The notes below the pieces were generated by a model that had not been told where the DNA came from, made no database searches, and saw only the letters and a list, made by a program, of their open reading frames with translations. A stretch of DNA of 64,000 nt from Pseudodesulfovibrio pelocollis (GTDB lineage: Bacteria > Desulfobacterota > Desulfovibrionia > Desulfovibrionales > Desulfovibrionaceae), in the NCBI RefSeq assembly GCF_030282845.1, contig NZ_JASTWE010000006.1:1-64000 (forward strand). Reading direction: 5' to 3'. The position numbers and the translations under genes are program-made. Every line of letters begins with the position of its first letter. Position 1 is the stretch's first letter. Shown here piece after piece: positions 1-64,000 of this stretch.

Positions 1-975
1 ACACTAGGGCTCTTTGAAAGAGTCCCTCCACCTCGTCGAACCGCTGTTGTTGGTAATAGAGGCCAGCGAGGTTGTTGCATGTGGCCGCCACCTCGTGGTG
101 GTCCTTGCCCAAGACGCGCTCTCGGATATCCAGGGCTCTTCGGTAGAGTCCCTCTGCCTCATCGAACCGCTGTTGTGTTGCATAGAGGAGAGCGAGGTTG
201 TTGCATGTGGCCGCCACCTCGTGGTGGTCCTTGCCCAAGACGCGCTCCCGGATATCCAGGGCTCTTCGGTAGAGTTCCTCTGCCTCATCGAACCGCTGTT
301 GTGTTGCATAGAGGAGAGCGAGGTTATTGCATGTGGCTGCCACCTCGCGGTGTTCCTTGCCGAAGACGCGCTCCTTGATATCCAGGGCCATTCGGTAGAG
401 TTTCTCCGCCTCGTCGAACCGCTGTTGTGTTGCATAGAGGGCAGCGAGGTTGTTGCATGTGGCCGCCACCTCGTGGTGGTCCTTGCCGAAGACGCGCTCC
501 CGGATATCCAGGGCTTTTTGATAGAGACCCTCTGCCTCGTCGAACCGTTGTTGTGTTGCATAGAGGTTGGCGAGGTTGTTGTCTGTGGACGCCACCTCAT
601 GGTGGTCCTTGCCGAAGACACGCTCCTTGATATCCAGGGCTTTTTTGTAGAGTCCCTCTGCCTCGTCGAACCGTTGTTGTGTTGCATAGAGGTTAGCGAG
701 ATTGTTGCATGTGCTCGCCACCTCGTTGTGGTCCTTGCCGAAGACGTGCGCTTGAATGTCCAAAGCTCTTTTGTAGAGAGCCTCTGCCTCGACGAACCGC
801 TGTTGTGTTTCATAGAGAGGAGCGAGGTTGTTGCATGTGGACGCCACCTTGTGGTGTGCCTTGCCGAAGACGCGCTCCCTGATATCCAGGGCTTTTTTGA
901 AGTGTCTCTCTGCCTCGTCGAACCGCTGTTGCTCTTCATAGATGACGGCGATGTTGTTGCATGCCGTGGCAATCA
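1..975. repeat. Tandem 126-bp repeat array inside the TPR gene
   Basis: A 126-bp unit recurs at a fixed period; the phrase gttgttgcatgtggccgcc and close variants appear near 70, 196, 322, 448, 574, 700, 826 and 952. Some neighbouring copies are nearly identical at DNA level, which points to recent duplication or gene conversion within the coding repeat. Each copy encodes one 42-residue TPR unit on the minus strand. Confidence 0.9.
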
Positions 976-1828
976 TGGCTTCGTCAGGTGGCGTCATGCT
1001 TTCGCAGTAATGCAGGCATCGTTCCCACTGCTCTGTGGCCTCCTCGAAAAGCCCGGCCATGCGGAAGGCTTTGCCAGCCTCGTGGCGATACAACATGGAT
1101 TGGTGGCTGTCCGCCGTAGCGACCCGCTCTGCGGCTTGAAGATAGTAGTCAGCCGCCTTGGCAAAGGCGAAGCGGAGGTTTTCCAGTGCCGCCAGTTCCG
1201 CGAGGGTTTCTCCGGCCTCCAGGGCGGCGGTGTCCGCCTTTTTGAGTTGGAGGGACATGGCTTTCAGGAGAAGCTCTTCGGCCCTGTCCAATTGGCCTTC
1301 TGTCAAGGCTTCCCTGGCTTGGTGCTTGGCCGTGGCAACAGCGGCGTCGTCGGTCTCGAAACGCTCCAGACGGGCTTCCAGCTCCTTGAACCGCTCCGCA
1401 ATACATCGGAGTTCATGGTCATAGTCGGAAAGAGGGATGTCTTCTTTTTCGAAAATGGCAAGGAAAGTGATCAGCGCGCCTTGGGTGATGCCGTGCTTTG
1501 TGGCGAGAGCCGCGTATTCTTCCGGTGGAACGCCATGATAGTGGGTCGTCGTTTGGTTCACAGTTCCCGCTGGTGCGGCAATGACTGAACCAGAGGGGTT
1601 GGTGATGGGGATGGTGGTGACTGATTTGTCCACCGAGGCGTGATTCCCGATGGCGGAATCGGTTGCACCCTTCGCCGTGATTTGGTCCCTCGCCGTGACT
1701 GTCCCTGGGGTGTTTCTGCGGAAAAGGCGTGTTATCATACCGCCAACAAAGATGGCTCCTGCTCCAGAAAAAAACCACTCTTTGTTTTCTGCGACCCAAG
1801 TGTAGGCGATTTCGAAATATCCCATCAT
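1..1828 (-). CDS. TPR (kinesin-light-chain type) repeat membrane protein, C-terminus cut by window edge
   Basis: The reading frame is open from an ATG at 1828 (a second ATG follows at once) down to base 1, about 609 codons, so the C-terminus lies outside the window. Residues 1-45 hold one hydrophobic segment (FFSGAGAIFVGGMI) followed by LFRRN, which suggests a single membrane anchor. A polar linker follows, then a conserved block with NQTTTHYHGVPPEEYAAL and an alpha-helical stretch (about 110-280). From about residue 285 there are at least eight tandem 42-residue repeats of the form ATCNNLALLYATQQRFDEAE, typical of TPR_10/TPR_12 protein-protein interaction scaffolds. The function and partner are unknown. 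An upstream in-frame ATG at 1888 is possible, but 1826-1828 has a purine-rich stretch before it. Several antisense frames are open across the repeats because the repeat unit is a multiple of three. Confidence 0.8.
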   Translation of the reverse strand, partial: MMGYFEIAYTWVAENKEWFFSGAGAIFVGGMITRLFRRNTPGTVTARDQITAKGATDSAIGNHASVDKSVTTIPITNPSGSVIAAPAGTVNQTTTHYHGVPPEEYAALATKHGITQGALITFLAIFEKEDIPLSDYDHELRCIAERFKELEARLERFETDDAAVATAKHQAREALTEGQLDRAEELLLKAMSLQLKKADTAALEAGETLAELAALENLRFAFAKAADYYLQAAERVATADSHQSMLYRHEAGKAFRMAGLFEEATEQWERCLHYCESMTPPDEAMIATACNNIAVIYEEQQRFDEAERHFKKALDIRERVFGKAHHKVASTCNNLAPLYETQQRFVEAEALYKRALDIQAHVFGKDHNEVASTCNNLANLYATQQRFDEAEGLYKKALDIKERVFGKDHHEVASTDNNLANLYATQQRFDEAEGLYQKALDIRERVFGKDHHEVAATCNNLAALYATQQRFDEAEKLYRMALDIKERVFGKEHREVAATCNNLALLYATQQRFDEAEELYRRALDIRERVLGKDHHEVAATCNNLALLYATQQRFDEAEGLYRRALDIRERVLGKDHHEVAATCNNLAGLYYQQQRFDEVEGLFQRALV

Positions 1829-1905
1829 CGTTTTGCCTTTATTGCGAGTTTGAAAAACTGTAGAGGCAACCCGCTGGCAGGTCAACATTTGTTGTCCGTT
1901 TTCCA

Positions 1906-1940
1906 TTGACAACCCCCTGCCCGTGCTTATTTCCCGGGCA
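1906..1940 (+). promoter_or_regulatory. Possible grpE-dnaK promoter with small inverted repeat
   Basis: A consensus -35 TTGACA lies at 1906-1911, but only weak -10 candidates (TTATTT or TATTTC, 1927-1933) follow at 15-16 bp. The interval contains an inverted repeat TGCCCG (1918-1923) / CGGGCA (1935-1940). No CIRCE element (TTAGCACTC-N9-GAGTGCTAA) is visible and hrcA is not adjacent, so control by HrcA is not indicated here. Confidence 0.3.
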
Positions 1941-1998
1941 TGTCCCGCCGTGGCGCGGGGCTTTTCACGACACTCCCAGCGCGAGGAATCTGACGAAC

Positions 1999-2643
1999 AT
2001 GGTGAAAAACAGGAAATCCGACAATCCGCTCGGCGATCTGTACGATGAGACGGGCAAGATTTTCGGCGGCGGCGACAAGGGCGCGGCACCGGAGGATGCT
2101 CCGGGAGCCGCGAAGGAAGGTGCGCAGGAAACTGTGGACGAGACCGAGGTCTCCCTGAGCCAGGACGAGCTTGAGGCGCTGTGCCGCGCTTCGGTCTGTC
2201 CGGGCTGCGATGTCTACAAGGCGGCCGAGGAAATCCGGCTGCGCGCCCTGGCCGACACCGAGAACGTCAAGAAGCGGCTGCTGCGCGAAACCGAAGACCT
2301 CAAGAAATACGCGGGCGAATCCATCCTGGCCGACCTGCTGCCCGTGCTCGACAACCTCGACCTCGCCCTGGCCCACACCGGCAACCTCGACGGCGCGTGC
2401 AAGAATTTCGTCATCGGCGTGGACATGACCCGCAAGCTCTTTGCCGACGCGGTCAAGGGCCACGGGCTGGTGCAGATCGAGGCCATGCGCGGCGGGGAGT
2501 TCAACCCCGAGGTCCACGAGGCCGTGGGCACCATGGAGGACGGCGAGCTGGACGACAACCGCATCGCCCAGGTGGTGCAGGCGGGCTACACCCTCAAGGG
2601 CCGCCTGCTGCGTCCGGCCAAGGTCATGGTGGTCAAGGCCTGA
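1999..2643 (+). CDS. grpE: GrpE nucleotide exchange factor for DnaK
   Basis: Cytoplasmic co-chaperone that releases ADP from DnaK. The 214-residue product carries the family signatures VLDNLDLALAH in the central helix region, FNPEVHEAVG, and the C-terminal QAGYTLKGRLLRPAKVMV beta domain. The start is placed at ATG 1999, with a GAGGA element at 1983-1987; a longer frame from TTG 1906 lacks family similarity. The acidic N-terminus is followed by a cysteine cluster C62-X4-C67-X2-C70, just ahead of the long dimerisation helix. dnaK follows 111 bp downstream, and dnaJ and hrcA are not nearby. Confidence 0.95.
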   Translation: MVKNRKSDNPLGDLYDETGKIFGGGDKGAAPEDAPGAAKEGAQETVDETEVSLSQDELEALCRASVCPGCDVYKAAEEIRLRALADTENVKKRLLRETEDLKKYAGESILADLLPVLDNLDLALAHTGNLDGACKNFVIGVDMTRKLFADAVKGHGLVQIEAMRGGEFNPEVHEAVGTMEDGELDDNRIAQVVQAGYTLKGRLLRPAKVMVVKA

Positions 2644-2754
2644 CAGTGTTTTTTGGCCTGCAACCCTTTACAACCCCGGCCGCGTGATTATTGGAAGCAG
2701 TACGCAATTCTGTGCAAGAGAATTCACATCGCAATATTTTAGGAGGATATACGT

Positions 2755-4689
<1,935 letters not shown>

Positions 4690-4728
4690 TCCAACTTGCC
4701 TTGAGGGACCAAGCGAAGTATAGCATTA

Positions 4729-4758
4729 CCCGGCCCGCATGATGCGGGCCGGGTTTTT
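4729..4758 (+). terminator. Rho-independent terminator after dnaK
   Basis: An 11-bp perfect GC-rich stem CCCGGCCCGCA / TGCGGGCCGGG (4729-4739 with 4743-4753) has a 3-nt loop and is followed by TTTTT. Confidence 0.93.
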
Positions 4759-4793
4759 CTTTGCCGGTTCACCAAGCCGGGACACAACGCACC

Positions 4794-6812
4794 ATGCCCA
4801 TCATGAAAAAAAATACCACCATACCCCCCATCCTGCGGTCCCTGGCGCTCCTCGCGCTGGCGGCCCTGTTCTTGTTCAGCTGCGCCCCGAGGCAGACCGT
4901 GCCCAGCGCGGACCTGCTCTCCACGCCAAACCTGCTTGTCGAGGCCGCCGCCGCCTGGGAGCGCCGCAACTACGAGGCCGCGGAGCTGTACTACGCCGCC
5001 CTGCTGGAGCGGCCCGACCTGACGCCCGGCGCGCTGCCCACCGTCTACGAGCGGCTGGCCGATTCCGCCATCCGCAGCGGCCATTACCATCAGGCGCGCA
5101 TCGCCCTGGAGGACTGGGCAAACATGGACGCCTCGGTGGTGCGGCTGCGCTCCTGGGAGCGGCTGTACCTCGACACCATGGCCGCCCTGAACCGGGGCGA
5201 GCGGCTGCAAAATCACCTGCGCTGGCTCCTGGCCGCCACTGATGTCCCGTGGGAGACGCGGGCCGACGCGGCCCTGTGGTACGGCGAATATTTCCGCAAC
5301 CGGGGCGACTTCGACCGCTCGCTGGAAACCCTGGCTGGGTTCTATGTCCAGGCACCGTCCCCGGCCGATCGGGCGGCCATGGAGGCCGCCTACCGGGCCA
5401 CGCTTCAGTCCCTGGACAACACCCGGATCATGGAGCTTTCCCGAGCCGTGACCGCCGAGGCCCAGTGGCGCTTCCCGTACGTGCTCGTCGGGTTCGAGCG
5501 GGGTGTGCGCGAGGCCACGGACAAGGCGGCGTGGTCCGGTGTCTGGCGGACCATGCGCACCCTGGCCGCCCGGGGCGAGCTTGCGGACCGGGCTCCGCTT
5601 GAGCAGACCCTGGCCGCCCTTGAGGCGCGCTTTGGCCTGCCGCGCGTGGGCGTGGCCATGGCCCTGCCGCTGTCCGGCCCCTTTGGCAAGGTCGGCGCGG
5701 GCATCCTGCGCGGTGCCGGGCTGGCCCAGTGGCGGCTGGCCCAGGACGCCACGGACGTGGACCTGCGGGTGATCAATACCGACATCCCGGGCTGGGAGGC
5801 CCGGCTGGCCGCGCTGCCCGCCCACTACTCGGTGGTGGGTGGTCCGCTTCAGGTGCAGAATTTTCGGCAGCTTTACGAAGGGACCGCGTCGGGCAGACGC
5901 ATCCTCGACTCGCGCGCCGTCTTCGCCTTCCTCGCCTCCCTGGGCGACGACCTGACCGAAGGGCGCGACGCATGGCGGTTCTTCTCCAGCCGCGATGACG
6001 AGGTGCGCAGTCTGGTCAGTCTTTCCGTGGACCAGCTGGGCATCAAGGATGTGGCGATCTTCTATCCCGAAGAGGCCTTTGGCCGGGCCATGGCCGAGAC
6101 CTTCTACCGCGAGGCCGCGCCCATGGGTGCCCGGGTCCGGGGCATGCAGTCCTATCCGCCCAGGGAACTCAAGGAGTGGAGCCAGCGGGTGGCCCGGCTG
6201 CTCAAGGTGCCCGCCAATTTCAAGGACAACAAGGATGCGCCGCTCCCGCAGCCGGACTTCGGCGCGGTCTTCCTGCCCGATGGCTGGGGCCAGGCCCAGA
6301 CCCTGCTGCCCAACTTCTTCTTCTACGAGGGCGACCAGCTTCTGTACCTGGGCACCAGCCTGTGGAGCCGCGCCCTGGACAGCGCCCGAAACGTGGACGA
6401 GCATTACTACCGGCTGGCCGTGTGCCCTGGCGCGTGGTGGGAGGGGAGCGACGGCGGCCGCGCCCTCCAGGCCGCGCTGACCGAGGAGGGCCTTGGTCAG
6501 GCCGACTTCTGGGTGGCCCTGGGCTACGATTTCGTGCGCTTTGCCGGAAAGATCGGCTCGCTGCCCGCAGGCTGGACCCCTGCCGACGTCAACGACCGCA
6601 TCGCCTCGGCAAGCCGCATGGACTTCAGCATGGCCCCCATCAGCTGGAACGGGCAGGGCGTGGCCATGCAGGAGATGTATCTCTTCAGCCCGGCGCGCAA
6701 CGGCAAGCGGCTGGTCAACGCCGCCTCCCTCGCCGACAGCATCGCCAAGGCCAAGGCCCGGCGCGACCGGCGGCTCGAAGCCTACGAGCAGCGCCAGGAG
6801 GGCGGTCGTTAG
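4794..6812 (+). CDS. LpoA-like lipoprotein: TPR region plus periplasmic binding-protein fold
   Basis: Predicted outer-envelope lipoprotein of 672 residues. A lipoprotein signal ends in the lipobox LFSC with Cys30, after a hydrophobic stretch of Leu/Ala. Residues about 35-270 are alpha-helical with TPR-like patterns (NYEAAELYYAALLE). From about 285 a type I periplasmic-binding fold begins with RVGVAMALPLSGPFGKVGAG, the same family as LivJ and LpoA. This architecture is annotated as a penicillin-binding-protein activator in related bacteria; a role in peptidoglycan synthesis is inference from that. The start could be ATG 4794 or ATG 4803; neither has a strong ribosome site. gatC follows 44 bp later. 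Confidence 0.8.
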   Translation: MPIMKKNTTIPPILRSLALLALAALFLFSCAPRQTVPSADLLSTPNLLVEAAAAWERRNYEAAELYYAALLERPDLTPGALPTVYERLADSAIRSGHYHQARIALEDWANMDASVVRLRSWERLYLDTMAALNRGERLQNHLRWLLAATDVPWETRADAALWYGEYFRNRGDFDRSLETLAGFYVQAPSPADRAAMEAAYRATLQSLDNTRIMELSRAVTAEAQWRFPYVLVGFERGVREATDKAAWSGVWRTMRTLAARGELADRAPLEQTLAALEARFGLPRVGVAMALPLSGPFGKVGAGILRGAGLAQWRLAQDATDVDLRVINTDIPGWEARLAALPAHYSVVGGPLQVQNFRQLYEGTASGRRILDSRAVFAFLASLGDDLTEGRDAWRFFSSRDDEVRSLVSLSVDQLGIKDVAIFYPEEAFGRAMAETFYREAAPMGARVRGMQSYPPRELKEWSQRVARLLKVPANFKDNKDAPLPQPDFGAVFLPDGWGQAQTLLPNFFFYEGDQLLYLGTSLWSRALDSARNVDEHYYRLAVCPGAWWEGSDGGRALQAALTEEGLGQADFWVALGYDFVRFAGKIGSLPAGWTPADVNDRIASASRMDFSMAPISWNGQGVAMQEMYLFSPARNGKRLVNAASLADSIAKAKARRDRRLEAYEQRQEGGR

Positions 6813-6856
6813 CCGTCGTTCCCGGACCGCCCACATTCACGCAAGGAGCATCGACA

Positions 6857-7141
6857 ATGAAGATAAGCCCCCAAGAGGTGGCCAAGGTGGCGCGTCTGGC
6901 GCGCCTGGATCTGCCGCAGGACAAGCTTGAGCTGTTCGCCGGACAGCTGGGCGACATTCTGGGCCACATGGACAAGCTCGCCGAGCTGGACACCGACAGC
7001 GTGGAGCCCATGTACAGCCCGGTGGAGCACACCACCGTGCTGCGCCCCGACGAGCCGCGCAAGGAGCATGGCCGCGACGAGGTGCTGGGCAACGCGCCCA
7101 GGCAGGACGGCCAATTCTTCATCGTCCCCAGAATCGTCTGA
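6857..7141 (+). CDS. gatC: GatC subunit of Asp-tRNA(Asn)/Glu-tRNA(Gln) amidotransferase
   Basis: Small 94-residue subunit that stabilises GatA in the GatCAB transamidation complex, used where GlnRS or AsnRS is absent. The sequence has the family pattern ISPQEVAKVARLARLDL, a central ILGHMDKLAELDT, and the C-terminal LRPDEPR followed by NAPRQDGQFFIVPRI. An AAGGAG ribosome site lies at 6843-6848. gatA follows after 25 bp; gatB is not in the window. Confidence 0.96.
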   Translation: MKISPQEVAKVARLARLDLPQDKLELFAGQLGDILGHMDKLAELDTDSVEPMYSPVEHTTVLRPDEPRKEHGRDEVLGNAPRQDGQFFIVPRIV

Positions 7142-7166
7142 TTTTCGCCCATACCCAGGATAGACC

Positions 7167-8624
7167 ATGTCTGCATTGCACACCAAGACCCTGACCGAAC
7201 TGGCCGGGCTGCTCCAATCCCGCGAGGTCACCGCCGTCCAGGCCGTGGGAGCGTGCCTGGACCGCATTGAGGCCACCGAGCCCGCCGTCCGCGCCCTGAT
7301 CACGGTCATGGCCGGCGAGGCCATGGCCCGGGCCGAGACCCTGGACGCCGAAGGACCGGACCCGTCCAAGCCCCTGTGGGGCGTGCCCGTGGTCCTCAAG
7401 GATCTGCTCACCACCCGGGGAGTCAGGACCACCTGCGGCTCGAAGATTCTCAAAGATTTCGTGCCGTTCTATGATGCCACGGCAGTGGCCCGGCTGCGCG
7501 AGGCCGGGGCCGTGCTCATTGGCAAGGCCAATATGGACGAGTTCGCCATGGGCTCGTCCACCGAGAACTCCGCCTATTTCCGCACCGCCAACCCCTGGGA
7601 TGCCGAGCGCGTGCCGGGCGGCTCGTCCGGCGGCTCGGGCGCGTCCGTGGCCGCTGGCCAGTGCTTTGCCGCCCTGGGCACTGACACCGGCGGCTCCATC
7701 CGGCTGCCCGCCTCCTTCTGCGGCATCGTGGGGGTCAAGCCCACCTATGGCCGCGTGTCGCGCTACGGGCTGATCGCCTATGGCTCGTCCCTGGACCAGA
7801 TCGGCCCCATGACCCGCTCGGTGGAAGACGCCGCCCGGGTGCTCCAGGTCATCGCCGGGCACGACCCCCGGGACTCCACCTCGGTCAACGCACCCGTGCC
7901 CGACTATCTGGCCGGGCTGGGCCGCGACTCCCTTGACGGCGTGACCATCGGCCTGCCGCGCGAATACTGGGGCGGGGGCATCGACCCCGAGGTGGAGGCG
8001 GCCTGCCGTGCCGCAGTGGCCCGGGCCGAGGCGCTGGGCGCAAGGACCGTGCCCCTCTCCCTCTCGCTGACCGACTACGCCATCGCCACCTACTACATCA
8101 TCGCCATGGCCGAGGCCTCGTCCAACCTCTCCCGCTTTGACGGGGTGCGCTTCGGCCACCGCAGCCAGGGTGCCGAGGAACTCATCGACATGTACACCGC
8201 CAGCCGCACCGAGGGGTTCGGCGACGAGGTGCAGCGGCGCATCATCATGGGCACCTACGTCCTTTCGTCCGGCTACTACGACGCCTACTACAACAAGGCC
8301 GCCAAGGTCCGCCGCCTGCTGCGCCAGGACTTCGACGCGGCCCTTGGGCAGTGCGATTTCATCGCCGGGCCGGTCTGCCCGACCACGGCCTTCAGAGTCG
8401 GGGCCAAGGCCGACCCCATCCAGATGTACCTCATGGACATCTTCACCATCTCCCTGAACCTGGCCGGGCTGCCGGGCATGAGCTTGCCCGTGGGCCTTGG
8501 CACCGATTCAGGCATGCCGGTGGGCCTCCAGCTCATGGGCCGCCCCTTCGAGGAGGCGGACATGCTCTCCGTGGCCGCCTGCCTGGAGCGGAATCTGGAC
8601 CCCATGCCGCTGCCCGCGCTTTAG
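7167..8624 (+). CDS. gatA: GatA glutaminase subunit of tRNA amidotransferase
   Basis: Amidase-signature enzyme that frees ammonia from Gln or Asn for GatB, 485 residues as expected. The Ser-cisSer-Lys catalytic triad is visible: Lys78 in VVLKDL, the GGSSGGS loop at 151-157, and Ser177 in DTGGSIRLP. The region [20 protein letters not shown] is typical of GatA rather than other amidases. The upstream ribosome site is weak, so translation is probably coupled to gatC. A hairpin lies just downstream. Confidence 0.98.
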
Positions 8625-8650
8625 ACGTTTCACCATCTCTTCAACGGCAA

Positions 8651-8688
8651 GAAAGCCGGTGGCCGAACATTCTCGGCGACCGGCTTTC
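8651..8688. terminator. Hairpin between convergent gatA and the C69 peptidase gene
   Basis: A perfect 10-bp inverted repeat GAAAGCCGGT / ACCGGCTTTC with an 18-nt loop lies between two convergent genes. It lacks a clean T-run on either side, so it may act as a weak bidirectional terminator or only as a 3' end stabiliser. Confidence 0.55.
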
Positions 8689-8708
8689 CGTTGTTCCGTC
8701 AGCGCGGG

Positions 8709-10460
8709 CTACTTCATGTCGTAGCTGACCGGGCCGTCCTTGTAGTTGGTCCGGTCGAGCCAGTCCGAAGGGTAGCCGATGTCGCGGACCGGGCCGCCGG
8801 GTCTGTTGAGGTAGCCATCGGAATACTTGGCAAAGAGGGTGAAGGTCAGGTCGCGCCATGTGGCGAGCACCTGGCCTGCGGTCTGGAAGCCGAACTCGGT
8901 GATCAGGCGCAGGGTTTCCTCGTCGCTCTTGCCCTTGACGGCCTCGTCCATGGCCAGCACGTCTGCCATGGCCTTGGTTTCGAGCCGTTGCTGCACGGGC
9001 TGGATGTCCACCCGGGTCATGCGCTGGAAGTTGAGGCGGGCCCAGTTGGCCAGCAGATCGAAGTGCCACCATGCCGAGGTGGGGTCGAATTCCTGGGGCG
9101 AGCCGGTCTGGTAGGGGCGCGGCAGTTGGGCCGATTTGGCGAAGAAGGGCGTGAAGCAGGTGGTGTAGGCCACGTCCGGGCCGAACCAGAGGACGCCCTT
9201 GGTGTATTCCGGGGCCTTGGGCCGGGTCTGGCAGACAAAGGTGTAGCCCTGGTAGAAGACCGATATGGCCCGCTCCCACGCGCCGTAGAACTTCTTGTCC
9301 GCGTCCACGTTGTTCTGGTTGCCGTCATAGGGGCCGACAAAGCGGTGCGGGTCGCCGTATGGCCCGGCGGCCACGCCCTTGGTCAGGTCGAACTGGGTGC
9401 CCTCGTAGTGGTCGCGGTAGAGGCTGAAGACCTTGGCCAGGTCAAGGGGGACATTGGGCTTGATGGAGAAGGGGTAGTCCGTGGTGTAGGTGTCCTTGAC
9501 CCAGGGGGAGAGGCCCAGGTCCGGGTTGACCCGGTCCAGGGCCCGCCAGACGCGGCGCAGCGAGTAGTAGGGGTGGTTGTACTCGCCGGGGCTGACCGCC
9601 CGCAGCCAGTCGATGGGCCCTTGCGTCTTCTCGTCCCACCACTTGAGCTTCTTCAGGCCGGGCACGAGGTGCCTGGAGTAGAGGAAGTTGTCCGGGTCGT
9701 CCTTGATCACCTCGCGGATGCGGAAGGTATTGGCGGCCACGAAGAATTCGCCGTCGGGCACCCGCTTGGCCACCCAGGCCGAGTGGTGGGTGGCGTCGGG
9801 CAGGGCGCACATCTCAAAGACCCAGCCCTCGTTCTCGTCGGCCACCAGCAGGGTCTCGCCCGTGTCGTAGACGCCGTACTTGTCCACCAGCGCGCCCATG
9901 AGCGCCACCGCCTCGCGCGCGTTGGCGCAGTTCTCAAGGGCGATGCGCGACAATTCGGAACTGTAGAAAAGCCGCTGCGGGTTGCCCGCGCTCGCCTTGG
10001 CATTGGACGGGGGCTCGAAATTGGCCGCGTTGGTGCACTCGCCCATCATCAGGTTCTTCTCGTTCATGATCCCGTAGTTGCCGTCGAAGTAGGCGAACGA
10101 CACCGTCTGCTCCCGGCCCAGGAGCTTCCATATCTCGGCGTAGGGGATGGTCGCCACCGGCTCGGTGGGCGGATACCCCGGGGTGGCGTAGGCCGGGCCG
10201 CGATCATCGGTGACAAAGCGCGGATAGGCGTAGGCCTCATGGAAAATCTTGCGGCTGCCGGTCTGCTCCTTGGAGGGAACGTAGACCAGCCGCTGGTCGC
10301 CCAGCTCGTCGTCGTCGGAGTGGGTGACCATCATGGAGCCGTCGGCGCTGGCCCCGGGGGTGATGATCATGGTGGTGCAGGCAAGGGCCCCGGGCGCGGC
10401 CAGCAGGGCGACCAGCAGTGTGGCCAGGACGGCCGTCGGGAGAAAGTGCAGCGGTTTCAT
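8709..10460 (-). CDS. Exported C69-family peptidase (N-terminal nucleophile dipeptidase)
   Basis: A 583-residue protein with a clear Sec signal peptide (MKPLHF, a Leu/Ala core, then PGALA) whose predicted cleavage would expose Cys28 in ACTTMIITPGASADGS. Family C69/U34 dipeptidases (PepD type) use an N-terminal Cys as the nucleophile, so signal cleavage would itself create the active enzyme. Further family motifs are THSDDDELGDQR and YFDGNYGIMNEKNLMMGECTN. Substrate is probably short peptides in the periplasm (inference). The start is ATG 10460, with AAGGAG 7 nt before it; a longer frame from 10538 has no support. It is divergent from the MnmA-like gene. Confidence 0.9.
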   Translation of the reverse strand: MKPLHFLPTAVLATLLVALLAAPGALACTTMIITPGASADGSMMVTHSDDDELGDQRLVYVPSKEQTGSRKIFHEAYAYPRFVTDDRGPAYATPGYPPTEPVATIPYAEIWKLLGREQTVSFAYFDGNYGIMNEKNLMMGECTNAANFEPPSNAKASAGNPQRLFYSSELSRIALENCANAREAVALMGALVDKYGVYDTGETLLVADENEGWVFEMCALPDATHHSAWVAKRVPDGEFFVAANTFRIREVIKDDPDNFLYSRHLVPGLKKLKWWDEKTQGPIDWLRAVSPGEYNHPYYSLRRVWRALDRVNPDLGLSPWVKDTYTTDYPFSIKPNVPLDLAKVFSLYRDHYEGTQFDLTKGVAAGPYGDPHRFVGPYDGNQNNVDADKKFYGAWERAISVFYQGYTFVCQTRPKAPEYTKGVLWFGPDVAYTTCFTPFFAKSAQLPRPYQTGSPQEFDPTSAWWHFDLLANWARLNFQRMTRVDIQPVQQRLETKAMADVLAMDEAVKGKSDEETLRLITEFGFQTAGQVLATWRDLTFTLFAKYSDGYLNRPGGPVRDIGYPSDWLDRTNYKDGPVSYDMK

Positions 10461-10609
10461 GGCGAACTCCTTGTGTGATGTCTTCCTGTGCGCCGGTGTA
10501 GCACGATCTGGCCCGGTCAGACCACAAACTCTTTGCATTCGGCTCCGGCTTCCTTAGGATGCCCCGAGGCGCTGGCAGGAGCCGCGTCCGACCGACAACC
10601 CCGAGACAG

Positions 10610-11674
10610 ATGATGACCACAGCCGTAGCCGTGAGCGGGGGCATGGACAGCCTGCTCGCCCTGGCCCTGATGAAGGAGCGCGGGCACGATGTGTTCGCCC
10701 TGCACGGCCGCTTCCTGCCAAAAGGTGGCGGGGATGGGGCGGTGGCCGGGCTGGCCGAGGCCTGCGCCCATCTTGGCGTGCCCTTTCACGTGGCCGACCT
10801 GCGCCGCGAGTTCGAGCGCGAGGTGGTGGCCCCCTTTGCCGATGCCTACCGCCGGGGGCTGACCCCCAACCCCTGCGCGGCCTGCAACCCGCGCATGAAG
10901 TTCGGCGCGCTCTTTGACGCGGCACGCGCCCTGGGTGCGGACAATCTGGCCACGGGCCACTATGTGCGGCTGGTTGACGCCAAGGAAGGTCCGCTGCTGG
11001 CGCGCGGGGCTGACCCGGCCAAGGACCAGAGCTATTTTCTCTCGTTGGTGGGGGGGGAGGCCCTGCGCCGCGCCCACTTCCCCCTTGGCGACATGCTCAA
11101 GAGGGACGTGCCCGCTCGGCTGGCCGGGCTGGGGTTGACCCCGCCCCTGCCGGGCGAGAGCCAGGAGATATGCTTCGTGCCCGGCGACGACTACCAGACG
11201 TTCCTGACCCGGCGCGGCCCCATGCCCGGCGGCGGTCCCATCGTCCTTGCGGACGGCACGGTCATCGGAAGGCACAAGGGGCTGTGGCGGCACACCCAGG
11301 GCCAGCGGCGCGGCCTGGGCATCGCCTGGGCCGAGCCCCTCTACGTGCTCCACAAACGCGTGGTTGACAACACCCTGGTGGTGGGGCCGAAGCCCTCGCT
11401 CCTGGTGCCCGGCTGCGTGGCCGGGCGGGTCAACCTCATGACCGACCCTGCGGGCTGGCCCGAGGTGGTCATGGTCCAGACGCGTTACCGCCAGCGGCCC
11501 AGACCGGCCCGATTCGCCATTGAGGACCACCGGCTCGTGGTCCGTTTCCTTGAGCCCCATGACCGCCCGGCCCCGGGGCAGGTGGCGGCGGTGTACGATG
11601 CGGAAGGGACGGTCCTGGGCGGGGGCGTCATTGAACATGCCTTGGAGCGTGGGATGGAAGGTGACGGGGGGTGA
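10610..11674 (+). CDS. mnmA: MnmA-family tRNA 2-thiouridylase
   Basis: ATP-pyrophosphatase-fold enzyme of about 354 residues, expected to thiolate U34 in tRNA Lys/Glu/Gln. The P-loop SGGMDS is at the N-terminus, NPCAACNPRMKFG carries the Cys corresponding to the first catalytic Cys, DQSYFLS follows, and ESQEICFVPGDDY carries the second. The presence of both catalytic cysteines argues for a working thiolase. It is more diverged and slightly shorter than typical MnmA, so a paralogue elsewhere is possible. Tandem ATGs occur at 10610 and 10613. Its 3' end converges with a TPR lipoprotein gene 12 bp away. Confidence 0.8.
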   Translation: MMTTAVAVSGGMDSLLALALMKERGHDVFALHGRFLPKGGGDGAVAGLAEACAHLGVPFHVADLRREFEREVVAPFADAYRRGLTPNPCAACNPRMKFGALFDAARALGADNLATGHYVRLVDAKEGPLLARGADPAKDQSYFLSLVGGEALRRAHFPLGDMLKRDVPARLAGLGLTPPLPGESQEICFVPGDDYQTFLTRRGPMPGGGPIVLADGTVIGRHKGLWRHTQGQRRGLGIAWAEPLYVLHKRVVDNTLVVGPKPSLLVPGCVAGRVNLMTDPAGWPEVVMVQTRYRQRPRPARFAIEDHRLVVRFLEPHDRPAPGQVAAVYDAEGTVLGGGVIEHALERGMEGDGG

Positions 11675-11686
11675 GCGGACTCGCAA

Positions 11687-12217
11687 TCAGAGGCCCCGGC
11701 GGTCCTCCCACCGTTCCTGCCGTTCGCGGGCAAGTCCCTCGGCTCTGGCCCTGACCAGGGTCTTGCGGATGGTCTCGGGCGTCATGTCCGGCCGCTTGCG
11801 GCAGTAGCCCGTCCACCAGCGCACCTCCTGGGTGATGCGGGTGTTGAAGGGCTCGCGATAGGTGGCGAGCACGGCGAACCCCTGGTCGAGCTCGTCAAGG
11901 AACATCAGGGTCAGGCCGAGATAGAACACCGCGTCCGGGTTGCCGGGATACTGGTCCAGGGTGGCGTCGAAGTGGGTGCGGGCCGTGGGGTAGTCGCCGT
12001 CGAGAAAGGCGCGAAATCCCTCGCGGTTGATCCGATAGGCCGCGTCCGGCCCGCTGTGCAGGAAGTCGCCGTAACTGCTGAGGCTGACGCCCATGCCCGA
12101 GGCCGTGCCCACGCCCACGCCCACGCCCGAGTTCGTGCCCACGCCCACCGCGCCGTAAGAAAGGCAGCCGGTGAGCATGGTGAGCGCGGCGAGCAGCGTC
12201 AGTGTTGTCCGTCTCAT
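11687..12217 (-). CDS. TPR lipoprotein with Gly-Val zipper-like stretch
   Basis: A 176-residue predicted lipoprotein with a signal ending in LTGC (Cys18). The mature N-terminus is a low-complexity Gly/Val/Ser stretch (GVGVGTNSGVGVGVGT), reminiscent of glycine-zipper segments, followed by a TPR-like region (GFRAFLDGDYPTARTHFDAT, then NPDAVFYLGLTLMFLDEL). The C-terminal helix TPETIRKTLVRARAEGLARE matches the C-terminus of the neighbouring lipoprotein, so the two are paralogues. It lies 45 bp after that gene and is probably co-transcribed with it. Function unknown; an envelope location is inferred. Confidence 0.8.
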   Translation of the reverse strand: MRRTTLTLLAALTMLTGCLSYGAVGVGTNSGVGVGVGTASGMGVSLSSYGDFLHSGPDAAYRINREGFRAFLDGDYPTARTHFDATLDQYPGNPDAVFYLGLTLMFLDELDQGFAVLATYREPFNTRITQEVRWWTGYCRKRPDMTPETIRKTLVRARAEGLARERQERWEDRRGL

Positions 12218-12262
12218 GGCATTGACCCTTGTTGGGAAATGCTTTAGTCCGCTCGGGCGGGG

Positions 12263-12784
12263 CTAGCGCGAGCCGCCGAAATCCCGCTCGCGGTCCATGC
12301 CCTCGTCCCAGGCCCGGAACATGGCCCTGGCGATGGCCTCGTCGGTCAGGTCCGGCGTGTCGGCAAGGCGTGCGGCCATGTCGCGCACCGAGTTGGTTAC
12401 CTGGACCCTGCCGGGATAGCGGAACCCGGTCAGGGTCTCGAACCCGCCCGCGCGGTCGCCCTTGGCGATCTGGCACAGGCCGGTGTAGAAGACCGCGCTC
12501 GGGTAGTTCTCCACCCCGGCGGCGTGGCGAAACGCCTCCTCGGCCTTGTCGTATTCACCAAGATTGTAGTACGCACGGCCCAGGCCGGTCAGCAGCCGGG
12601 CCGAGTCCGGCTCGTCCTTGAGGGCCTTCTGGTATTCCACCACGGCCTGTTCGTAGTCCTTGAGGGTCATGGACAGGTTGCCCGCCAGCTTGGGCTGGTG
12701 GCCGCACCCGGCCAGCAGCAGGGTTGCGAGCAACAGGGCCGAAAAGGTCAGGATGAGGGTGATGATCCGTTTGGTGTGTGTCAT
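12263..12784 (-). CDS. TPR lipoprotein, paralogue of the adjacent gene
   Basis: A 173-residue predicted lipoprotein with a long hydrophobic signal and lipobox LLAGC (Cys27). Two to three TPR units follow (YEQAVVEYQKALKDEPDSAR; GLGRAYYNLGEYDKAEEAFR; SAVFYTGLCQIAKGDRAGG). The end VQVTNSVRDMA plus PDLTDEAIARAMFRAWDEGM aligns with TRITQEVRWW plus PDMTPETIRKTLVRARAEGL of the next gene, which shows a tandem duplication. The longer frame reaching 13654 overlaps mtaB antisense and is not real. GGAGAG lies 11 nt before ATG 12784. It is divergent from mtaB with 57 bp between starts. Confidence 0.82.
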   Translation of the reverse strand: MTHTKRIITLILTFSALLLATLLLAGCGHQPKLAGNLSMTLKDYEQAVVEYQKALKDEPDSARLLTGLGRAYYNLGEYDKAEEAFRHAAGVENYPSAVFYTGLCQIAKGDRAGGFETLTGFRYPGRVQVTNSVRDMAARLADTPDLTDEAIARAMFRAWDEGMDRERDFGGSR

Positions 12785-12841
12785 GGATTCGTTTTTCTCT
12801 CCGAAACATGGGTGTTCGCCTGAGCGACAGGCCGAGAGTAC

Positions 12842-14218
12842 ATGATTCGATTGTATACCGCCACCCTGGGGTGCAAGATAAACCAGTATGAGACCCGGTC
12901 CATCGCCGAGGCCTGGACCGGCCACGGGCAGGCCGTGGAGAGCGTCGCGCCCGAAGGGGCGGACGTCATCCTGGTCAATTCCTGCGCGGTCACGGCCAAT
13001 GCCGTGGCCGATCTGCGCCAGACAGTGCGCCGCCTCCATCGCGCCAATCCGGCGGCCGGGATCATCGTCACCGGCTGCGCGGCCCAGGTCATGGCCGACG
13101 AACTGGCCGGGCTGCCCGGAGTGGTCAGCGTGGTGCCCCAGGCGGACAAGGGCGCGCTCCTGGCCGGGCCTGTCGCCTCGCCTGCCGCGCCTCTGGCCGC
13201 GGCGATCCCCTCCATTGATCCCGACACCACCGATCCCGACACCGCCGACGAGCCGGGCGGATACGCCCCCTTTTCCATCTCCGGCTATTCCCGGGCCAGG
13301 GCCGTGGTCAAGGTCCAGGACGGCTGTTCGCACCACTGCACCTACTGCATCGTGCCACTGACGCGCGGCCCCTCGGTCAGCCGCCCGTCGGACGAGGTGA
13401 TCGCCGAGGCGGCGCGGTTGCTCGATGCCGGATTCCGCGAACTGGTCATCAGCGGCATCAATCTGCGCCACTATGGCCGGGGGCTGGCCGAACGCATGGA
13501 TTTCTGGGATCTCCTGGCCCGCCTGGACCGGGAGCTGGCCCCCGGCTGGGCCGGACGGGCGCGGCTGCGCGTCTCGTCCGTGGAGCCGGGCCAGCTTGAT
13601 GACAAGGCCTTCGATACCCTGGCCGGATCGTCCATGGTCTGCCCCCATCTGCACCTATCGCTGCAAAGCAGCGATGCTGGTGTGCTCCGGGCCATGGGGC
13701 GCGGTCACTACGACCCGCGCGGCGCGGCGGATTTCCTGGCCCGGCTGGCCCGGGTCTGGCCGATCATGGGCCTTGGCGCGGACATCATCACCGGATTTCC
13801 CGGCGAGGACGAGGCCGCCTTTGCCGAGACCCTGGCCCTGTGCCGTGAACTGCCCCTGACCTATGCCCATGTCTTTCCGTATTCCGAGCGGCCGGGAACC
13901 CGCGCCGCCGACATGCCCGGGCAGGTGGCCGTGCCCGTGCGCAAGGCGCGGGCCGCTCGGCTGCGTGCCCTTGTGTCCCGGCGCAGGCGGGCCTTCCGCG
14001 AGCGGCTCACCGGCTTGCCCCGCCTCGATGTGCTGGTCCAGGATGCGCAGGGCAACGGGGTGTGCGAGTTCTATGCCGGGTGTCGGCTGACCCGCCTGCC
14101 CGATGGCGTTGGCCGACGCGCCCTGGTCCGCGCCCGGCCCGTGGGCGTCGAGCGGGGTGTCGTCATGGCCGAGCCGTTGCCGGAATCGCTGCCGGAAACT
14201 GGTGGGGACAGGTCGTGA
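12842..14218 (+). CDS. mtaB: MtaB, tRNA t6A37 methylthiotransferase
   Basis: Radical-SAM methylthiotransferase that converts t6A37 to ms2t6A37 in tRNA; 458 residues. The N-terminal UPF0004 domain supplies three cluster Cys: Cys11 in TLGCKINQYE, Cys48 in NSCAV, Cys79 in TGCAAQ. The radical-SAM motif is C162-X3-C166-X2-C169 in DGCSHHCTYCIVPLTRG. The GCKINQYE variant is characteristic of MtaB rather than MiaB or RimO. It heads a long plus-strand run; the next gene overlaps its stop codon. Confidence 0.93.
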   Translation: MIRLYTATLGCKINQYETRSIAEAWTGHGQAVESVAPEGADVILVNSCAVTANAVADLRQTVRRLHRANPAAGIIVTGCAAQVMADELAGLPGVVSVVPQADKGALLAGPVASPAAPLAAAIPSIDPDTTDPDTADEPGGYAPFSISGYSRARAVVKVQDGCSHHCTYCIVPLTRGPSVSRPSDEVIAEAARLLDAGFRELVISGINLRHYGRGLAERMDFWDLLARLDRELAPGWAGRARLRVSSVEPGQLDDKAFDTLAGSSMVCPHLHLSLQSSDAGVLRAMGRGHYDPRGAADFLARLARVWPIMGLGADIITGFPGEDEAAFAETLALCRELPLTYAHVFPYSERPGTRAADMPGQVAVPVRKARAARLRALVSRRRRAFRERLTGLPRLDVLVQDAQGNGVCEFYAGCRLTRLPDGVGRRALVRARPVGVERGVVMAEPLPESLPETGGDRS

Positions 14219-14742
14219 GCGTGCCCAGGGAGCCCCTGCCCGGGCTGCTGGTCATGTCCGTGCTCAGCGCCAGATGGGATTGGGTCTGGCCCGGCCTGCT
14301 CGGTGAGCTTGAGGCGCGTTTCGGCCCGGCCGAACACGTCTCCGAGTTGTTTCCCTTTGACCAGACCGGCTACTACGATGCGGAACTGGGCACGCCCATA
14401 GGGCGGCGGCTCCTCGCCTTCGAGGCGTTGCGCCCGCTGGACGAGCTGGCCGACATCAAGCTGGCCACCAACGCCATCGAGGCCGCCCACGCCGTCGGGG
14501 GACAGCGGCGCGTCAACCTCGACCCGGGTTTCCTCACCCTGGAGCGGCTGGTGCTGGCCACGGGCAAGAACTTTTCCCACCGCGTCTATCTGGGGCGCGG
14601 CATCTGGGCGGACCTGACCCTGATCTGGCAGCGGGGCGGGTGGACCGACTTTCCCTGGACATTCCCGGACTACGCGGGCCGGGAAATGAAATCGCGGCTG
14701 ACAAAGCTGCGGCAGTTGTATAAAACCAAGCTCAATACATAA
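14215..14742 (+). CDS. DUF4416 family protein
   Basis: A 175-residue protein of unknown function matching the DUF4416 family by memory of its pattern: an N-terminal LPGLLVMSVLSA, then FDQTGYYDAELG, DIKLATNAIE, NLDPGFLTLERLVLATGKNFSHRVYL, and a Lys/Arg-rich C-terminus. No signal peptide or membrane segment. The start is GTG 14215, overlapping the mtaB TGA by four bases, with GGTGGGG about 10 nt before it; GTG 14221 is an alternative. It sits between mtaB and yicC, so translational coupling is likely, but no function follows from that. Confidence 0.75.
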   Translation: MSVPREPLPGLLVMSVLSARWDWVWPGLLGELEARFGPAEHVSELFPFDQTGYYDAELGTPIGRRLLAFEALRPLDELADIKLATNAIEAAHAVGGQRRVNLDPGFLTLERLVLATGKNFSHRVYLGRGIWADLTLIWQRGGWTDFPWTFPDYAGREMKSRLTKLRQLYKTKLNT

Positions 14743-14755
14743 GGGGATCAAGCAT

Positions 14756-15637
14756 ATGCCCGTCAGCATGACCGGTTTTGGCCGGTTCGAGACCACAGAG
14801 GACGCCTGGACGCACGTCTGGGAGATCAAGAGCGTCAACGGCCGGTTCCTCGACGTCAAGTGGCGCCTGCCCGGCTCCCTGCGCGGCCTGGAGAACGGCT
14901 GGGAAAAGGTCGTGCGCACCCACGCCTCGCGCGGCCGGGTGGATGTCTCCCTCAACCTTGAGGTCATGGACGCCGGTGTGCTCGGCGTGGCCTTCAACGA
15001 GGTCATGGCCCGGGCCATGATGCGCGAGATGGAGAAGCTGGCCGCCAGCCAGGGGCGCGTCTTCGAGCCGGACTTCAACCGGATCATGACCATGTCGTCC
15101 CTGTGGCGCGACGCGGGCAACGAGCCCGATCCCGGACTGGCCGAGAGCCTGACCCGGGGACTGGAAGGCGCGCTGGCGGACTGGATGCGCTCGCGCACCG
15201 TGGAGGGCGAGGCCATGGTGGCCGATCTGCTCGCCCGGTTCGACACCCTGAGCGGGCTCGCCCGGGCCGTGGGCGCGCGCGTCCCGGCCATTCTGGAGGA
15301 AAAGAAGACCGGGCTGCGTCAGCGCATCATCGACATGCTCCAGTCTGCCGGGGCTGATTTTTCCGAGGACCGCATGCTCCAGGAGGTGGCCTACCTGACG
15401 GACAAGCTCGATGTGTCCGAGGAGCTGACCCGGCTCGACGCCCACCTTGAGCGCATCGGCGAGACCCTGCGCGGCGGCGGCGACGTGGGCAAGAAGCTCG
15501 ATTTTCTCATCCAGGAGACGTTTCGCGAGATCAACACCTGCGGCAACAAGGCCCAGGATGTGGAGGTCAGCCGTCTGGTGGTGGACTTCAAGGCCGAGCT
15601 TGAGCGCTGCCGCGAGCAGATCCAGAACATCGAGTAG
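14756..15637 (+). CDS. yicC: YicC family endoribonuclease
   Basis: A 293-residue YicC/YloC protein, a family with reported endoribonuclease activity. The N-terminal signature MPVSMTGFGRFE and EIKSVNGRFLDVKWRLP, and the C-terminal DUF1732 part DKLDVSEELTRLDAHL through GKKLDFLIQETFREINT and EVSRLVVDFKAELERCREQIQNIE, are all intact. AGGGGA lies just before the ATG. The order yicC, remA-like, gmk is conserved in many bacteria and supports the call. Confidence 0.94.
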   Translation: MPVSMTGFGRFETTEDAWTHVWEIKSVNGRFLDVKWRLPGSLRGLENGWEKVVRTHASRGRVDVSLNLEVMDAGVLGVAFNEVMARAMMREMEKLAASQGRVFEPDFNRIMTMSSLWRDAGNEPDPGLAESLTRGLEGALADWMRSRTVEGEAMVADLLARFDTLSGLARAVGARVPAILEEKKTGLRQRIIDMLQSAGADFSEDRMLQEVAYLTDKLDVSEELTRLDAHLERIGETLRGGGDVGKKLDFLIQETFREINTCGNKAQDVEVSRLVVDFKAELERCREQIQNIE

Positions 15638-15690
15638 CCCGGCCGCGCCAACGCGATCACGTCCAAAGCATAAAGGAATTGTAGGTAGTT

Positions 15691-15945
15691 ATGCAGAAAC
15701 AGGGATTGCTCAACGTAGGTTTCGGCAACTTCGTGGTGTTGAGCCGTGTGATCTCCATCGTCAACCCCACCAGCGCGCCCATGCGCCGCCTGCGCGAGGA
15801 CGCGCGCCAGGAGGGGCGGCTCATCGACGCCACCCAGGGGCGCAAGACCCGCGCCATCATCGTCACCGACTCCAACCATGTCATCCTCTCGGCCATCCAG
15901 GCCGAGACCGTGGGCCAGCGCTTCAGCGCAGAGGAGGGGGACTAG
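15691..15945 (+). CDS. RemA-like DUF370 DNA-binding protein
   Basis: An 84-residue DUF370 protein, the family of Bacillus RemA (extracellular matrix regulator). Visible features are [29 protein letters not shown] and the conserved [22 protein letters not shown]. In most bacteria this gene sits beside yicC and gmk, as here; what it regulates outside Firmicutes is not known. Its TAG stop is immediately followed by the GTG start of gmk, so the two are likely co-translated. Confidence 0.9.
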
Positions 15946-16599
15946 GTGGGCAAAGACGACACCTTCCGCCGCCAGGGACAGGTGCTCGTGGTCTGCGCTC
16001 CCAGCGGCACGGGCAAGAGCACGCTCATCAACATGCTGCGGCGCGAGTTCCCGGACTTCGGCTACTCGATCTCCTACACCACCCGCGCCCCACGGGGCCA
16101 TGAGCAGGACGGCCGCGAATACCATTTCGTCTCCCGCGACGCCTTTGTGACCATGCGCAGCCGGGGCGAGTTCTGCGAGTGGGCCGAGGTCCATGGCAAC
16201 TTCTACGGCACGGCCACCAAACCGGTGGAAACGATGCTCGGCCAGGGGTGCGACGTGCTCTTCGACATCGACGTGCAGGGGGCGAAACAGCTGCGCAACA
16301 CGTTCCCGGACGGCACCTTCGTTTTCCTGCTGCCGCCCTCGCGGGCCGTCCTGGTCCGCCGTCTGACCGGCCGGGGCACCGACTCCGAGGAGTCCGTCGC
16401 CCGCAGACTTGACAATGCGGCGGGCGAGATCAGGCAGGCGGATTTCTTTGAATACTGGGTAGTCAACGACGATCTGGACATGTCCTATCAGGAACTTCGG
16501 GCCGTGTATCTGGCCGGTCGCTGCAAACCCGCCCTGCGTCCGGGCATCCTTGACGCCATCCTCGGCACCTGGGAGACACAGGGGGGGGGCGATGGCTGA
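15946..16599 (+). CDS. gmk: Guanylate kinase
   Basis: Phosphorylates GMP to GDP; 217 residues. The P-loop APSGTGKST is at residues 18-26, then SYTTRAPRGHEQDGREYHFVS, the GMP-binding GEFCEWAEVHGNFYGT, and DVLFDIDVQGAKQL. GTG start at 15946, directly abutting the preceding stop. The 3' end overlaps pyrF by 8 bp. Confidence 0.97.
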   Translation: MGKDDTFRRQGQVLVVCAPSGTGKSTLINMLRREFPDFGYSISYTTRAPRGHEQDGREYHFVSRDAFVTMRSRGEFCEWAEVHGNFYGTATKPVETMLGQGCDVLFDIDVQGAKQLRNTFPDGTFVFLLPPSRAVLVRRLTGRGTDSEESVARRLDNAAGEIRQADFFEYWVVNDDLDMSYQELRAVYLAGRCKPALRPGILDAILGTWETQGGGDG

Positions 16600-17293
16600 A
16601 CTGGTGGTGGCCCTCGATTATCCAGACGGCGCGTCTGCCCTGGCCATGGCCCGTTCGCTGCGCGGCACGGCCGGGTGGGTCAAGGTGGGCCTTGAGCTGT
16701 TCACGGCCCAGGGCCCGGCCGTGGTGGAGCCCCTCAAGAAGCTGGGCTTCAAGGTCTTTCTGGACATGAAATTCTTCGACATCCCCAATACGGTGCTCGG
16801 CGCGGCCCGGTCCGCCGCCCTGCTGGGGGTGGACATGGTCACCATCCACGCCCTGGGCGGCGAGCGCATGGCCCGTGCGGCCATGGAGGGCTGTGCCGCA
16901 GGCGCGCTTCCGGGCGCGCGGCCGCCGTTGGTCATGGCCGTGACCATGCTCACCAGCATGGGGCCGGGCGACCTGCCCGTGGACGGCGCGCCAGCCCCCT
17001 CGCGGATGGCCCTTGACCTTGCTGTGAAAGCCAAGCAATATGGCGTAAATGGAGTGGTCTGTTCCGGGCTCGAAGTGGCGGACGTCAAGGGGAAGTGCGG
17101 GGATGGCTTCCTGTGCCTGACGCCGGGCATACGGCTCGCGTCGGCGGCGGCGGACGACCAGCGCAGGGTGGTCACGCCCGGGCAGGCGGTCCGGTTCGGT
17201 TCCGATTTTCTGGTGGTGGGCAGGCCCATCACCGGGGCCGTGATTCCGGCGGACGCGGCCCGGACCATGCTTGAGGAGATGCGATCAGCCTAA
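16592..17293 (+). CDS. pyrF: Orotidine-5'-phosphate decarboxylase
   Basis: Last step of UMP synthesis; 233 residues, a short class I enzyme. The catalytic motif DMKFFDIPNT lies at 58-67 (Asp58, Lys60, Asp63), Lys31 is in the first strand (GWVKVGLE), and TPGIRL plus DFLVVGRPIT close the phosphate site. ATG 16592 lies inside the end of gmk, preceded by a nine-G run that can serve as the ribosome site. Confidence 0.96.
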   Translation: MAELVVALDYPDGASALAMARSLRGTAGWVKVGLELFTAQGPAVVEPLKKLGFKVFLDMKFFDIPNTVLGAARSAALLGVDMVTIHALGGERMARAAMEGCAAGALPGARPPLVMAVTMLTSMGPGDLPVDGAPAPSRMALDLAVKAKQYGVNGVVCSGLEVADVKGKCGDGFLCLTPGIRLASAAADDQRRVVTPGQAVRFGSDFLVVGRPITGAVIPADAARTMLEEMRSA

Positions 17294-17309
17294 TCCCCGG
17301 GGGGAGCGG

Positions 17310-18308
17310 ATGACTGAGCAAGGCGACACGGAGCGAGGCGGCCGGGAGATAGTCAGGGACGGCGCGGAGAAGATCAAGGGCGTCTTCTCCACACAGTCCG
17401 TTTCCAGGGTCGGCACCGGCACCACCCAGCGGCGAACCATCCAGAAGACCTATTGGAGCAGCGAGGAGCTTGAGGACGGCTCCATCGTCGTGCAGCCCCT
17501 CAATCGCAACTACGTTCCATCCGGACCCAGGCGCACCCTTTCCCGCGACGAGTTCCTGACCAAGTTCAATCCCGAACCCGAATTCTATCTCTCCACCGTG
17601 TTTCCGGCCATCAGGGAAATGGACGATGCCGTGGTGCGCGGCGAGAAGCACCGCGAGCGCGGCGCGGCCTACAGCGCGGAGTTCGAGTTCAAGCGGGCCA
17701 CGGCCATCGACGAGGAGAACGTGCGCGCCAACTTCGGCCTGGGCCTGACCTATCTCGACCGGGGCGATCAGGTGAAGGCCAATGACATCTTCGAGCGCAT
17801 CGTGGGCCTTGAGGCGGCGTTCGAGTCCGAGCACAAGCATCTGTTCAACGATTTCGGCATCAACATGCGCAAGAACAAGATGTACGAGCAGGCCCTGCAA
17901 TACTACCTGCGTGCCGAGGAGTTGGTGGAGGACGACGAGCACCTGTTTCACAACATCGCCCGCTGCTTCTACGAGAAGGGCGATGTGGAGGGATGCAAGA
18001 AGTATTTGCGCAAGAGCCTGGAGGTGAATCCTGACCTCAAGGAGAGCCGCATGTTCTGGGCCTTTCTCAAGAGCGAGGGCCATGTGGCGGACGGGGCCGA
18101 TCCATCGGGGACCGACACGCGCCGGACCGGAGGCGAGCGGTCGGCCGTGGGCGGAAAACCCGCTGACGAGCGCGGTGCGGCGGTCGCCAGCGGGCAGGCC
18201 AACGGGCGGCCCGTCGGGGCTCCGGCCGGGGGCAAGGCCAATGGGGCGGACGGCCAAGCCGCCACCCCCTCCAAGCCTGCCGCGCCCATCAAGCTGGATC
18301 TCGATTGA
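17310..18308 (+). CDS. TPR protein, cytoplasmic, function unknown
   Basis: A 332-residue protein with no signal peptide. The N-terminal 100 residues are polar (STQSVSRVGTGTTQRRTIQKT, then VVQPLNRNYVPSGPRRTLSRDEFLTKF), about 120-265 carry four or so TPR units (HRERGAAYSAEFEFKRATAI; VRANFGLGLTYLDRGDQVKA; YEQALQYYLRAEEL; HNIARCFYEKGDVEGCKKYL), and the C-terminal 65 residues are a disordered Gly/Ala/Pro-rich tail. GGGGAG precedes ATG 17310; the longer frame would overlap pyrF. A similar Desulfovibrio-type TPR protein sits at 37787-38590. The partner is unknown. Confidence 0.82.
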   Translation: MTEQGDTERGGREIVRDGAEKIKGVFSTQSVSRVGTGTTQRRTIQKTYWSSEELEDGSIVVQPLNRNYVPSGPRRTLSRDEFLTKFNPEPEFYLSTVFPAIREMDDAVVRGEKHRERGAAYSAEFEFKRATAIDEENVRANFGLGLTYLDRGDQVKANDIFERIVGLEAAFESEHKHLFNDFGINMRKNKMYEQALQYYLRAEELVEDDEHLFHNIARCFYEKGDVEGCKKYLRKSLEVNPDLKESRMFWAFLKSEGHVADGADPSGTDTRRTGGERSAVGGKPADERGAAVASGQANGRPVGAPAGGKANGADGQAATPSKPAAPIKLDLD

Positions 18309-18378
18309 CGGACCGGGCTGCCTGGGGTAGCGGCAACACGGGGCTGGCGGCCAAACACGGGGCGATCACGGAGTCTTC

Positions 18379-19239
18379 ATGAACCAGGACAAGATACAGG
18401 CTTTCTTGCGGGAACTCCCGAGGATGCGGGACGACCTGCCCTATTCGCCCGAGGTGCTCGGCAAGCTCTTCGCCCAGACAGGGGACTCGTCCATGGCCTC
18501 CCTTGAGGATGTGGGCAAGACCGTGGGCAAGGACCAGGGGCTGACCACGCGCATCCTGCGGGTGGCCAATTCCGCCTATTACGGCCTCCAGGCCGAGGTG
18601 GTCTCCGTGTCCCGCGCCGCTGCCGTGCTCGGCATGCACGAGATCCGCAACATCGTCCTCACCCTTGGCGTCAACGGCCTCACCGCCGGTTACACCATGC
18701 CCGATGACTTTGACCTGGCCGAATACTGGCGGCACCAGTTCTATGTGGGCATGATCGCCCGCGAGGTCTCGCGTGTCACCGAGGTGGGCAAGTCAGACAT
18801 CATGTTCACTGCCGGGCTGCTGCACGACATCGGCAAGCTCATTGTCGCCCTGCGCCGCCCCGCCGACTGGGCCGCCATCCGCGAACTGGCCGACGAGGAG
18901 GGCATTCCCGATGCCGAGGCCGAGGACGAGTACTGGGGGCTGGACCACGCCGTGATCGGCGCCCTGGTGCTCAAGTCGTGGGACCTGCCGCCCGCGCTGG
19001 TGGAACCGGTCAACTGGCATCACGCCCCGGAGCTTTCGCCCGGCCACTCCAACGAGGCCACGGTCATCTGTCTGGCCGACTGCGCCGCCCATGCCGTGGA
19101 CGATGATGACGAATACTTCGTCTCCCGGCTCCAGGCCCTGTGCCCGGACCTGGAAATGGAGCTGGACGAGATCATGGAAGTGGCCGAGGAACTGGCCGAA
19201 TCCAAGGACATCGAACAGTTCGTCCGGCTCCTCGCCTGA
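18379..19239 (+). CDS. HDOD domain signalling protein
   Basis: A 286-residue HDOD protein, a domain related to HD phosphohydrolases and found in regulators of motility, virulence and c-di-GMP-linked signalling. The N-terminal part shows SLEDVGKTVGKDQGLTTRIL and RVANSAYYGL (typical HDOD), followed by VLGMHEIRNIVLTLGV and a retained HD-like LLHDIGKLIVA. A later WGLDHAVIGALVLKSWDLP completes the fold. Whether it hydrolyses anything is not clear. CGGAG precedes the ATG. recJ starts 13 bp after its stop. Confidence 0.88.
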   Translation: MNQDKIQAFLRELPRMRDDLPYSPEVLGKLFAQTGDSSMASLEDVGKTVGKDQGLTTRILRVANSAYYGLQAEVVSVSRAAAVLGMHEIRNIVLTLGVNGLTAGYTMPDDFDLAEYWRHQFYVGMIAREVSRVTEVGKSDIMFTAGLLHDIGKLIVALRRPADWAAIRELADEEGIPDAEAEDEYWGLDHAVIGALVLKSWDLPPALVEPVNWHHAPELSPGHSNEATVICLADCAAHAVDDDDEYFVSRLQALCPDLEMELDEIMEVAEELAESKDIEQFVRLLA

Positions 19240-19252
19240 CCCCGGGATCGCC

Positions 19253-20956
19253 ATGCCCTGCATCTGGAAAGCCCGCGGCGAAAGTCGGCCGCCCTCGTCC
19301 GAGACCATGGCCGAGCAATTGTCCGTGTCCCCGCTCATCGTGGACATCCTCTGGAACCGTGGGATGGCCTCGGTGGAGGAGATGGACCGATTCCTCTCGC
19401 CGGGCCTGCGCCATCTGGCCCAGCCCTCTGAGATTCCCGGCCTGATGGACGCGGCCGAAGTGGTGGTGCGCGGCCTGGCCGCGGGGCGCACCCTGGCCGT
19501 GTGGGGCGACTACGACGTGGACGGCATCACGGCCACGGTCCTGCTCAAGGAATTCTTCGCCGCGCGCGGCATCGCAATCATGCACCACCTGCCCAACCGC
19601 ATGGAGGAGGGCTACGGCATGAACGTTCCGGGCGTGGAGCGGCTGGCCGCCCAGGGCGCGGGCGTGCTCCTGACCGTGGACTGCGGCATCTCGGACATCG
19701 CGCCCGTGGCCCGCGCCCGGGAGCTGGGCATGCTGGTGGCCGTGACCGATCACCACCTGCCCGGCGACACCCTGCCCGACGCCCACGCCATCTGCGATCC
19801 GCGCCTGCGCGAGGGCGGCCCGTGCGACGATCTGGCCGGGGTGGGCGTGGCCTTCATGCTTGCCTGCGCGCTGAACCGGATGCTGCCGGGCGAGCCCATG
19901 GATGTGCGCCCGCTGCTCGATCTGGTGGCGCTGGGCACCGTGGCCGACGTGGTCCAGCTCACCGGCCAGAATCGCATCCTGGTCAAGAACGGGCTTTTGG
20001 TCATCAAGGATGCGGCCCGGCCCGGTATGGCCGCCCTGAAGATGGTCAGCGAATACGAGCGCAAGGCCGAGCTTGGAGCCGGACAGATCGGCTTCAACCT
20101 CGCCCCGCGTGTCAACGCGGCCGGGCGCATGGGCGATCCGGGCAAGGCCCTGGCCCTGCTCCTGGCCCCAAGCCTCGACGAGGCTATGCCCATTGCCCGG
20201 GAACTCGACGCCATCAACCTGGAGCGCCGCCGCCAGGAGCAGGATATCGCCGAAGAGGCCCTGGCCCAGGCCGAGACCATGCGGCACATGGCCGGGCTGG
20301 TGCTCCACGCCGACCACTGGCATCCGGGCATCATCGGCATCGTGGCCTCGCGGGTGGTGGAGCGCTACTACCGGCCCACCCTCATGCTCTGCTCGCGCGA
20401 AGATACCGGCCTGCTCAAGGGGTCGGGCCGCAGCATTTCCGAGTTTGACCTTCATGAAAGCCTCAAGTCCGTCAGCCCGCTGCTGGCCGGGTTCGGCGGG
20501 CACAAGCAGGCGGCCGGGCTTTCCCTTGATCCGGCCAATCTCGACGCCCTGCGGCAGGGCTTCAACGAGGCAGTCATAGCCAAGCTTGGCCCGGAGCCGC
20601 TGACCCCGACCCTCAAGCTCGACCGCCAGTTGCCCTTTGGCGAGATCACCAACACCCTGCTCAACGAGCTTGAGCTGCTCCAGCCCTTTGGCCTTGGCAA
20701 CCCGGAGCCGGTCTTTGCCTCCGCGCCCGTGACCGTGGCCGAGTACCGCCTGTTCGGCCGCGACAACGAACACGTCAAGCTCGTGCTGGCCGACGCCGAG
20801 AGCGGAGCCAGGCTGTCGGGCAAGGCCTGGCGCATGGGCCGCGAGTTCCCGCGCAATACCAAGGGACAGGCCATGCGTTTCGCCTTTACCCCCAAGATCG
20901 ACCGCTACCGGGGCATCCCGAGCATCGACCTGCGCATCCGCGACTGGCTGGTGTAG
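19253..20956 (+). CDS. recJ: RecJ single-strand-specific 5'-3' exonuclease
   Basis: DHH-superfamily exonuclease for recombination and mismatch repair; 567 residues from ATG 19253. Motif I is GDYDVDG (85-91), the DHH motif is TDHHLP (166-168), and DHHA1 shows FGGHKQAAGLSLD. The C-terminal OB region (LLQPFGLGNPEPVFASAP) is present. The longer frame that starts inside the HDOD gene is not supported. The ribosome site is weak, so translation may be coupled to the upstream gene. Confidence 0.96.
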   Translation: MPCIWKARGESRPPSSETMAEQLSVSPLIVDILWNRGMASVEEMDRFLSPGLRHLAQPSEIPGLMDAAEVVVRGLAAGRTLAVWGDYDVDGITATVLLKEFFAARGIAIMHHLPNRMEEGYGMNVPGVERLAAQGAGVLLTVDCGISDIAPVARARELGMLVAVTDHHLPGDTLPDAHAICDPRLREGGPCDDLAGVGVAFMLACALNRMLPGEPMDVRPLLDLVALGTVADVVQLTGQNRILVKNGLLVIKDAARPGMAALKMVSEYERKAELGAGQIGFNLAPRVNAAGRMGDPGKALALLLAPSLDEAMPIARELDAINLERRRQEQDIAEEALAQAETMRHMAGLVLHADHWHPGIIGIVASRVVERYYRPTLMLCSREDTGLLKGSGRSISEFDLHESLKSVSPLLAGFGGHKQAAGLSLDPANLDALRQGFNEAVIAKLGPEPLTPTLKLDRQLPFGEITNTLLNELELLQPFGLGNPEPVFASAPVTVAEYRLFGRDNEHVKLVLADAESGARLSGKAWRMGREFPRNTKGQAMRFAFTPKIDRYRGIPSIDLRIRDWLV

Positions 20957-21212
20957 CCTTTCCCCGCAGTTCGCGGCATCGAAGCCGCCGCTGCCAACCA
21001 TCTGCATTGATTCATCCTTATATTTGCGTGGGCAGCTTGTGCCGCTGCGTGCGGCAGGATACTGTGAGCCGCAACCCCGAGGCGTAGCAGAAGGTGTTTT
21101 CACCCCTGCCGTACGGTGATGGCGCGGGGTTGCAGGGGTTTCCGGGATGTGTCGTGATGACAAGGGCGATGGGTTTGCGGTCGTTTTCTTTGGAAACAGC
21201 AAGGAGAGAGCA

Positions 21213-22091
21213 ATGCGTTGCAAGCGGATTTGCGGTTTCTTGTGCGTGCTTGTTGTGATGGCTGCCATTGTCGGCGGGTATGGCTGGCGGACCGCATCGG
21301 CGACAGCCGAGGTCGTTGCTTCCGGTCAGATGCCCCTGGCGGCCGAGGCGTCGGGTCGGGGATCGATCAAGACCATCGGCATCATCGGCGGGGTGAGTTG
21401 GGCGTCGTCCATTGAATACTACCGCCTGATGAACGAGATGGTTCGCGACAGGCTGGGCGGGGTGAGTTCCGCCCAGATACTGCTTTTTTCCATTGAATTC
21501 GGCGAGTTTTCCAAACAGGAGCGGCTGGCCGACAAGGGTGACTGGACGTTGATGACCCAAACCATCCTCGACGCCGCGCGGCGACTGCAACGAGGCGGGG
21601 CCGACTTCATCGTCGTCGCGTCCAATACTCTCAATTCCCTTGCCGATTCCATTGAGCGGGAAGTGGGGCTTCCAGTTCTCCACATCGCGGACGTCACGGG
21701 TGAGGCGATCAGGAAACGCGGGCTCACCACCGTGGCGCTGCTCGGGACCACCTACACCATGGAGCAGCCCTTCTACCGCGAGCGGCTCGAAAAACGCGGC
21801 ATCAGGGTCGTCATCCCGAACCAGGAAGAGCGCGATTACATCAATGCCGTGATCTTCGACGAACTGTGCGCCAACAGGATCAGAAAGGAGTCGCGGGATG
21901 GATATGTCAGGATCATCAACCGACTTCAGAAAGAGGAGAAGGTGGAGGGGGTCATTCTGGGCTGCACCGAGATTCCCCTGCTGATCAAACAGGAGGATGT
22001 TTCCATCCCGGTTTTCGACACCACGGCAATCCATGCCGAGGCCGCAGTGGAATACTCCCTGTCCGATCTGAAGAAAAGGCCGGTGAACTGA
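21213..22091 (+). CDS. Exported aspartate/glutamate racemase-family protein, Ser in place of first catalytic Cys
   Basis: A 292-residue protein with an N-terminal hydrophobic segment (about 6-28) that looks like a Sec signal or anchor, then the racemase fold starting at TIGIIGGVSWASSIEYYRLMN. Family racemases use two Cys. Here the first position reads ASNTLNSLAD with Ser137, and the second is intact as GCTEIPLL with Cys251. Asymmetric members such as YgeA also lack the first Cys and act on L-to-D or other substrates. AAGGAGAG precedes ATG 21213. An envelope location is inferred. It is isolated: 256 bp upstream without a gene, and convergent with lipA. Confidence 0.82.
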   Translation: MRCKRICGFLCVLVVMAAIVGGYGWRTASATAEVVASGQMPLAAEASGRGSIKTIGIIGGVSWASSIEYYRLMNEMVRDRLGGVSSAQILLFSIEFGEFSKQERLADKGDWTLMTQTILDAARRLQRGGADFIVVASNTLNSLADSIEREVGLPVLHIADVTGEAIRKRGLTTVALLGTTYTMEQPFYRERLEKRGIRVVIPNQEERDYINAVIFDELCANRIRKESRDGYVRIINRLQKEEKVEGVILGCTEIPLLIKQEDVSIPVFDTTAIHAEAAVEYSLSDLKKRPVN

Positions 22092-22131
22092 CGAAGGGTG
22101 GGGCCTGACCCGCCTCTCCCAGAGAAAGCGG

Positions 22132-23040
22132 TTACGCCGTCGGGCCTGGTTTGTCCGTTCCTTGTCCCTTCGCCACGAACTGCGCCGCGTTGTAGCTTGA
22201 GCGGACCAGGGGCGCGCTGAAGACGTGGCGGATGCCGCGTTCGCGCCCTTGGACGGCATAGGCGTCGAAGGCGGCTGGCTCCACGTAGCGGGCCACGGGG
22301 GGATGCTGGCGCGAGGGGCGCATGTACTGGCCTATGGTGACGATGTCGCAGCCGATGGCGGCCAGGTCGTCGAGCACGGGCAGGATCTGGGCGTCGGTCT
22401 CGCCCAGGCCCACCATGATGCCGCTCTTGGTGGGGATGGCTGGGGCCAGCTGTTTTGACCGCTCAAGGAGTGTCAGGCTCTGGCGGTAGTCGGCCTGGGG
22501 CCGGATGGCCGGATACAGGACGGGCACGGTCTCAAGGTTGTGGTTGAGCACGTCGGGCCGGGCGTCGAGCACGCTGTGCAGGGCTGCCTCGTCGCCCCGG
22601 AAGTCGGGGATGAGCACCTCCACGGTGCAGTCCGGCAGGGTCTGGCGCACGGCCCGGATGGTGGCCGCGAAGTGTCCGGCCCCGCCGTCGGGCAGGTCGT
22701 CGCGGGTGACCGAGGTGATGACCACGTGCTTGAGATCGAGCCTGCGCGCCCCCTCGGCCACGCGGGCGGGCTCGTCGGCCTCCAGCGGCTCCAGGCGGCC
22801 CGGGGCGATGTTGCAGAAGGCGCAGTTGCGAGAACACACGCATCCCATGATCAGGAAGGTGGCCACGTTCCTTGAGAAACACTCCCACTTGTTGGGGCAC
22901 TTGGCGCTCTGGCAGACCGTGTTCAGGCGCAGGTCGTCCATGAGCCCGGCCGTGCTCGAAAACCGCTCATTGCCGGGCAGTCTGATCCGCAGCCAGGGCG
23001 GAATCCGCAAAGGCTTTTCTGAATTCGCGTGAGAAGACAT
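22132..23040 (-). CDS. lipA: Lipoyl synthase
   Basis: Radical-SAM enzyme that inserts two sulfurs into octanoyl-lysine; 302 residues. The auxiliary cluster is C43-X4-C48-X5-C54 ([14 protein letters not shown]), the SAM cluster is C69-X3-C73-X2-C76 (CSRNCAFC), and the serine ligand motif RSSYNA is at the C-terminus. An extra Cys67 lies just before the SAM cluster. The first 40 residues include the conserved [10 protein letters not shown], so the start cannot be far downstream even though it overlaps the end of lipB by 74 bp. Confidence 0.96.
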
Positions 23041-23629
23041 GCTTGACTTCCTCGATGGTGATGTCGCGGTCGGCCTCGGCGCTCAGGGAGGTGGGCCGCG
23101 CCCCTGCTATGCCGCACAGGGTGATAATGTCGAACAGGCTCACGTCGCGGCCCACATTGAGGGCCAGGCCGTGATAGGTGACCCAGCGGCGCACGCCGAT
23201 GCCCATTGAGCATATTTTGCGGCTTTCGTCCACCCACACCCCGGGATGGCCGGGGCGGCGCATCGTGGCGACCCCAAAGGCGGCGCAGGTGGCGATGACC
23301 GCCGCCTCCATGTCGTGAAAGAACCGGCGCATGCCGCCGGGCCGTTTCTCCACCCGCCAGATGGGATAGGCCACCAGCTGGCCCGGAAAGTGGCAGGTGA
23401 TGTTGCCCCCGCGCGCCGTGCGGGCCAGTTCGATGCCCTGGGCGGCCAGGAACGATGCGTCCACATGCAGGTTCTCGGTCCCGCCCTGGCGGCCCAGGGT
23501 GATGACCTTGGGGTGCTCCAGCAGAAAGAGCGTGTTGTCGCATTCATCCGCCGTGACCCTGTCCAGGGTTTCGAGCTGAATCGCCTCGGCCTGGGCGTAG
23601 CTGATGAGTCCGAGGTCGGTGATGATCAT
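22967..23629 (-). CDS. lipB: Octanoyl-[acyl carrier protein]:protein N-octanoyltransferase
   Basis: Transfers octanoate from ACP to lipoyl domains; 220 residues. The active-site Cys172 is in [14 protein letters not shown], the conserved Lys138 in [18 protein letters not shown], and [17 protein letters not shown] forms the substrate loop. The start is ATG 23629, which overlaps the rsm22-like stop as ATGA; a longer frame to 23707 lies inside that gene. The 3' end overlaps lipA by 74 bp. Together the two genes give the full endogenous lipoylation route. Confidence 0.95.
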
Positions 23630-24753
23630 TTCGATTCGACGGGGCCGGGCTTGTAGGGGAGCAGCAGGGCGCCGGACTTGAGATCCGTCCTTGGCGTGGC
23701 CGGCCACTGCGGGATGATTGCCTGCCCGGGGAACAGGGGGCGGTGCCTGCCGTAGTCCATCAGGGTCAACCCCTTGTCCGAGCAGGCGTACTGCCCGAGG
23801 CCGCCATGCAAGGGGAAGGGCTCGGAGATGAGGCGCACCGCGCCGAAATCCTTGGCCCCCTTGCGCGAGAGATAGAGGAAATTGAGCGACACGCCGGTCT
23901 TCTCAAGCCGCGCTTCGGACGAAAGCAACTCAAGCCACTTGGGCGCGCCCTTGATCGAGAGATTGAAGTGGCACCAGGGGGCGCCTTGGCCCGTGGCGGG
24001 CATGGGACACTCCAGGGTGTGCGGGCAGGGGGCGATGGGCATGAATCCGTGGGCCATGAACTGGCCGCGCATCTCGGCGATGATGCGGCCGGTCAGGCGC
24101 ACCCCGGTCTCGATGAGCAGGATGCGGCCGGTCTCCTTGCACGCGCCGGTCATGTGCCGGGCGAGCTTTTCGGCCTGGGGCCGGGCGATGCGGCCGGACC
24201 AGTCCAGCTCGTTGAAGGCGTTGGCCGCGATGATCATATCCGCCTTGCGCAGGATGCGGTCGGTGAAGGCCGCCTTGACCGTCTTGACGCGCCACGGGGT
24301 GTCGCCCGCCACGGCGTTGAAGAGTCTGAGGCCTTCCTGCATGGCTTTGGGCACCCGGTCCATGCAGGTGAAGGTGAGCTTGCGCCCCCGCAGATGCGGC
24401 CGCGACATCCACAGGGCGATGACCGAGGTGAGCGGGCCGGAGCCGAGGTCCACCACCTCGCCGTCGTCGGGTATGTCCAGCTCCATGCCGCCGAAGAGGC
24501 GCGACATGCGGTAGAGGTTCCACGGCAGGAAATAGCACAGGTAGGGCGAGAGGAACCGGGCCTCTCCCATGTAGTCGAGCCGCCGCTCGGAGCGCTCGTT
24601 GGTCAGGCTGCGCGACATGTCGCGGATGTCGTACTTGAGCTGCTCCCGATGCTTGGCCTTGAGCGGCCAGACCTGCTTGAGGATGTCGCCAAAGCGTTCC
24701 AGCTCGGCCGTGTTCTCGAACGTGATGTTGGGAAAAAGGCTGTCAATCGACAT
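23626..24753 (-). CDS. Rsm22-like ribosomal small-subunit methyltransferase family protein
   Basis: A 375-residue protein of the Rsm22 family (PF09243). The SAM-binding region is [19 protein letters not shown], and the family zinc/cluster motif appears as [21 protein letters not shown] near residue 250. Mitochondrial Rsm22 homologues act in small-subunit assembly, possibly with an iron-sulfur cluster; the bacterial role is not established. The start overlaps the end of the RACo-like gene by 11 bp, and its stop overlaps the lipB start by 4 bp, so it is firmly embedded in this operon. Confidence 0.85.
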
Positions 24754-26344
24754 GGGTGAAGCGCATCCTTTGCATGAACCTGTGGCCGAAGGAGGGATCG
24801 GCGGTCAGGTCGAGGGCGGTTATGGTGTCCGGCAGCGTCCGGGCAAAGGCCCGTGCCCCGGGATCGGTCACGAGCTTCTCTGTACCCTTGAGCGAGGTGT
24901 TGCCCGCCTTGACGGTTCTGGCTCCCAGGCCGGGCGGCAGGAAACCCAGCGTCTCCAGGTCGTCCAAGGAGACATGCTCGCCCAGGGCCCCGGCGACATG
25001 CACGGCGGCCAGTCGGGACGGGGACAGCCCGGCCTCGGCCAGCAGGGCGGACATGGCTAGGTTGAAGGCCGCCTTGACCTTGAGGATTTCCTCCACGTCC
25101 GAAGCCGGGAGAAAGAGCCCGTGGTCAAGGGCCAGGGCAGGCTCGTCGGCCAGGGTGGTCAGCCGGGCGGCCAGCCTTGCCGCCAGCGGGGTGGTGCCGG
25201 TGGCGAAGTGGCCCGCATCGTCGAGCACGCCATGGCGCAGCAGGATGGCGGTCAGGGAAATATAGCCCGTGCCGGTCATGGCGGTGGGCGGCCCGTCGGC
25301 CGAATCCCCCTCGAAACGCACGGGCGCGAGGCCCTGCGGGGTCAGCCGGAAGCCGGTGATGGTGGACGGCCCGGCGGTGCGGCCAAAGGAGAGGCCGACA
25401 CCCTCCAGGGCCGGACCCATGGGCACGCTGGCCACCAGCCGTCGATCTGGCGACAGGGCCAGGACAAACTCGCCGTTGGTGCCCAGGTCGGCCAGTAGAA
25501 AGGGATAGTGCGGTGCGCTGCCGTACTCGATGGCCACCAGCCCGGCGCTGATGTCCGCGCCCACGAAAGGGGCCAGCAGCGGCGGGATGTGGGCCGGGGG
25601 CAACCCTGCCCCAAGCCTTCGCTCGTCGCCGCCCGCGTAGGTCAGGGCGTAGGGCGCGGCGGCCAGCCCGTCTGGCTGCATGCCGAGCAGGATGTAGGTC
25701 ATGGCCGGGTTGCCGGACACGGCCAGTCCGGTGCACGCGCCGCCCATGTTCCGGGCGGCCATGGCCGCGATCTCGGCCAGCCGGTCAAGGATCAGGGCGC
25801 GCAGCACAAAGCGGCCCTCGGCGGTGGCGGCCACGGCCAGCCGGGACATGATCTCGCTGCCCAGGCCGGTCTGGGGGTTGAGTTCCTGGCCCGTGGCCAC
25901 AGGCTGGCCGTCGGCCAGGACCGTCCAGTGGATGGAGGTGGTGCCGAGGTCCACCGCCAAGACGAAGTCTCCTCCGGCCAAGACGAAGCCGCCTCCGGCC
26001 GGGGCCGCGTCTCCCCCGGATGAAGCCAGGGCGCGCACGGCGCGGGCGCTGCGCACCGGGGCCGGAATCTCCACCTCGCACGGCTCGGACGGATGCAGGC
26101 AGGCCAGCCGCCATCCCTGGTTCAGGGCGTCGCGGCCGAGTTTCTTCAGTTCCTCGCCGGTGGAATCGGGCGGGGCGGAGACGAAGCGCACGCGGCACAG
26201 GCCGCACTTGCCCAGGCCCGAGCACAGCGGCACGTCGTGCCACAAACGGCTCAGGAAGATGGTCCGGGCCAGGCTCTCGCCCAGGCGCGGCTCAAGGGCC
26301 AGGTGGCCGCCGTCTGCGGTGTGTATCAGTATGCTCACGATCAT
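24743..26344 (-). CDS. 2Fe-2S ferredoxin-ASKHA (DUF4445) protein, RACo-like
   Basis: A 533-residue protein. The N-terminus has the plant-type ferredoxin cysteine spacing C41-X5-C47-X2-C50-X31-C82 (CSGLGKCGLC). A linker with AAPAGGGFVLAGGDFVLA leads into an ASKHA ATPase-like domain: VDLGTTSIHWTVLADGQ, then LADLGTNGEFVLAL, VAGALGEHVSLDDLETLGFLP. This is the architecture of reductive activators of corrinoid proteins (RACo/RamA-like). A role in keeping a cobalamin enzyme reduced is inferred from family and from the adjacent cobalamin genes. No corrinoid methyltransferase is in the window. Confidence 0.82.
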   Translation of the reverse strand: MIVSILIHTADGGHLALEPRLGESLARTIFLSRLWHDVPLCSGLGKCGLCRVRFVSAPPDSTGEELKKLGRDALNQGWRLACLHPSEPCEVEIPAPVRSARAVRALASSGGDAAPAGGGFVLAGGDFVLAVDLGTTSIHWTVLADGQPVATGQELNPQTGLGSEIMSRLAVAATAEGRFVLRALILDRLAEIAAMAARNMGGACTGLAVSGNPAMTYILLGMQPDGLAAAPYALTYAGGDERRLGAGLPPAHIPPLLAPFVGADISAGLVAIEYGSAPHYPFLLADLGTNGEFVLALSPDRRLVASVPMGPALEGVGLSFGRTAGPSTITGFRLTPQGLAPVRFEGDSADGPPTAMTGTGYISLTAILLRHGVLDDAGHFATGTTPLAARLAARLTTLADEPALALDHGLFLPASDVEEILKVKAAFNLAMSALLAEAGLSPSRLAAVHVAGALGEHVSLDDLETLGFLPPGLGARTVKAGNTSLKGTEKLVTDPGARAFARTLPDTITALDLTADPSFGHRFMQRMRFTHVD

Positions 26345-26451
26345 GTCCCTGTGGCGGGCAGACTAGCCCATGCCCAACCGGCTGTAAATGAGCATCTGGC
26401 CCGGCCCCGGCAGGCGGGTGAGGCGCGGGGCGAGGGGAGGAGCCGGGAAAC

Positions 26452-27243
26452 TCAGCAGCGCGACAGGCGGCGCATGGCGTCGTCCAGGTGGGTCAGCCAG
26501 ATGTCCACCAGGGCGTCGTATTCCCCTGCGCCCTTGAGCACGGGCACACACTCGATGCCCGCGTCTTCGAGCCGGGTCTTCCAGCTGGTCGCCTCCTCGC
26601 CCACCATGTCGCGGGCCGCGTGCCAGCCCGCGCCAAAGAGGAAGGGCAGGAGATAGACGCGCTTCACGCCGCTCCCGGTGAACCGCTCGATGATGGTGTC
26701 GATGCCGGGCTCGGCTTCCATGGCTCCCATGTGCACGGCCTTGTCCCGCGCCTGAAAGGCCTGGTGCAGACAGTCGTAGTAGACGTTGCCGTCGTGCTTG
26801 GTGCCGTGGCCCATGAAGAGCACGGCATCGTGTTCGCTGCGGCCGTGCAGGGCCTCGGCCAGGATGGCGTCCACCACCCTGTCCACCCCGGCCTCGCCCG
26901 CCACCAGGGGAAAGCCCACCTCCACCCGGCTGAAGCCGCCGCGCAGCATCCGCTCGTTGGCCAGCTCCAGCAGGCCGTGGAACTCGGTGCCCGGGATCAG
27001 GTGCAGGGACTGGACGGCCACATGGGTGACGCCCTCGGCCAGCAGCCTGTCCAGGGCGTCGGGCACGGATTCCACTGCCTCGCCCGCCCTGGCCATGTGC
27101 CCCCGGATGGTCTTGGAGGTATAGGCCACGCACACCTGGGTTTCGGGATGCGCCCGGCGGACACACTCGGTGATGCGGGCCAGGGAGGCGACGGCGTTAT
27201 CGTGTCGTGAGCCGAAGGCTGCGAGGACGATGGCTTTCTTCAT
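26452..27243 (-). CDS. cbiK: CbiK anaerobic sirohydrochlorin cobaltochelatase
   Basis: Inserts Co2+ into sirohydrochlorin at the start of the anaerobic cobalamin pathway; 263 residues. The two metal-site histidines of CbiK are recognisable: His146 in FMGHGTKHDGN and His208 in PFLFGAGWHAARDM. AAFGSRHDNA is at the N-terminus. There is no signal peptide, so this would be the cytoplasmic form (Desulfovibrio also has periplasmic CbiK). It begins 12 bp after cbiL, and the two probably function as consecutive steps. Confidence 0.93.
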   Translation of the reverse strand: MKKAIVLAAFGSRHDNAVASLARITECVRRAHPETQVCVAYTSKTIRGHMARAGEAVESVPDALDRLLAEGVTHVAVQSLHLIPGTEFHGLLELANERMLRGGFSRVEVGFPLVAGEAGVDRVVDAILAEALHGRSEHDAVLFMGHGTKHDGNVYYDCLHQAFQARDKAVHMGAMEAEPGIDTIIERFTGSGVKRVYLLPFLFGAGWHAARDMVGEEATSWKTRLEDAGIECVPVLKGAGEYDALVDIWLTHLDDAMRRLSRC

Positions 27244-27255
27244 GTCTCGGCGCTC

Positions 27256-27972
27256 CTACTTCCCGGTGTTTTTCTTGACCAGCGCCAGCGAGAAGTAGTG
27301 CGGCGTGGCGGGCGCGTCCCTGATGTCCATGAGGATGGATTCGCCCTCCATGCCAAGGCGCGACACGAGCACGGTCTTGTCCGACAGCCGCAGCCGCTCC
27401 AGGGTGGACCGGATCTCCTCGAAATTCTTGTAGGCCTTGAGGATAACAGCGTTGTCCGCCACGTCAAGCTGGGCTTCGAGGCGCTGTGGATCGGACACGC
27501 CCGAGGTGATGAGCAGCGATTCCTTGGACTCGCACAGGACCAGCCCGATGTGGGCGGCCGCCGCGTGGAACGAGGTGATGCCCGGAATGACCTGAAGCCG
27601 GATGGTCGGGTCCGTGGCCAGCAGGGTGCGCTGGAGGTAGCCGTAGGTGGAGTATGTCAGCGGGTCGCCCAGGGTGATGAAGGCGGCGTCCAGCCCCTGG
27701 TCCAGCACCCGGGCCACGGCCTTGGCGTTGGCTTCCCAGGCCGCGTTCAGCTCTGCATCGTCCTTGGTCATGGGAAATCCGAGATGCTCCACGCGCACGT
27801 TCGCCTTGAGGTGAGGGCGAGCGATGTCATAGGCCGTGGAGTAGTCGTTTTTGGTGGAGGAGGCGGCAAAGATGACGTCCACCTGCCCCAGGGCGCGGAC
27901 CGCCTTGAGGGTGAGCAGTTCCGGGTCGCCGGGGCCGACGCCGATGCCGTAGAGGGTGCCTTTTTGTGTCAT
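27256..27972 (-). CDS. cbiL: Precorrin-2 / cobalt-factor-II C20-methyltransferase
   Basis: SAM-dependent methyltransferase of the CobI/CbiL group, 238 residues. GTLYGIGVGPGDPELLTLKA is the N-terminal tetrapyrrole methylase motif, DAAFITLGDPLTYSTYGYLQ the central one, and VIPGITSFHAAAAHIGLVLC the substrate loop. The start is ATG 27972, preceded by GGGAGAA; the 635-residue frame that runs on upstream crosses the BtuF-like gene and is not real. It acts on cobalt-factor II, the expected product of the neighbouring CbiK. Confidence 0.93.
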   Translation of the reverse strand: MTQKGTLYGIGVGPGDPELLTLKAVRALGQVDVIFAASSTKNDYSTAYDIARPHLKANVRVEHLGFPMTKDDAELNAAWEANAKAVARVLDQGLDAAFITLGDPLTYSTYGYLQRTLLATDPTIRLQVIPGITSFHAAAAHIGLVLCESKESLLITSGVSDPQRLEAQLDVADNAVILKAYKNFEEIRSTLERLRLSDKTVLVSRLGMEGESILMDIRDAPATPHYFSLALVKKNTGK

Positions 27973-28013
27973 GTAATGGATTCTCCCGTGGGCCTTTCGC
28001 GCCGGGGTGTTTG

Positions 28014-28970
28014 TCAGTTCCAGGCCGTGGGATGGAGCAGGGTGTGGACCGTTTCGATGCCGCGCAGCAGCCGCATGGTGGGCCGCGAGACCAGCCGCTC
28101 GTCCACCAGAAAGACATTGCGGTCGCGCACGGCCTTGATGCGCGACGCCGCCGGGCCGGTGGCGATGTCCCTGACGGTCACCGAGTTCATCGCGCCGTAT
28201 TGCGTGAGGTAGACGTCGATCTGCGAGGATTTGGCCAGCATGCGTTCCAGGCCGTAGTCCGCGATGTTGGTACCCTCGCGAGAGGCCGCGTCGGCGGCCA
28301 CGTTGCGTCCTCCGGCCGTTTCCAGCACGAAGATGGGCATGGAGCCTGGGGCAAAGGTGGCAAACCTGCGGTGGATGGACTCGAAGAACACGCCGGGCCG
28401 CCGGGCCGGGTCGATGCTTTCCATCCGCTGCCGGGCCAGGACAAGTCCGTCCTTGAACCGGCCGACCATTTCCTCGGCCTGCACCTCCCTGCCTGTCAGG
28501 GTGCCCAGGGTGCGCCAGTAGTCGTACATCTCGGAGACGGTGTCCGGCTGCAGGGCGGCGACGGTGACGCCGTGGCGCTCCAAGGCGGCCCACAGGTCGG
28601 GCTGGTCGGCCTGCTGCATGGGCCTGATGAGTATCAGGTCCGGCCGGGCGGCCAGGAGCTTGTCCACGCTGTCGCGGGCAGTGAAGGCAGGTTTTTCGAG
28701 GGCGGTGGAGGGGAAGTCCTCGTGCTCGGTGACGCCGATTATTGCGTCGTCCAGGCCGAGTTGGAAGAGGTTTTCCGTGTGGGCGGAATAGAGCGAGATG
28801 ATCCGGGTGAAGGGCGCGGACACCCCGATGACGCGCCCGGTGTCGTCCCGGACGCTCTGGGCCGGGGCCGGGCCGGGCAGCAGCGTCATGACCATGAGCA
28901 GGGCCAGGATGAGGCGCAGGGCGAGGGGGGACAGGGAGTGAAGAGAGAGTGTGGTGCGCAGGCGGGTCAT
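28014..28970 (-). CDS. BtuF/FecB-type ABC transporter substrate-binding protein
   Basis: A 318-residue periplasmic protein with a signal peptide (TRLRTT, a Leu-rich core, PGPAPAQ/S). The mature part is a class III binding protein: DDTGRVIGVSAPFTRIISLYSAHTENLFQLG, DAIIGVTEHEDFP, then LLAARPDLILIRPM and a C-terminal lobe. These bind vitamin B12, cobinamide or iron-siderophores; cobalamin or a corrinoid is the likeliest ligand because cbiL and cbiK follow directly, but cobalt or iron chelates cannot be excluded. The permease and ATPase genes are not adjacent. AAGGA lies 6 nt before ATG 28970. The frame stays open upstream to 29276, which would bury the signal peptide. Confidence 0.85.
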   Translation of the reverse strand: MTRLRTTLSLHSLSPLALRLILALLMVMTLLPGPAPAQSVRDDTGRVIGVSAPFTRIISLYSAHTENLFQLGLDDAIIGVTEHEDFPSTALEKPAFTARDSVDKLLAARPDLILIRPMQQADQPDLWAALERHGVTVAALQPDTVSEMYDYWRTLGTLTGREVQAEEMVGRFKDGLVLARQRMESIDPARRPGVFFESIHRRFATFAPGSMPIFVLETAGGRNVAADAASREGTNIADYGLERMLAKSSQIDVYLTQYGAMNSVTVRDIATGPAASRIKAVRDRNVFLVDERLVSRPTMRLLRGIETVHTLLHPTAWN

Positions 28971-29318
28971 GTTGAAGTCCTTGGTCTCGGAGGCGATTGT
29001 CATGGGTCCAAAGGCCATGCGGCCGACGATGGCGCGTGCGCAGAACACCGCCCGGATGGTCTCGGGGGTGAGGGCGATGGCCGGGTCGCTCAGGGTGTGC
29101 CGGATGTCCATACTCGAAGTGGGCGCGTCGGGCAAGAGGCCCGGCCCGGACGCGCCCGGCCACCGGCCCATGTCCGTCCCGGCCACCGGAGGGTGCAGCG
29201 GCATCCGGGCATGAATCTCCCTCGTCGGGGGGATCGGCGGGAAAGAGGACGCCCTCTTCCCGTGGCAGTGGTCCATTGGCAGGACGAGGGCGGTTCGTCA
29301 GGGCGTCACGGCAGCGGG
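28971..29318 (-). other. 348-bp gap between cheA-like and BtuF-like genes
   Basis: No gene is assigned. On the minus strand there is a hairpin with a 9-bp bulged stem (about 29239-29263: GGGAAGAGG / CCTCTTTCCC). A short GCCACTG-like and GGGAAG-like pair occurs, but the rest of a cobalamin riboswitch, including a clear B12 box, is missing. From about 29110 to 28971 the frame of the BtuF-like gene has strikingly coding-like third positions. Confidence 0.5.
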
Positions 29319-30992
29319 TCAGGACGCCGCAGTGGCCACGCCCCGAAGCTCCTCGAAATAGTGGAGGATTTTCTCGGTGTCGATGACCAGGGCGTCGGAC
29401 TCGCCCATCATGCCGAAGCCGAGGATGGGGATGTGGAAGATTTCTTCCACCGGCACGGTGAAGCCGGTGATGACCACCTGCTGCTGCCTGAGGACCTCGT
29501 CCACCAGGATGGCGGCCTTGTAGTCGCCCACGCGGACCACGATGGCCTGGGCCATCTCGATGTTCGTGACCTCGGGCTCAAGGCCCAGCAGGTCGGCCAG
29601 CCGGAGCAGGGAATGAACCTCGCCGCGCACGTCCACGGTCTCGCGGCCATCGGGCAGCTCGACCACGTTGTGGTTGCGGGGCATGTATATCTCGACCACG
29701 TCGCGGCTGGGCACGATGAAGGTGTCGCCGCCCACCTTGCAGACCAGGGCCTCCACGATGCCCTCGTTGGCCGAGCGGTCAAGGGGGATTGAGATGGTGA
29801 AGGAAGCGCCCCTGCCCGGTGTGCTCTCAATGGCGATGTCGCCGTCAAGGGTGGTGCGGATGACGTTGATCACCGCGTCCATGCCCACGCCCCGTCCCGA
29901 GACGTCGGTGACCTGCTCGGCGGTGGAGAAACCGGATTGGAGCACGAATTGAAGAATCTCAGGTGTTTCGTATGTCTTGTCCGGGTCGGCAAGCCCCTTT
30001 TCCAGAGCCTTGGCCAGGATGCGGTCCGGGTCCAGCCCGCGTCCGTCGTCGCGCACCTGGATGAAGGCATTGTCGCCCTTGCGCCAGGCCGAGAGGATGA
30101 CGTTGCCCGTCTCGTCCTTGCCTGCCTGTTTGCGGCCATCGGTGGTTTCCAGGCCGTGGTCCACGGCGTTGCGCAGCAGGTGGACCAGGGGTTCGTTGAG
30201 GCTTTCGACAATGGTCTTGTCCAGGGCCAGTTCGTCACCGCGCACCGTGAATTCGAGCTTCTTGCCGATCTTCTGGCTCAGGCTCTTCACCAGCCGGTGC
30301 ATGGGCATGAAAATCTGCTTGAGGGGCACCAGACGGATGGCGTCCACCTCTTTTTGCAACCGGCTGATGACGTTGTCCAGCTCGCGTAGCGAGGCGGCCA
30401 TCTGGGCGAGGTTGCGCGCGCCGCCCTGGGCGATGACCGCGTAGGTGACCATGAGCTTGCCCACCAGCTCGATGACCCTGTCGAGCCTGTCCGTGGGCAC
30501 GCGGATGGAGGAGATGGCCTGGGCGGACGGGGCCTTGTCAGCCTTGTCCGTCTTGGCTTCCGGGGTTTTGGTGGCTTCCTCGTCGCCATCGTCCAGGTCA
30601 TCTTCCCGGGTGGCCTCGAACGAAACCGCAGCCGGGTCCAGAAACGCCCTGGCCGCGGCTTCCTCGCTCTCGAAGCGTTCGCCTTCCACCGCCGCCGGGC
30701 GCGACTCTTTGCGGCCCAGGCCCGCAGTGTCCGCGTCGAGCAGGCCCGCCACGGCGAAGAGGAACCGCTTCTGGGCCTCGCACACGCCGAGCATGGCCGT
30801 GACGATGTCGTCATTGACCGGGGTGATGCCGTCGGTGAGCATGTCGAGCACCGTGATGACGCTCGCGCTGGAGAGTTTCATGTGTGACAGCCCAAGCGCA
30901 TCAACGGCTTCCCCGGCCCCGGTGCCGGAGTCCGCCATGTCGAGAATCTGTTTCTCGATGTCTACGATGCATTTGCTGATGCTGTCCTGCAT
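29319..30992 (-). CDS. CheA-type histidine kinase without a normal P1 domain
   Basis: A 557-residue CheA homologue with dimerisation, ATPase and CheW-like domains. The P3 region starts near RLDRVIELVGKLMVTYAVIA (about 169), the N-box is HLLRNAVDHGLE (271-282, Asn275), G1 is VRDDGRGLDPDRI (313-325), G2 is SGRGVGMDAV (365-374), and the CheW domain covers about 410-545. The N-terminal 160 residues hold no HxxKG phospho-site; only LSHMKLSSA at 35-43 recalls a degenerate P1. The HPt protein encoded 9 bp upstream carries a normal HTIKG, so phosphate transfer in trans is expected. Last gene of a three-gene module. Confidence 0.9.
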   Translation of the reverse strand: MQDSISKCIVDIEKQILDMADSGTGAGEAVDALGLSHMKLSSASVITVLDMLTDGITPVNDDIVTAMLGVCEAQKRFLFAVAGLLDADTAGLGRKESRPAAVEGERFESEEAAARAFLDPAAVSFEATREDDLDDGDEEATKTPEAKTDKADKAPSAQAISSIRVPTDRLDRVIELVGKLMVTYAVIAQGGARNLAQMAASLRELDNVISRLQKEVDAIRLVPLKQIFMPMHRLVKSLSQKIGKKLEFTVRGDELALDKTIVESLNEPLVHLLRNAVDHGLETTDGRKQAGKDETGNVILSAWRKGDNAFIQVRDDGRGLDPDRILAKALEKGLADPDKTYETPEILQFVLQSGFSTAEQVTDVSGRGVGMDAVINVIRTTLDGDIAIESTPGRGASFTISIPLDRSANEGIVEALVCKVGGDTFIVPSRDVVEIYMPRNHNVVELPDGRETVDVRGEVHSLLRLADLLGLEPEVTNIEMAQAIVVRVGDYKAAILVDEVLRQQQVVITGFTVPVEEIFHIPILGFGMMGESDALVIDTEKILHYFEELRGVATAAS

Positions 30993-31001
30993 GGAGTCTC
31001 C

Positions 31002-31727
31002 TTACTGGATCGAAAAATAGGTGTCTTCGTCGGGATACACGGCGATGGTGGCGTCGAATCCCCAGGCGTAGAAGGTTTGCTTGGCGGCGGGGCTCAGGGC
31101 GCAGGCCGCGACCTTGAAGGTGGTGCCCATGCTGGCCACCGTGGCCCAGGCCGTGGAGCCGAAGGTGAGCACTTGGCTCAGGTCGAGCAGTATCTTGTCG
31201 CCCGGCTCCACGCCGAGCACGGCCGAGATGATGGGCTTGTAGTGTCCCTCCAGATGAACGCGGCGGTCACGCACCCTGATGATGGTGACGGTGTCGCGCA
31301 CGGCCACCTCCACCCCGGCTCCGACGGTTTCTGTGCCCACCTGCCTGCTGGCCGATGCCTCGATGATCAGGGCCAGCACCTCCTCCTGCTCCTCCTCGTC
31401 CACGGTGTCGTCCCTGAGTTGCTCAAGCACCTGGAAGATCATGTTGATCCCGCGCGAGAGGAGCGTCAGGTTCTCCTGGGCGGGTTCCACATCGCCGGAC
31501 TGGACCTTCTTGAGGAAATCCTCGATCTTGTGAGTGAAGTGCGAGGCGGGCTCGAAGCCGGGCATGAAGCCGGTGACGCCCTTGATGGTATGCAGCGGGC
31601 GCGAGAGAATCTCCACTCCCTGGGCCACCTCGCCGCCTTCGAGCAGTTCCAGTCCCTCCATCACCTGGGGGTAGTACTTGTCGTTGACCTCGGAGAAGAA
31701 CTCCTCCACCATCGGGTCGTCGCTCAT
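31002..31727 (-). CDS. HPt-STAS fusion protein (phospho-histidine partner of the CheA-like kinase)
   Basis: A 241-residue cytoplasmic protein. Residues 1-105 form an HPt/P1 helical domain with the phosphorylation site SRPLHTIKGVTGF, His46. Residues about 130-241 resemble a STAS (anti-sigma-antagonist-like) fold: VAVRDTVTIIRVRDRRVHLEG, then DKILLDLSQVLTFGSTAW, where family members carry a phosphorylatable Ser. An acidic linker (DDTVDEEEQEEVL) joins them. It lies between the receiver gene and the P1-less CheA gene with gaps of 14 and 9 bp. The likely job is to accept phosphate from the kinase and pass it to the receiver; the STAS part may be an output or localisation element. Confidence 0.85.
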   Translation of the reverse strand: MSDDPMVEEFFSEVNDKYYPQVMEGLELLEGGEVAQGVEILSRPLHTIKGVTGFMPGFEPASHFTHKIEDFLKKVQSGDVEPAQENLTLLSRGINMIFQVLEQLRDDTVDEEEQEEVLALIIEASASRQVGTETVGAGVEVAVRDTVTIIRVRDRRVHLEGHYKPIISAVLGVEPGDKILLDLSQVLTFGSTAWATVASMGTTFKVAACALSPAAKQTFYAWGFDATIAVYPDEDTYFSIQ

Positions 31728-31741
31728 GAATGCTCCCCGTC

Positions 31742-32137
31742 CTACTTGCTGAGAAGATTGAGCTTCTCAAGCTCCTTGTAGAGTTTTTCCTTGACCACGG
31801 GCTTGACGATGTAGGCCGATGCCTCTCCGTCGTAGAAGGATTTCATCACCGTCTGCGGGTCGTCAAGGGCCGTGGTCATGATCACCTTGACCCTCGGGGT
31901 GAGGCCCTCCCGGGCTTCCATCTCCCTGATCTGGCGCAGGGCCTCGATGCCGTCCACCTCCGGCATCATGATGTCCATGAGGATGAGGGCGTAGGGCTGG
32001 TTTTCACTGTGGGCCAGCCTGAAGGCCTCTATGGCTTCGCGGCCGTTGACCACGATCTCCACTTCAAAAAGGGTCATGAGGAAGGATTTCAGGACCTTCC
32101 TGCTCAGAAATTCGTCCTCGACAATGAGTGCTCGCAT
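31742..32137 (-). CDS. Single-domain response regulator (CheY-like)
   Basis: A 131-residue receiver without an output domain. The acidic pocket is Glu7-Asp8 (IVEDEF), the phospho-acceptor Asp55 is in LILMDIMMPEVDG, the switch Thr is in IMTTA (88-89), and Lys112 is in YIVKPV. It is the first gene of the module receiver - HPt/STAS - CheA, so it is the probable phosphate sink and output of this pathway. The target is not evident from the sequence. Confidence 0.92.
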   Translation of the reverse strand: MRALIVEDEFLSRKVLKSFLMTLFEVEIVVNGREAIEAFRLAHSENQPYALILMDIMMPEVDGIEALRQIREMEAREGLTPRVKVIMTTALDDPQTVMKSFYDGEASAYIVKPVVKEKLYKELEKLNLLSK

Positions 32138-32179
32138 CGGCGTCCCCTGATTCTTGGACAGGTGAAAGAGTCATCTACC

Positions 32180-32199
32180 TTTTCCTATGTAATGGAAAA
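32180..32199. promoter_or_regulatory. Inverted repeat TTTTCC-N8-GGAAAA between divergent genes
   Basis: A perfect 6-bp inverted repeat with an 8-nt AT-rich centre lies between the receiver gene (minus, start 32137) and trmH (plus, start 32299). On the minus strand it sits just downstream of a TTGACA. It could be an operator or a leader hairpin; a matching -10 at standard spacing is not convincing. Confidence 0.4.
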
Positions 32200-32298
32200 A
32201 TTTGTCAATAACTTGCGTGAAAAAATAATGCCTCGGGGCCGTTCGGGCTGACCACGCCGCCCTTGCGCTCCCGCGCGATCTTCGGGTACCAAACCGCC

Positions 32299-32889
32299 AT
32301 GAGACGCGAAATATCGGAAAAAAGAAAACAGCGGATAGACCAGGTGCTGGCCCGGCGGCAAAGGGACCTGACCCTGGTCATGGACAACATCTGGGACCCG
32401 CACAACGTGTCGGCCGTGCTGCGCAGCTGCGACGCCTTTGGCGTGTCGGACGTGCATCTGTACTACACCATCTCGCAATGGCCCGACCTGGGCAGGAAGA
32501 GCTCGGGCTCGGCCAAGAAGTGGATCCGGCTCAACCAGCATGTGGACGCGCCATCCATGGTGGAGGTGCTGACCCGCGAGGGCGGGCAGGTGCTTCGCAC
32601 CGGGTTTTCGGCCACGGCCCGGCCGGTGATGGCCTTTGATTTCACCCGGCCCACGGCCGTGATCCTGAGCAACGAGCACCGAGGCACCTCGCCGGAGCTG
32701 GCCGCCCTGGTGCCCGACGAAGTGTACATCCCCATGCAGGGCATGGTCCAGAGCCTCAATGTCTCTGTGGCTGCGGCCATTATCCTCTACGAGGCCTTCA
32801 CGCAGCGGTATCGGGCGGGCCTGTACGACGCCCCGTCCTTCGATGCCGGGGAGCTGGCCGCCCTGCGTGCCGAGTGGTATGGCCGCTGA
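32299..32889 (+). CDS. trmH: TrmH-like tRNA (guanosine-2'-O)-methyltransferase (SpoU/SPOUT)
   Basis: Trefoil-knot methyltransferase of 196 residues, probably methylating G18 of tRNA. The N-terminal ISEKRKQRIDQVLARRQRDL matches TrmH, followed by MDNIWDPHNVSAVLRSCDAFGV, the catalytic-side NEHRGTS, and the knot IPMQGMVQSLNVSVAAAII. The frame extends upstream to 32263, but ATG 32299 matches the family N-terminus. It faces a divergent signalling module. Confidence 0.9.
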   Translation: MRREISEKRKQRIDQVLARRQRDLTLVMDNIWDPHNVSAVLRSCDAFGVSDVHLYYTISQWPDLGRKSSGSAKKWIRLNQHVDAPSMVEVLTREGGQVLRTGFSATARPVMAFDFTRPTAVILSNEHRGTSPELAALVPDEVYIPMQGMVQSLNVSVAAAIILYEAFTQRYRAGLYDAPSFDAGELAALRAEWYGR

Positions 32890-33022
32890 TGGCCGATGCC
32901 GCCCATTTTTTCGTTGAAAGGGCGTCCGTTCAGGTATACATATTCGGCCAAGTTTCCATGCCCGGCCGGGCAGCCCACGGGCGGCGGCCGCTGTCAGCAA
33001 TGCGCACGGATTGGAGGCACGC

Positions 33023-33637
33023 TTGCAGAATCTACTCAAGGCCATGACCGCGGGAGATGTCGTCGTCTATCCCACCGAAACGCTCTACGCGCTGGGTTGC
33101 GACGCCACCAATGCGGCGGCCTGCGACAAGGTCATGGAGATCAAGGGGCGAAGCGCGGCCAAGCCGCTGCCGCTGATCATCGGCGGGGTGGACATGCTCG
33201 GCCTGGTCACGGACGACAGGCCCCCGGCCCTGCTGCAACTGGCCAGCGCCTTCTGGCCCGGCCCCCTGTCCATCCTGGTCAAGGCGCTGCCCGACCTGCC
33301 GCCGAGCCTTTCGGACGACGAGGGCTATACCTCGGTGCGCTGGAGCGGCCATCCCTTTGCCTCGGAGCTGTCCCGCCGCCTGCGCCGACCCATCGTGGCC
33401 ACCAGCGCCAATCTGGGCGGTGAGGCCCCTGTGGCCCTGCCCGAAGACCTCTCACCCCGGCTCATGGAGAAGGTGGGCGCGGCCTACGTGGACCCGCCCT
33501 GGCCCAAGGGGGGCATGCCGTCCACAGTCATCCGCGTCCTCGGCGCCACCCGGCTTGAGGTGCTGCGCGACGGAGCGGTGTCGGTCAAGAAGCTCTGTGA
33601 CAAGGGTTTTTCCGTGACCATCGCCGACCCTGCCTAG
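33023..33637 (+). CDS. tsaC: L-threonylcarbamoyladenylate synthase (TsaC/Sua5 family)
   Basis: Makes the activated intermediate for t6A37 in tRNA; about 204 residues. Typical motifs are VVYPTETLYALGCDA, the KGR substrate loop (EIKGRSAAKPLPLII), FWPGPLSILV, and the core PIVATSANLGGEAP. The start is placed at TTG 33023 because GGAGG lies 5 nt before it; TTG 33011 and ATG 33044 are alternatives. t6A made here is the substrate for MtaB, encoded 20 kb away. Confidence 0.92.
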   Translation: MQNLLKAMTAGDVVVYPTETLYALGCDATNAAACDKVMEIKGRSAAKPLPLIIGGVDMLGLVTDDRPPALLQLASAFWPGPLSILVKALPDLPPSLSDDEGYTSVRWSGHPFASELSRRLRRPIVATSANLGGEAPVALPEDLSPRLMEKVGAAYVDPPWPKGGMPSTVIRVLGATRLEVLRDGAVSVKKLCDKGFSVTIADPA

Positions 33638-33808
33638 GAAGCACCGCCTGCGTCCGGCGGGCACATGCCTGCCCCGGCGATCTGCCTGCGGACAGCGTCT
33701 GCGCTCTCATCTGGCTGGCACGGCAGGGGTTTGACTTGCCCGGCGCGTTGGGCCACAAGGAGGCGTGGTCCCGGCGCGATGCTGTGCCGGGCGGCCCGGG
33801 AGCAGTGC

Positions 33809-34282
33809 ATGGAATCGAGAAAACCCTGTCCTCATTGCGGCGGCGAGTTGGTCGCCCACTGCCACTGCAATCCGTTGCCCACGGTGGACGTGGTCATTCT
33901 GGTCCCTGGCAATGCTTCGGGCGATGACGCAGTGGTGCTCGTCAATCGGGCCAATCCCCCTCTGGGCTGGGCCCTGCCCGGCGGGTTCGTGGACTGCGGC
34001 GAGACCTGCGAGCAGGCGGCCGTGCGCGAATGCCGGGAGGAGACCGGGCTGGACGTGATCCTGACCGGCCTGCTCGGCGTCTACTCCGATCCCGCGCGCG
34101 ACCCTCGCCACCATACAATGAGCGTGGTCTACACCGGCCTGGCCCGGGACATGAAAGCGCTGCGGGCGGGCGACGACGCGGGCGATGTCCGGCTTTTTCC
34201 CCTGGACCGGCTGCCGCGCACCGCCTTTGATCACGACCGGATTCTGGCGGATTTCCTGGCCCGGCTGGCGCGGCCCGCGTGA
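33809..34282 (+). CDS. NUDIX hydrolase with N-terminal zinc-ribbon-like Cys motif
   Basis: A 157-residue NUDIX protein. The box GGFVDCGETCEQAAVRECREETG (58-80) is complete. Before it comes CPHCGGELVAHCHC (Cys7, 10, 18, 20), a probable zinc knuckle as found in ADP-ribose-pyrophosphatase-like or NADH-pyrophosphatase-like proteins. The substrate is unknown; nucleoside diphosphate derivatives are usual. ATG 33809 has a GGAG; a frame from 33665 gives an unrelated N-terminus. Confidence 0.87.
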   Translation: MESRKPCPHCGGELVAHCHCNPLPTVDVVILVPGNASGDDAVVLVNRANPPLGWALPGGFVDCGETCEQAAVRECREETGLDVILTGLLGVYSDPARDPRHHTMSVVYTGLARDMKALRAGDDAGDVRLFPLDRLPRTAFDHDRILADFLARLARPA

Positions 34283-34327
34283 CATTCCACGCGAAGCCAC
34301 AAGACAACCCCATCAGGCGGACATGAC

Positions 34328-35371
34328 ATGCTGACCCTGTGCGTGACCCTTGGCGATCCCTGCGGCCTTGGCCCGGAACTGGCCGTTCGGCATTTTGTCC
34401 ATGCCCGGCGGCGCGACGAGCGCGTGCTCCTGCTCGGCCCCGAGGCGGTGCTGGCCCGCGAGCTTGACCGGCTCGGGCTGCCCGGATTCTGGGAGATCCT
34501 CGACGACCCGGCCGCCATCGCCGGAAAGGGGGCCGGGGTATACGTGCACGAGCCCGCCGCACTGGCCGGTCTCGATTTTCCACCCGGCCAGGCCACGGTG
34601 CAGGGCGGGCTGGCCGCCGGAACCTGCCTGGACGCGGCCGTGGCCCTGCTTCGGGCCGGGCTGGCCCATGGGCTGCTCACCTGTCCCTTGAACAAGGCTA
34701 TGCTCAAGGCCGCCGGGTTCGACTTTCCCGGCCATACCGAATTCCTGGCCACGCGCCTTGGCGTTGGCGCGGATCAGGTCTGCATGCACCTGTGCGGCCA
34801 TGATCCCGACGCAGACGCCGCGTTCAAGCCCGATCCCGGCAGGGCTCCAGCCCCGGTGCTGCGCGTCAGTCTCGTCACCACCCACCCGCCCCTGCGCGAG
34901 GTGCCCGGACTGGTCACTGCGGAGCGGGTCCTGCGCTGTTTGCGGCTCACGGCCCGGTTCGTTGAAACGCTGGGTTTGTCCGGGCCGGTGGCCGTGTGCG
35001 GTCTCAATCCCCACGCGGGCGAGTCCGGCCGCATCGGCGACGAGGAGACGCGGATTATCGAACCCGCCCTGGCTGCGGCCCGGGCAGAGGGCATCGACGT
35101 GGCCGGTCCCTTTCCGGCGGACACCATCTTCCACTTCGCGGCCCGGGGCGACTATCCTGCGGTGCTGGCCATGTATCACGACCAGGGGCTGGCCCCGCTC
35201 AAGCTCCTGCACTTCAGCCGGGCGGTCAACGTGACCCTTGGCCTGCCCCATCCGCGCACCTCGCCAGACCATGGCACGGGCTATGATCTGGTGGGCACGG
35301 GCAAGGCGTCCATAGGCAGCTTTCAGGCCGCCCTGGACATGCTCCGGCGGTTGGCCGGGACCGGGGAGTGA
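34328..35371 (+). CDS. pdxA: 4-hydroxythreonine-4-phosphate dehydrogenase
   Basis: NAD-dependent step of DXP-dependent pyridoxal phosphate synthesis; 347 residues. Motifs include VTLGDPCGLGPELAVRH at the N-terminus, PLNKAMLKAAGFDFPGHTEFLA, GLNPHAGESGRIGDEE and MYHDQGLAPLKLLHF; the metal-binding histidines sit in HTEF, NPHAGE and YHDQG. GmhB-like overlaps or abuts its stop, so coupling is likely. Confidence 0.95.
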   Translation: MLTLCVTLGDPCGLGPELAVRHFVHARRRDERVLLLGPEAVLARELDRLGLPGFWEILDDPAAIAGKGAGVYVHEPAALAGLDFPPGQATVQGGLAAGTCLDAAVALLRAGLAHGLLTCPLNKAMLKAAGFDFPGHTEFLATRLGVGADQVCMHLCGHDPDADAAFKPDPGRAPAPVLRVSLVTTHPPLREVPGLVTAERVLRCLRLTARFVETLGLSGPVAVCGLNPHAGESGRIGDEETRIIEPALAAARAEGIDVAGPFPADTIFHFAARGDYPAVLAMYHDQGLAPLKLLHFSRAVNVTLGLPHPRTSPDHGTGYDLVGTGKASIGSFQAALDMLRRLAGTGE

Positions 35372-35373
35372 CC

Positions 35374-35913
35374 ATGGGGGCGGACGTCATCCTGCTCGAT
35401 CGCGACGGCACCATCATCGCTGACAAGCACTACCTGAGCGACCCGGCCGGGGTGGAACTGCTGTCCGGCGCGGTCCAGGGGCTGCGCCGGATGCGCGGGC
35501 TTGGGCGGCGGCTGGCCGTGCTGACCAACCAGAGCGGCGTGGGGCGCGGCTACTATGACGAGGCCTCGGTCCGCGCCTGCAATGCGCGCATGGCCGAACT
35601 GCTGTCGGCCCACGGTGTGGAGCTTGACGGCATATTCTATTGCCCCCACGCGCCCGAGGACGCCTGTGGCTGCCGCAAGCCCGCTCCGGGGCTGATGGAG
35701 CAGGCCGTGGCCGCCCTGGGCTTTGACCCGCGCCGGGCCGTGGTCGTGGGCGACAAGGACGTGGACATGCTCCTGGGCCGGGCCGTGGGTGCCACCACCA
35801 TACTGGTGCGCACCGGCAAGGGGGCCGACCATGAGGCCCGCTGCCGCCACAGCGCGGATCACGTGGTAGACGATCTCGCCGGGGCCGCAGACATCATTGC
35901 CGGGCTGGAGTGA
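35374..35913 (+). CDS. gmhB: D,D-heptose 1,7-bisphosphate phosphatase (GmhB-like HAD enzyme)
   Basis: HAD phosphatase of 179 residues acting in ADP-heptose synthesis for the LPS inner core. The DXDXT motif is LLDRDGTI (Asp9, Asp11), TNQSGVGRGYY the second, and GDKDVDM the fourth. The zinc loop CPHAPEDACGCRKP is typical of GmhB. ATG 35374 has GGGGAG 7 nt before it; a GTG at 35368 overlapping the pdxA stop is possible. Its last 20 bp overlap the convergent FAD gene. The close HisB-N phosphatase cannot be ruled out. Confidence 0.86.
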   Translation: MGADVILLDRDGTIIADKHYLSDPAGVELLSGAVQGLRRMRGLGRRLAVLTNQSGVGRGYYDEASVRACNARMAELLSAHGVELDGIFYCPHAPEDACGCRKPAPGLMEQAVAALGFDPRRAVVVGDKDVDMLLGRAVGATTILVRTGKGADHEARCRHSADHVVDDLAGAADIIAGLE

Positions 35914-37417
35914 TCTGCGTTCGATTTCTCTGCCAAAAATCAGCCTGAAAGGCGTCTCCCGTGGGCCTCGACACCAGCAGCCCACCCAGGGCGGCGAGCC
36001 TGACCCGTCTGTCGGACGACCTTGCCAGTTCGGCCAAATCGGCGCGCAACGCCTTGAGCCCGTCCCCGTGGCCGGGGGTTCCGCCGAACAGGGCATGGAG
36101 GGAAAGGCCGTGGGCGATGGTCTGTAGGATCAGCCGTCCCTCCTCCGAAGCCTCGACGTGTCTGACAACCTCTTTATAACACTGGTCAAACTTGGCCGGG
36201 TCCATCAACTCCGCGCCAGCGGCGTACTGGGTCGCGCCCAGTCCCGCCCGGCGGCCAAAGACCTGGGTGGCCAGGACCATGGCCCCGCCCAGCCGGTTGG
36301 CCCCGTGCATGCCCGTGGCGCACTCCCCCACCGCGAAGAGGCCGGACAGGGTCGTGGCCCCGTGCTCGTCCACCACGGCCCCGCCGTTGCCCGCGTGGGC
36401 GAAGAGTCCGGCCCTGATCTCGCCCCCGGGCGTGATCACCCGGGCGAGTCCGTCCGGGTGCAGCCCGCGCAGGAGCAGCCTGTCCAGCACGGCCTGGGGC
36501 CGGTGGTGGAAGGCCGGGCAGTGCAGGGCGCGCGCGGCGCGCAATTCGTTCAGCGCCTGCCCCACGGCCTCACTCGGATCGAGCAGGCTGGCGTCTGGCA
36601 AGACGGATTCCGGCATCATCAGCCGGTTGCCCGGGCCGAGGAGCCGGGCCGGGGTGAGGAATGCCCCGTTCTCGCGGCCCCACATGAATTGCAGATACGG
36701 CTCGTTGGCGGTCAGTACCCCGGCATCTGCCAGCATGCCAAGCCCCAGACCGGAGCTGCCGCGCCCGGCCTGATGACGGGCAAAGAGCGGGGCCGGACCG
36801 CCCAGGGCCATGATCACAGCCCGACCGCGCAGGGCCATTGGCTCACCCGTGGTCATCTCAACCCCCCACGCCCCCCAGGCCGCGCCATCGTTGGTCAGGA
36901 TGCCAAGAATCTCGACACCGTTTAAAAAGGCGACGCCGCAAGATATTGTTTTTGAATAGAATTGATTGAATGCGTCAAGAAGGTCGTCAAAAATCAGGGC
37001 ACGGGCCTCAAGGCTGCCGCAGCCCGGGAACCGAGCCCGGGCACCACGGTCGGTTTGCCGAAAGCGCAGATCGAGTGTGCTGAGTTCGCGCACCCGGGCC
37101 TCGGCCTCCTCGGCCAGGATGGCGACCAGGGCGGGGTCCATCAGACCGGGGTCGCCCAGGGCCAGCACCTCGGCACAAAAGGCGGCCCGACGCGCGTCCG
37201 TGTCCGGCAGCTGGATGCCCAGCGCGTTATTGCGGTTGGCGAAGGAAGAGCCGGTCGGCCCGGCTTCGGCCCGGACCACAGTCACCGTGAGGGACGGGTT
37301 GGCCTCGGCGGCGGCCCAGGCGGCGCGCAAGCCGGCCAGCCCTGAGCCGAGGACGAGGATGTCTGTGGTCACGTGGTTGGGCGGCCAAAGGGTGGCGGGT
37401 CGGGGGGTGACTGGCAT
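35894..37417 (-). CDS. FAD-dependent oxidoreductase (L-aspartate oxidase / fumarate reductase flavoprotein family)
   Basis: A 507-residue flavoprotein. The FAD-binding dinucleotide fold is ILVLGSGLAGLRAAWAAAEA at the N-terminus, with a later RGRAVIMALGGPAPLFARH and the family signature LFAVGECATGMHGANRLGGAMVL near residue 360-385. The last motif resembles NadB and succinate/fumarate reductase flavosubunits, but the residue pattern is shortened. No nadA or nadC is adjacent, so NAD biosynthesis is only a possibility. The gene is convergent with gmhB and is preceded by a long hairpin. Confidence 0.82.
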   Translation of the reverse strand: MPVTPRPATLWPPNHVTTDILVLGSGLAGLRAAWAAAEANPSLTVTVVRAEAGPTGSSFANRNNALGIQLPDTDARRAAFCAEVLALGDPGLMDPALVAILAEEAEARVRELSTLDLRFRQTDRGARARFPGCGSLEARALIFDDLLDAFNQFYSKTISCGVAFLNGVEILGILTNDGAAWGAWGVEMTTGEPMALRGRAVIMALGGPAPLFARHQAGRGSSGLGLGMLADAGVLTANEPYLQFMWGRENGAFLTPARLLGPGNRLMMPESVLPDASLLDPSEAVGQALNELRAARALHCPAFHHRPQAVLDRLLLRGLHPDGLARVITPGGEIRAGLFAHAGNGGAVVDEHGATTLSGLFAVGECATGMHGANRLGGAMVLATQVFGRRAGLGATQYAAGAELMDPAKFDQCYKEVVRHVEASEEGRLILQTIAHGLSLHALFGGTPGHGDGLKALRADLAELARSSDRRVRLAALGGLLVSRPTGDAFQADFWQRNRTQITPARQ

Positions 37418-37465
37418 GGGGCACCGTGGGTTTCCGGGCTGGCCGGATTGGTCTGCCCAAGTGAA

Positions 37466-37502
37466 ATTTTCCCCTGACCCCGGTCCGGGGTCAAGGGAAA
37501 AT
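37466..37502. repeat. Long hairpin between micro-ORF and FAD oxidoreductase gene
   Basis: Sixteen base pairs plus one mismatch form between 37466-37482 and 37486-37502 (arms ATTTTCCC and TGACCCCG with their complements, loop GTC). The A/T ends make it look like a bidirectional terminator-type hairpin, though no T-run extends past the stem. It lies 49 bp before the FAD gene start. Confidence 0.8.
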
Positions 37503-37546
37503 CAGGAGCACTGTGGTGCGTCCGGGTCGGGCCGAGGCCCCACTGA

Positions 37547-37669
37547 TCAGGGACGGTTCCGGTGTTTTTGGTCGAGGGCGTGCGAGACGTAGCACATCAG
37601 GATCGCGAAGCCGATCTCTAATCCGGCCATGGGTATGGCCATCCATCCCAATTCTGTCCAATAATTCAT
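37547..37669 (-). CDS. 40-residue membrane micro-protein, unrecognised
   Basis: Too short for routine calls. It starts at ATG 37669 with a very strong ribosome site GGGAGGAAGG directly before it and ends at TGA 37547-37549. The product begins MNYWTELGWMAIPMAGLEIG, continues with FAILMCYVSHAL, and ends in a basic tail DQKHRNRP. This gives one transmembrane segment of about 22 residues with a positively charged end. It sits alone between two hairpins: 37737-37760 upstream and 37466-37502 downstream. I do not recognise the family; small membrane proteins of this kind often bind a larger transporter or enzyme. Confidence 0.6.
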   Translation of the reverse strand: MNYWTELGWMAIPMAGLEIGFAILMCYVSHALDQKHRNRP

Positions 37670-37736
37670 CCTTCCTCCCATGCCCCAGGTCGGGGAAGGG
37701 CGGTCTCTACCAAGGAAGACGGTGGCCTGTAAAGGG

Positions 37737-37760
37737 AAATGGCGGCTTGGGCCGCCATTT
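37737..37760 (-). terminator. Hairpin terminator after the HD-ddl-waaA-kdsB-carA-TPR run
   Basis: A perfect 10-bp stem AAATGGCGGC / GCCGCCATTT with a 4-nt loop lies 26 bp after the TPR stop codon on the minus strand. A short T-rich stretch (ATTTCCCTTT) follows on that strand. Confidence 0.75.
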
Positions 37761-37786
37761 GTAAAGGGTCGCGAGATCGTTTCCGG

Positions 37787-38590
37787 CTACTCGGCCATTT
37801 TTTTCCTGGCGAATTTGAGCATTTTTACCGCCTCGGCGAAGTCGGGATTGAGGCTGACGGCGGCTTCGGCGGCCCGGGCCATCTTGGCCCACTTGCGCCA
37901 GTCGTAGTAGAGGCGGCCGACGTTGTAGTGCAGGTACTCGTCGCCGTGGCTCAGGCTGAGCGCCTTGATGTAGTATTTTTCGGCGGTGTCGTAGTCCTTC
38001 ATCTTGCGCAGGACCATGCCGATGCGGTTGTACAGGTGGATGGCGTTGGGGTCGTCGCGCAGGGCGTCGTCCAGCATGTGAAAGGCTTCCTTGTAGCGGT
38101 CCGCATTGAGGTAGCGGTCCGCGATGTCGGCCTTGAGGTCCGTGTCGCCGCCGAACTCCCTGACCAAGGTGTCGAAGACCTTGCCTGCCTCGTCCCACTG
38201 TTGCTGGTCGAGCAGGGCCTGGCCCTTTTCAAGGGCCTCGCGCTTTTTGGCAACGATGGCCTGCATGTCATCCTGGACTTCCTCGTTGAGCACCTTCTGC
38301 AATTCCTGTAGCAGCTCGCGCATGGCGTCGAGCAGGGCGCGTTCCTTGCCCGGCTCGTAGCTGATGACCAGCGGGTAGAGCTTGCGCAGGTCCGGGTCGT
38401 TGCTCAGGTTGTAGGTGACCTTCTTGAGGAGATCCTCGAACTCGTCGCGCTCGGACTTGATGGTCGGGGTCTTGAGCAGCAGGATGAGGCCGTCGTGAAT
38501 ACACTGGACGGCGTTCATGTACTTGCCCTTCTTGAGCATGGTGTTGACCATGTTCAGTTTTTTTCGTGCGTTGACCAGTTCGGATGACAT
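37787..38590 (-). CDS. TPR protein, cytoplasmic, function unknown
   Basis: A 267-residue protein without a signal peptide. The N-terminal half is helical with ARKKLNMVNTMLKKGKYMNA and a coiled stretch (AMRELLQELQKVLNEEVQ); the C-terminal half has TPR units (GQALLDQQQWDEAGKVFDTL, DRYLNADRYKEAFHMLDDAL, NRIGMVLRKMKDYDTAEKYY, YNVGRLYYDWRKWAKMARAA). It follows carA by 42 bp and ends the operon at a terminator hairpin. It is similar in style to the TPR protein at 17310-18308. No substrate or partner can be read from the sequence. Confidence 0.85.
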   Translation of the reverse strand: MSSELVNARKKLNMVNTMLKKGKYMNAVQCIHDGLILLLKTPTIKSERDEFEDLLKKVTYNLSNDPDLRKLYPLVISYEPGKERALLDAMRELLQELQKVLNEEVQDDMQAIVAKKREALEKGQALLDQQQWDEAGKVFDTLVREFGGDTDLKADIADRYLNADRYKEAFHMLDDALRDDPNAIHLYNRIGMVLRKMKDYDTAEKYYIKALSLSHGDEYLHYNVGRLYYDWRKWAKMARAAEAAVSLNPDFAEAVKMLKFARKKMAE

Positions 38591-38632
38591 GCGTACCTGC
38601 CCTTTGCGTTGGTGCCGGTTCGGATGAGGCGC

Positions 38633-39757
38633 CTATTTTCCGGTGCTGTCCCTGACCATATCACGAAAACGCGGGAAGAAATAGCGGCTGTCGTGGGGGC
38701 CGGGTCCGGCTTCGGGGTGGTGCTGGATGGCCAACATTGGCTTTTCCCTGTGACGGAATCCCTCGAGGGTTCTGTCATTCAAGTTCATATGCGTGGGTTC
38801 GAGAAAATTCAAGCCCTCGATGCCCACGCAAAAGCCGTGGTTCTGGGAGGAGATTTCGATCTTCTCGGTTTGCAGGTCGATGACCGGGTGGTTGCAGCCG
38901 TGGTGGCCGAACTTGAGCTTGTAGGTGGTGCCGCCCATGGCCAGCCCGAGAATCTGGTGCCCCAGGCAGATGCCCGCCAGGGGCAGATCGGCCGCAAGCT
39001 CGCGGGTGGCCGCCACGGCCGTGGTCACGGCGGCCGGGTCGCCTGGGCCGTTGGACAGGAACACCGCGTCCGGCCCAAGCTCGCGCACCTGGGCCGCGCT
39101 GTAGCAGGAGGGCACCACGAGCATGTCGAATCCCTGGTCGGCCAGCAGCCGCAGGATGTTCCACTTGATGCCGAAATCGTAGACCACCAGCCTGGGGCCG
39201 GTGCCCTGCCAGGCGAAATCCTTGAGATCGTCGATGAAGACCGGGCGCGTGCCGTCCCAGGTGTAGGGCTTGTCGCAGGAGACGCGGTCGGCCAGATTCA
39301 GGCCTTCCATGCTCTCGATGGCCCTGGCCCGGTCCACCAGTTCGTCGGGCGAGACGTTGCCGGTGGCCATGAAGCCCCGTTGGGCGCCGTGGATGCGCAG
39401 GTGGCGGGTCAGGGCGCGGGTGTCGATGCCCTCGATGCCCATGACTCCGGCCTGTGCGAGATAGTCGGGCAGGGACATGGTCGAGCGCCAGTTGCTCGGG
39501 GTCTTGCAGCACTCCTTGACAATGAAGGCCGCCGCCTGGACCCTGGCCGACTCCACATCCTCGGGGTTGACGCCGTAGTTGCCGATGAGGGGGTATGCCA
39601 TGACCACCATCTGGCCGGTGTAGGAGGGGTCGGTCAGGATCTCCTGATAGCCGGTCATGCCGGTGTTGAAGATGACCTCGCCGCTGGCCTCGCCTTGGCC
39701 GGTGAAACTTGATCCCCTGAAAATGGTGCCGTCTTCCAGGGCCAGGATAGCTTTCAT
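38633..39757 (-). CDS. carA: Carbamoyl-phosphate synthase small (glutaminase) subunit
   Basis: Supplies ammonia from glutamine for carbamoyl phosphate in pyrimidine and arginine synthesis; 374 residues. N-terminal [23 protein letters not shown], a class-I glutamine amidotransferase domain with [10 protein letters not shown] and the catalytic Cys in [13 protein letters not shown], and the C-terminal [13 protein letters not shown] with the His/Glu pair. ATG 39757 shares one base with the kdsB stop (TGATG); a GTG at 39760 is an alternative. carB is not in the window. Confidence 0.97.
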
Positions 39758-40497
39758 CACTCGTTCTCCAGAATATGCTTCACTTTTTCAAGGTCTTCGG
39801 GCCTGTCCACGCCGTGGCAGGCATGCCTCGTCTCGGTCACGTATATGTCCACGCCGTCTTCGAGCAGGCGCAGTTGCTCCAGTTTTTCCCGCAGCTCCAG
39901 CGGGCTCGGCTCAAGTTGGCCGAATCGTCGCAGGGCCTCCATGCGGAAGGCGTACAGCCCGATGTGCAGCAGGTGGCCGCCGGGCTCGGCGTCGCGGTCA
40001 AAGGGGACCACGGCGCGGGAGAAATACAGGGCGCGGCCATTGCGCGCCCGGACCACCTTGACCCTGTCGGGCGAGGCCGCCTCGGCCGTGCTCATGGGCG
40101 TGGCCAGGGTGGCCACGCGCACCTCGGGCGATGAGAACGGGGTGAGCAGTTCGGTGAGCATCGCCGGTTCGAGGCAGGGCTCGTCGCCCTGGATGTTGAC
40201 CACCACGGCCTCGGGGGAGAGGCCCAGGGCCAGGGCCGCTTCCAGCACCCGGTCCGTGCCGCTCTGGTGATGGCTGCCGGTCATGACCACGGGCACGCCG
40301 AGGCTGCGGGCGGCGTCGAAGATGCGCGCATCGTCCGTGGCCAGGGTCACGCTGCCAAGCTGCGGGCAGCGGCTGGCCCGGGCGTGGACGTGCCAGAACA
40401 TGGGCCTGCCCTTGATTTCGACCAGGGGCTTGCCCGGAAAGCGCGACGACTCGTACCGCGCCGGGATGATGCCGTGACACTCGGGAAATGTGCTCAT
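39757..40497 (-). CDS. kdsB: CMP-KDO synthetase
   Basis: Activates KDO with CTP for LPS assembly; 246 residues. The nucleotidyl-transfer motif [17 protein letters not shown] is at the N-terminus, and [19 protein letters not shown] and the C-terminal [13 protein letters not shown] complete the family pattern. It sits directly before carA with one shared base, and after waaA, whose substrate CMP-KDO it makes. Confidence 0.96.
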
Positions 40498-40518
40498 CTC
40501 GTCTCGTGAAGAGGGTTG

Positions 40519-41820
40519 TTAATCCTTATCGAGAAAATCGGCAACCTGTTTGCGCACCGCTGCCGCGCCGCCCCTGCGATCCTTGATGTAGGCCGCGCCC
40601 CTGGCCGAGACATGGTCACGCGAGGGCGTGTCGTCAAGCAGGCGCAGCAGGGCGGCGAGGGCCTCGACCGGGTCGGCGGCGCGCACGGCCAGCCCGCTGT
40701 CAAAGATTTCCCGGCCGACCCAGGCGAAGTTGCTCCAGTGCGGCCCGATGACCGGCACCACGCCCCGGGTGATGGGCTCAAGGAAGTTCTGCCCGCCAAG
40801 CGGAGCCAGGGAGCCGCCCACAAAGGCGGCCCGGGCCAGACCATAGGCCGGGAGCAACTCGCCAAAGGTGTCCCAGAGTACCACCGAGCCGGGCGCGACC
40901 GGGGCGGTCAGGCGCGAGCGTTCGGCGCAGGACAGCCCGGCGCGGTCCAGCGCCCTGCTCCACAGGGGGATGTGGTGCAGATGGCGCGGGAAGAGGCCGA
41001 TGACGGCCTCGGGACGGGCGCGCAGCAGTCCGGCGGCCAGCCCGGCCACCTCGGCCAGTTCTTGTTTGCGCACCGAGCCGAAGACCACCAAGGGCGAGTC
41101 TTCCGGGATGATGCCCGCCAGAGGGTTGTCGTCATGGCCAGTCGGGCCAGTCGGGCCAGTCGGGCCGGGCGCGGTCATGCGGTCGAACTTGATGTTGGGC
41201 ATGACCAGGACGCGGTCGCGGCCGAACAGGGTGGCGAAGCGGTGGCCGTCGGCCTCGGACACGGCCATGATCCGGTCCGGTGCCAGGGCGCGGAAGAGTC
41301 CGGGCCAGGCCAGATAGCCGCCCAGGCTGCGGGCGGTCATGCGCCCATTGGCCAGCAGCACCCGCGTGCCCTGCCTGCGGCAGGCGTCGAGGAACCCGGG
41401 CCACAGCTCGGTTTCGAGGATCAGGGCGCAGCGCGGGCGCACATGGGCCACGGTCCGGCGCATGATCGAAGGCGCGTCCAGGGGAAAATACCAGGGCTGC
41501 ACGGCCAGCCCCTGCTTGCGGCCGTTGATGTCGTCGGCCGCGCGGCACAGGGTTTCAAACCCCTGCCGGGTGGCCGAGGTGGCGAGGACGCGCAAGGGAC
41601 CGCCGTCGGGCGGGACCATGTCCTTGAGCACCTCCCAGGCAAGATACGCCTCGCCGCCGCTGGCCGCCTGGACCCAGAGATCGGCCCGGGCGGGCAGGCC
41701 GCCGGTCAGGGTGCGCTGGTCCCAGCCCTCGCGCAGGCGGTGATTGAGCCTGAGCATGGGGGAGGCGCACTTCCAGAGCGCGTTGTACGCGGTCAGGGCC
41801 GCGTCGATGCCCTTGGCCAT
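40519..41820 (-). CDS. waaA: KDO transferase WaaA (KdtA)
   Basis: Transfers KDO from CMP-KDO to lipid A; 433 residues. The acceptor-side domain has the catalytic Glu57 in WVQAASGGEAYLAW and ILETELWPGFLDACRR; the donor-side GT-B domain has FGSVRKQELAEV, PRHLHHIPLWSRAL and FVGGSLAPLGGQNFLEP. A small Pro-Gly-Thr repeat (GPTGPTGPTG) occupies the inter-domain linker. An N-terminal hydrophobic anchor is less evident than in E. coli WaaA. The gap to ddl is 3 bp. Confidence 0.94.
   Translation of the reverse strand: MAKGIDAALTAYNALWKCASPMLRLNHRLREGWDQRTLTGGLPARADLWVQAASGGEAYLAWEVLKDMVPPDGGPLRVLATSATRQGFETLCRAADDINGRKQGLAVQPWYFPLDAPSIMRRTVAHVRPRCALILETELWPGFLDACRRQGTRVLLANGRMTARSLGGYLAWPGLFRALAPDRIMAVSEADGHRFATLFGRDRVLVMPNIKFDRMTAPGPTGPTGPTGHDDNPLAGIIPEDSPLVVFGSVRKQELAEVAGLAAGLLRARPEAVIGLFPRHLHHIPLWSRALDRAGLSCAERSRLTAPVAPGSVVLWDTFGELLPAYGLARAAFVGGSLAPLGGQNFLEPITRGVVPVIGPHWSNFAWVGREIFDSGLAVRAADPVEALAALLRLLDDTPSRDHVSARGAAYIKDRRGGAAAVRKQVADFLDKD
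41136..41166. repeat. Triplicated 9-bp repeat within waaA
   Basis: GGCCAGTCG occurs three times in direct succession (41136-41162) with a partial fourth. The unit is nine bases, so copy changes keep the frame and lengthen or shorten a Gly-Pro-Thr linker in WaaA. Confidence 0.9.
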
Positions 41821-41823
41821 GGC

Positions 41824-42738
41824 CTAGCGGCCCCGCTCTTCAAGGCCGAGGCGGATCAGTTCGGCGATGAGGGAGTCAAAGGGCAGGCCGGCCTGGGCAG
41901 CGGCGCGCGGCAGCAGGCTGGTAGGGGTCATGCCCGGCAGGGTGTTGACCTCAAGCAGATACGGGGTGCCGTCGCCGGACAGGATGAAGTCGCCCCGGCT
42001 GTAGCCGGTCAGGCCCAGGGCCTTGTGGGCCGTGACCATGAGCGACTGGACGTGCTGCGTCACCTCGTCGGGCACGGGCGCGGGACAGACCTCCTCGGCC
42101 CCGTCCTCGGCGTACTTGTTTTGGTAGTCGAAGAAGGCCGCTCCGCCCTTGGGGGTGATCATGATCAGGGGCAGGGGACGGTCGTCGAGCACGGCGCAGG
42201 TCAGCTCCACGCCGGGGATGAATGTTTCCACCAGGGCGGACTGGCACAGGGAGAAGACTGTGTCCAAGGCGGCCGGAAACTCGTCCGCCGTGTGCACGAG
42301 GCTCATGCCCAGGCTGGAGCCGCCCTTGTTGGGTTTGACGAACACGGGCAGCGGCAGCCTGGGCGGGGTATCCACCCCCTGCACCCGGGTGACGAACTGC
42401 CAGGCCGGAGTGGGGATGCCCACGGACTCGAAGACCTCCTTGGAGGCCGCCTTGTTCAGGGCCAGGTAGGAGGCGGCGGCACCGGCCCCCTGGTAGGGAC
42501 AGCCCGCCTTGTCGAGCACTGCCTGGATCAGGCCGTCCTCGCCGGGCGTGCCGTGCAGGTTGATGAAGGCGAAGTCCGCCTCGCGGGCCACGCGCAAGAG
42601 GTTCTGGAAGTCCTCCGCCGGGTCGAGGAAGGTGACGTCGTGGCCCAGTTGTTCCAGGGCCGAGTTGATCTTTCGTGCGCCCGAGAGGGAGACCTCCCGT
42701 TCGTCAGACCAGCCGCCCGCAATCAAAATCACATGCAT
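41824..42738 (-). CDS. ddl: D-alanine--D-alanine ligase
   Basis: ATP-grasp enzyme making the D-Ala-D-Ala dipeptide for peptidoglycan; 304 residues. Features: GGWSDEREVSLSGA, INLHGTPGEDGLIQAVLD, the ATP-binding PVFVKPNKGGSSLGMS, ETFIPGVELTCAVLDD, and LLEVNTLPGMTPTSLLP with the metal ligands. Its start overlaps the HD gene by 35 bp, and waaA follows after three bases, so the unit is tightly coupled. Two cell-envelope genes with one nucleotide-precursor gene in one operon fits co-supply of envelope growth. Confidence 0.96.
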   Translation of the reverse strand: MHVILIAGGWSDEREVSLSGARKINSALEQLGHDVTFLDPAEDFQNLLRVAREADFAFINLHGTPGEDGLIQAVLDKAGCPYQGAGAAASYLALNKAASKEVFESVGIPTPAWQFVTRVQGVDTPPRLPLPVFVKPNKGGSSLGMSLVHTADEFPAALDTVFSLCQSALVETFIPGVELTCAVLDDRPLPLIMITPKGGAAFFDYQNKYAEDGAEEVCPAPVPDEVTQHVQSLMVTAHKALGLTGYSRGDFILSGDGTPYLLEVNTLPGMTPTSLLPRAAAQAGLPFDSLIAELIRLGLEERGR

Positions 42739-43345
42739 TCAGATCTACCTCAAGAGTGTCGCAGAGCAGCGCTTCGAGTTCCATGGCCTGCGCCCTGGTC
42801 ATCTCGATGCGTTGGCGAATGGCTTCGGTGACGCCGTAGCGGGCGTCGAGATCCCGGAACCGGGATTCGATGCTGACCAGCGTGTCGTGGCGGACGCGCT
42901 TGTCCGCGTAGATGACCGCCAGCGGCGTGAAATAGTCGGCAAGGTCCAGGGGAAAAGGCCAGTAGACGTGGTGGGTGACGCCGGTGGCGATGGCCGGGTT
43001 GCCAGTCAGGGCCACGGTCCATGCGCCGCCCAGTTGGCTGTGGTTGCCGCCGTGGCGGATGGAGTAGGACTTGGCGATGTCGTGGAGCAGGGCCGAGGCG
43101 CGCACCGTGGGCACGTCCACGGCCATGCCCAGCTCCCGGGCGCGCAGGGCCAGGAAGGTCGCAACCCGGGCCACTACCAGGCTGTGGGCGGCCACGTTGT
43201 CGAGCATGGCAAAGACGCTCCAGTGCTCCATGCACCGGGCATCGTCAGGCACCGCGAGCCCCGGGTCGACGACCACGGGCGGCGGCGCGGGCAGGGGCGA
43301 GCGCATCTCGAGGCATGGGGCAGGGGCGGGCTTGCGGGCGTTCAT
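42704..43345 (-). CDS. HD domain phosphohydrolase-family protein
   Basis: A 213-residue protein with a canonical HD core: H in NVAAHSLVVAR, ALLHDIAKSYS, then GVTHHVYWPF and IYADKRVRHDTLV. The N-terminal 35 residues are Pro-rich. Such enzymes hydrolyse nucleotides or phosphomonoesters; the exact substrate cannot be read. It is the first gene of the minus-strand run; a weak GGAAA ribosome site precedes ATG 43345. Its end overlaps ddl by 35 bp. Confidence 0.86.
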   Translation of the reverse strand: MNARKPAPAPCLEMRSPLPAPPPVVVDPGLAVPDDARCMEHWSVFAMLDNVAAHSLVVARVATFLALRARELGMAVDVPTVRASALLHDIAKSYSIRHGGNHSQLGGAWTVALTGNPAIATGVTHHVYWPFPLDLADYFTPLAVIYADKRVRHDTLVSIESRFRDLDARYGVTEAIRQRIEMTRAQAMELEALLCDTLEVDLNACDFDCGRLV

Positions 43346-43661
43346 CGCGGTTTCCGTGCCGATCGCCGGGCACTGGTCGTCTGGCCGGGGGCATCATTGC
43401 GTCCGGCTGCTCCAACCTACCAGCAGGCGGGGGAAAAATAAAGCGCGCCGGATCGGGAAGATGGCATTTCCTCCTGTCCCGGCGTGGCCGCTGGCCGGGA
43501 AGGCGGGCGGTCTTGTCCGGGACGCGAGCCATGGCCCCTGTCGCAGCCCGAGCGTCCGGCGTGCGTCAAGCGGGTTCCCGCGATGGTGAACCCGCTGTGC
43601 GCCCCAATCGGGAGCCGCCTGATGATCACGGGGCGGCCCCCTTCCGTCAACTGCGTTCTTG
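43346..43661. other. 316-bp gap, nothing clear
   Basis: Several short overlapping frames are open on both strands, including a minus frame from TTG 43650, but none has a ribosome site, family motif or codon pattern that would set it apart from GC-rich background. No hairpin or repeat stands out. Confidence 0.5.
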
Positions 43662-44075
43662 CTATTCCGTGGTCCAGGGAAGGCCCTGGAAAACGCGGGC
43701 ACGTTGCCTGCGCCGGATGCCCCGTCCCTGAATGGCTCCCGGGCCGAACCCGAATCCTCTGCCGGGCGCGAGGTTGCCCACTTCCTGCGCCATGGCCCGG
43801 TTCATGAGCCGGGCAGGGCGGCCGACATCAGGGGCGGTGACACCGGAGTCAACCCCCTGGGCAAAGCCGGTTCCCATGCCGCGCCCGAAGCCACGTCCCT
43901 GGCCCGGACCCGAGGCGGGATCGGCCGGCCATTGGCACCATCCGCAACCGTATCCACGGCCCATGCCGCCGCATCCCCGGCCCTGGCCGCCGAAACTCCG
44001 TCCCGCGTTCTGTGGCCGGATGGAATCGGTGGCGGTGAAACCTTGTCCGAATTTTCGATTGGTGAAGAAGGGCAT
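43662..44075 (-). CDS. Gly/Arg-rich small protein with Cys cluster, unrecognised
   Basis: A 137-residue protein starting MPFFTNRKFGQGF at ATG 44075 with a strong GGGAGG 5 nt before it. The centre is Gly-rich with a Cys/Trp cluster (GRGCGGMGRGYGCGWCQWP), then GQGRGFGRGMGTGF, a conserved-looking PARLMNRAMAQEVGN, and a basic end. It resembles the Gly-rich DUF5320-type proteins that sit near iron-molybdenum-cofactor-like genes in anaerobes, but that link is only a resemblance. No signal peptide or membrane segment. It is divergent from hypD. Metal binding through the three clustered Cys is possible (inference). Confidence 0.65.
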   Translation of the reverse strand: MPFFTNRKFGQGFTATDSIRPQNAGRSFGGQGRGCGGMGRGYGCGWCQWPADPASGPGQGRGFGRGMGTGFAQGVDSGVTAPDVGRPARLMNRAMAQEVGNLAPGRGFGFGPGAIQGRGIRRRQRARVFQGLPWTTE

Positions 44076-44149
44076 GAATACCTCCCTTGTTGTGGCCGGT
44101 TCCGGCCGGTTCGGACCGCCTTTGCATTGCGCGGTCATCTGTAAGAATG

Positions 44150-44177
44150 AAGATATGCTCATGCGTCAAGGTGTCAA
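44150..44177 (-). promoter_or_regulatory. Promoter of the Gly/Cys-rich gene
   Basis: On the minus strand, TTGACA (44177-44172) and TATCTT (44155-44150) are spaced by 16 bp, about 75 nt upstream of the Gly/Cys-rich start codon. The -35 is a perfect match. Confidence 0.6.
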
Positions 44178-44185
44178 GATTAAAA

Positions 44186-44199
44186 TGAACATATGTTCA
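44186..44199. promoter_or_regulatory. Perfect 14-bp palindrome TGAACATATGTTCA, probable operator
   Basis: The palindrome sits in an AT-rich stretch 8 bp upstream of the -35 box of the Gly/Cys-rich gene and 213 bp before the hypD start. Half-sites TGAACA...TGTTCA are of the type bound by ArsR/SmtB-family metal sensors. The rest of the 337-bp gap (44076-44412) holds no gene; a small CTGCA-AA-TGCAG repeat lies at 44229-44240. Confidence 0.6.
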
Positions 44200-44412
44200 C
44201 AAAAGTTTGGCCACGAATAAAATAAACTCTGCAAATGCAGTGTGTTTTGCTCCTGCGCGTTGGCGGTAATCAGTGCGGTGCACCGGGTTGAGCAAAGGCA
44301 AATGTCACATCAGGTGTTCGTGCCGGGATTTTGTTTGCCCGTTGGGTGCAATCGGTATATGGAAAGTCCTGACCCTGAAGCCGGGGTGACACTTTCAATA
44401 CGGGGGGATGGT

Positions 44413-45507
44413 TTGAGCTTCGAATTACTGAACAAATTTCGCGATCCCGAGTTGTGTGGCAAGGTGCTGGACACCCTGCGGGCCGAGCTTTCCGGCGGCC
44501 TGCGCTTCATGGAGGTGTGCGGCACCCACACCGTGGCCATATTCCAGAGCGGGCTGCGCTCCCTGCTGCCCGAGGAGATCATCCACCTGAGCGGGCCGGG
44601 CTGCCCGGTCTGCGTCACCCACGAGTCCGAGGTCAACGCCTTTCTCGATCTGGCGGGCAGAGACAACGTGATCATGGCCACCTTTGGCGACCTGATGCGC
44701 GTGCCCGGCCACCATGGGCGCAACCTGAAGAAGGCCCAGGCCGACGGCGCCCGGGTCAAGGTCGTGTACTCGCCCTTTGATACCCTCAAGCTGGCCCGTG
44801 AGAATCCGGGCGATCTCGTGGTCTTCATCGGCGTGGGCTTCGAGACCACGGCCCCGACCATCGCCGCCACCATGAAGATGGCCCGGGAGCAGGGCATCGA
44901 CAACCTGCGCGTGCTCTGCTTTCACAAGACAGTGCCCGCCGCCCTGGAGGTGCTCCTGGCCGACGAGCGGGCGGGCATCGAGGGATTCATCCTGCCCGGT
45001 CACGTTTCGGCCATCATCGGCCTTGAGCCGTACAAGTTCATCGCCGAAAAATACGGGAAGTCCGCCGTGATCGCCGGGTTCGAGCCCCTGGACATCCTCC
45101 AGGCGCTGCTCTCCATGGTGCGCTGGCGCAATGCGGGCGAGGCCCATGTGGTCAACAGCTACACCCGCATCGTCAGCGACGGGGGCAATGCCAAGGCGCG
45201 CGAGATCATGTACGAGGTCTTCGAGCCGTCCGACGCCCTGTGGCGCGGCATCGGCTGCATCCCGGGCAGCGGCCTCGAAATCCGGCCCGAGTGGGAGTCC
45301 TTTGACGCCAAGAAGACCTTCGGCATCGTCATCGAAGAGGGGGCGGCCCTGCCCGGCTGCAAGTGCGGCGACATCCTCAAGGGCATCAAGCGGCCCGACG
45401 AGTGTCCCCTGTTCAAGAAGGCCTGCACCCCGGCCAACCCTGTGGGCCCGTGCATGGTCTCCACCGAGGGCAGCTGCGCCGCCTACTACAAATACAAACT
45501 GGATTAG
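44413..45507 (+). CDS. hypD: HypD, hydrogenase Fe(CN)2CO centre assembly factor
   Basis: Iron-sulfur scaffold that builds the Fe(CN)2CO group of NiFe hydrogenases with HypC; 364 residues from TTG 44413. The family Cys motifs are present: FMEVCGTHTVAIFQSGL, LSGPGCPVCVTHE, GVGFETTAPT, then PGCKCGDILKG and CPLFKKACTP, with C-terminal GPCMVSTEGSCAAYYKY. The TTG has GGGGGGA about 5 nt before it; an ATG at 44359 would add 18 residues. hypE follows after 2 bp. Confidence 0.95.
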   Translation: MSFELLNKFRDPELCGKVLDTLRAELSGGLRFMEVCGTHTVAIFQSGLRSLLPEEIIHLSGPGCPVCVTHESEVNAFLDLAGRDNVIMATFGDLMRVPGHHGRNLKKAQADGARVKVVYSPFDTLKLARENPGDLVVFIGVGFETTAPTIAATMKMAREQGIDNLRVLCFHKTVPAALEVLLADERAGIEGFILPGHVSAIIGLEPYKFIAEKYGKSAVIAGFEPLDILQALLSMVRWRNAGEAHVVNSYTRIVSDGGNAKAREIMYEVFEPSDALWRGIGCIPGSGLEIRPEWESFDAKKTFGIVIEEGAALPGCKCGDILKGIKRPDECPLFKKACTPANPVGPCMVSTEGSCAAYYKYKLD

Positions 45508-45509
45508 TC

Positions 45510-46514
45510 ATGAGCGACAAGGTTTTACTCGATTACGGCAGCGGCGGTCGCGCCTCGCAGCGGCTCATCTCGGAACTCTTTCTCAAGCACTTGGGCAACG
45601 ACGAACTGAACCGGCTCAACGACGCGGCCGAGCTGACCGTGTCCGGCCGCATCGCCATGAGCACGGACTCCTTCACCGTGGACCCCATCTTCTTCCCCGG
45701 CGGCAACATCGGCTCCCTGGCCGTGCACGGCACGGTCAACGACGTGGCCATGATGGGCGCCGTGCCCCGGTATATGACCTGCGCCTATATCATAGAGGAA
45801 GGGCTGCCCATGGACGATCTCGAAAGGATCGTGGCCTCCATGGGCGAGGCCGTGCGCGAGGCCGGGGTGATCATCGTTTCCGGCGACACCAAGGTGGTGC
45901 CCAGGGGGGCGTTGGACAAGATATTCATCAACACCACCGGCATCGGCGAGATCATCGTGGACCCGGCCCCCAGCGGCGACCGCGCCCGGCCCGGCGATGC
46001 GGTGCTCATCTCCGGCACCATCGGCGACCACGGCCTGACCATCCTCGGCACCCGCGAAGGTCTTGATTTCCAGTCCAAGGTCGAGAGCGACAGCGCGTCG
46101 CTGAACCACCTGCTGGTTCGGCTGGTGCGCGAGCTGCCCGAGGTCCATGTGCTGCGCGATCCCACGCGCGGCGGGCTTGCCACCACCCTCAACGAGATCA
46201 CCCACAGCTCGGGCGTGTGCTGCGAGCTGGACGAGGCGTCCCTGCCCGTGCGTCCCGAGGTGGCGGGCGGCTGCTCCATCCTTGGCCTGGACCCGCTCTA
46301 TCTGGCCAACGAGGGCAAGTTCCTGTGCGTCCTGCCCGAGGCCCATGCGTCGAAAGCCCTGGAGATCATGCGCGCCGACCCGCTGGGTCGCGACGCCTGC
46401 CGCATCGGCACCATGACCGATGCGAACCCGGGCAAGGTGGTGCTCGTCACTCACCTGGGCGGCAAACGGCTGCTGGGCATGCTCGAAGGCGAGCAGTTGC
46501 CTCGCATCTGCTGA
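45510..46514 (+). CDS. hypE: HypE, thiocarbamate-dehydrating cyanide-donor enzyme
   Basis: ATP-dependent enzyme that dehydrates the thiocarboxamide on its own C-terminal Cys to thiocyanate; 334 residues. It starts MSDKVLLDYGSGGRASQ, has GTVNDVAMMGA and SGDTKVVPRGALD, and ends in the diagnostic PRIC. The gap from hypD is 2 bp. A duplicated copy of its last 12 bases lies just past the stop codon. HypF, HypC, HypA and HypB are not here. Confidence 0.97.
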   Translation: MSDKVLLDYGSGGRASQRLISELFLKHLGNDELNRLNDAAELTVSGRIAMSTDSFTVDPIFFPGGNIGSLAVHGTVNDVAMMGAVPRYMTCAYIIEEGLPMDDLERIVASMGEAVREAGVIIVSGDTKVVPRGALDKIFINTTGIGEIIVDPAPSGDRARPGDAVLISGTIGDHGLTILGTREGLDFQSKVESDSASLNHLLVRLVRELPEVHVLRDPTRGGLATTLNEITHSSGVCCELDEASLPVRPEVAGGCSILGLDPLYLANEGKFLCVLPEAHASKALEIMRADPLGRDACRIGTMTDANPGKVVLVTHLGGKRLLGMLEGEQLPRIC

Positions 46515-46559
46515 CATGACCCGCATCTGCTGATACGGCCCGCTTCCACCCGCAAAAAG

Positions 46560-46592
46560 AAACGGCCCTCGGATATTTCCGAAGGCCGTTTT
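46560..46592. terminator. Bidirectional terminator between hypE and cheV
   Basis: Stem AAACGGCC (46560-46567) with GGCCGTTT (46584-46591), plus an inner TCGG/CCGA, ending in TTTT. Its A-rich 5' side gives a T-run on the minus strand as well, so it can end both convergent genes. Confidence 0.88.
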
Positions 46593-46611
46593 CTCGTCAG
46601 TGGAAAGGTGC

Positions 46612-47607
46612 TCAGCGCTTCTTCTTGTGTGTCTCGATGAGGGCGGCGGCGCGCTGGGCGAGGTACGTGATCTCGGGCTTGGATATCTGGTCGTCCGCGC
46701 CCACGGCCTCGCCCCGGTAGCGCAGCTTCTCGGTGATCAGCGAGGAGAAGAGGATGACCGGGATGTCGCGCAGGACGGGGTCGTCCTTGATGCGCCGGGT
46801 CAGGTGGTGGCCGTCCATCATGGGCATTTCGATGTCCGAGACGATGACCTGGACGTAATCCGTGATGGGGCGGCCTTCATCCACGGCGCTCTGCTTGATC
46901 TCCTTGAGCCGGTCCCAGCACTCGCGGCCGTTGTTGGTCTTTTCCACGCGGAATCCGGCCTGGCCGAGCATGTCGCGGATCATTTCGCGGATGAGCGGGG
47001 AGTCGTCGGCGATGAGGGCGCGGTAGCGCTCCGCGGTGTTGAACTCCACATTGTCGTCGAGCTTGAGCCGCATCTCGGGGTTGAGCTCCGAGACGATGCG
47101 CTCAAGGTCAAGGATGAAGACGATGCGGTCATCGAACTTGACCACGCCGGTGATGGAGTCGCTCGACAGGGCCGAGACGTATTTGTTGGGTGCCTCGACA
47201 TCCTCCCAGCTGATGCGGTGGATGCGGGTGACGCCCGAGACCATGAAGGCCGAGGTGACCTGATTGAATTCGGTGACGATGACCTTGGGCGGTTCGTTTT
47301 CCACGCGGCGTTTCTTGAGCCACATGGCGAGATCGAGCAGGGGAATGATGCGCGAGCGCAGGTTGAAGGCGCCGAGCACGGACACATGGGAGACCTCGGG
47401 CATTTCCGTGACATCGGGCATGCGGATGATTTCCAGCACCTTGGCGACGTTGACGCCGAAATAGCTCTTGCGCGTCTTGGGTGCCCCTTCGGTCCGGGGG
47501 GACGGCGAATCGTCGTTGTTCTTGGGAATTTCCTCAATGTAGAACTCGACGATTTCCAGTTCGTTGGTTCCCGCCTCAAGCAGGATTTCGCTCGTCTCGG
47601 TGGACAT
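46612..47607 (-). CDS. cheV: CheV, CheW-receiver chemotaxis coupling protein
   Basis: A 331-residue adaptor that couples receptors to CheA and can be phosphorylated. Residues about 35-180 form the CheW domain (KSYFGVNVAKVLEIIRMP, VLGAFNLRSRIIPLLDLAMWL, VVKFDDRIVFILDLERIV). Residues about 205-331 form the receiver: ALIADDSPLIREMI, phospho-site VIVSDIEMPMMDG, SSLI, and SKPE. The receiver acceptor Asp and the acidic pair are intact. It is isolated and convergent with hypE. Its kinase is presumably a CheA elsewhere, or the P1-less one in this window (not shown). Confidence 0.95.
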   Translation of the reverse strand: MSTETSEILLEAGTNELEIVEFYIEEIPKNNDDSPSPRTEGAPKTRKSYFGVNVAKVLEIIRMPDVTEMPEVSHVSVLGAFNLRSRIIPLLDLAMWLKKRRVENEPPKVIVTEFNQVTSAFMVSGVTRIHRISWEDVEAPNKYVSALSSDSITGVVKFDDRIVFILDLERIVSELNPEMRLKLDDNVEFNTAERYRALIADDSPLIREMIRDMLGQAGFRVEKTNNGRECWDRLKEIKQSAVDEGRPITDYVQVIVSDIEMPMMDGHHLTRRIKDDPVLRDIPVILFSSLITEKLRYRGEAVGADDQISKPEITYLAQRAAALIETHKKKR

Positions 47608-47673
47608 GGGGCACCGTTTCCTTTCAAAAGAGAGTACGAAAACGAGAAGGTCGATCAGGCGTGGTTGTAACCG

Positions 47674-48693
47674 TTATTGGCAAATCACGTCAACAAGCGT
47701 TTCCGGCGTGAGGCCGTCTGCGGGTTCAAGATGGGCGATGGTCGCCGCCGCCGCCTCGAGGGCCGGCCAGTCGCGGCATTCGAGCAGGGAGGCGCGCAGG
47801 GCGCGGATGCCCTTGAGCCCCTTGGCGTAGCGGGGAATGATGGAGCGGATCTTGCGAAAGGACCGGCCGTCGCCTTCATGCTCGCGGGTCAGCCGGATGT
47901 GCTCGCGCACGATCTCTGCCAGGGCCGCGCCGTCGCGCGCGGGCGGCTGCTCCCCGGCCAGCAGGGCGCGGAAGCGGGCGAAGATGGACGGATCGTAGAG
48001 CGCGCCCCGGGCGAACATGACCGCGTCCACCCCGGTCTGTTCCACGCAGCGCACCCCGTCCTCGGCCGTGAACAGATCGCCCGAGGCGATCACCGGGATG
48101 GAGACCGCACCCTTGAGCAGGGCGAGCTTGGACCAGTCGGCCTGGCCCGCGAACATCTGGCGGCCGTAGCGCGGGTGCAGGGTGACCCAGTGGACGCCCG
48201 CGCCCTCAAGCCGCCGGGCCAGATCAAGGTAGGTGTCAACACCCTTGTCGAACCCCAGGCGGAACTTGACGCCCACCCGCCCTCCCAAGGGATGGGCGGC
48301 GGCCCGCTCCACCATGATCGAGGCGATGCGGACCAGGGTGTCCGGGTCTTCCATGAGCTTCACGCCGCTGCCGGATTTGAGCACCTTGCGCACCGGGCAG
48401 CCCGCGTTGAGGTCGAAGTTGCGGTAGCCAAGGGCCACCAGCCTTTCCATGACCGGGCCGAAGAGTTCCGGGTCGGCCCCGAAGAGCTGGAGGACCATGG
48501 GGTTATCTTCAGGGCAGGTGGCGATGAGCCGCTGGGTGCCCTCGTTGCCAAAGGCCATGCCCTTGACGCTGACCATCTCGGAGCAGGCCACGGCGCATCC
48601 GTATCGTCGCGAAAGCAGACGAAAGGGCAGGTCGGAATACCCGGCCAGGGGCGCGAGCCACGGCTCGTCAGAGGCGATGCGAAACGATGTCAT
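47674..48693 (-). CDS. tRNA-dihydrouridine synthase
   Basis: FMN-dependent reductase of the Dus family, 339 residues, reducing uridines in tRNA. N-terminal PWLAPLAGYSDLPFRLL, the catalytic Cys in NFDLNAGCPVRKVL, RVGVKFRLGFD, the FMN phosphate region VIASGDLFTAEDG and DAVMFARGALYDP. Which of DusA/B/C it represents is not clear; the catalytic loop is closest to DusB-like forms. It is separated from the tRNA operon by a promoter-bearing gap. Confidence 0.9.
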   Translation of the reverse strand: MTSFRIASDEPWLAPLAGYSDLPFRLLSRRYGCAVACSEMVSVKGMAFGNEGTQRLIATCPEDNPMVLQLFGADPELFGPVMERLVALGYRNFDLNAGCPVRKVLKSGSGVKLMEDPDTLVRIASIMVERAAAHPLGGRVGVKFRLGFDKGVDTYLDLARRLEGAGVHWVTLHPRYGRQMFAGQADWSKLALLKGAVSIPVIASGDLFTAEDGVRCVEQTGVDAVMFARGALYDPSIFARFRALLAGEQPPARDGAALAEIVREHIRLTREHEGDGRSFRKIRSIIPRYAKGLKGIRALRASLLECRDWPALEAAAATIAHLEPADGLTPETLVDVICQ

Positions 48694-48793
48694 GGGCCAA
48701 GCTCATAATGGGAGTCGGTCGCGGAGTCAAAGGATTCGGACGTGGCCGCAGGGCGGTTCTGACTGGTATTTTGAAAAAACTTGCCGGGCAGGG

Positions 48794-48822
48794 TTGACAA
48801 AACAGGGACGAACAACTTAAAC
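48794..48822 (+). promoter_or_regulatory. Upstream promoter candidate for the tRNA-tuf operon
   Basis: TTGACA (48794-48799) and TTAAAC (48817-48822) at 17 bp spacing, about 110 bp before the first tRNA. Confidence 0.4.
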
Positions 48823-48885
48823 CGGCCCGTCTTCGAGCGCTTCAAGGGCGCATGCGTGCATCCGGTGAAAAAGCCGACGAAACGC

Positions 48886-48914
48886 TTGCTTTTTGACACC
48901 ATGGCGGATATAGA
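48886..48914 (+). promoter_or_regulatory. Promoter for the tRNA-tuf operon
   Basis: TTGCTT (48886-48891) and TATAGA (48909-48914) with 17 bp between them, so transcription would start about 10 bp before the mature 5' end of tRNA-Thr at 48930. This suits a short-leader tRNA promoter. Confidence 0.6.
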
Positions 48915-48929
48915 CTTCGTTCCCGATGA

Positions 48930-49005
48930 GCTGGCGTAGCTCAATTGGTAGAGCAGCTGATTTGTAATCAGCCGGTTGCGGGTTCAAGTCCCATCGCCAG
49001 CTCCA
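48930..49005 (+). tRNA. tRNA-Thr (TGT)
   Basis: 76 nt including an encoded CCA. Acceptor GCTGGCG pairs with CGCCAGC, the anticodon loop is TTTGTAA (TGT), and TTCAAGT closes the T arm. Confidence 0.96.
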
Positions 49006-49016
49006 AAGACACAAAT

Positions 49017-49102
49017 GGTGGGGTTCCCGAGTGGCCAAAGGGAACAGACTGTAAATCTGTCGTCGAACGACTTCGGAGGTTCAAATCCTCCCCCCACCAC
49101 CA
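49017..49102 (+). tRNA. tRNA-Tyr (GTA)
   Basis: 86 nt, class II with a long variable arm (GTCGTCGAACGACTTCG region). Acceptor GGTGGGG pairs with CCCCACC, the anticodon is GTA in CTGTAAA, and CCA is encoded. Confidence 0.95.
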
Positions 49103-49165
49103 AATTTTTTATAAGCCACGCTGTAGGAGGCGGTCCGGGACTGCTGTATGGACTACGGAGAGTGA

Positions 49166-49241
49166 GCGGGAATAGCTCAATGGCTAGAGCATCAGCCTTC
49201 CAAGCTGAGGGTTGCGGGTTCGAGTCCCGTTTCCCGCTCCA
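49166..49241 (+). tRNA. tRNA-Gly (TCC)
   Basis: 76 nt. Acceptor GCGGGAA pairs with TTCCCGC, the anticodon loop is CTTCCAA (TCC), and CCA is encoded. Confidence 0.96.
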
Positions 49242-49299
49242 TTACTCTAGCACTACCGTTGTCCATCCATACTCCTTATATACAAGCGTGGGCTCGCGT

Positions 49300-49375
49300 G
49301 CCCACGTAGCTCAGCAGGTAGAGCACATCCTTGGTAAGGATGAGGTCACCGGTTCAAATCCGGTCGTGGGCTCCA
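49300..49375 (+). tRNA. tRNA-Thr (GGT)
   Basis: 76 nt. Acceptor GCCCACG pairs with CGTGGGC, the anticodon loop is TTGGTAA (GGT), and CCA is encoded. Confidence 0.96.
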
Positions 49376-49449
49376 TAGTTCATGCCGTGTTAGCTTAGTA
49401 TTTAAAGTAATAAAAAAAACCTACACCACTTTTAGTTAGGGGGATCACA

Positions 49450-50643
49450 ATGGGAAAAGCAAAATTTCAGCGTAGCAAGCCGCACGTCAACATCGGTACC
49501 ATCGGTCACATCGACCATGGCAAGACCACGCTGACCGCAGCCATCACCAAGCTCGCCTTCCTCAGGGGTTTCGGCCAGTACGTCGCCTTTGACGAGATCG
49601 ACAAGGCGCCCGAGGAGAAGGAGCGCGGCATCACCATCGCCACCGCCCACGTCGAGTACGAGACCGCGAACCGTCACTACGCCCACGTGGACTGCCCCGG
49701 TCACGCCGACTACATCAAGAACATGATCACCGGTGCCGCCCAGATGGATGGTGCCATCCTCGTGTGCGCCGCCACCGACGGTCCCATGCCCCAGACCCGT
49801 GAGCACATCCTGCTCGCCCGTCAGGTGGGCGTGCCCGCCATGGTTGTCTTCCTCAACAAGTGCGACATGGTCGACGACGAGGAGCTGCTGGAGCTGGTGG
49901 AGCTTGAGGTTCGCGAGCTGCTGAGCAAGTACGAGTTCCCCGGCGACGACATCCCGGTCATCCGCGGCTCCGCCCTGAAGGGCCTGGAGTGCGAGAGCGC
50001 CGACGATCCGGACGCCAAGCCCATCTACGACCTGCTCGAAGCCTGCGACAACTACATCCCCGAGCCCGAGCGCGACATCGACATGCCGTTCCTCATGCCC
50101 GTGGAAGACGTGTTCTCCATCTCCGGCCGCGGCACCGTCATCACCGGCCGCATCGAGCGCGGTGTGGTCAAGGTCGGCGAGGAAATCGCCATCATCGGCA
50201 TCAAGGACACCATCAAGACCACCTGCACCGGCGTCGAGATGTTCCGCAAGATCCTCGACCAGGGTCAGGCCGGCGATAACGTGGGCCTGCTGATCCGCGG
50301 CGTGAAGCGTGAAGAGGTCGAGCGCGGCCAGGTTGCCGCCAAGCCCGGCTCCATCACCCCGCACACCAAGTTCAAGGCCGAGGTCTACGTCCTCTCCAAG
50401 GACGAGGGCGGCCGCCACACCCCGTTCTTCTCCGGCTACCGTCCGCAGTTCTACTTCCGCACCACTGACATCACCGGTGTCGTGGCCCTGGAAGAGGGTG
50501 TCGAGATGGTCATGCCCGGCGACAACGCCACCTTCAACGTCGAGCTCATCGCGCCCATCGCCATGGAACTCGGCCTGCGCTTCGCCATCCGCGAAGGCGG
50601 CCGCACCGTCGGCGCCGGTGTCGTCACCGAGATCGTGGAGTAA
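49450..50643 (+). CDS. tuf: Elongation factor Tu
   Basis: GTPase that brings aminoacyl-tRNA to the ribosome; 397 residues, full length. G1 is GHIDHGKTT (Ile in place of the usual Val), G2/switch [18 protein letters not shown]3 DCPGHADY, G4 NKCDMVDD; domains 2 and 3 end in [27 protein letters not shown] precedes the ATG. The gene follows four tRNA genes in the same arrangement as the tufB operon of E. coli. Confidence 0.99.
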
Positions 50644-50646
50644 TCC

Positions 50647-50796
50647 ATGCGCATCAACATTCAGCTGCAGTGCACCGAGTGCAAGCGTAAGAACTACGCC
50701 ACGCAGAAGAACAAGAAGAACACTACCGGTCGGTTGGAAGTGAACAAGTATTGTCCCTGGGACAAGAAACACACTGTCCACAAAGAGACCAAGTAG
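50647..50796 (+). CDS. rpmG: Ribosomal protein bL33
   Basis: A 49-residue large-subunit protein: [40 protein letters not shown]. Three of the four zinc-ribbon Cys are present (CTEC and one in CPWD); the fourth position is Asp, so zinc binding is probably lost or weakened. Three bases separate it from the tuf stop. Too short for the usual size cut-off, but unmistakable by sequence and context. Confidence 0.96.
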
Positions 50797-50808
50797 GTTC
50801 GATAGAGC

Positions 50809-50885
50809 AGGGGTATAGTTCCAACGGCTAGAACGCCGGTCTCCAAAACCGGATGTTGGGGGTTCGAATCCCTCTACCCCTGCCA
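50809..50885 (+). tRNA. tRNA-Trp (CCA)
   Basis: 77 nt. Acceptor AGGGGTA pairs with TACCCCT, the anticodon loop is CTCCAAA (CCA), with discriminator G and an encoded CCA end. It lies between rpmG and secE. Confidence 0.95.
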
Positions 50886-50909
50886 ACTCTGTTTGCAAGC
50901 GGGCGTTAC

Positions 50910-50939
50910 GGGGCCTTGACCGCAACACGGCAAGGCCCC
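50910..50939 (+). repeat. Hairpin between tRNA-Trp and secE
   Basis: A 9-bp perfect stem GGGGCCTTG / CAAGGCCCC with a 12-nt loop; outer arms AGCGGG / CCCGCT extend it. No T-run follows, so it looks like an RNA-processing or stability element rather than a terminator. Confidence 0.6.
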
Positions 50940-50971
50940 GCGACCCGCTCAATAATTTGGAAAAAGAAGTT

Positions 50972-51214
50972 ATGACCAAGAAAAAAGACAAGCAGTCCGC
51001 CACGGCGGTAGCATCCGGTCCGGTCGGGAAAATCAAGGAATTCATGGAGTTCTTTGAGGAATCCAAGGTCGAGATCAAGAAGGTTGTCTGGCCGACACGC
51101 AAGGAGACCATCAGCACCTGCGTGGCGGTGTTGCTCGTCAGCCTGGTCGTGGCTCTTTACCTGGGCATTGTTGACCTGGCGCTCTCCAAGATCGTCGAGG
51201 CCATACTGTCCTAG
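50972..51214 (+). CDS. secE: SecE, preprotein translocase subunit
   Basis: An 80-residue single-span SecE. The cytoplasmic amphipathic helix has FMEFFEESKVEIKKVVWPTRKE, the family signature, followed by one transmembrane segment (VAVLLVSLVVALYLGIVDLA). The start is ATG 50972 rather than TTG 50957. nusG follows, as in most bacteria. Confidence 0.96.
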   Translation: MTKKKDKQSATAVASGPVGKIKEFMEFFEESKVEIKKVVWPTRKETISTCVAVLLVSLVVALYLGIVDLALSKIVEAILS

Positions 51215-51249
51215 AAGTCCCTAGCTCTGGAGCAAAGGCTGGATCAAAC

Positions 51250-51807
51250 ATGGATGCCACAATGGAACAAGCAGCACCTCGCTCGCGCTGGTACATCGTT
51301 CACACCTATTCGGGGTTCGAACAGCGCGTGGAGCAGACCGTCCGGGAGATGATGCGGACAGGGCAGGACAAGGGCCTCATCGAAGAGGTTGTCATGCCCA
51401 CCGAGAAGATCGTCGAGATGGTCAAGGGGGAGCGCAAGACTTCCACCCGGAAATTCTACCCCGGGTACATCATGATCAAGATGATCTTGACCGATGACAC
51501 ATGGCATCTGATACAGTCCATCCCGCGCGTCACCGGCTTTGTGGGCGGGAAGAACCGTCCCACCCCCATGCGTGACAGCGAGGCGGAGAACATCCTCAAC
51601 ATGATGGAGAGCCGCCAGGAGAAGCCGCGTCCCAAGTTCAACTTCGAACGCGGGGACGAGGTGCGGGTCATCGACGGCCCTTTCAGCGGTTTCAACGGTG
51701 TTGTGGAAGAAGTCAATTACGACAAGGGAAAACTCAAGGTTTCCGTCTCCATCTTCGGGCGTCAGACTCCTGTGGAGCTCGACTTCGTCCAGGTGGACAA
51801 GGGATAG
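51250..51807 (+). CDS. nusG: NusG, transcription elongation/antitermination factor
   Basis: A 185-residue protein: NGN domain with RWYIVHTYSGFEQRVEQTVRE and PGYIMIKM, then TGFVGGKNRPTPM, and a C-terminal KOW domain with GDEVRVIDGPFSGFNGVVEEV and VSIFGRQTPVELDF. It couples RNA polymerase to the ribosome or to Rho. Followed by the ribosomal stalk genes. Confidence 0.98.
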   Translation: MDATMEQAAPRSRWYIVHTYSGFEQRVEQTVREMMRTGQDKGLIEEVVMPTEKIVEMVKGERKTSTRKFYPGYIMIKMILTDDTWHLIQSIPRVTGFVGGKNRPTPMRDSEAENILNMMESRQEKPRPKFNFERGDEVRVIDGPFSGFNGVVEEVNYDKGKLKVSVSIFGRQTPVELDFVQVDKG

Positions 51808-51852
51808 CCCGGAAATACTCGCCAACAGCGAAATTTCTCACCGAGGATTACA

Positions 51853-52278
51853 ATGGCCAAGAAAGAAATAGGAAAGATCAAGCTGCAGATTCCCGCCGGG
51901 AGTGCCAACCCCTCCCCGCCGGTTGGTCCGGCGCTGGGCCAGCATGGCGTGAACATCATGGAGTTCTGCAAGGCGTTCAACGCCAGGACGCAGGACCAGA
52001 AGGGGCTGATCATACCGGTCGTCATCACGGTCTTCGCAGACCGCTCCTTCGACTTCATCACCAAGACCCCTCCCGCTCCGGTGCTGCTGCTCAAGGCAGC
52101 CAAGCTGGAGAAGGGGTCCAGTGAACCCAACAAAGTGAAGGTCGGCAAGGTCACCAAGGCCCAGATCAAGGAAATTGCCGAAATGAAGATGCCCGACCTG
52201 AACGCCAACGACCTTGAGAAGGCCATGCTGCAGATTGAGGGCACCGCCCGCAGCATGGGCATCGAAGTCAAAGGCTAG
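51853..52278 (+). CDS. rplK: Ribosomal protein uL11
   Basis: A 141-residue GTPase-centre protein: [32 protein letters not shown], then [19 protein letters not shown] and the rRNA-binding C-terminal [20 protein letters not shown]. Confidence 0.99.
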
Positions 52279-52292
52279 CGAGGAAATACGAA

Positions 52293-53000
52293 ATGCCCAA
52301 GCATGGAAAGAAATACCGCAATGCCGTCGGCGACAGGGACACCACCCTGCGCGTTCAGGTCGAGGAAGGCGTGAAGACCGCCATTGAGAGCGCCTTCGCC
52401 AAGTTCGACGAGACAGTGGACGTGGCCATCAACCTCGGTGTTGACCCCAAGTACTCGGACCAGATGATCCGCGGTGCCGTCAGCCTGCCCAACGGGCTTG
52501 GCAAGGACGTGCGCGTGGTGGTCTTCTGCAAGCCCGAGAAGGTGGCCGAGGCCAAGGCCGCAGGTGCCGACTACGCGGGCTCCGACGACCTGGTCGAGAA
52601 GATTCAGGGCGGCTGGCTCGACTTCGACAAGGCCGTGGCCACCCCGGACATGATGGCCCTGGTCGGCAAGATCGGCCGCACACTCGGTCCCCGCGGCCTG
52701 ATGCCCAACGCCAAGACCGGCACCGTGACCATGGATGTGGCCAAGGCCGTGTCCGAGCTCAAGGCGGGCAAGGTCGAGTTCAAGGTGGACAAGGCCGGGG
52801 TGCTTCACGCGCCCATCGGCAAGGTCTCCTTTGGCACCGAGAAGCTGTGTGAAAACCTCAAGACCCTGCTGGCCCAGGTCATGCGCATGAAGCCTTCCAG
52901 CGCCAAGGGAACCTACATGAAGGCCATGGCCGTGGCCACCACCATGGGCCCCGGCGTGAAGATCGACCCCCTGGCCATCAGGAAGTTCATCGAAGCCTAG
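52293..53000 (+). CDS. rplA: Ribosomal protein uL1
   Basis: A 235-residue L1-stalk protein: [36 protein letters not shown], then [18 protein letters not shown], and C-terminal [20 protein letters not shown]. In many bacteria L1 represses its own operon; no clear L1-site was identified here. A strong hairpin follows 22 bp after the stop. Confidence 0.98.
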
Positions 53001-53021
53001 CAGGCGGATACTGGAATACCG

Positions 53022-53043
53022 GGCGGCCCTCGCGGGTCGCCCT
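53022..53043 (+). repeat. GC-rich hairpin after rplA
   Basis: A 9-bp stem with one G-U (GGGCGGCCC / GGGTCGCCC) and a TCGC loop. It is followed directly by the -10-like TATAAT (53047-53052). Without a T-run it more likely limits read-through or protects the upstream 3' end than terminates fully. Confidence 0.6.
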
Positions 53044-53052
53044 GGATATAAT

Positions 53053-53159
53053 CGCACGGAGAGTTGAGTCAGAGAAGGCAGGTGGGACCGTGATCCCTTA
53101 ATACCCTGCTCAGACAACGCTTTGACCTGCTTTCCGGGCCGAACGACGAGGAGTGGTGG
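53053..53159 (+). ncRNA. rplJ leader (L10/L12 autoregulatory element)
   Basis: The leader contains GCAGG (53078-53082) pairing with CCTGC (53105-53109), an inner GGGA/TCCC stem, and the internal-loop sequence TTAATACCCTGCTCAGAC, a pattern typical of the L10-binding kink-turn leader upstream of rplJ. Excess L10-L12 would bind here and repress rplJL. Confidence 0.6.
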
Positions 53160-53681
53160 ATGAACAGGCAAGAAAAAGCCCAGATCATCGAGCAGCTGCA
53201 CGCAAAAGCTGCGCGGGCGAGCATTGCCGTCGTCACCGACTTCAAGGGACTCAGCGTTGAGGAGATCACCAGCCTCCGCGCCAAGTGCTACGAAGTCGGC
53301 GTTGACTACCAAGTCGTCAAGAACACCCTGGCCCGGTTGGCTCTCAAGGACACCGAACACGGTGGATTGAGCGAACATCTCAAGGAGAACTGCGCCATTG
53401 CGCTCGGGTACGACGATCCTGTCGCCCTGGCCAAGGCGCTGTCCGAATTCGACAGGACGAACAAGAAGTTCGCCCTGCGTTTCGGATCTCTTGAGGGACA
53501 GTTTCTTGACGGCGACGGCGTACGTGAACTCGCCAAGATGCCCAGCAGGCCTGAGCTCTTGAGTTCCGTACTTGGCACCATGCAGGCCGTACCGCGCAAT
53601 TTCGTGTGCTTGTTCGCAAACATTGAGCGCAAGTTCCTCTATGCCTTGACCGCGATCAAGGAACAGAAGGAAGCTGCGTAA
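53160..53681 (+). CDS. rplJ: Ribosomal protein uL10
   Basis: A 173-residue stalk base: [53 protein letters not shown], and a C-terminal helix that anchors L12 dimers. GAGGAG is near the ATG. Expression is probably under control of the leader just upstream. Confidence 0.98.
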
Positions 53682-53720
53682 ACCAGGTTCAAAGCGAATC
53701 TTTCGTAAGGAGAATTTATC

Positions 53721-54107
53721 ATGGCTGACATCACCAAAGAACAGGTTGTCGAGTTCATCGGCAACATGACCGTCCTGGAACTGTCCAAGTTCATCAAAGA
53801 GCTCGAAGACGTCTTCGGCGTCGAGGCTGCCGCTCCGGCCGCCGCTGTCATGGTCGCCCCGGCCGGTGCCGCCGCTGCCGATGCCGCCGAGGAGCAGACC
53901 GAGTTCACCGTTGTCCTGACCGGCGCTGGCGCCAACAAGATCGCCGTCATCAAGGCTGTTCGCGCCCTGACCGGCCTGGGTCTGAAAGAGGCCAAGGCCG
54001 TGGTTGACGAGGCTCCCAAGCCGATCAAGGAAAACGTTTCCAAGGATGAGGCCGACGACGCTGCCAAGCAGCTGAAGGAAGCCGGCGCAGAAGTTGAAAT
54101 CAAGTAG
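53721..54107 (+). CDS. rplL: Ribosomal protein bL12
   Basis: A 128-residue stalk protein: N-terminal dimerisation part ([20 protein letters not shown]), an Ala-rich hinge, and a C-terminal domain [48 protein letters not shown] precedes the ATG. Confidence 0.99.
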
Positions 54108-54133
54108 CTTCGCACACTTAAGCTAATCAGGCA

Positions 54134-54171
54134 AAGAGCGCTCGCCCTGAAATAAGGGTGTTGCGCTTTTT
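54134..54171 (+). terminator. Attenuator-like hairpin between rplL and rpoB
   Basis: An 8-bp stem AAGAGCGC / GCGCTTTT (one G-U) with an inner CCCT/AGGG, ending in TTTTT, placed 26 bp after rplL and 233 bp before the rpoB start. The position matches the known partial terminator between rplL and rpoB in E. coli, which lowers polymerase relative to ribosomal output. The rest of the 296-bp gap has a TATATATACT stretch (54182-54191) without a good -35. Confidence 0.8.
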
Positions 54172-54403
54172 GTCCTGTCTCTATATATACTGGGTGATTG
54201 GTTCCGCCTTCGGGCTCAGGCGCTGATGGCGAATGCAATCGCCTGCTCCTGTTTTACATGCGCTCCGGGACCGGTATCCCGGCCATGGTCATCATCCTTT
54301 AGCGCAGCGTCCGAATCCACGCGGCCGTTGCGGACGACAGTGGGCGGCCGGTCCCCCATCGACAGCGCGCCCCAACCATCAACCACTCATACATGAGGGT
54401 ACA

Positions 54404-58507
<4,104 letters not shown>

Positions 58508-58588
58508 GACCGGACACTCTCGGTGAAAAGCCCGGCCGGTCGAGCGGCCGGCCGGGCATATGATAACTTTTTACGATAGGGGATATCC

Positions 58589-62737
<4,149 letters not shown>

Positions 62738-62773
62738 AGATTATAACATCGCCAGAACGATGTTCGGTATAGG

Positions 62774-62810
62774 AAAGTGACTGGGGAGGCTGGTCCTCTC
62801 CAGTCACTTT
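62774..62810 (+). terminator. Hairpin after rpoC
   Basis: A perfect 11-bp stem AAAGTGACTGG / CCAGTCACTTT with an inner GAGG/CCTC. Only three T follow, so termination is probably partial. Confidence 0.75.
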
Positions 62811-62854
62811 GCCGCCGGGGACCGTCCCGCGTTGAGCTGGTCAAGCCAAACCGC

Positions 62855-62883
62855 TTGACAAGGCTTCTGCTTTTGGATTACTA
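62855..62883 (+). promoter_or_regulatory. Promoter for rpsL-rpsG-fusA
   Basis: TTGACA (62855-62860) and TTACTA (62878-62883) at 17 bp spacing, about 55 nt before the rpsL ribosome site. Confidence 0.65.
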
Positions 62884-62944
62884 GCGGTCCTCTTTGCGCA
62901 TGAATGCGTGCGGCAATGTATTAACTATTGATTTCGGAGGATGA

Positions 62945-63316
62945 ATGCCCACCATCAACCAATTGATCCGCAAGGCGCGCGTGGCGCAGCCCAAGCGGAA
63001 AAAGACCCCGGCCCTGCTCGAGTGCCCGCAGCGCCGCGGTGTTTGCACCAGAGTGTACACCACGACCCCCAAGAAGCCGAACTCCGCGCTTCGCAAGGTC
63101 GCCCGTGTCCGCCTGACCAACGGCATCGAAGTCACCGCCTACATCGGCGGCGAAGGCCACAACCTGCAGGAGCACTCCGTGGTGCTGATCCGTGGCGGCC
63201 GCGTCAAGGACTTACCCGGTGTCCGCTACCACATCGTGCGCGGCTCCCTCGATACCTCGGGTGTCGATGATCGCCGTCGCGGCCGTTCCAAGTACGGTAC
63301 CAAGCGCCCGAAATAG
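62945..63316 (+). CDS. rpsL: Ribosomal protein uS12
   Basis: A 123-residue decoding-centre protein: [40 protein letters not shown], and [17 protein letters not shown]. The PKKPNS loop keeps the streptomycin-sensitive Lys. CGGAGG stands just before the ATG. Confidence 0.98.
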
Positions 63317-63335
63317 GTTGACGCTTTTTTCGTAA

Positions 63336-63884
<549 letters not shown>

Positions 63885-63899
63885 ACCCGGAGTATTACT

Positions 63900-64000
63900 G
63901 TGCCAAGAATGGTTCCCAGAAACAAGCAGCGCAATATCGGCATCATGGCCCACATCGACGCGGGCAAAACCACGACGACCGAGCGCATTCTGTTTTATAC
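63900..64000 (+). CDS. fusA: Elongation factor G, 5' end only
   Basis: Translocation GTPase, cut by the window edge. The first residues ([20 protein letters not shown], then [12 protein letters not shown]) contain the P-loop AHIDAGKT typical of EF-G. The start is GTG 63900 with GGAG 7 nt before it; ATG 63909 is an alternative. The stop lies outside the window. Confidence 0.97.

Follow-up and report, generated by a model that had tools for sequence, protein, structure and literature searches.

A CheA-type kinase without a functional P1 beside an HPt-STAS protein: a candidate bipartite phosphorelay in Desulfovibrionales

Split CheAs are rare: a count cited in PMC3591291 sets 11 of them against 470 complete ones, and few have been studied. 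Where a CheA lacks Hpt and an Hpt protein is encoded in the same operon, a bipartite system has been suggested, and an Hpt liberated from CheA is described as staying functional (PMC10782961); section 10 of that paper names no species for such cases, and the word STAS never occurs in its main text. In Rhodobacter sphaeroides, CheA4 consists of P3-P4-P5 only, its partner supplies P1, and the receiver CheY6 lies within the system (PMC10782961, PMC2829493, PMC3591291), and CheA3 carries a C-terminal CheW-like P5 and a 794-residue middle region with phosphatase activity. The Synechocystis pair PilL-N/PilL-C (Hik36/Hik43) is likewise a split CheA, with Hpt and kinase on different proteins, but its genes are far apart, it belongs to a type IV pilus system, and STAS goes unmentioned in the sections that describe it (PMC7656254). 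In the HptB-HsbR-HsbA system of Pseudomonas aeruginosa, an Hpt protein feeds a switch of PP2C phosphatase, serine kinase, and anti-anti-sigma protein; there, however, Hpt, REC-PP2C-kinase, and antagonist are each a protein of their own, and hybrid sensor kinases rather than CheA act as donors (PMC5812489). Among open-licence papers in PMC we found none that describes a fusion of HPt to STAS or the four-gene module treated below.

The window, that is, the whole stretch of 64,000 nucleotides of a sulfate-reducing bacterium that was analyzed, contains a trio of genes that shares with the bipartite CheAs of PMC10782961 a kinase without P1 beside an Hpt gene. It differs from the R. sphaeroides system in that P1 is fused to STAS, the carrier has no P5, and the kinase retains a pseudo-P1. 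Bipartite CheAs are known (PMC10782961); the STAS fusion and the retained pseudo-P1 are new. The features are as follows.

31742-32137, minus strand: lone receiver gene, 131 aa (ORF and Pfam)
31973-31975, minus strand: codon of the receiver phospho-acceptor Asp55, invariant in the alignment
31002-31727, minus strand: HPt-STAS gene, 241 aa (ORF and Pfam)
31350-31727, minus strand: HPt domain, residues 1-126, five helices (alignment and structure comparison)
31590-31592, minus strand: codon of HPt His46, at the start of HTIKG
31005-31316, minus strand: predicted STAS domain, residues 138-241 (Foldseek and alignment)
31155-31157, minus strand: codon of STAS residue Ser191, which lines up with the GS serine in 4qtp and RsfB
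29319-30992, minus strand: CheA-type kinase gene without a functional P1, 557 aa (ORF and Pfam)
30729-30992, minus strand: putative degenerate P1 (pseudo-P1), residues 1-88, His-bearing segment missing (HHalign, model, Foldseek/VIA)
30522-30728, minus strand: variable linker, residues 89-157 (low identity)
29322-30521, minus strand: P3-P4-P5 (dimerisation, GHKL ATPase, CheW-like), residues 158-557 (Pfam, invariant ATP-site residues)

The receiver and HPt-STAS genes are separated by 14 nt and the HPt-STAS and kinase genes by 9 nt; the immediate neighbors of the trio are genes for a periplasmic binding protein and a SpoU methylase, and the trio itself includes no chemoreceptor, CheW, CheB, or CheR gene. 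The first-pass annotation, whose overall interpretation is partly supported, had described a module headed by a lone receiver, with kinase and phospho-His on separate proteins. The ORF layout and Pfam bear this out: the receiver ORF lies directly upstream (Response_reg, E 1.2e-19), and the HxxKG motif is absent from kinase residues 1 to 160.

We propose, with a probability of roughly 0.7, that the trio constitutes a bipartite CheA phosphorelay, in which the kinase would phosphorylate His46 of HPt-STAS in trans and the receiver, whose gene lies just upstream, would in turn take the phosphate from HPt-STAS on its Asp55. Chemoreceptors presumably govern the P3-P4-P5 kinase via its CheW-like domain. 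The kinase's own P1, having lost its His-bearing helix, would be retained as a nonphosphorylatable domain, and the STAS domain would provide a second surface on a mobile phospho-carrier. This relay is supported because the kinase and HPt-STAS co-occur, because His46, Asp55, and the ATP site are kept while kinase His37 is variable, and because the HPt folds like CheA P1 in the models and bipartite systems have a published precedent (PMC10782961).

The kinase has the P3, P4, and P5 of a CheA, with Pfam matches to H-kinase_dim (23.5 bits, cut-off 23), HATPase_c, and CheW all above cut-off; Pfam finds no Hpt match in it, and no P2 in either the kinase or the HPt-STAS protein. As the first-pass annotation had it, the ATP-site boxes are complete: the N box (position 271), G1 (314), the F/G region (355), and G2 (393) were located, and across the first three of these the 14 columns tested do not vary in 29/29 aligned kinases, an alignment that omits the L052 kinase. 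That annotation also saw a division different from the Rhodobacter one; the difference lies mainly in the P1 carrier because the kinase half, P3-P4-P5, resembles CheA4, while the HPt-STAS protein shows no CheW match (Pfam, AlphaFold model) and so lacks the C-terminal CheW-like P5 of a CheA3-type carrier.

On profile evidence and, more weakly, on its modeled fold, the kinase N terminus is a conserved yet degenerate P1 without the His-bearing helix. HHalign matched it to the P1s of 44 CheAs, which had been gathered using HPt-STAS family motifs, with a probability of 86.7 (E 4.4e-6), compared with at most 15.8 for 60 column shuffles, at most 14.7 for 60 block shuffles, and 0.1 for the reversed profile; against the narrow HPt-STAS P1 set the same profile gave no match (probability 0.4), and a sequence search of the PDB, with E allowed to reach 10, returned four unrelated matches. 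AlphaFold gave five models of this fragment (pLDDT 86.5 to 67.6). The fold matches to CheA P1 are weak, with Foldseek E values of 0.3 to 1.2 and a VIA Z of 6.8, in a list where designed four-helix bundles and an unrelated receptor reach Z 5.5 to 5.8. Mean identity to the window protein is 0.56 over the pseudo-P1 versus 0.18 over the linker. The earlier suggestion of a worn-out P1 thus stands, while its proposed remnant, LSHMKLSSA, does not represent what is left of a phosphorylation site, because the profile alignment puts His37 elsewhere and this His is poorly conserved. The kinase lacks the segment that would carry HTIKG, and His37 falls about 13 residues past the phospho-His position; residue 37 is His in 17/29 kinases (otherwise N in 4, C in 3, S in 2, and R, K, and A in 1 each) and in 21/26 rows of a further alignment (A3). 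A functional phospho-His in the kinase N terminus, which would have told against the split, was looked for and is rejected on these grounds.

The HPt domain of the HPt-STAS protein, in turn, is confirmed by the models as CheA-type. Pfam Hpt matches residues 34 to 93 (25.4 bits, cut-off 24.6), and His46, Lys49, Gly50, His66, and Glu69 are each kept in 30/30 aligned sequences. In the AlphaFold model of the whole protein (mean pLDDT 86.9, pTM 0.51), the domain superimposes on Salmonella CheA P1 (1i5n) with a VIA Z of 16.7 and on the R. sphaeroides CheA3 P1 solved with CheY6 with a Z of 15.6. The reading of a normal HTIKG domain fused to STAS is upheld by both modeled folds. In the receiver, Asp55, Asp8, and Glu9 are unchanged in 29/29 aligned rows.

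Among 150 genomes of the order, 30 encode a full-length HPt-STAS protein, and the kinase orthologue is found in exactly those 30, adjoining the HPt-STAS gene, a pairing beyond chance because the same genomes hold both genes side by side. The three-gene order proposed for survey in the first-pass annotation recurs, with the receiver directly upstream in 29/30 of these loci and in 27/28 loci of a contig scan that kept 80 of 120 relatives and may miss divergent ones because relatives were found by short motifs; the receiver is not adjacent in the divergent relative G010. In all, 52 distinct loci in seven genera have mostly the same gene order, and they offer a natural pseudo-P1 with a testable purpose. 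A search of 395 genomes of the phylum with the HPt-STAS profile recovered full-length proteins in three, all from the window's family; matches in 40 other genomes stop at or before profile position 191, and the frames that contain them are 139 to 955 aa long.

The C-terminal domain of the HPt-STAS protein is, as modeled, a genuine STAS fold, a kind of domain familiar chiefly from the control of sigma factors. Its Pfam STAS (PF01740) score of 21.0 bits is just below the cut-off of 22.6, while Foldseek gives SpoIIAA (1tid) as the best match (E 9.8e-5) and VIA superimposes about 104 residues of the model on several STAS structures with Z of about 14 and an rmsd of about 2. Ser191, which is S in 29/30 and T in 1/30 sequences, aligns with the GS serine of the anti-sigma antagonists 4qtp and RsfB, at what we take to be the Ser58-type site of SpoIIAA. 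The role of STAS is the weakest step of our explanation because this domain, with a mean identity of 0.46, varies more than the HPt, with 0.71; most likely it would mediate interaction with a GHKL-type partner, either a partner-switch kinase or P4 itself.

A first possibility, which we hold tentatively, is that HPt-STAS forms a junction to Ser/Thr partner switching, where an RsbW-like GHKL kinase and a PP2C phosphatase would have its STAS as their substrate or ligand. A His-Asp relay and an anti-sigma-type switch would then read one protein, because STAS would serve the GHKL kinase and PP2C. The link is favored because of the neighbors of one locus, L076 in G010, and the operons of a second HPt-STAS family. 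At L076, the most divergent HPt-STAS/kinase pair, the upstream genes on the same strand include REC, HD-GYP, a SpoIIE-type PP2C, and, directly before HPt-STAS, an RsbW-like GHKL protein that matches STAS weakly. The second family (HPt-x-STAS, about 375 aa) occurs in operons of the order REC-PP2C / GHKL-STAS / HPt-x-STAS / CheA, the four-gene module being complete in 7 of 11 regions, 10 of which were chosen for a GHKL match near HPt or CheA genes; matches reaching at least column 370 of 387 occur in 23/150 order genomes. The state of Ser191 also agrees with partner switching. Against it, the trio's immediate neighbors include no GHKL serine kinase or PP2C gene, HATPase_c_2 is absent from the trio's contig among the 16 matches listed, and each of the three partner-switch cassettes of the same genome comes with a STAS protein of its own; moreover, G015 carries in stretch L214 a GHKL gene that shares 81% identity with the one in G010, and that stretch contains no HPt-STAS. 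The partner-switch route of the first-pass annotation thus draws on one divergent relative and a second family, and on nothing at the window itself.

The kinase tree also speaks against this link. Split kinases fall together on one side of a branch (12/69 rows, SH-aLRT 99), outside the module CheAs. For groups named after inspection of a tree with long branches (L124, L076), the test rejects a union of the split kinases with the f1 family of module CheAs, L216 and L220 included (p-AU 0.0006), and does not reject their union with a wider clade of Desulfovibrionales (p 0.15). Derivation of the trio kinase from a four-gene-module CheA is unsupported by the tree and by this test. Over 111 columns, the corresponding test does not reject a single clade of the HPt domains of both HPt-STAS kinds (p 0.63). 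The trees exclude 20 of 89 kinase core rows and 18 of 98 HPt rows, all from the CheA set L105-L156. A STAS inside ordinary CheAs as ancestor was rejected, the STAS profile having no match in 2,731 ORFs of L105-L156 at E 10, and the N-terminal regions of CheAs with an upstream receiver show no profile likeness to pseudo-P1, STAS, or P1.

It is conceivable, though unlikely, that the Desulfovibrionales HPt-STAS proteins join a CheA relay to partner switching and that the trio is a pared-down form whose kinase ceded its P1 to the carrier. Were the junction real, one protein would combine a CheA-fed phospho-His with a STAS that a GHKL serine kinase and a PP2C phosphatase would read, and chemoreceptors would need no DNA-binding response regulator to set a switch of the anti-sigma type. 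In HptB-HsbR-HsbA, as described, Hpt reaches the partner switch via separate proteins (PMC5812489); a phospho-His on a STAS protein suggests direct wiring of two usually separate signaling systems, and a serine kinase reading that STAS would wire chemoreceptor arrays directly to partner switching.

Somewhat more doubtful than the first possibility is a STAS serving as a docking or dimerisation module that would keep the HPt near the kinase or array, in place of the covalent P1-P3 tether and P2. The lack of P2 in both proteins and the presence of kinase and HPt-STAS together in 30/30 genomes with either orthologue, among the 150 sampled, would fit, as would the binding of STAS to GHKL in SpoIIAA-SpoIIAB, but R. 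sphaeroides CheA3 has a CheW-like P5 that HPt-STAS lacks, and invariance is limited to a few STAS columns (18/18 rows for Arg156 and Ser191). Both readings of the STAS concern that domain only and are compatible with the phosphorelay.

A decaying or nonfunctional CheA system, to which loss of the P1 His and breaks in the kinase frame at L052 and L084 might point, is very improbable given tested active-site columns kept in every aligned kinase and genes persisting over seven genera, and the frame breaks may be sequencing errors.

Elsewhere in the same genome are two further CheAs with Hpt, kinase, and CheW domains, which could feed the HPt or receiver of the trio as well.

Judged by its sequence, a trio of minus-strand genes in the window is a real, conserved bipartite CheA.

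31742-32137, minus strand: lone receiver, 131 aa (open reading frame and Pfam receiver match)
31002-31727, minus strand: HPt-STAS protein, 241 aa (Pfam Hpt slightly above cut-off, STAS slightly below)
29319-30992, minus strand: CheA-type kinase, 557 aa (Pfam H-kinase_dim, HATPase_c and CheW)

The genes are separated by gaps of 14 and 9 nt, and a Pfam scan of the kinase returned no Hpt match. Open reading frame calls and Pfam confirmed the positions and motifs assigned to the trio by the first-pass annotation.

The kinase is intact in its ATP-binding part: none of the 14 columns tested in its N box, G1 and F/G region varies across the 29 aligned kinases (that of the window plus 28 others; L052, which has a frame break, was excluded). 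Its N-terminal 88 residues have a mean identity to the window kinase of 0.56, while the following linker has 0.18, so this stretch is a domain rather than debris. A profile of this N-terminus aligned over 82 columns with the P1 domains of 44 CheAs (probability 86.7, E = 4.4e-6), and a gap of ten columns takes in HTIKG; reversed, 60 column-shuffled and 60 block-shuffled controls reached at most 15.8, and a narrower set of HPt-STAS P1s gave no match (probability 0.4). AlphaFold predicted four helices, the second of only seven residues. CheA P1 structures topped the Foldseek list for this model (E ≥ 0.3), and the best VIA match was Thermotoga maritima CheA P1, with a Z score of 6.8 over 72 residues that is little above those of designed helical bundles. 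Together, profile alignment, shuffles, AlphaFold, Foldseek and VIA support a degenerate P1, as had been suspected from the LSHMKLSSA motif. The histidine of that motif, His37, cannot be a conserved phosphorylation site, because this residue is histidine in 17 of the 29 kinases. Frame breaks in the linker (L052) and in the pseudo-P1 (L084) of two kinase genes reflect either sequencing error or real loss.

The HPt-STAS protein has the acceptor that the kinase lacks. His46, Lys49, Gly50, His66 and Glu69, which match the active-site cluster of CheA P1, are invariant in 30/30 sequences. Structure prediction agrees with the proposed fusion: in the AlphaFold model (pLDDT 86.9, pTM 0.51, relative domain placement unsure) the HPt has five helices and the STAS fold is complete. 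VIA matches were the P1 structure 1i5n (Z 16.7), the P1 of R. sphaeroides CheA3 (Z 15.6) and STAS structures (Z ~14). The six Foldseek matches at E < 0.001 were five SpoIIAA chains from SpoIIAB complexes and one RsfB. Ser191, which aligns with the GS-motif serine of 4qtp and RsfB, is serine in 29/30 sequences and threonine in one.

A survey of the three-gene order in related genomes, as suggested by the first-pass annotation, found full-length HPt-STAS in 30 of 150 genomes sampled from Desulfovibrionales. The same 30 carry an adjoining kinase orthologue (E 2.5e-87 or better; next CheA at 3.4e-77), with a receiver directly upstream in all loci except that of the divergent relative G010 (29/30). 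The pair occurs in genera g1 (13 genomes, including the window's), g2 (4), g6 (2), g8 (2), g13 (6), g18 (2) and g25 (1). Among 80 loci kept from a scan of a species-genome collection, 28 encode HPt-STAS (L077-L104); the remaining 52 match in the HPt part only, 44 of them with a kinase match in the same frame, like an ordinary CheA. Twenty-two of the 28 records are named Pseudodesulfovibrio, Desulfovibrio, Salidesulfovibrio, Humidesulfovibrio, Halodesulfovibrio, Desulfocurvus, Desulfovibrionaceae or Desulfovibrionales, and six are labelled broadly (e.g., Proteobacteria); two of these six, L089 and L092, proved identical to genomes from the window's family. In the scan set, 26/28 loci have the kinase (missing in L087 and L098) and 27/28 the receiver (missing in L103), all three exceptions being short or contig-end stretches. 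Six loci are common to both sets (identical last 200 residues), leaving 52 distinct loci. A phylum sample yielded full-length HPt-STAS in 3/395 genomes, every one of the window's family.

The simplest reading is that phosphate would pass from the kinase to HPt-STAS and on to the receiver, since the kinase lacks a phospho-acceptor of its own but keeps its ATP site, and since in the sample an acceptor-competent HPt always accompanies it and an acceptor-Asp receiver nearly always does. The CheW-like P5, together with the genome's 18 matches to chemoreceptor domains, makes chemoreceptor control of the kinase likely.

The CheA split itself is of a known kind: published papers report that four species other than R. 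sphaeroides have CheAs of P3-P4-P5 only (PMC2829493), discuss split kinases, citing 11 split versus 470 complete CheAs and modelling ultrasensitivity (PMC3591291), and treat Synechocystis Hik36/Hik43 (PMC7656254). Three features are new here: the phospho-carrier is fused to STAS, the kinase retains a pseudo-P1, and the arrangement is conserved within the order. We found no account of them in the literature searched; the term STAS is absent from the main text of a paper on bipartite CheAs with an Hpt gene in the same operon (PMC10782961). The finding gains interest if the STAS domain proves a link to partner switching and is otherwise of moderate interest.

Such a link, or an anti-sigma route, was the guess of the first-pass annotation, and gene neighborhoods make it a testable lead. 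The pair diverges most at L076, the G010 locus, where identity is 32% for HPt-STAS and 36% for the kinase. Here HPt-STAS is preceded on the same strand by genes for a PAS histidine kinase, a hybrid kinase, a receiver, an HD-GYP protein, a SpoIIE-type PP2C and a GHKL (HATPase_c_2) protein of 270 aa that matches STAS weakly. This GHKL protein as query matched 28/150 order genomes at E 1e-6 or better, and 11 regions were fetched, ten for nearby HPt/CheA genes; the eleventh, G015 contig 67, was taken for its 81% identity. Seven of them (L204-L207, L211-L213) encode, in this order, REC-PP2C, GHKL-STAS (two frames in L207 and L213), HPt-x-STAS, which is ~375 aa long, and a complete CheA; L208-L210 have the first three, with no CheA match within the fetched stretch. 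According to Pfam checks (L204, L208, L209, L211 and L214), CheA and HPt-x-STAS each retain their own Hpt domain in L204 and L211. HPt-x-STAS matches reach column 370 or later of 387 in 23/150 order genomes, and the first ~260 columns also match open frames of ~1,050-1,130 aa in other genomes. Given these regions besides the trio, the order has two forms of HPt-STAS fusion, one embedded in a partner-switch set; the four-gene operon is absent from the literature searched. Against the link, the window's trio is flanked by genes for a periplasmic binding protein and a SpoU methylase, three partner-switch cassettes of the same genome (L200, L201 and L202) each have their own STAS protein, L214 has PP2C and a close relative of the G010 GHKL-STAS gene but no HPt-STAS, and there is no close kinship between the split kinases and the module CheAs of the family.

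At L210:4417-6330, REC-PP2C and GHKL-STAS matches share one 637-aa frame, similar in layout to HsbR plus STAS; HptB-HsbR-HsbA is described in PMC5812489. CheAs of L109, L116, L131 and L155 have an unassigned ~140-residue region before Hpt and a receiver gene ≤36 nt upstream.

In the window, the trio is followed on its strand (26452-29276) by the gene of the periplasmic binding protein (Peripla_BP_2) and, at a greater distance, by one for a CbiK cobaltochelatase; a RACo-type corrinoid activator (24743-26344; RACo_C_ter E 1.4e-41) lies near cobalamin genes. A CbiK homologue is downstream on the same strand in 26/29 relative loci (≤340 bp from the kinase in 24), and a divergent SpoU methylase gene is upstream of the trio in 26/29. 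Two loci of genus g6 have the trio without these neighbors inside the fetched stretch: L070, with divergent HDOD and sigma-54 activator genes, and L075, with frames of similar N-termini at the corresponding positions. A CheV-like gene (46612-47607, minus strand) has a CheW match followed by a stretch judged receiver-like by eye.
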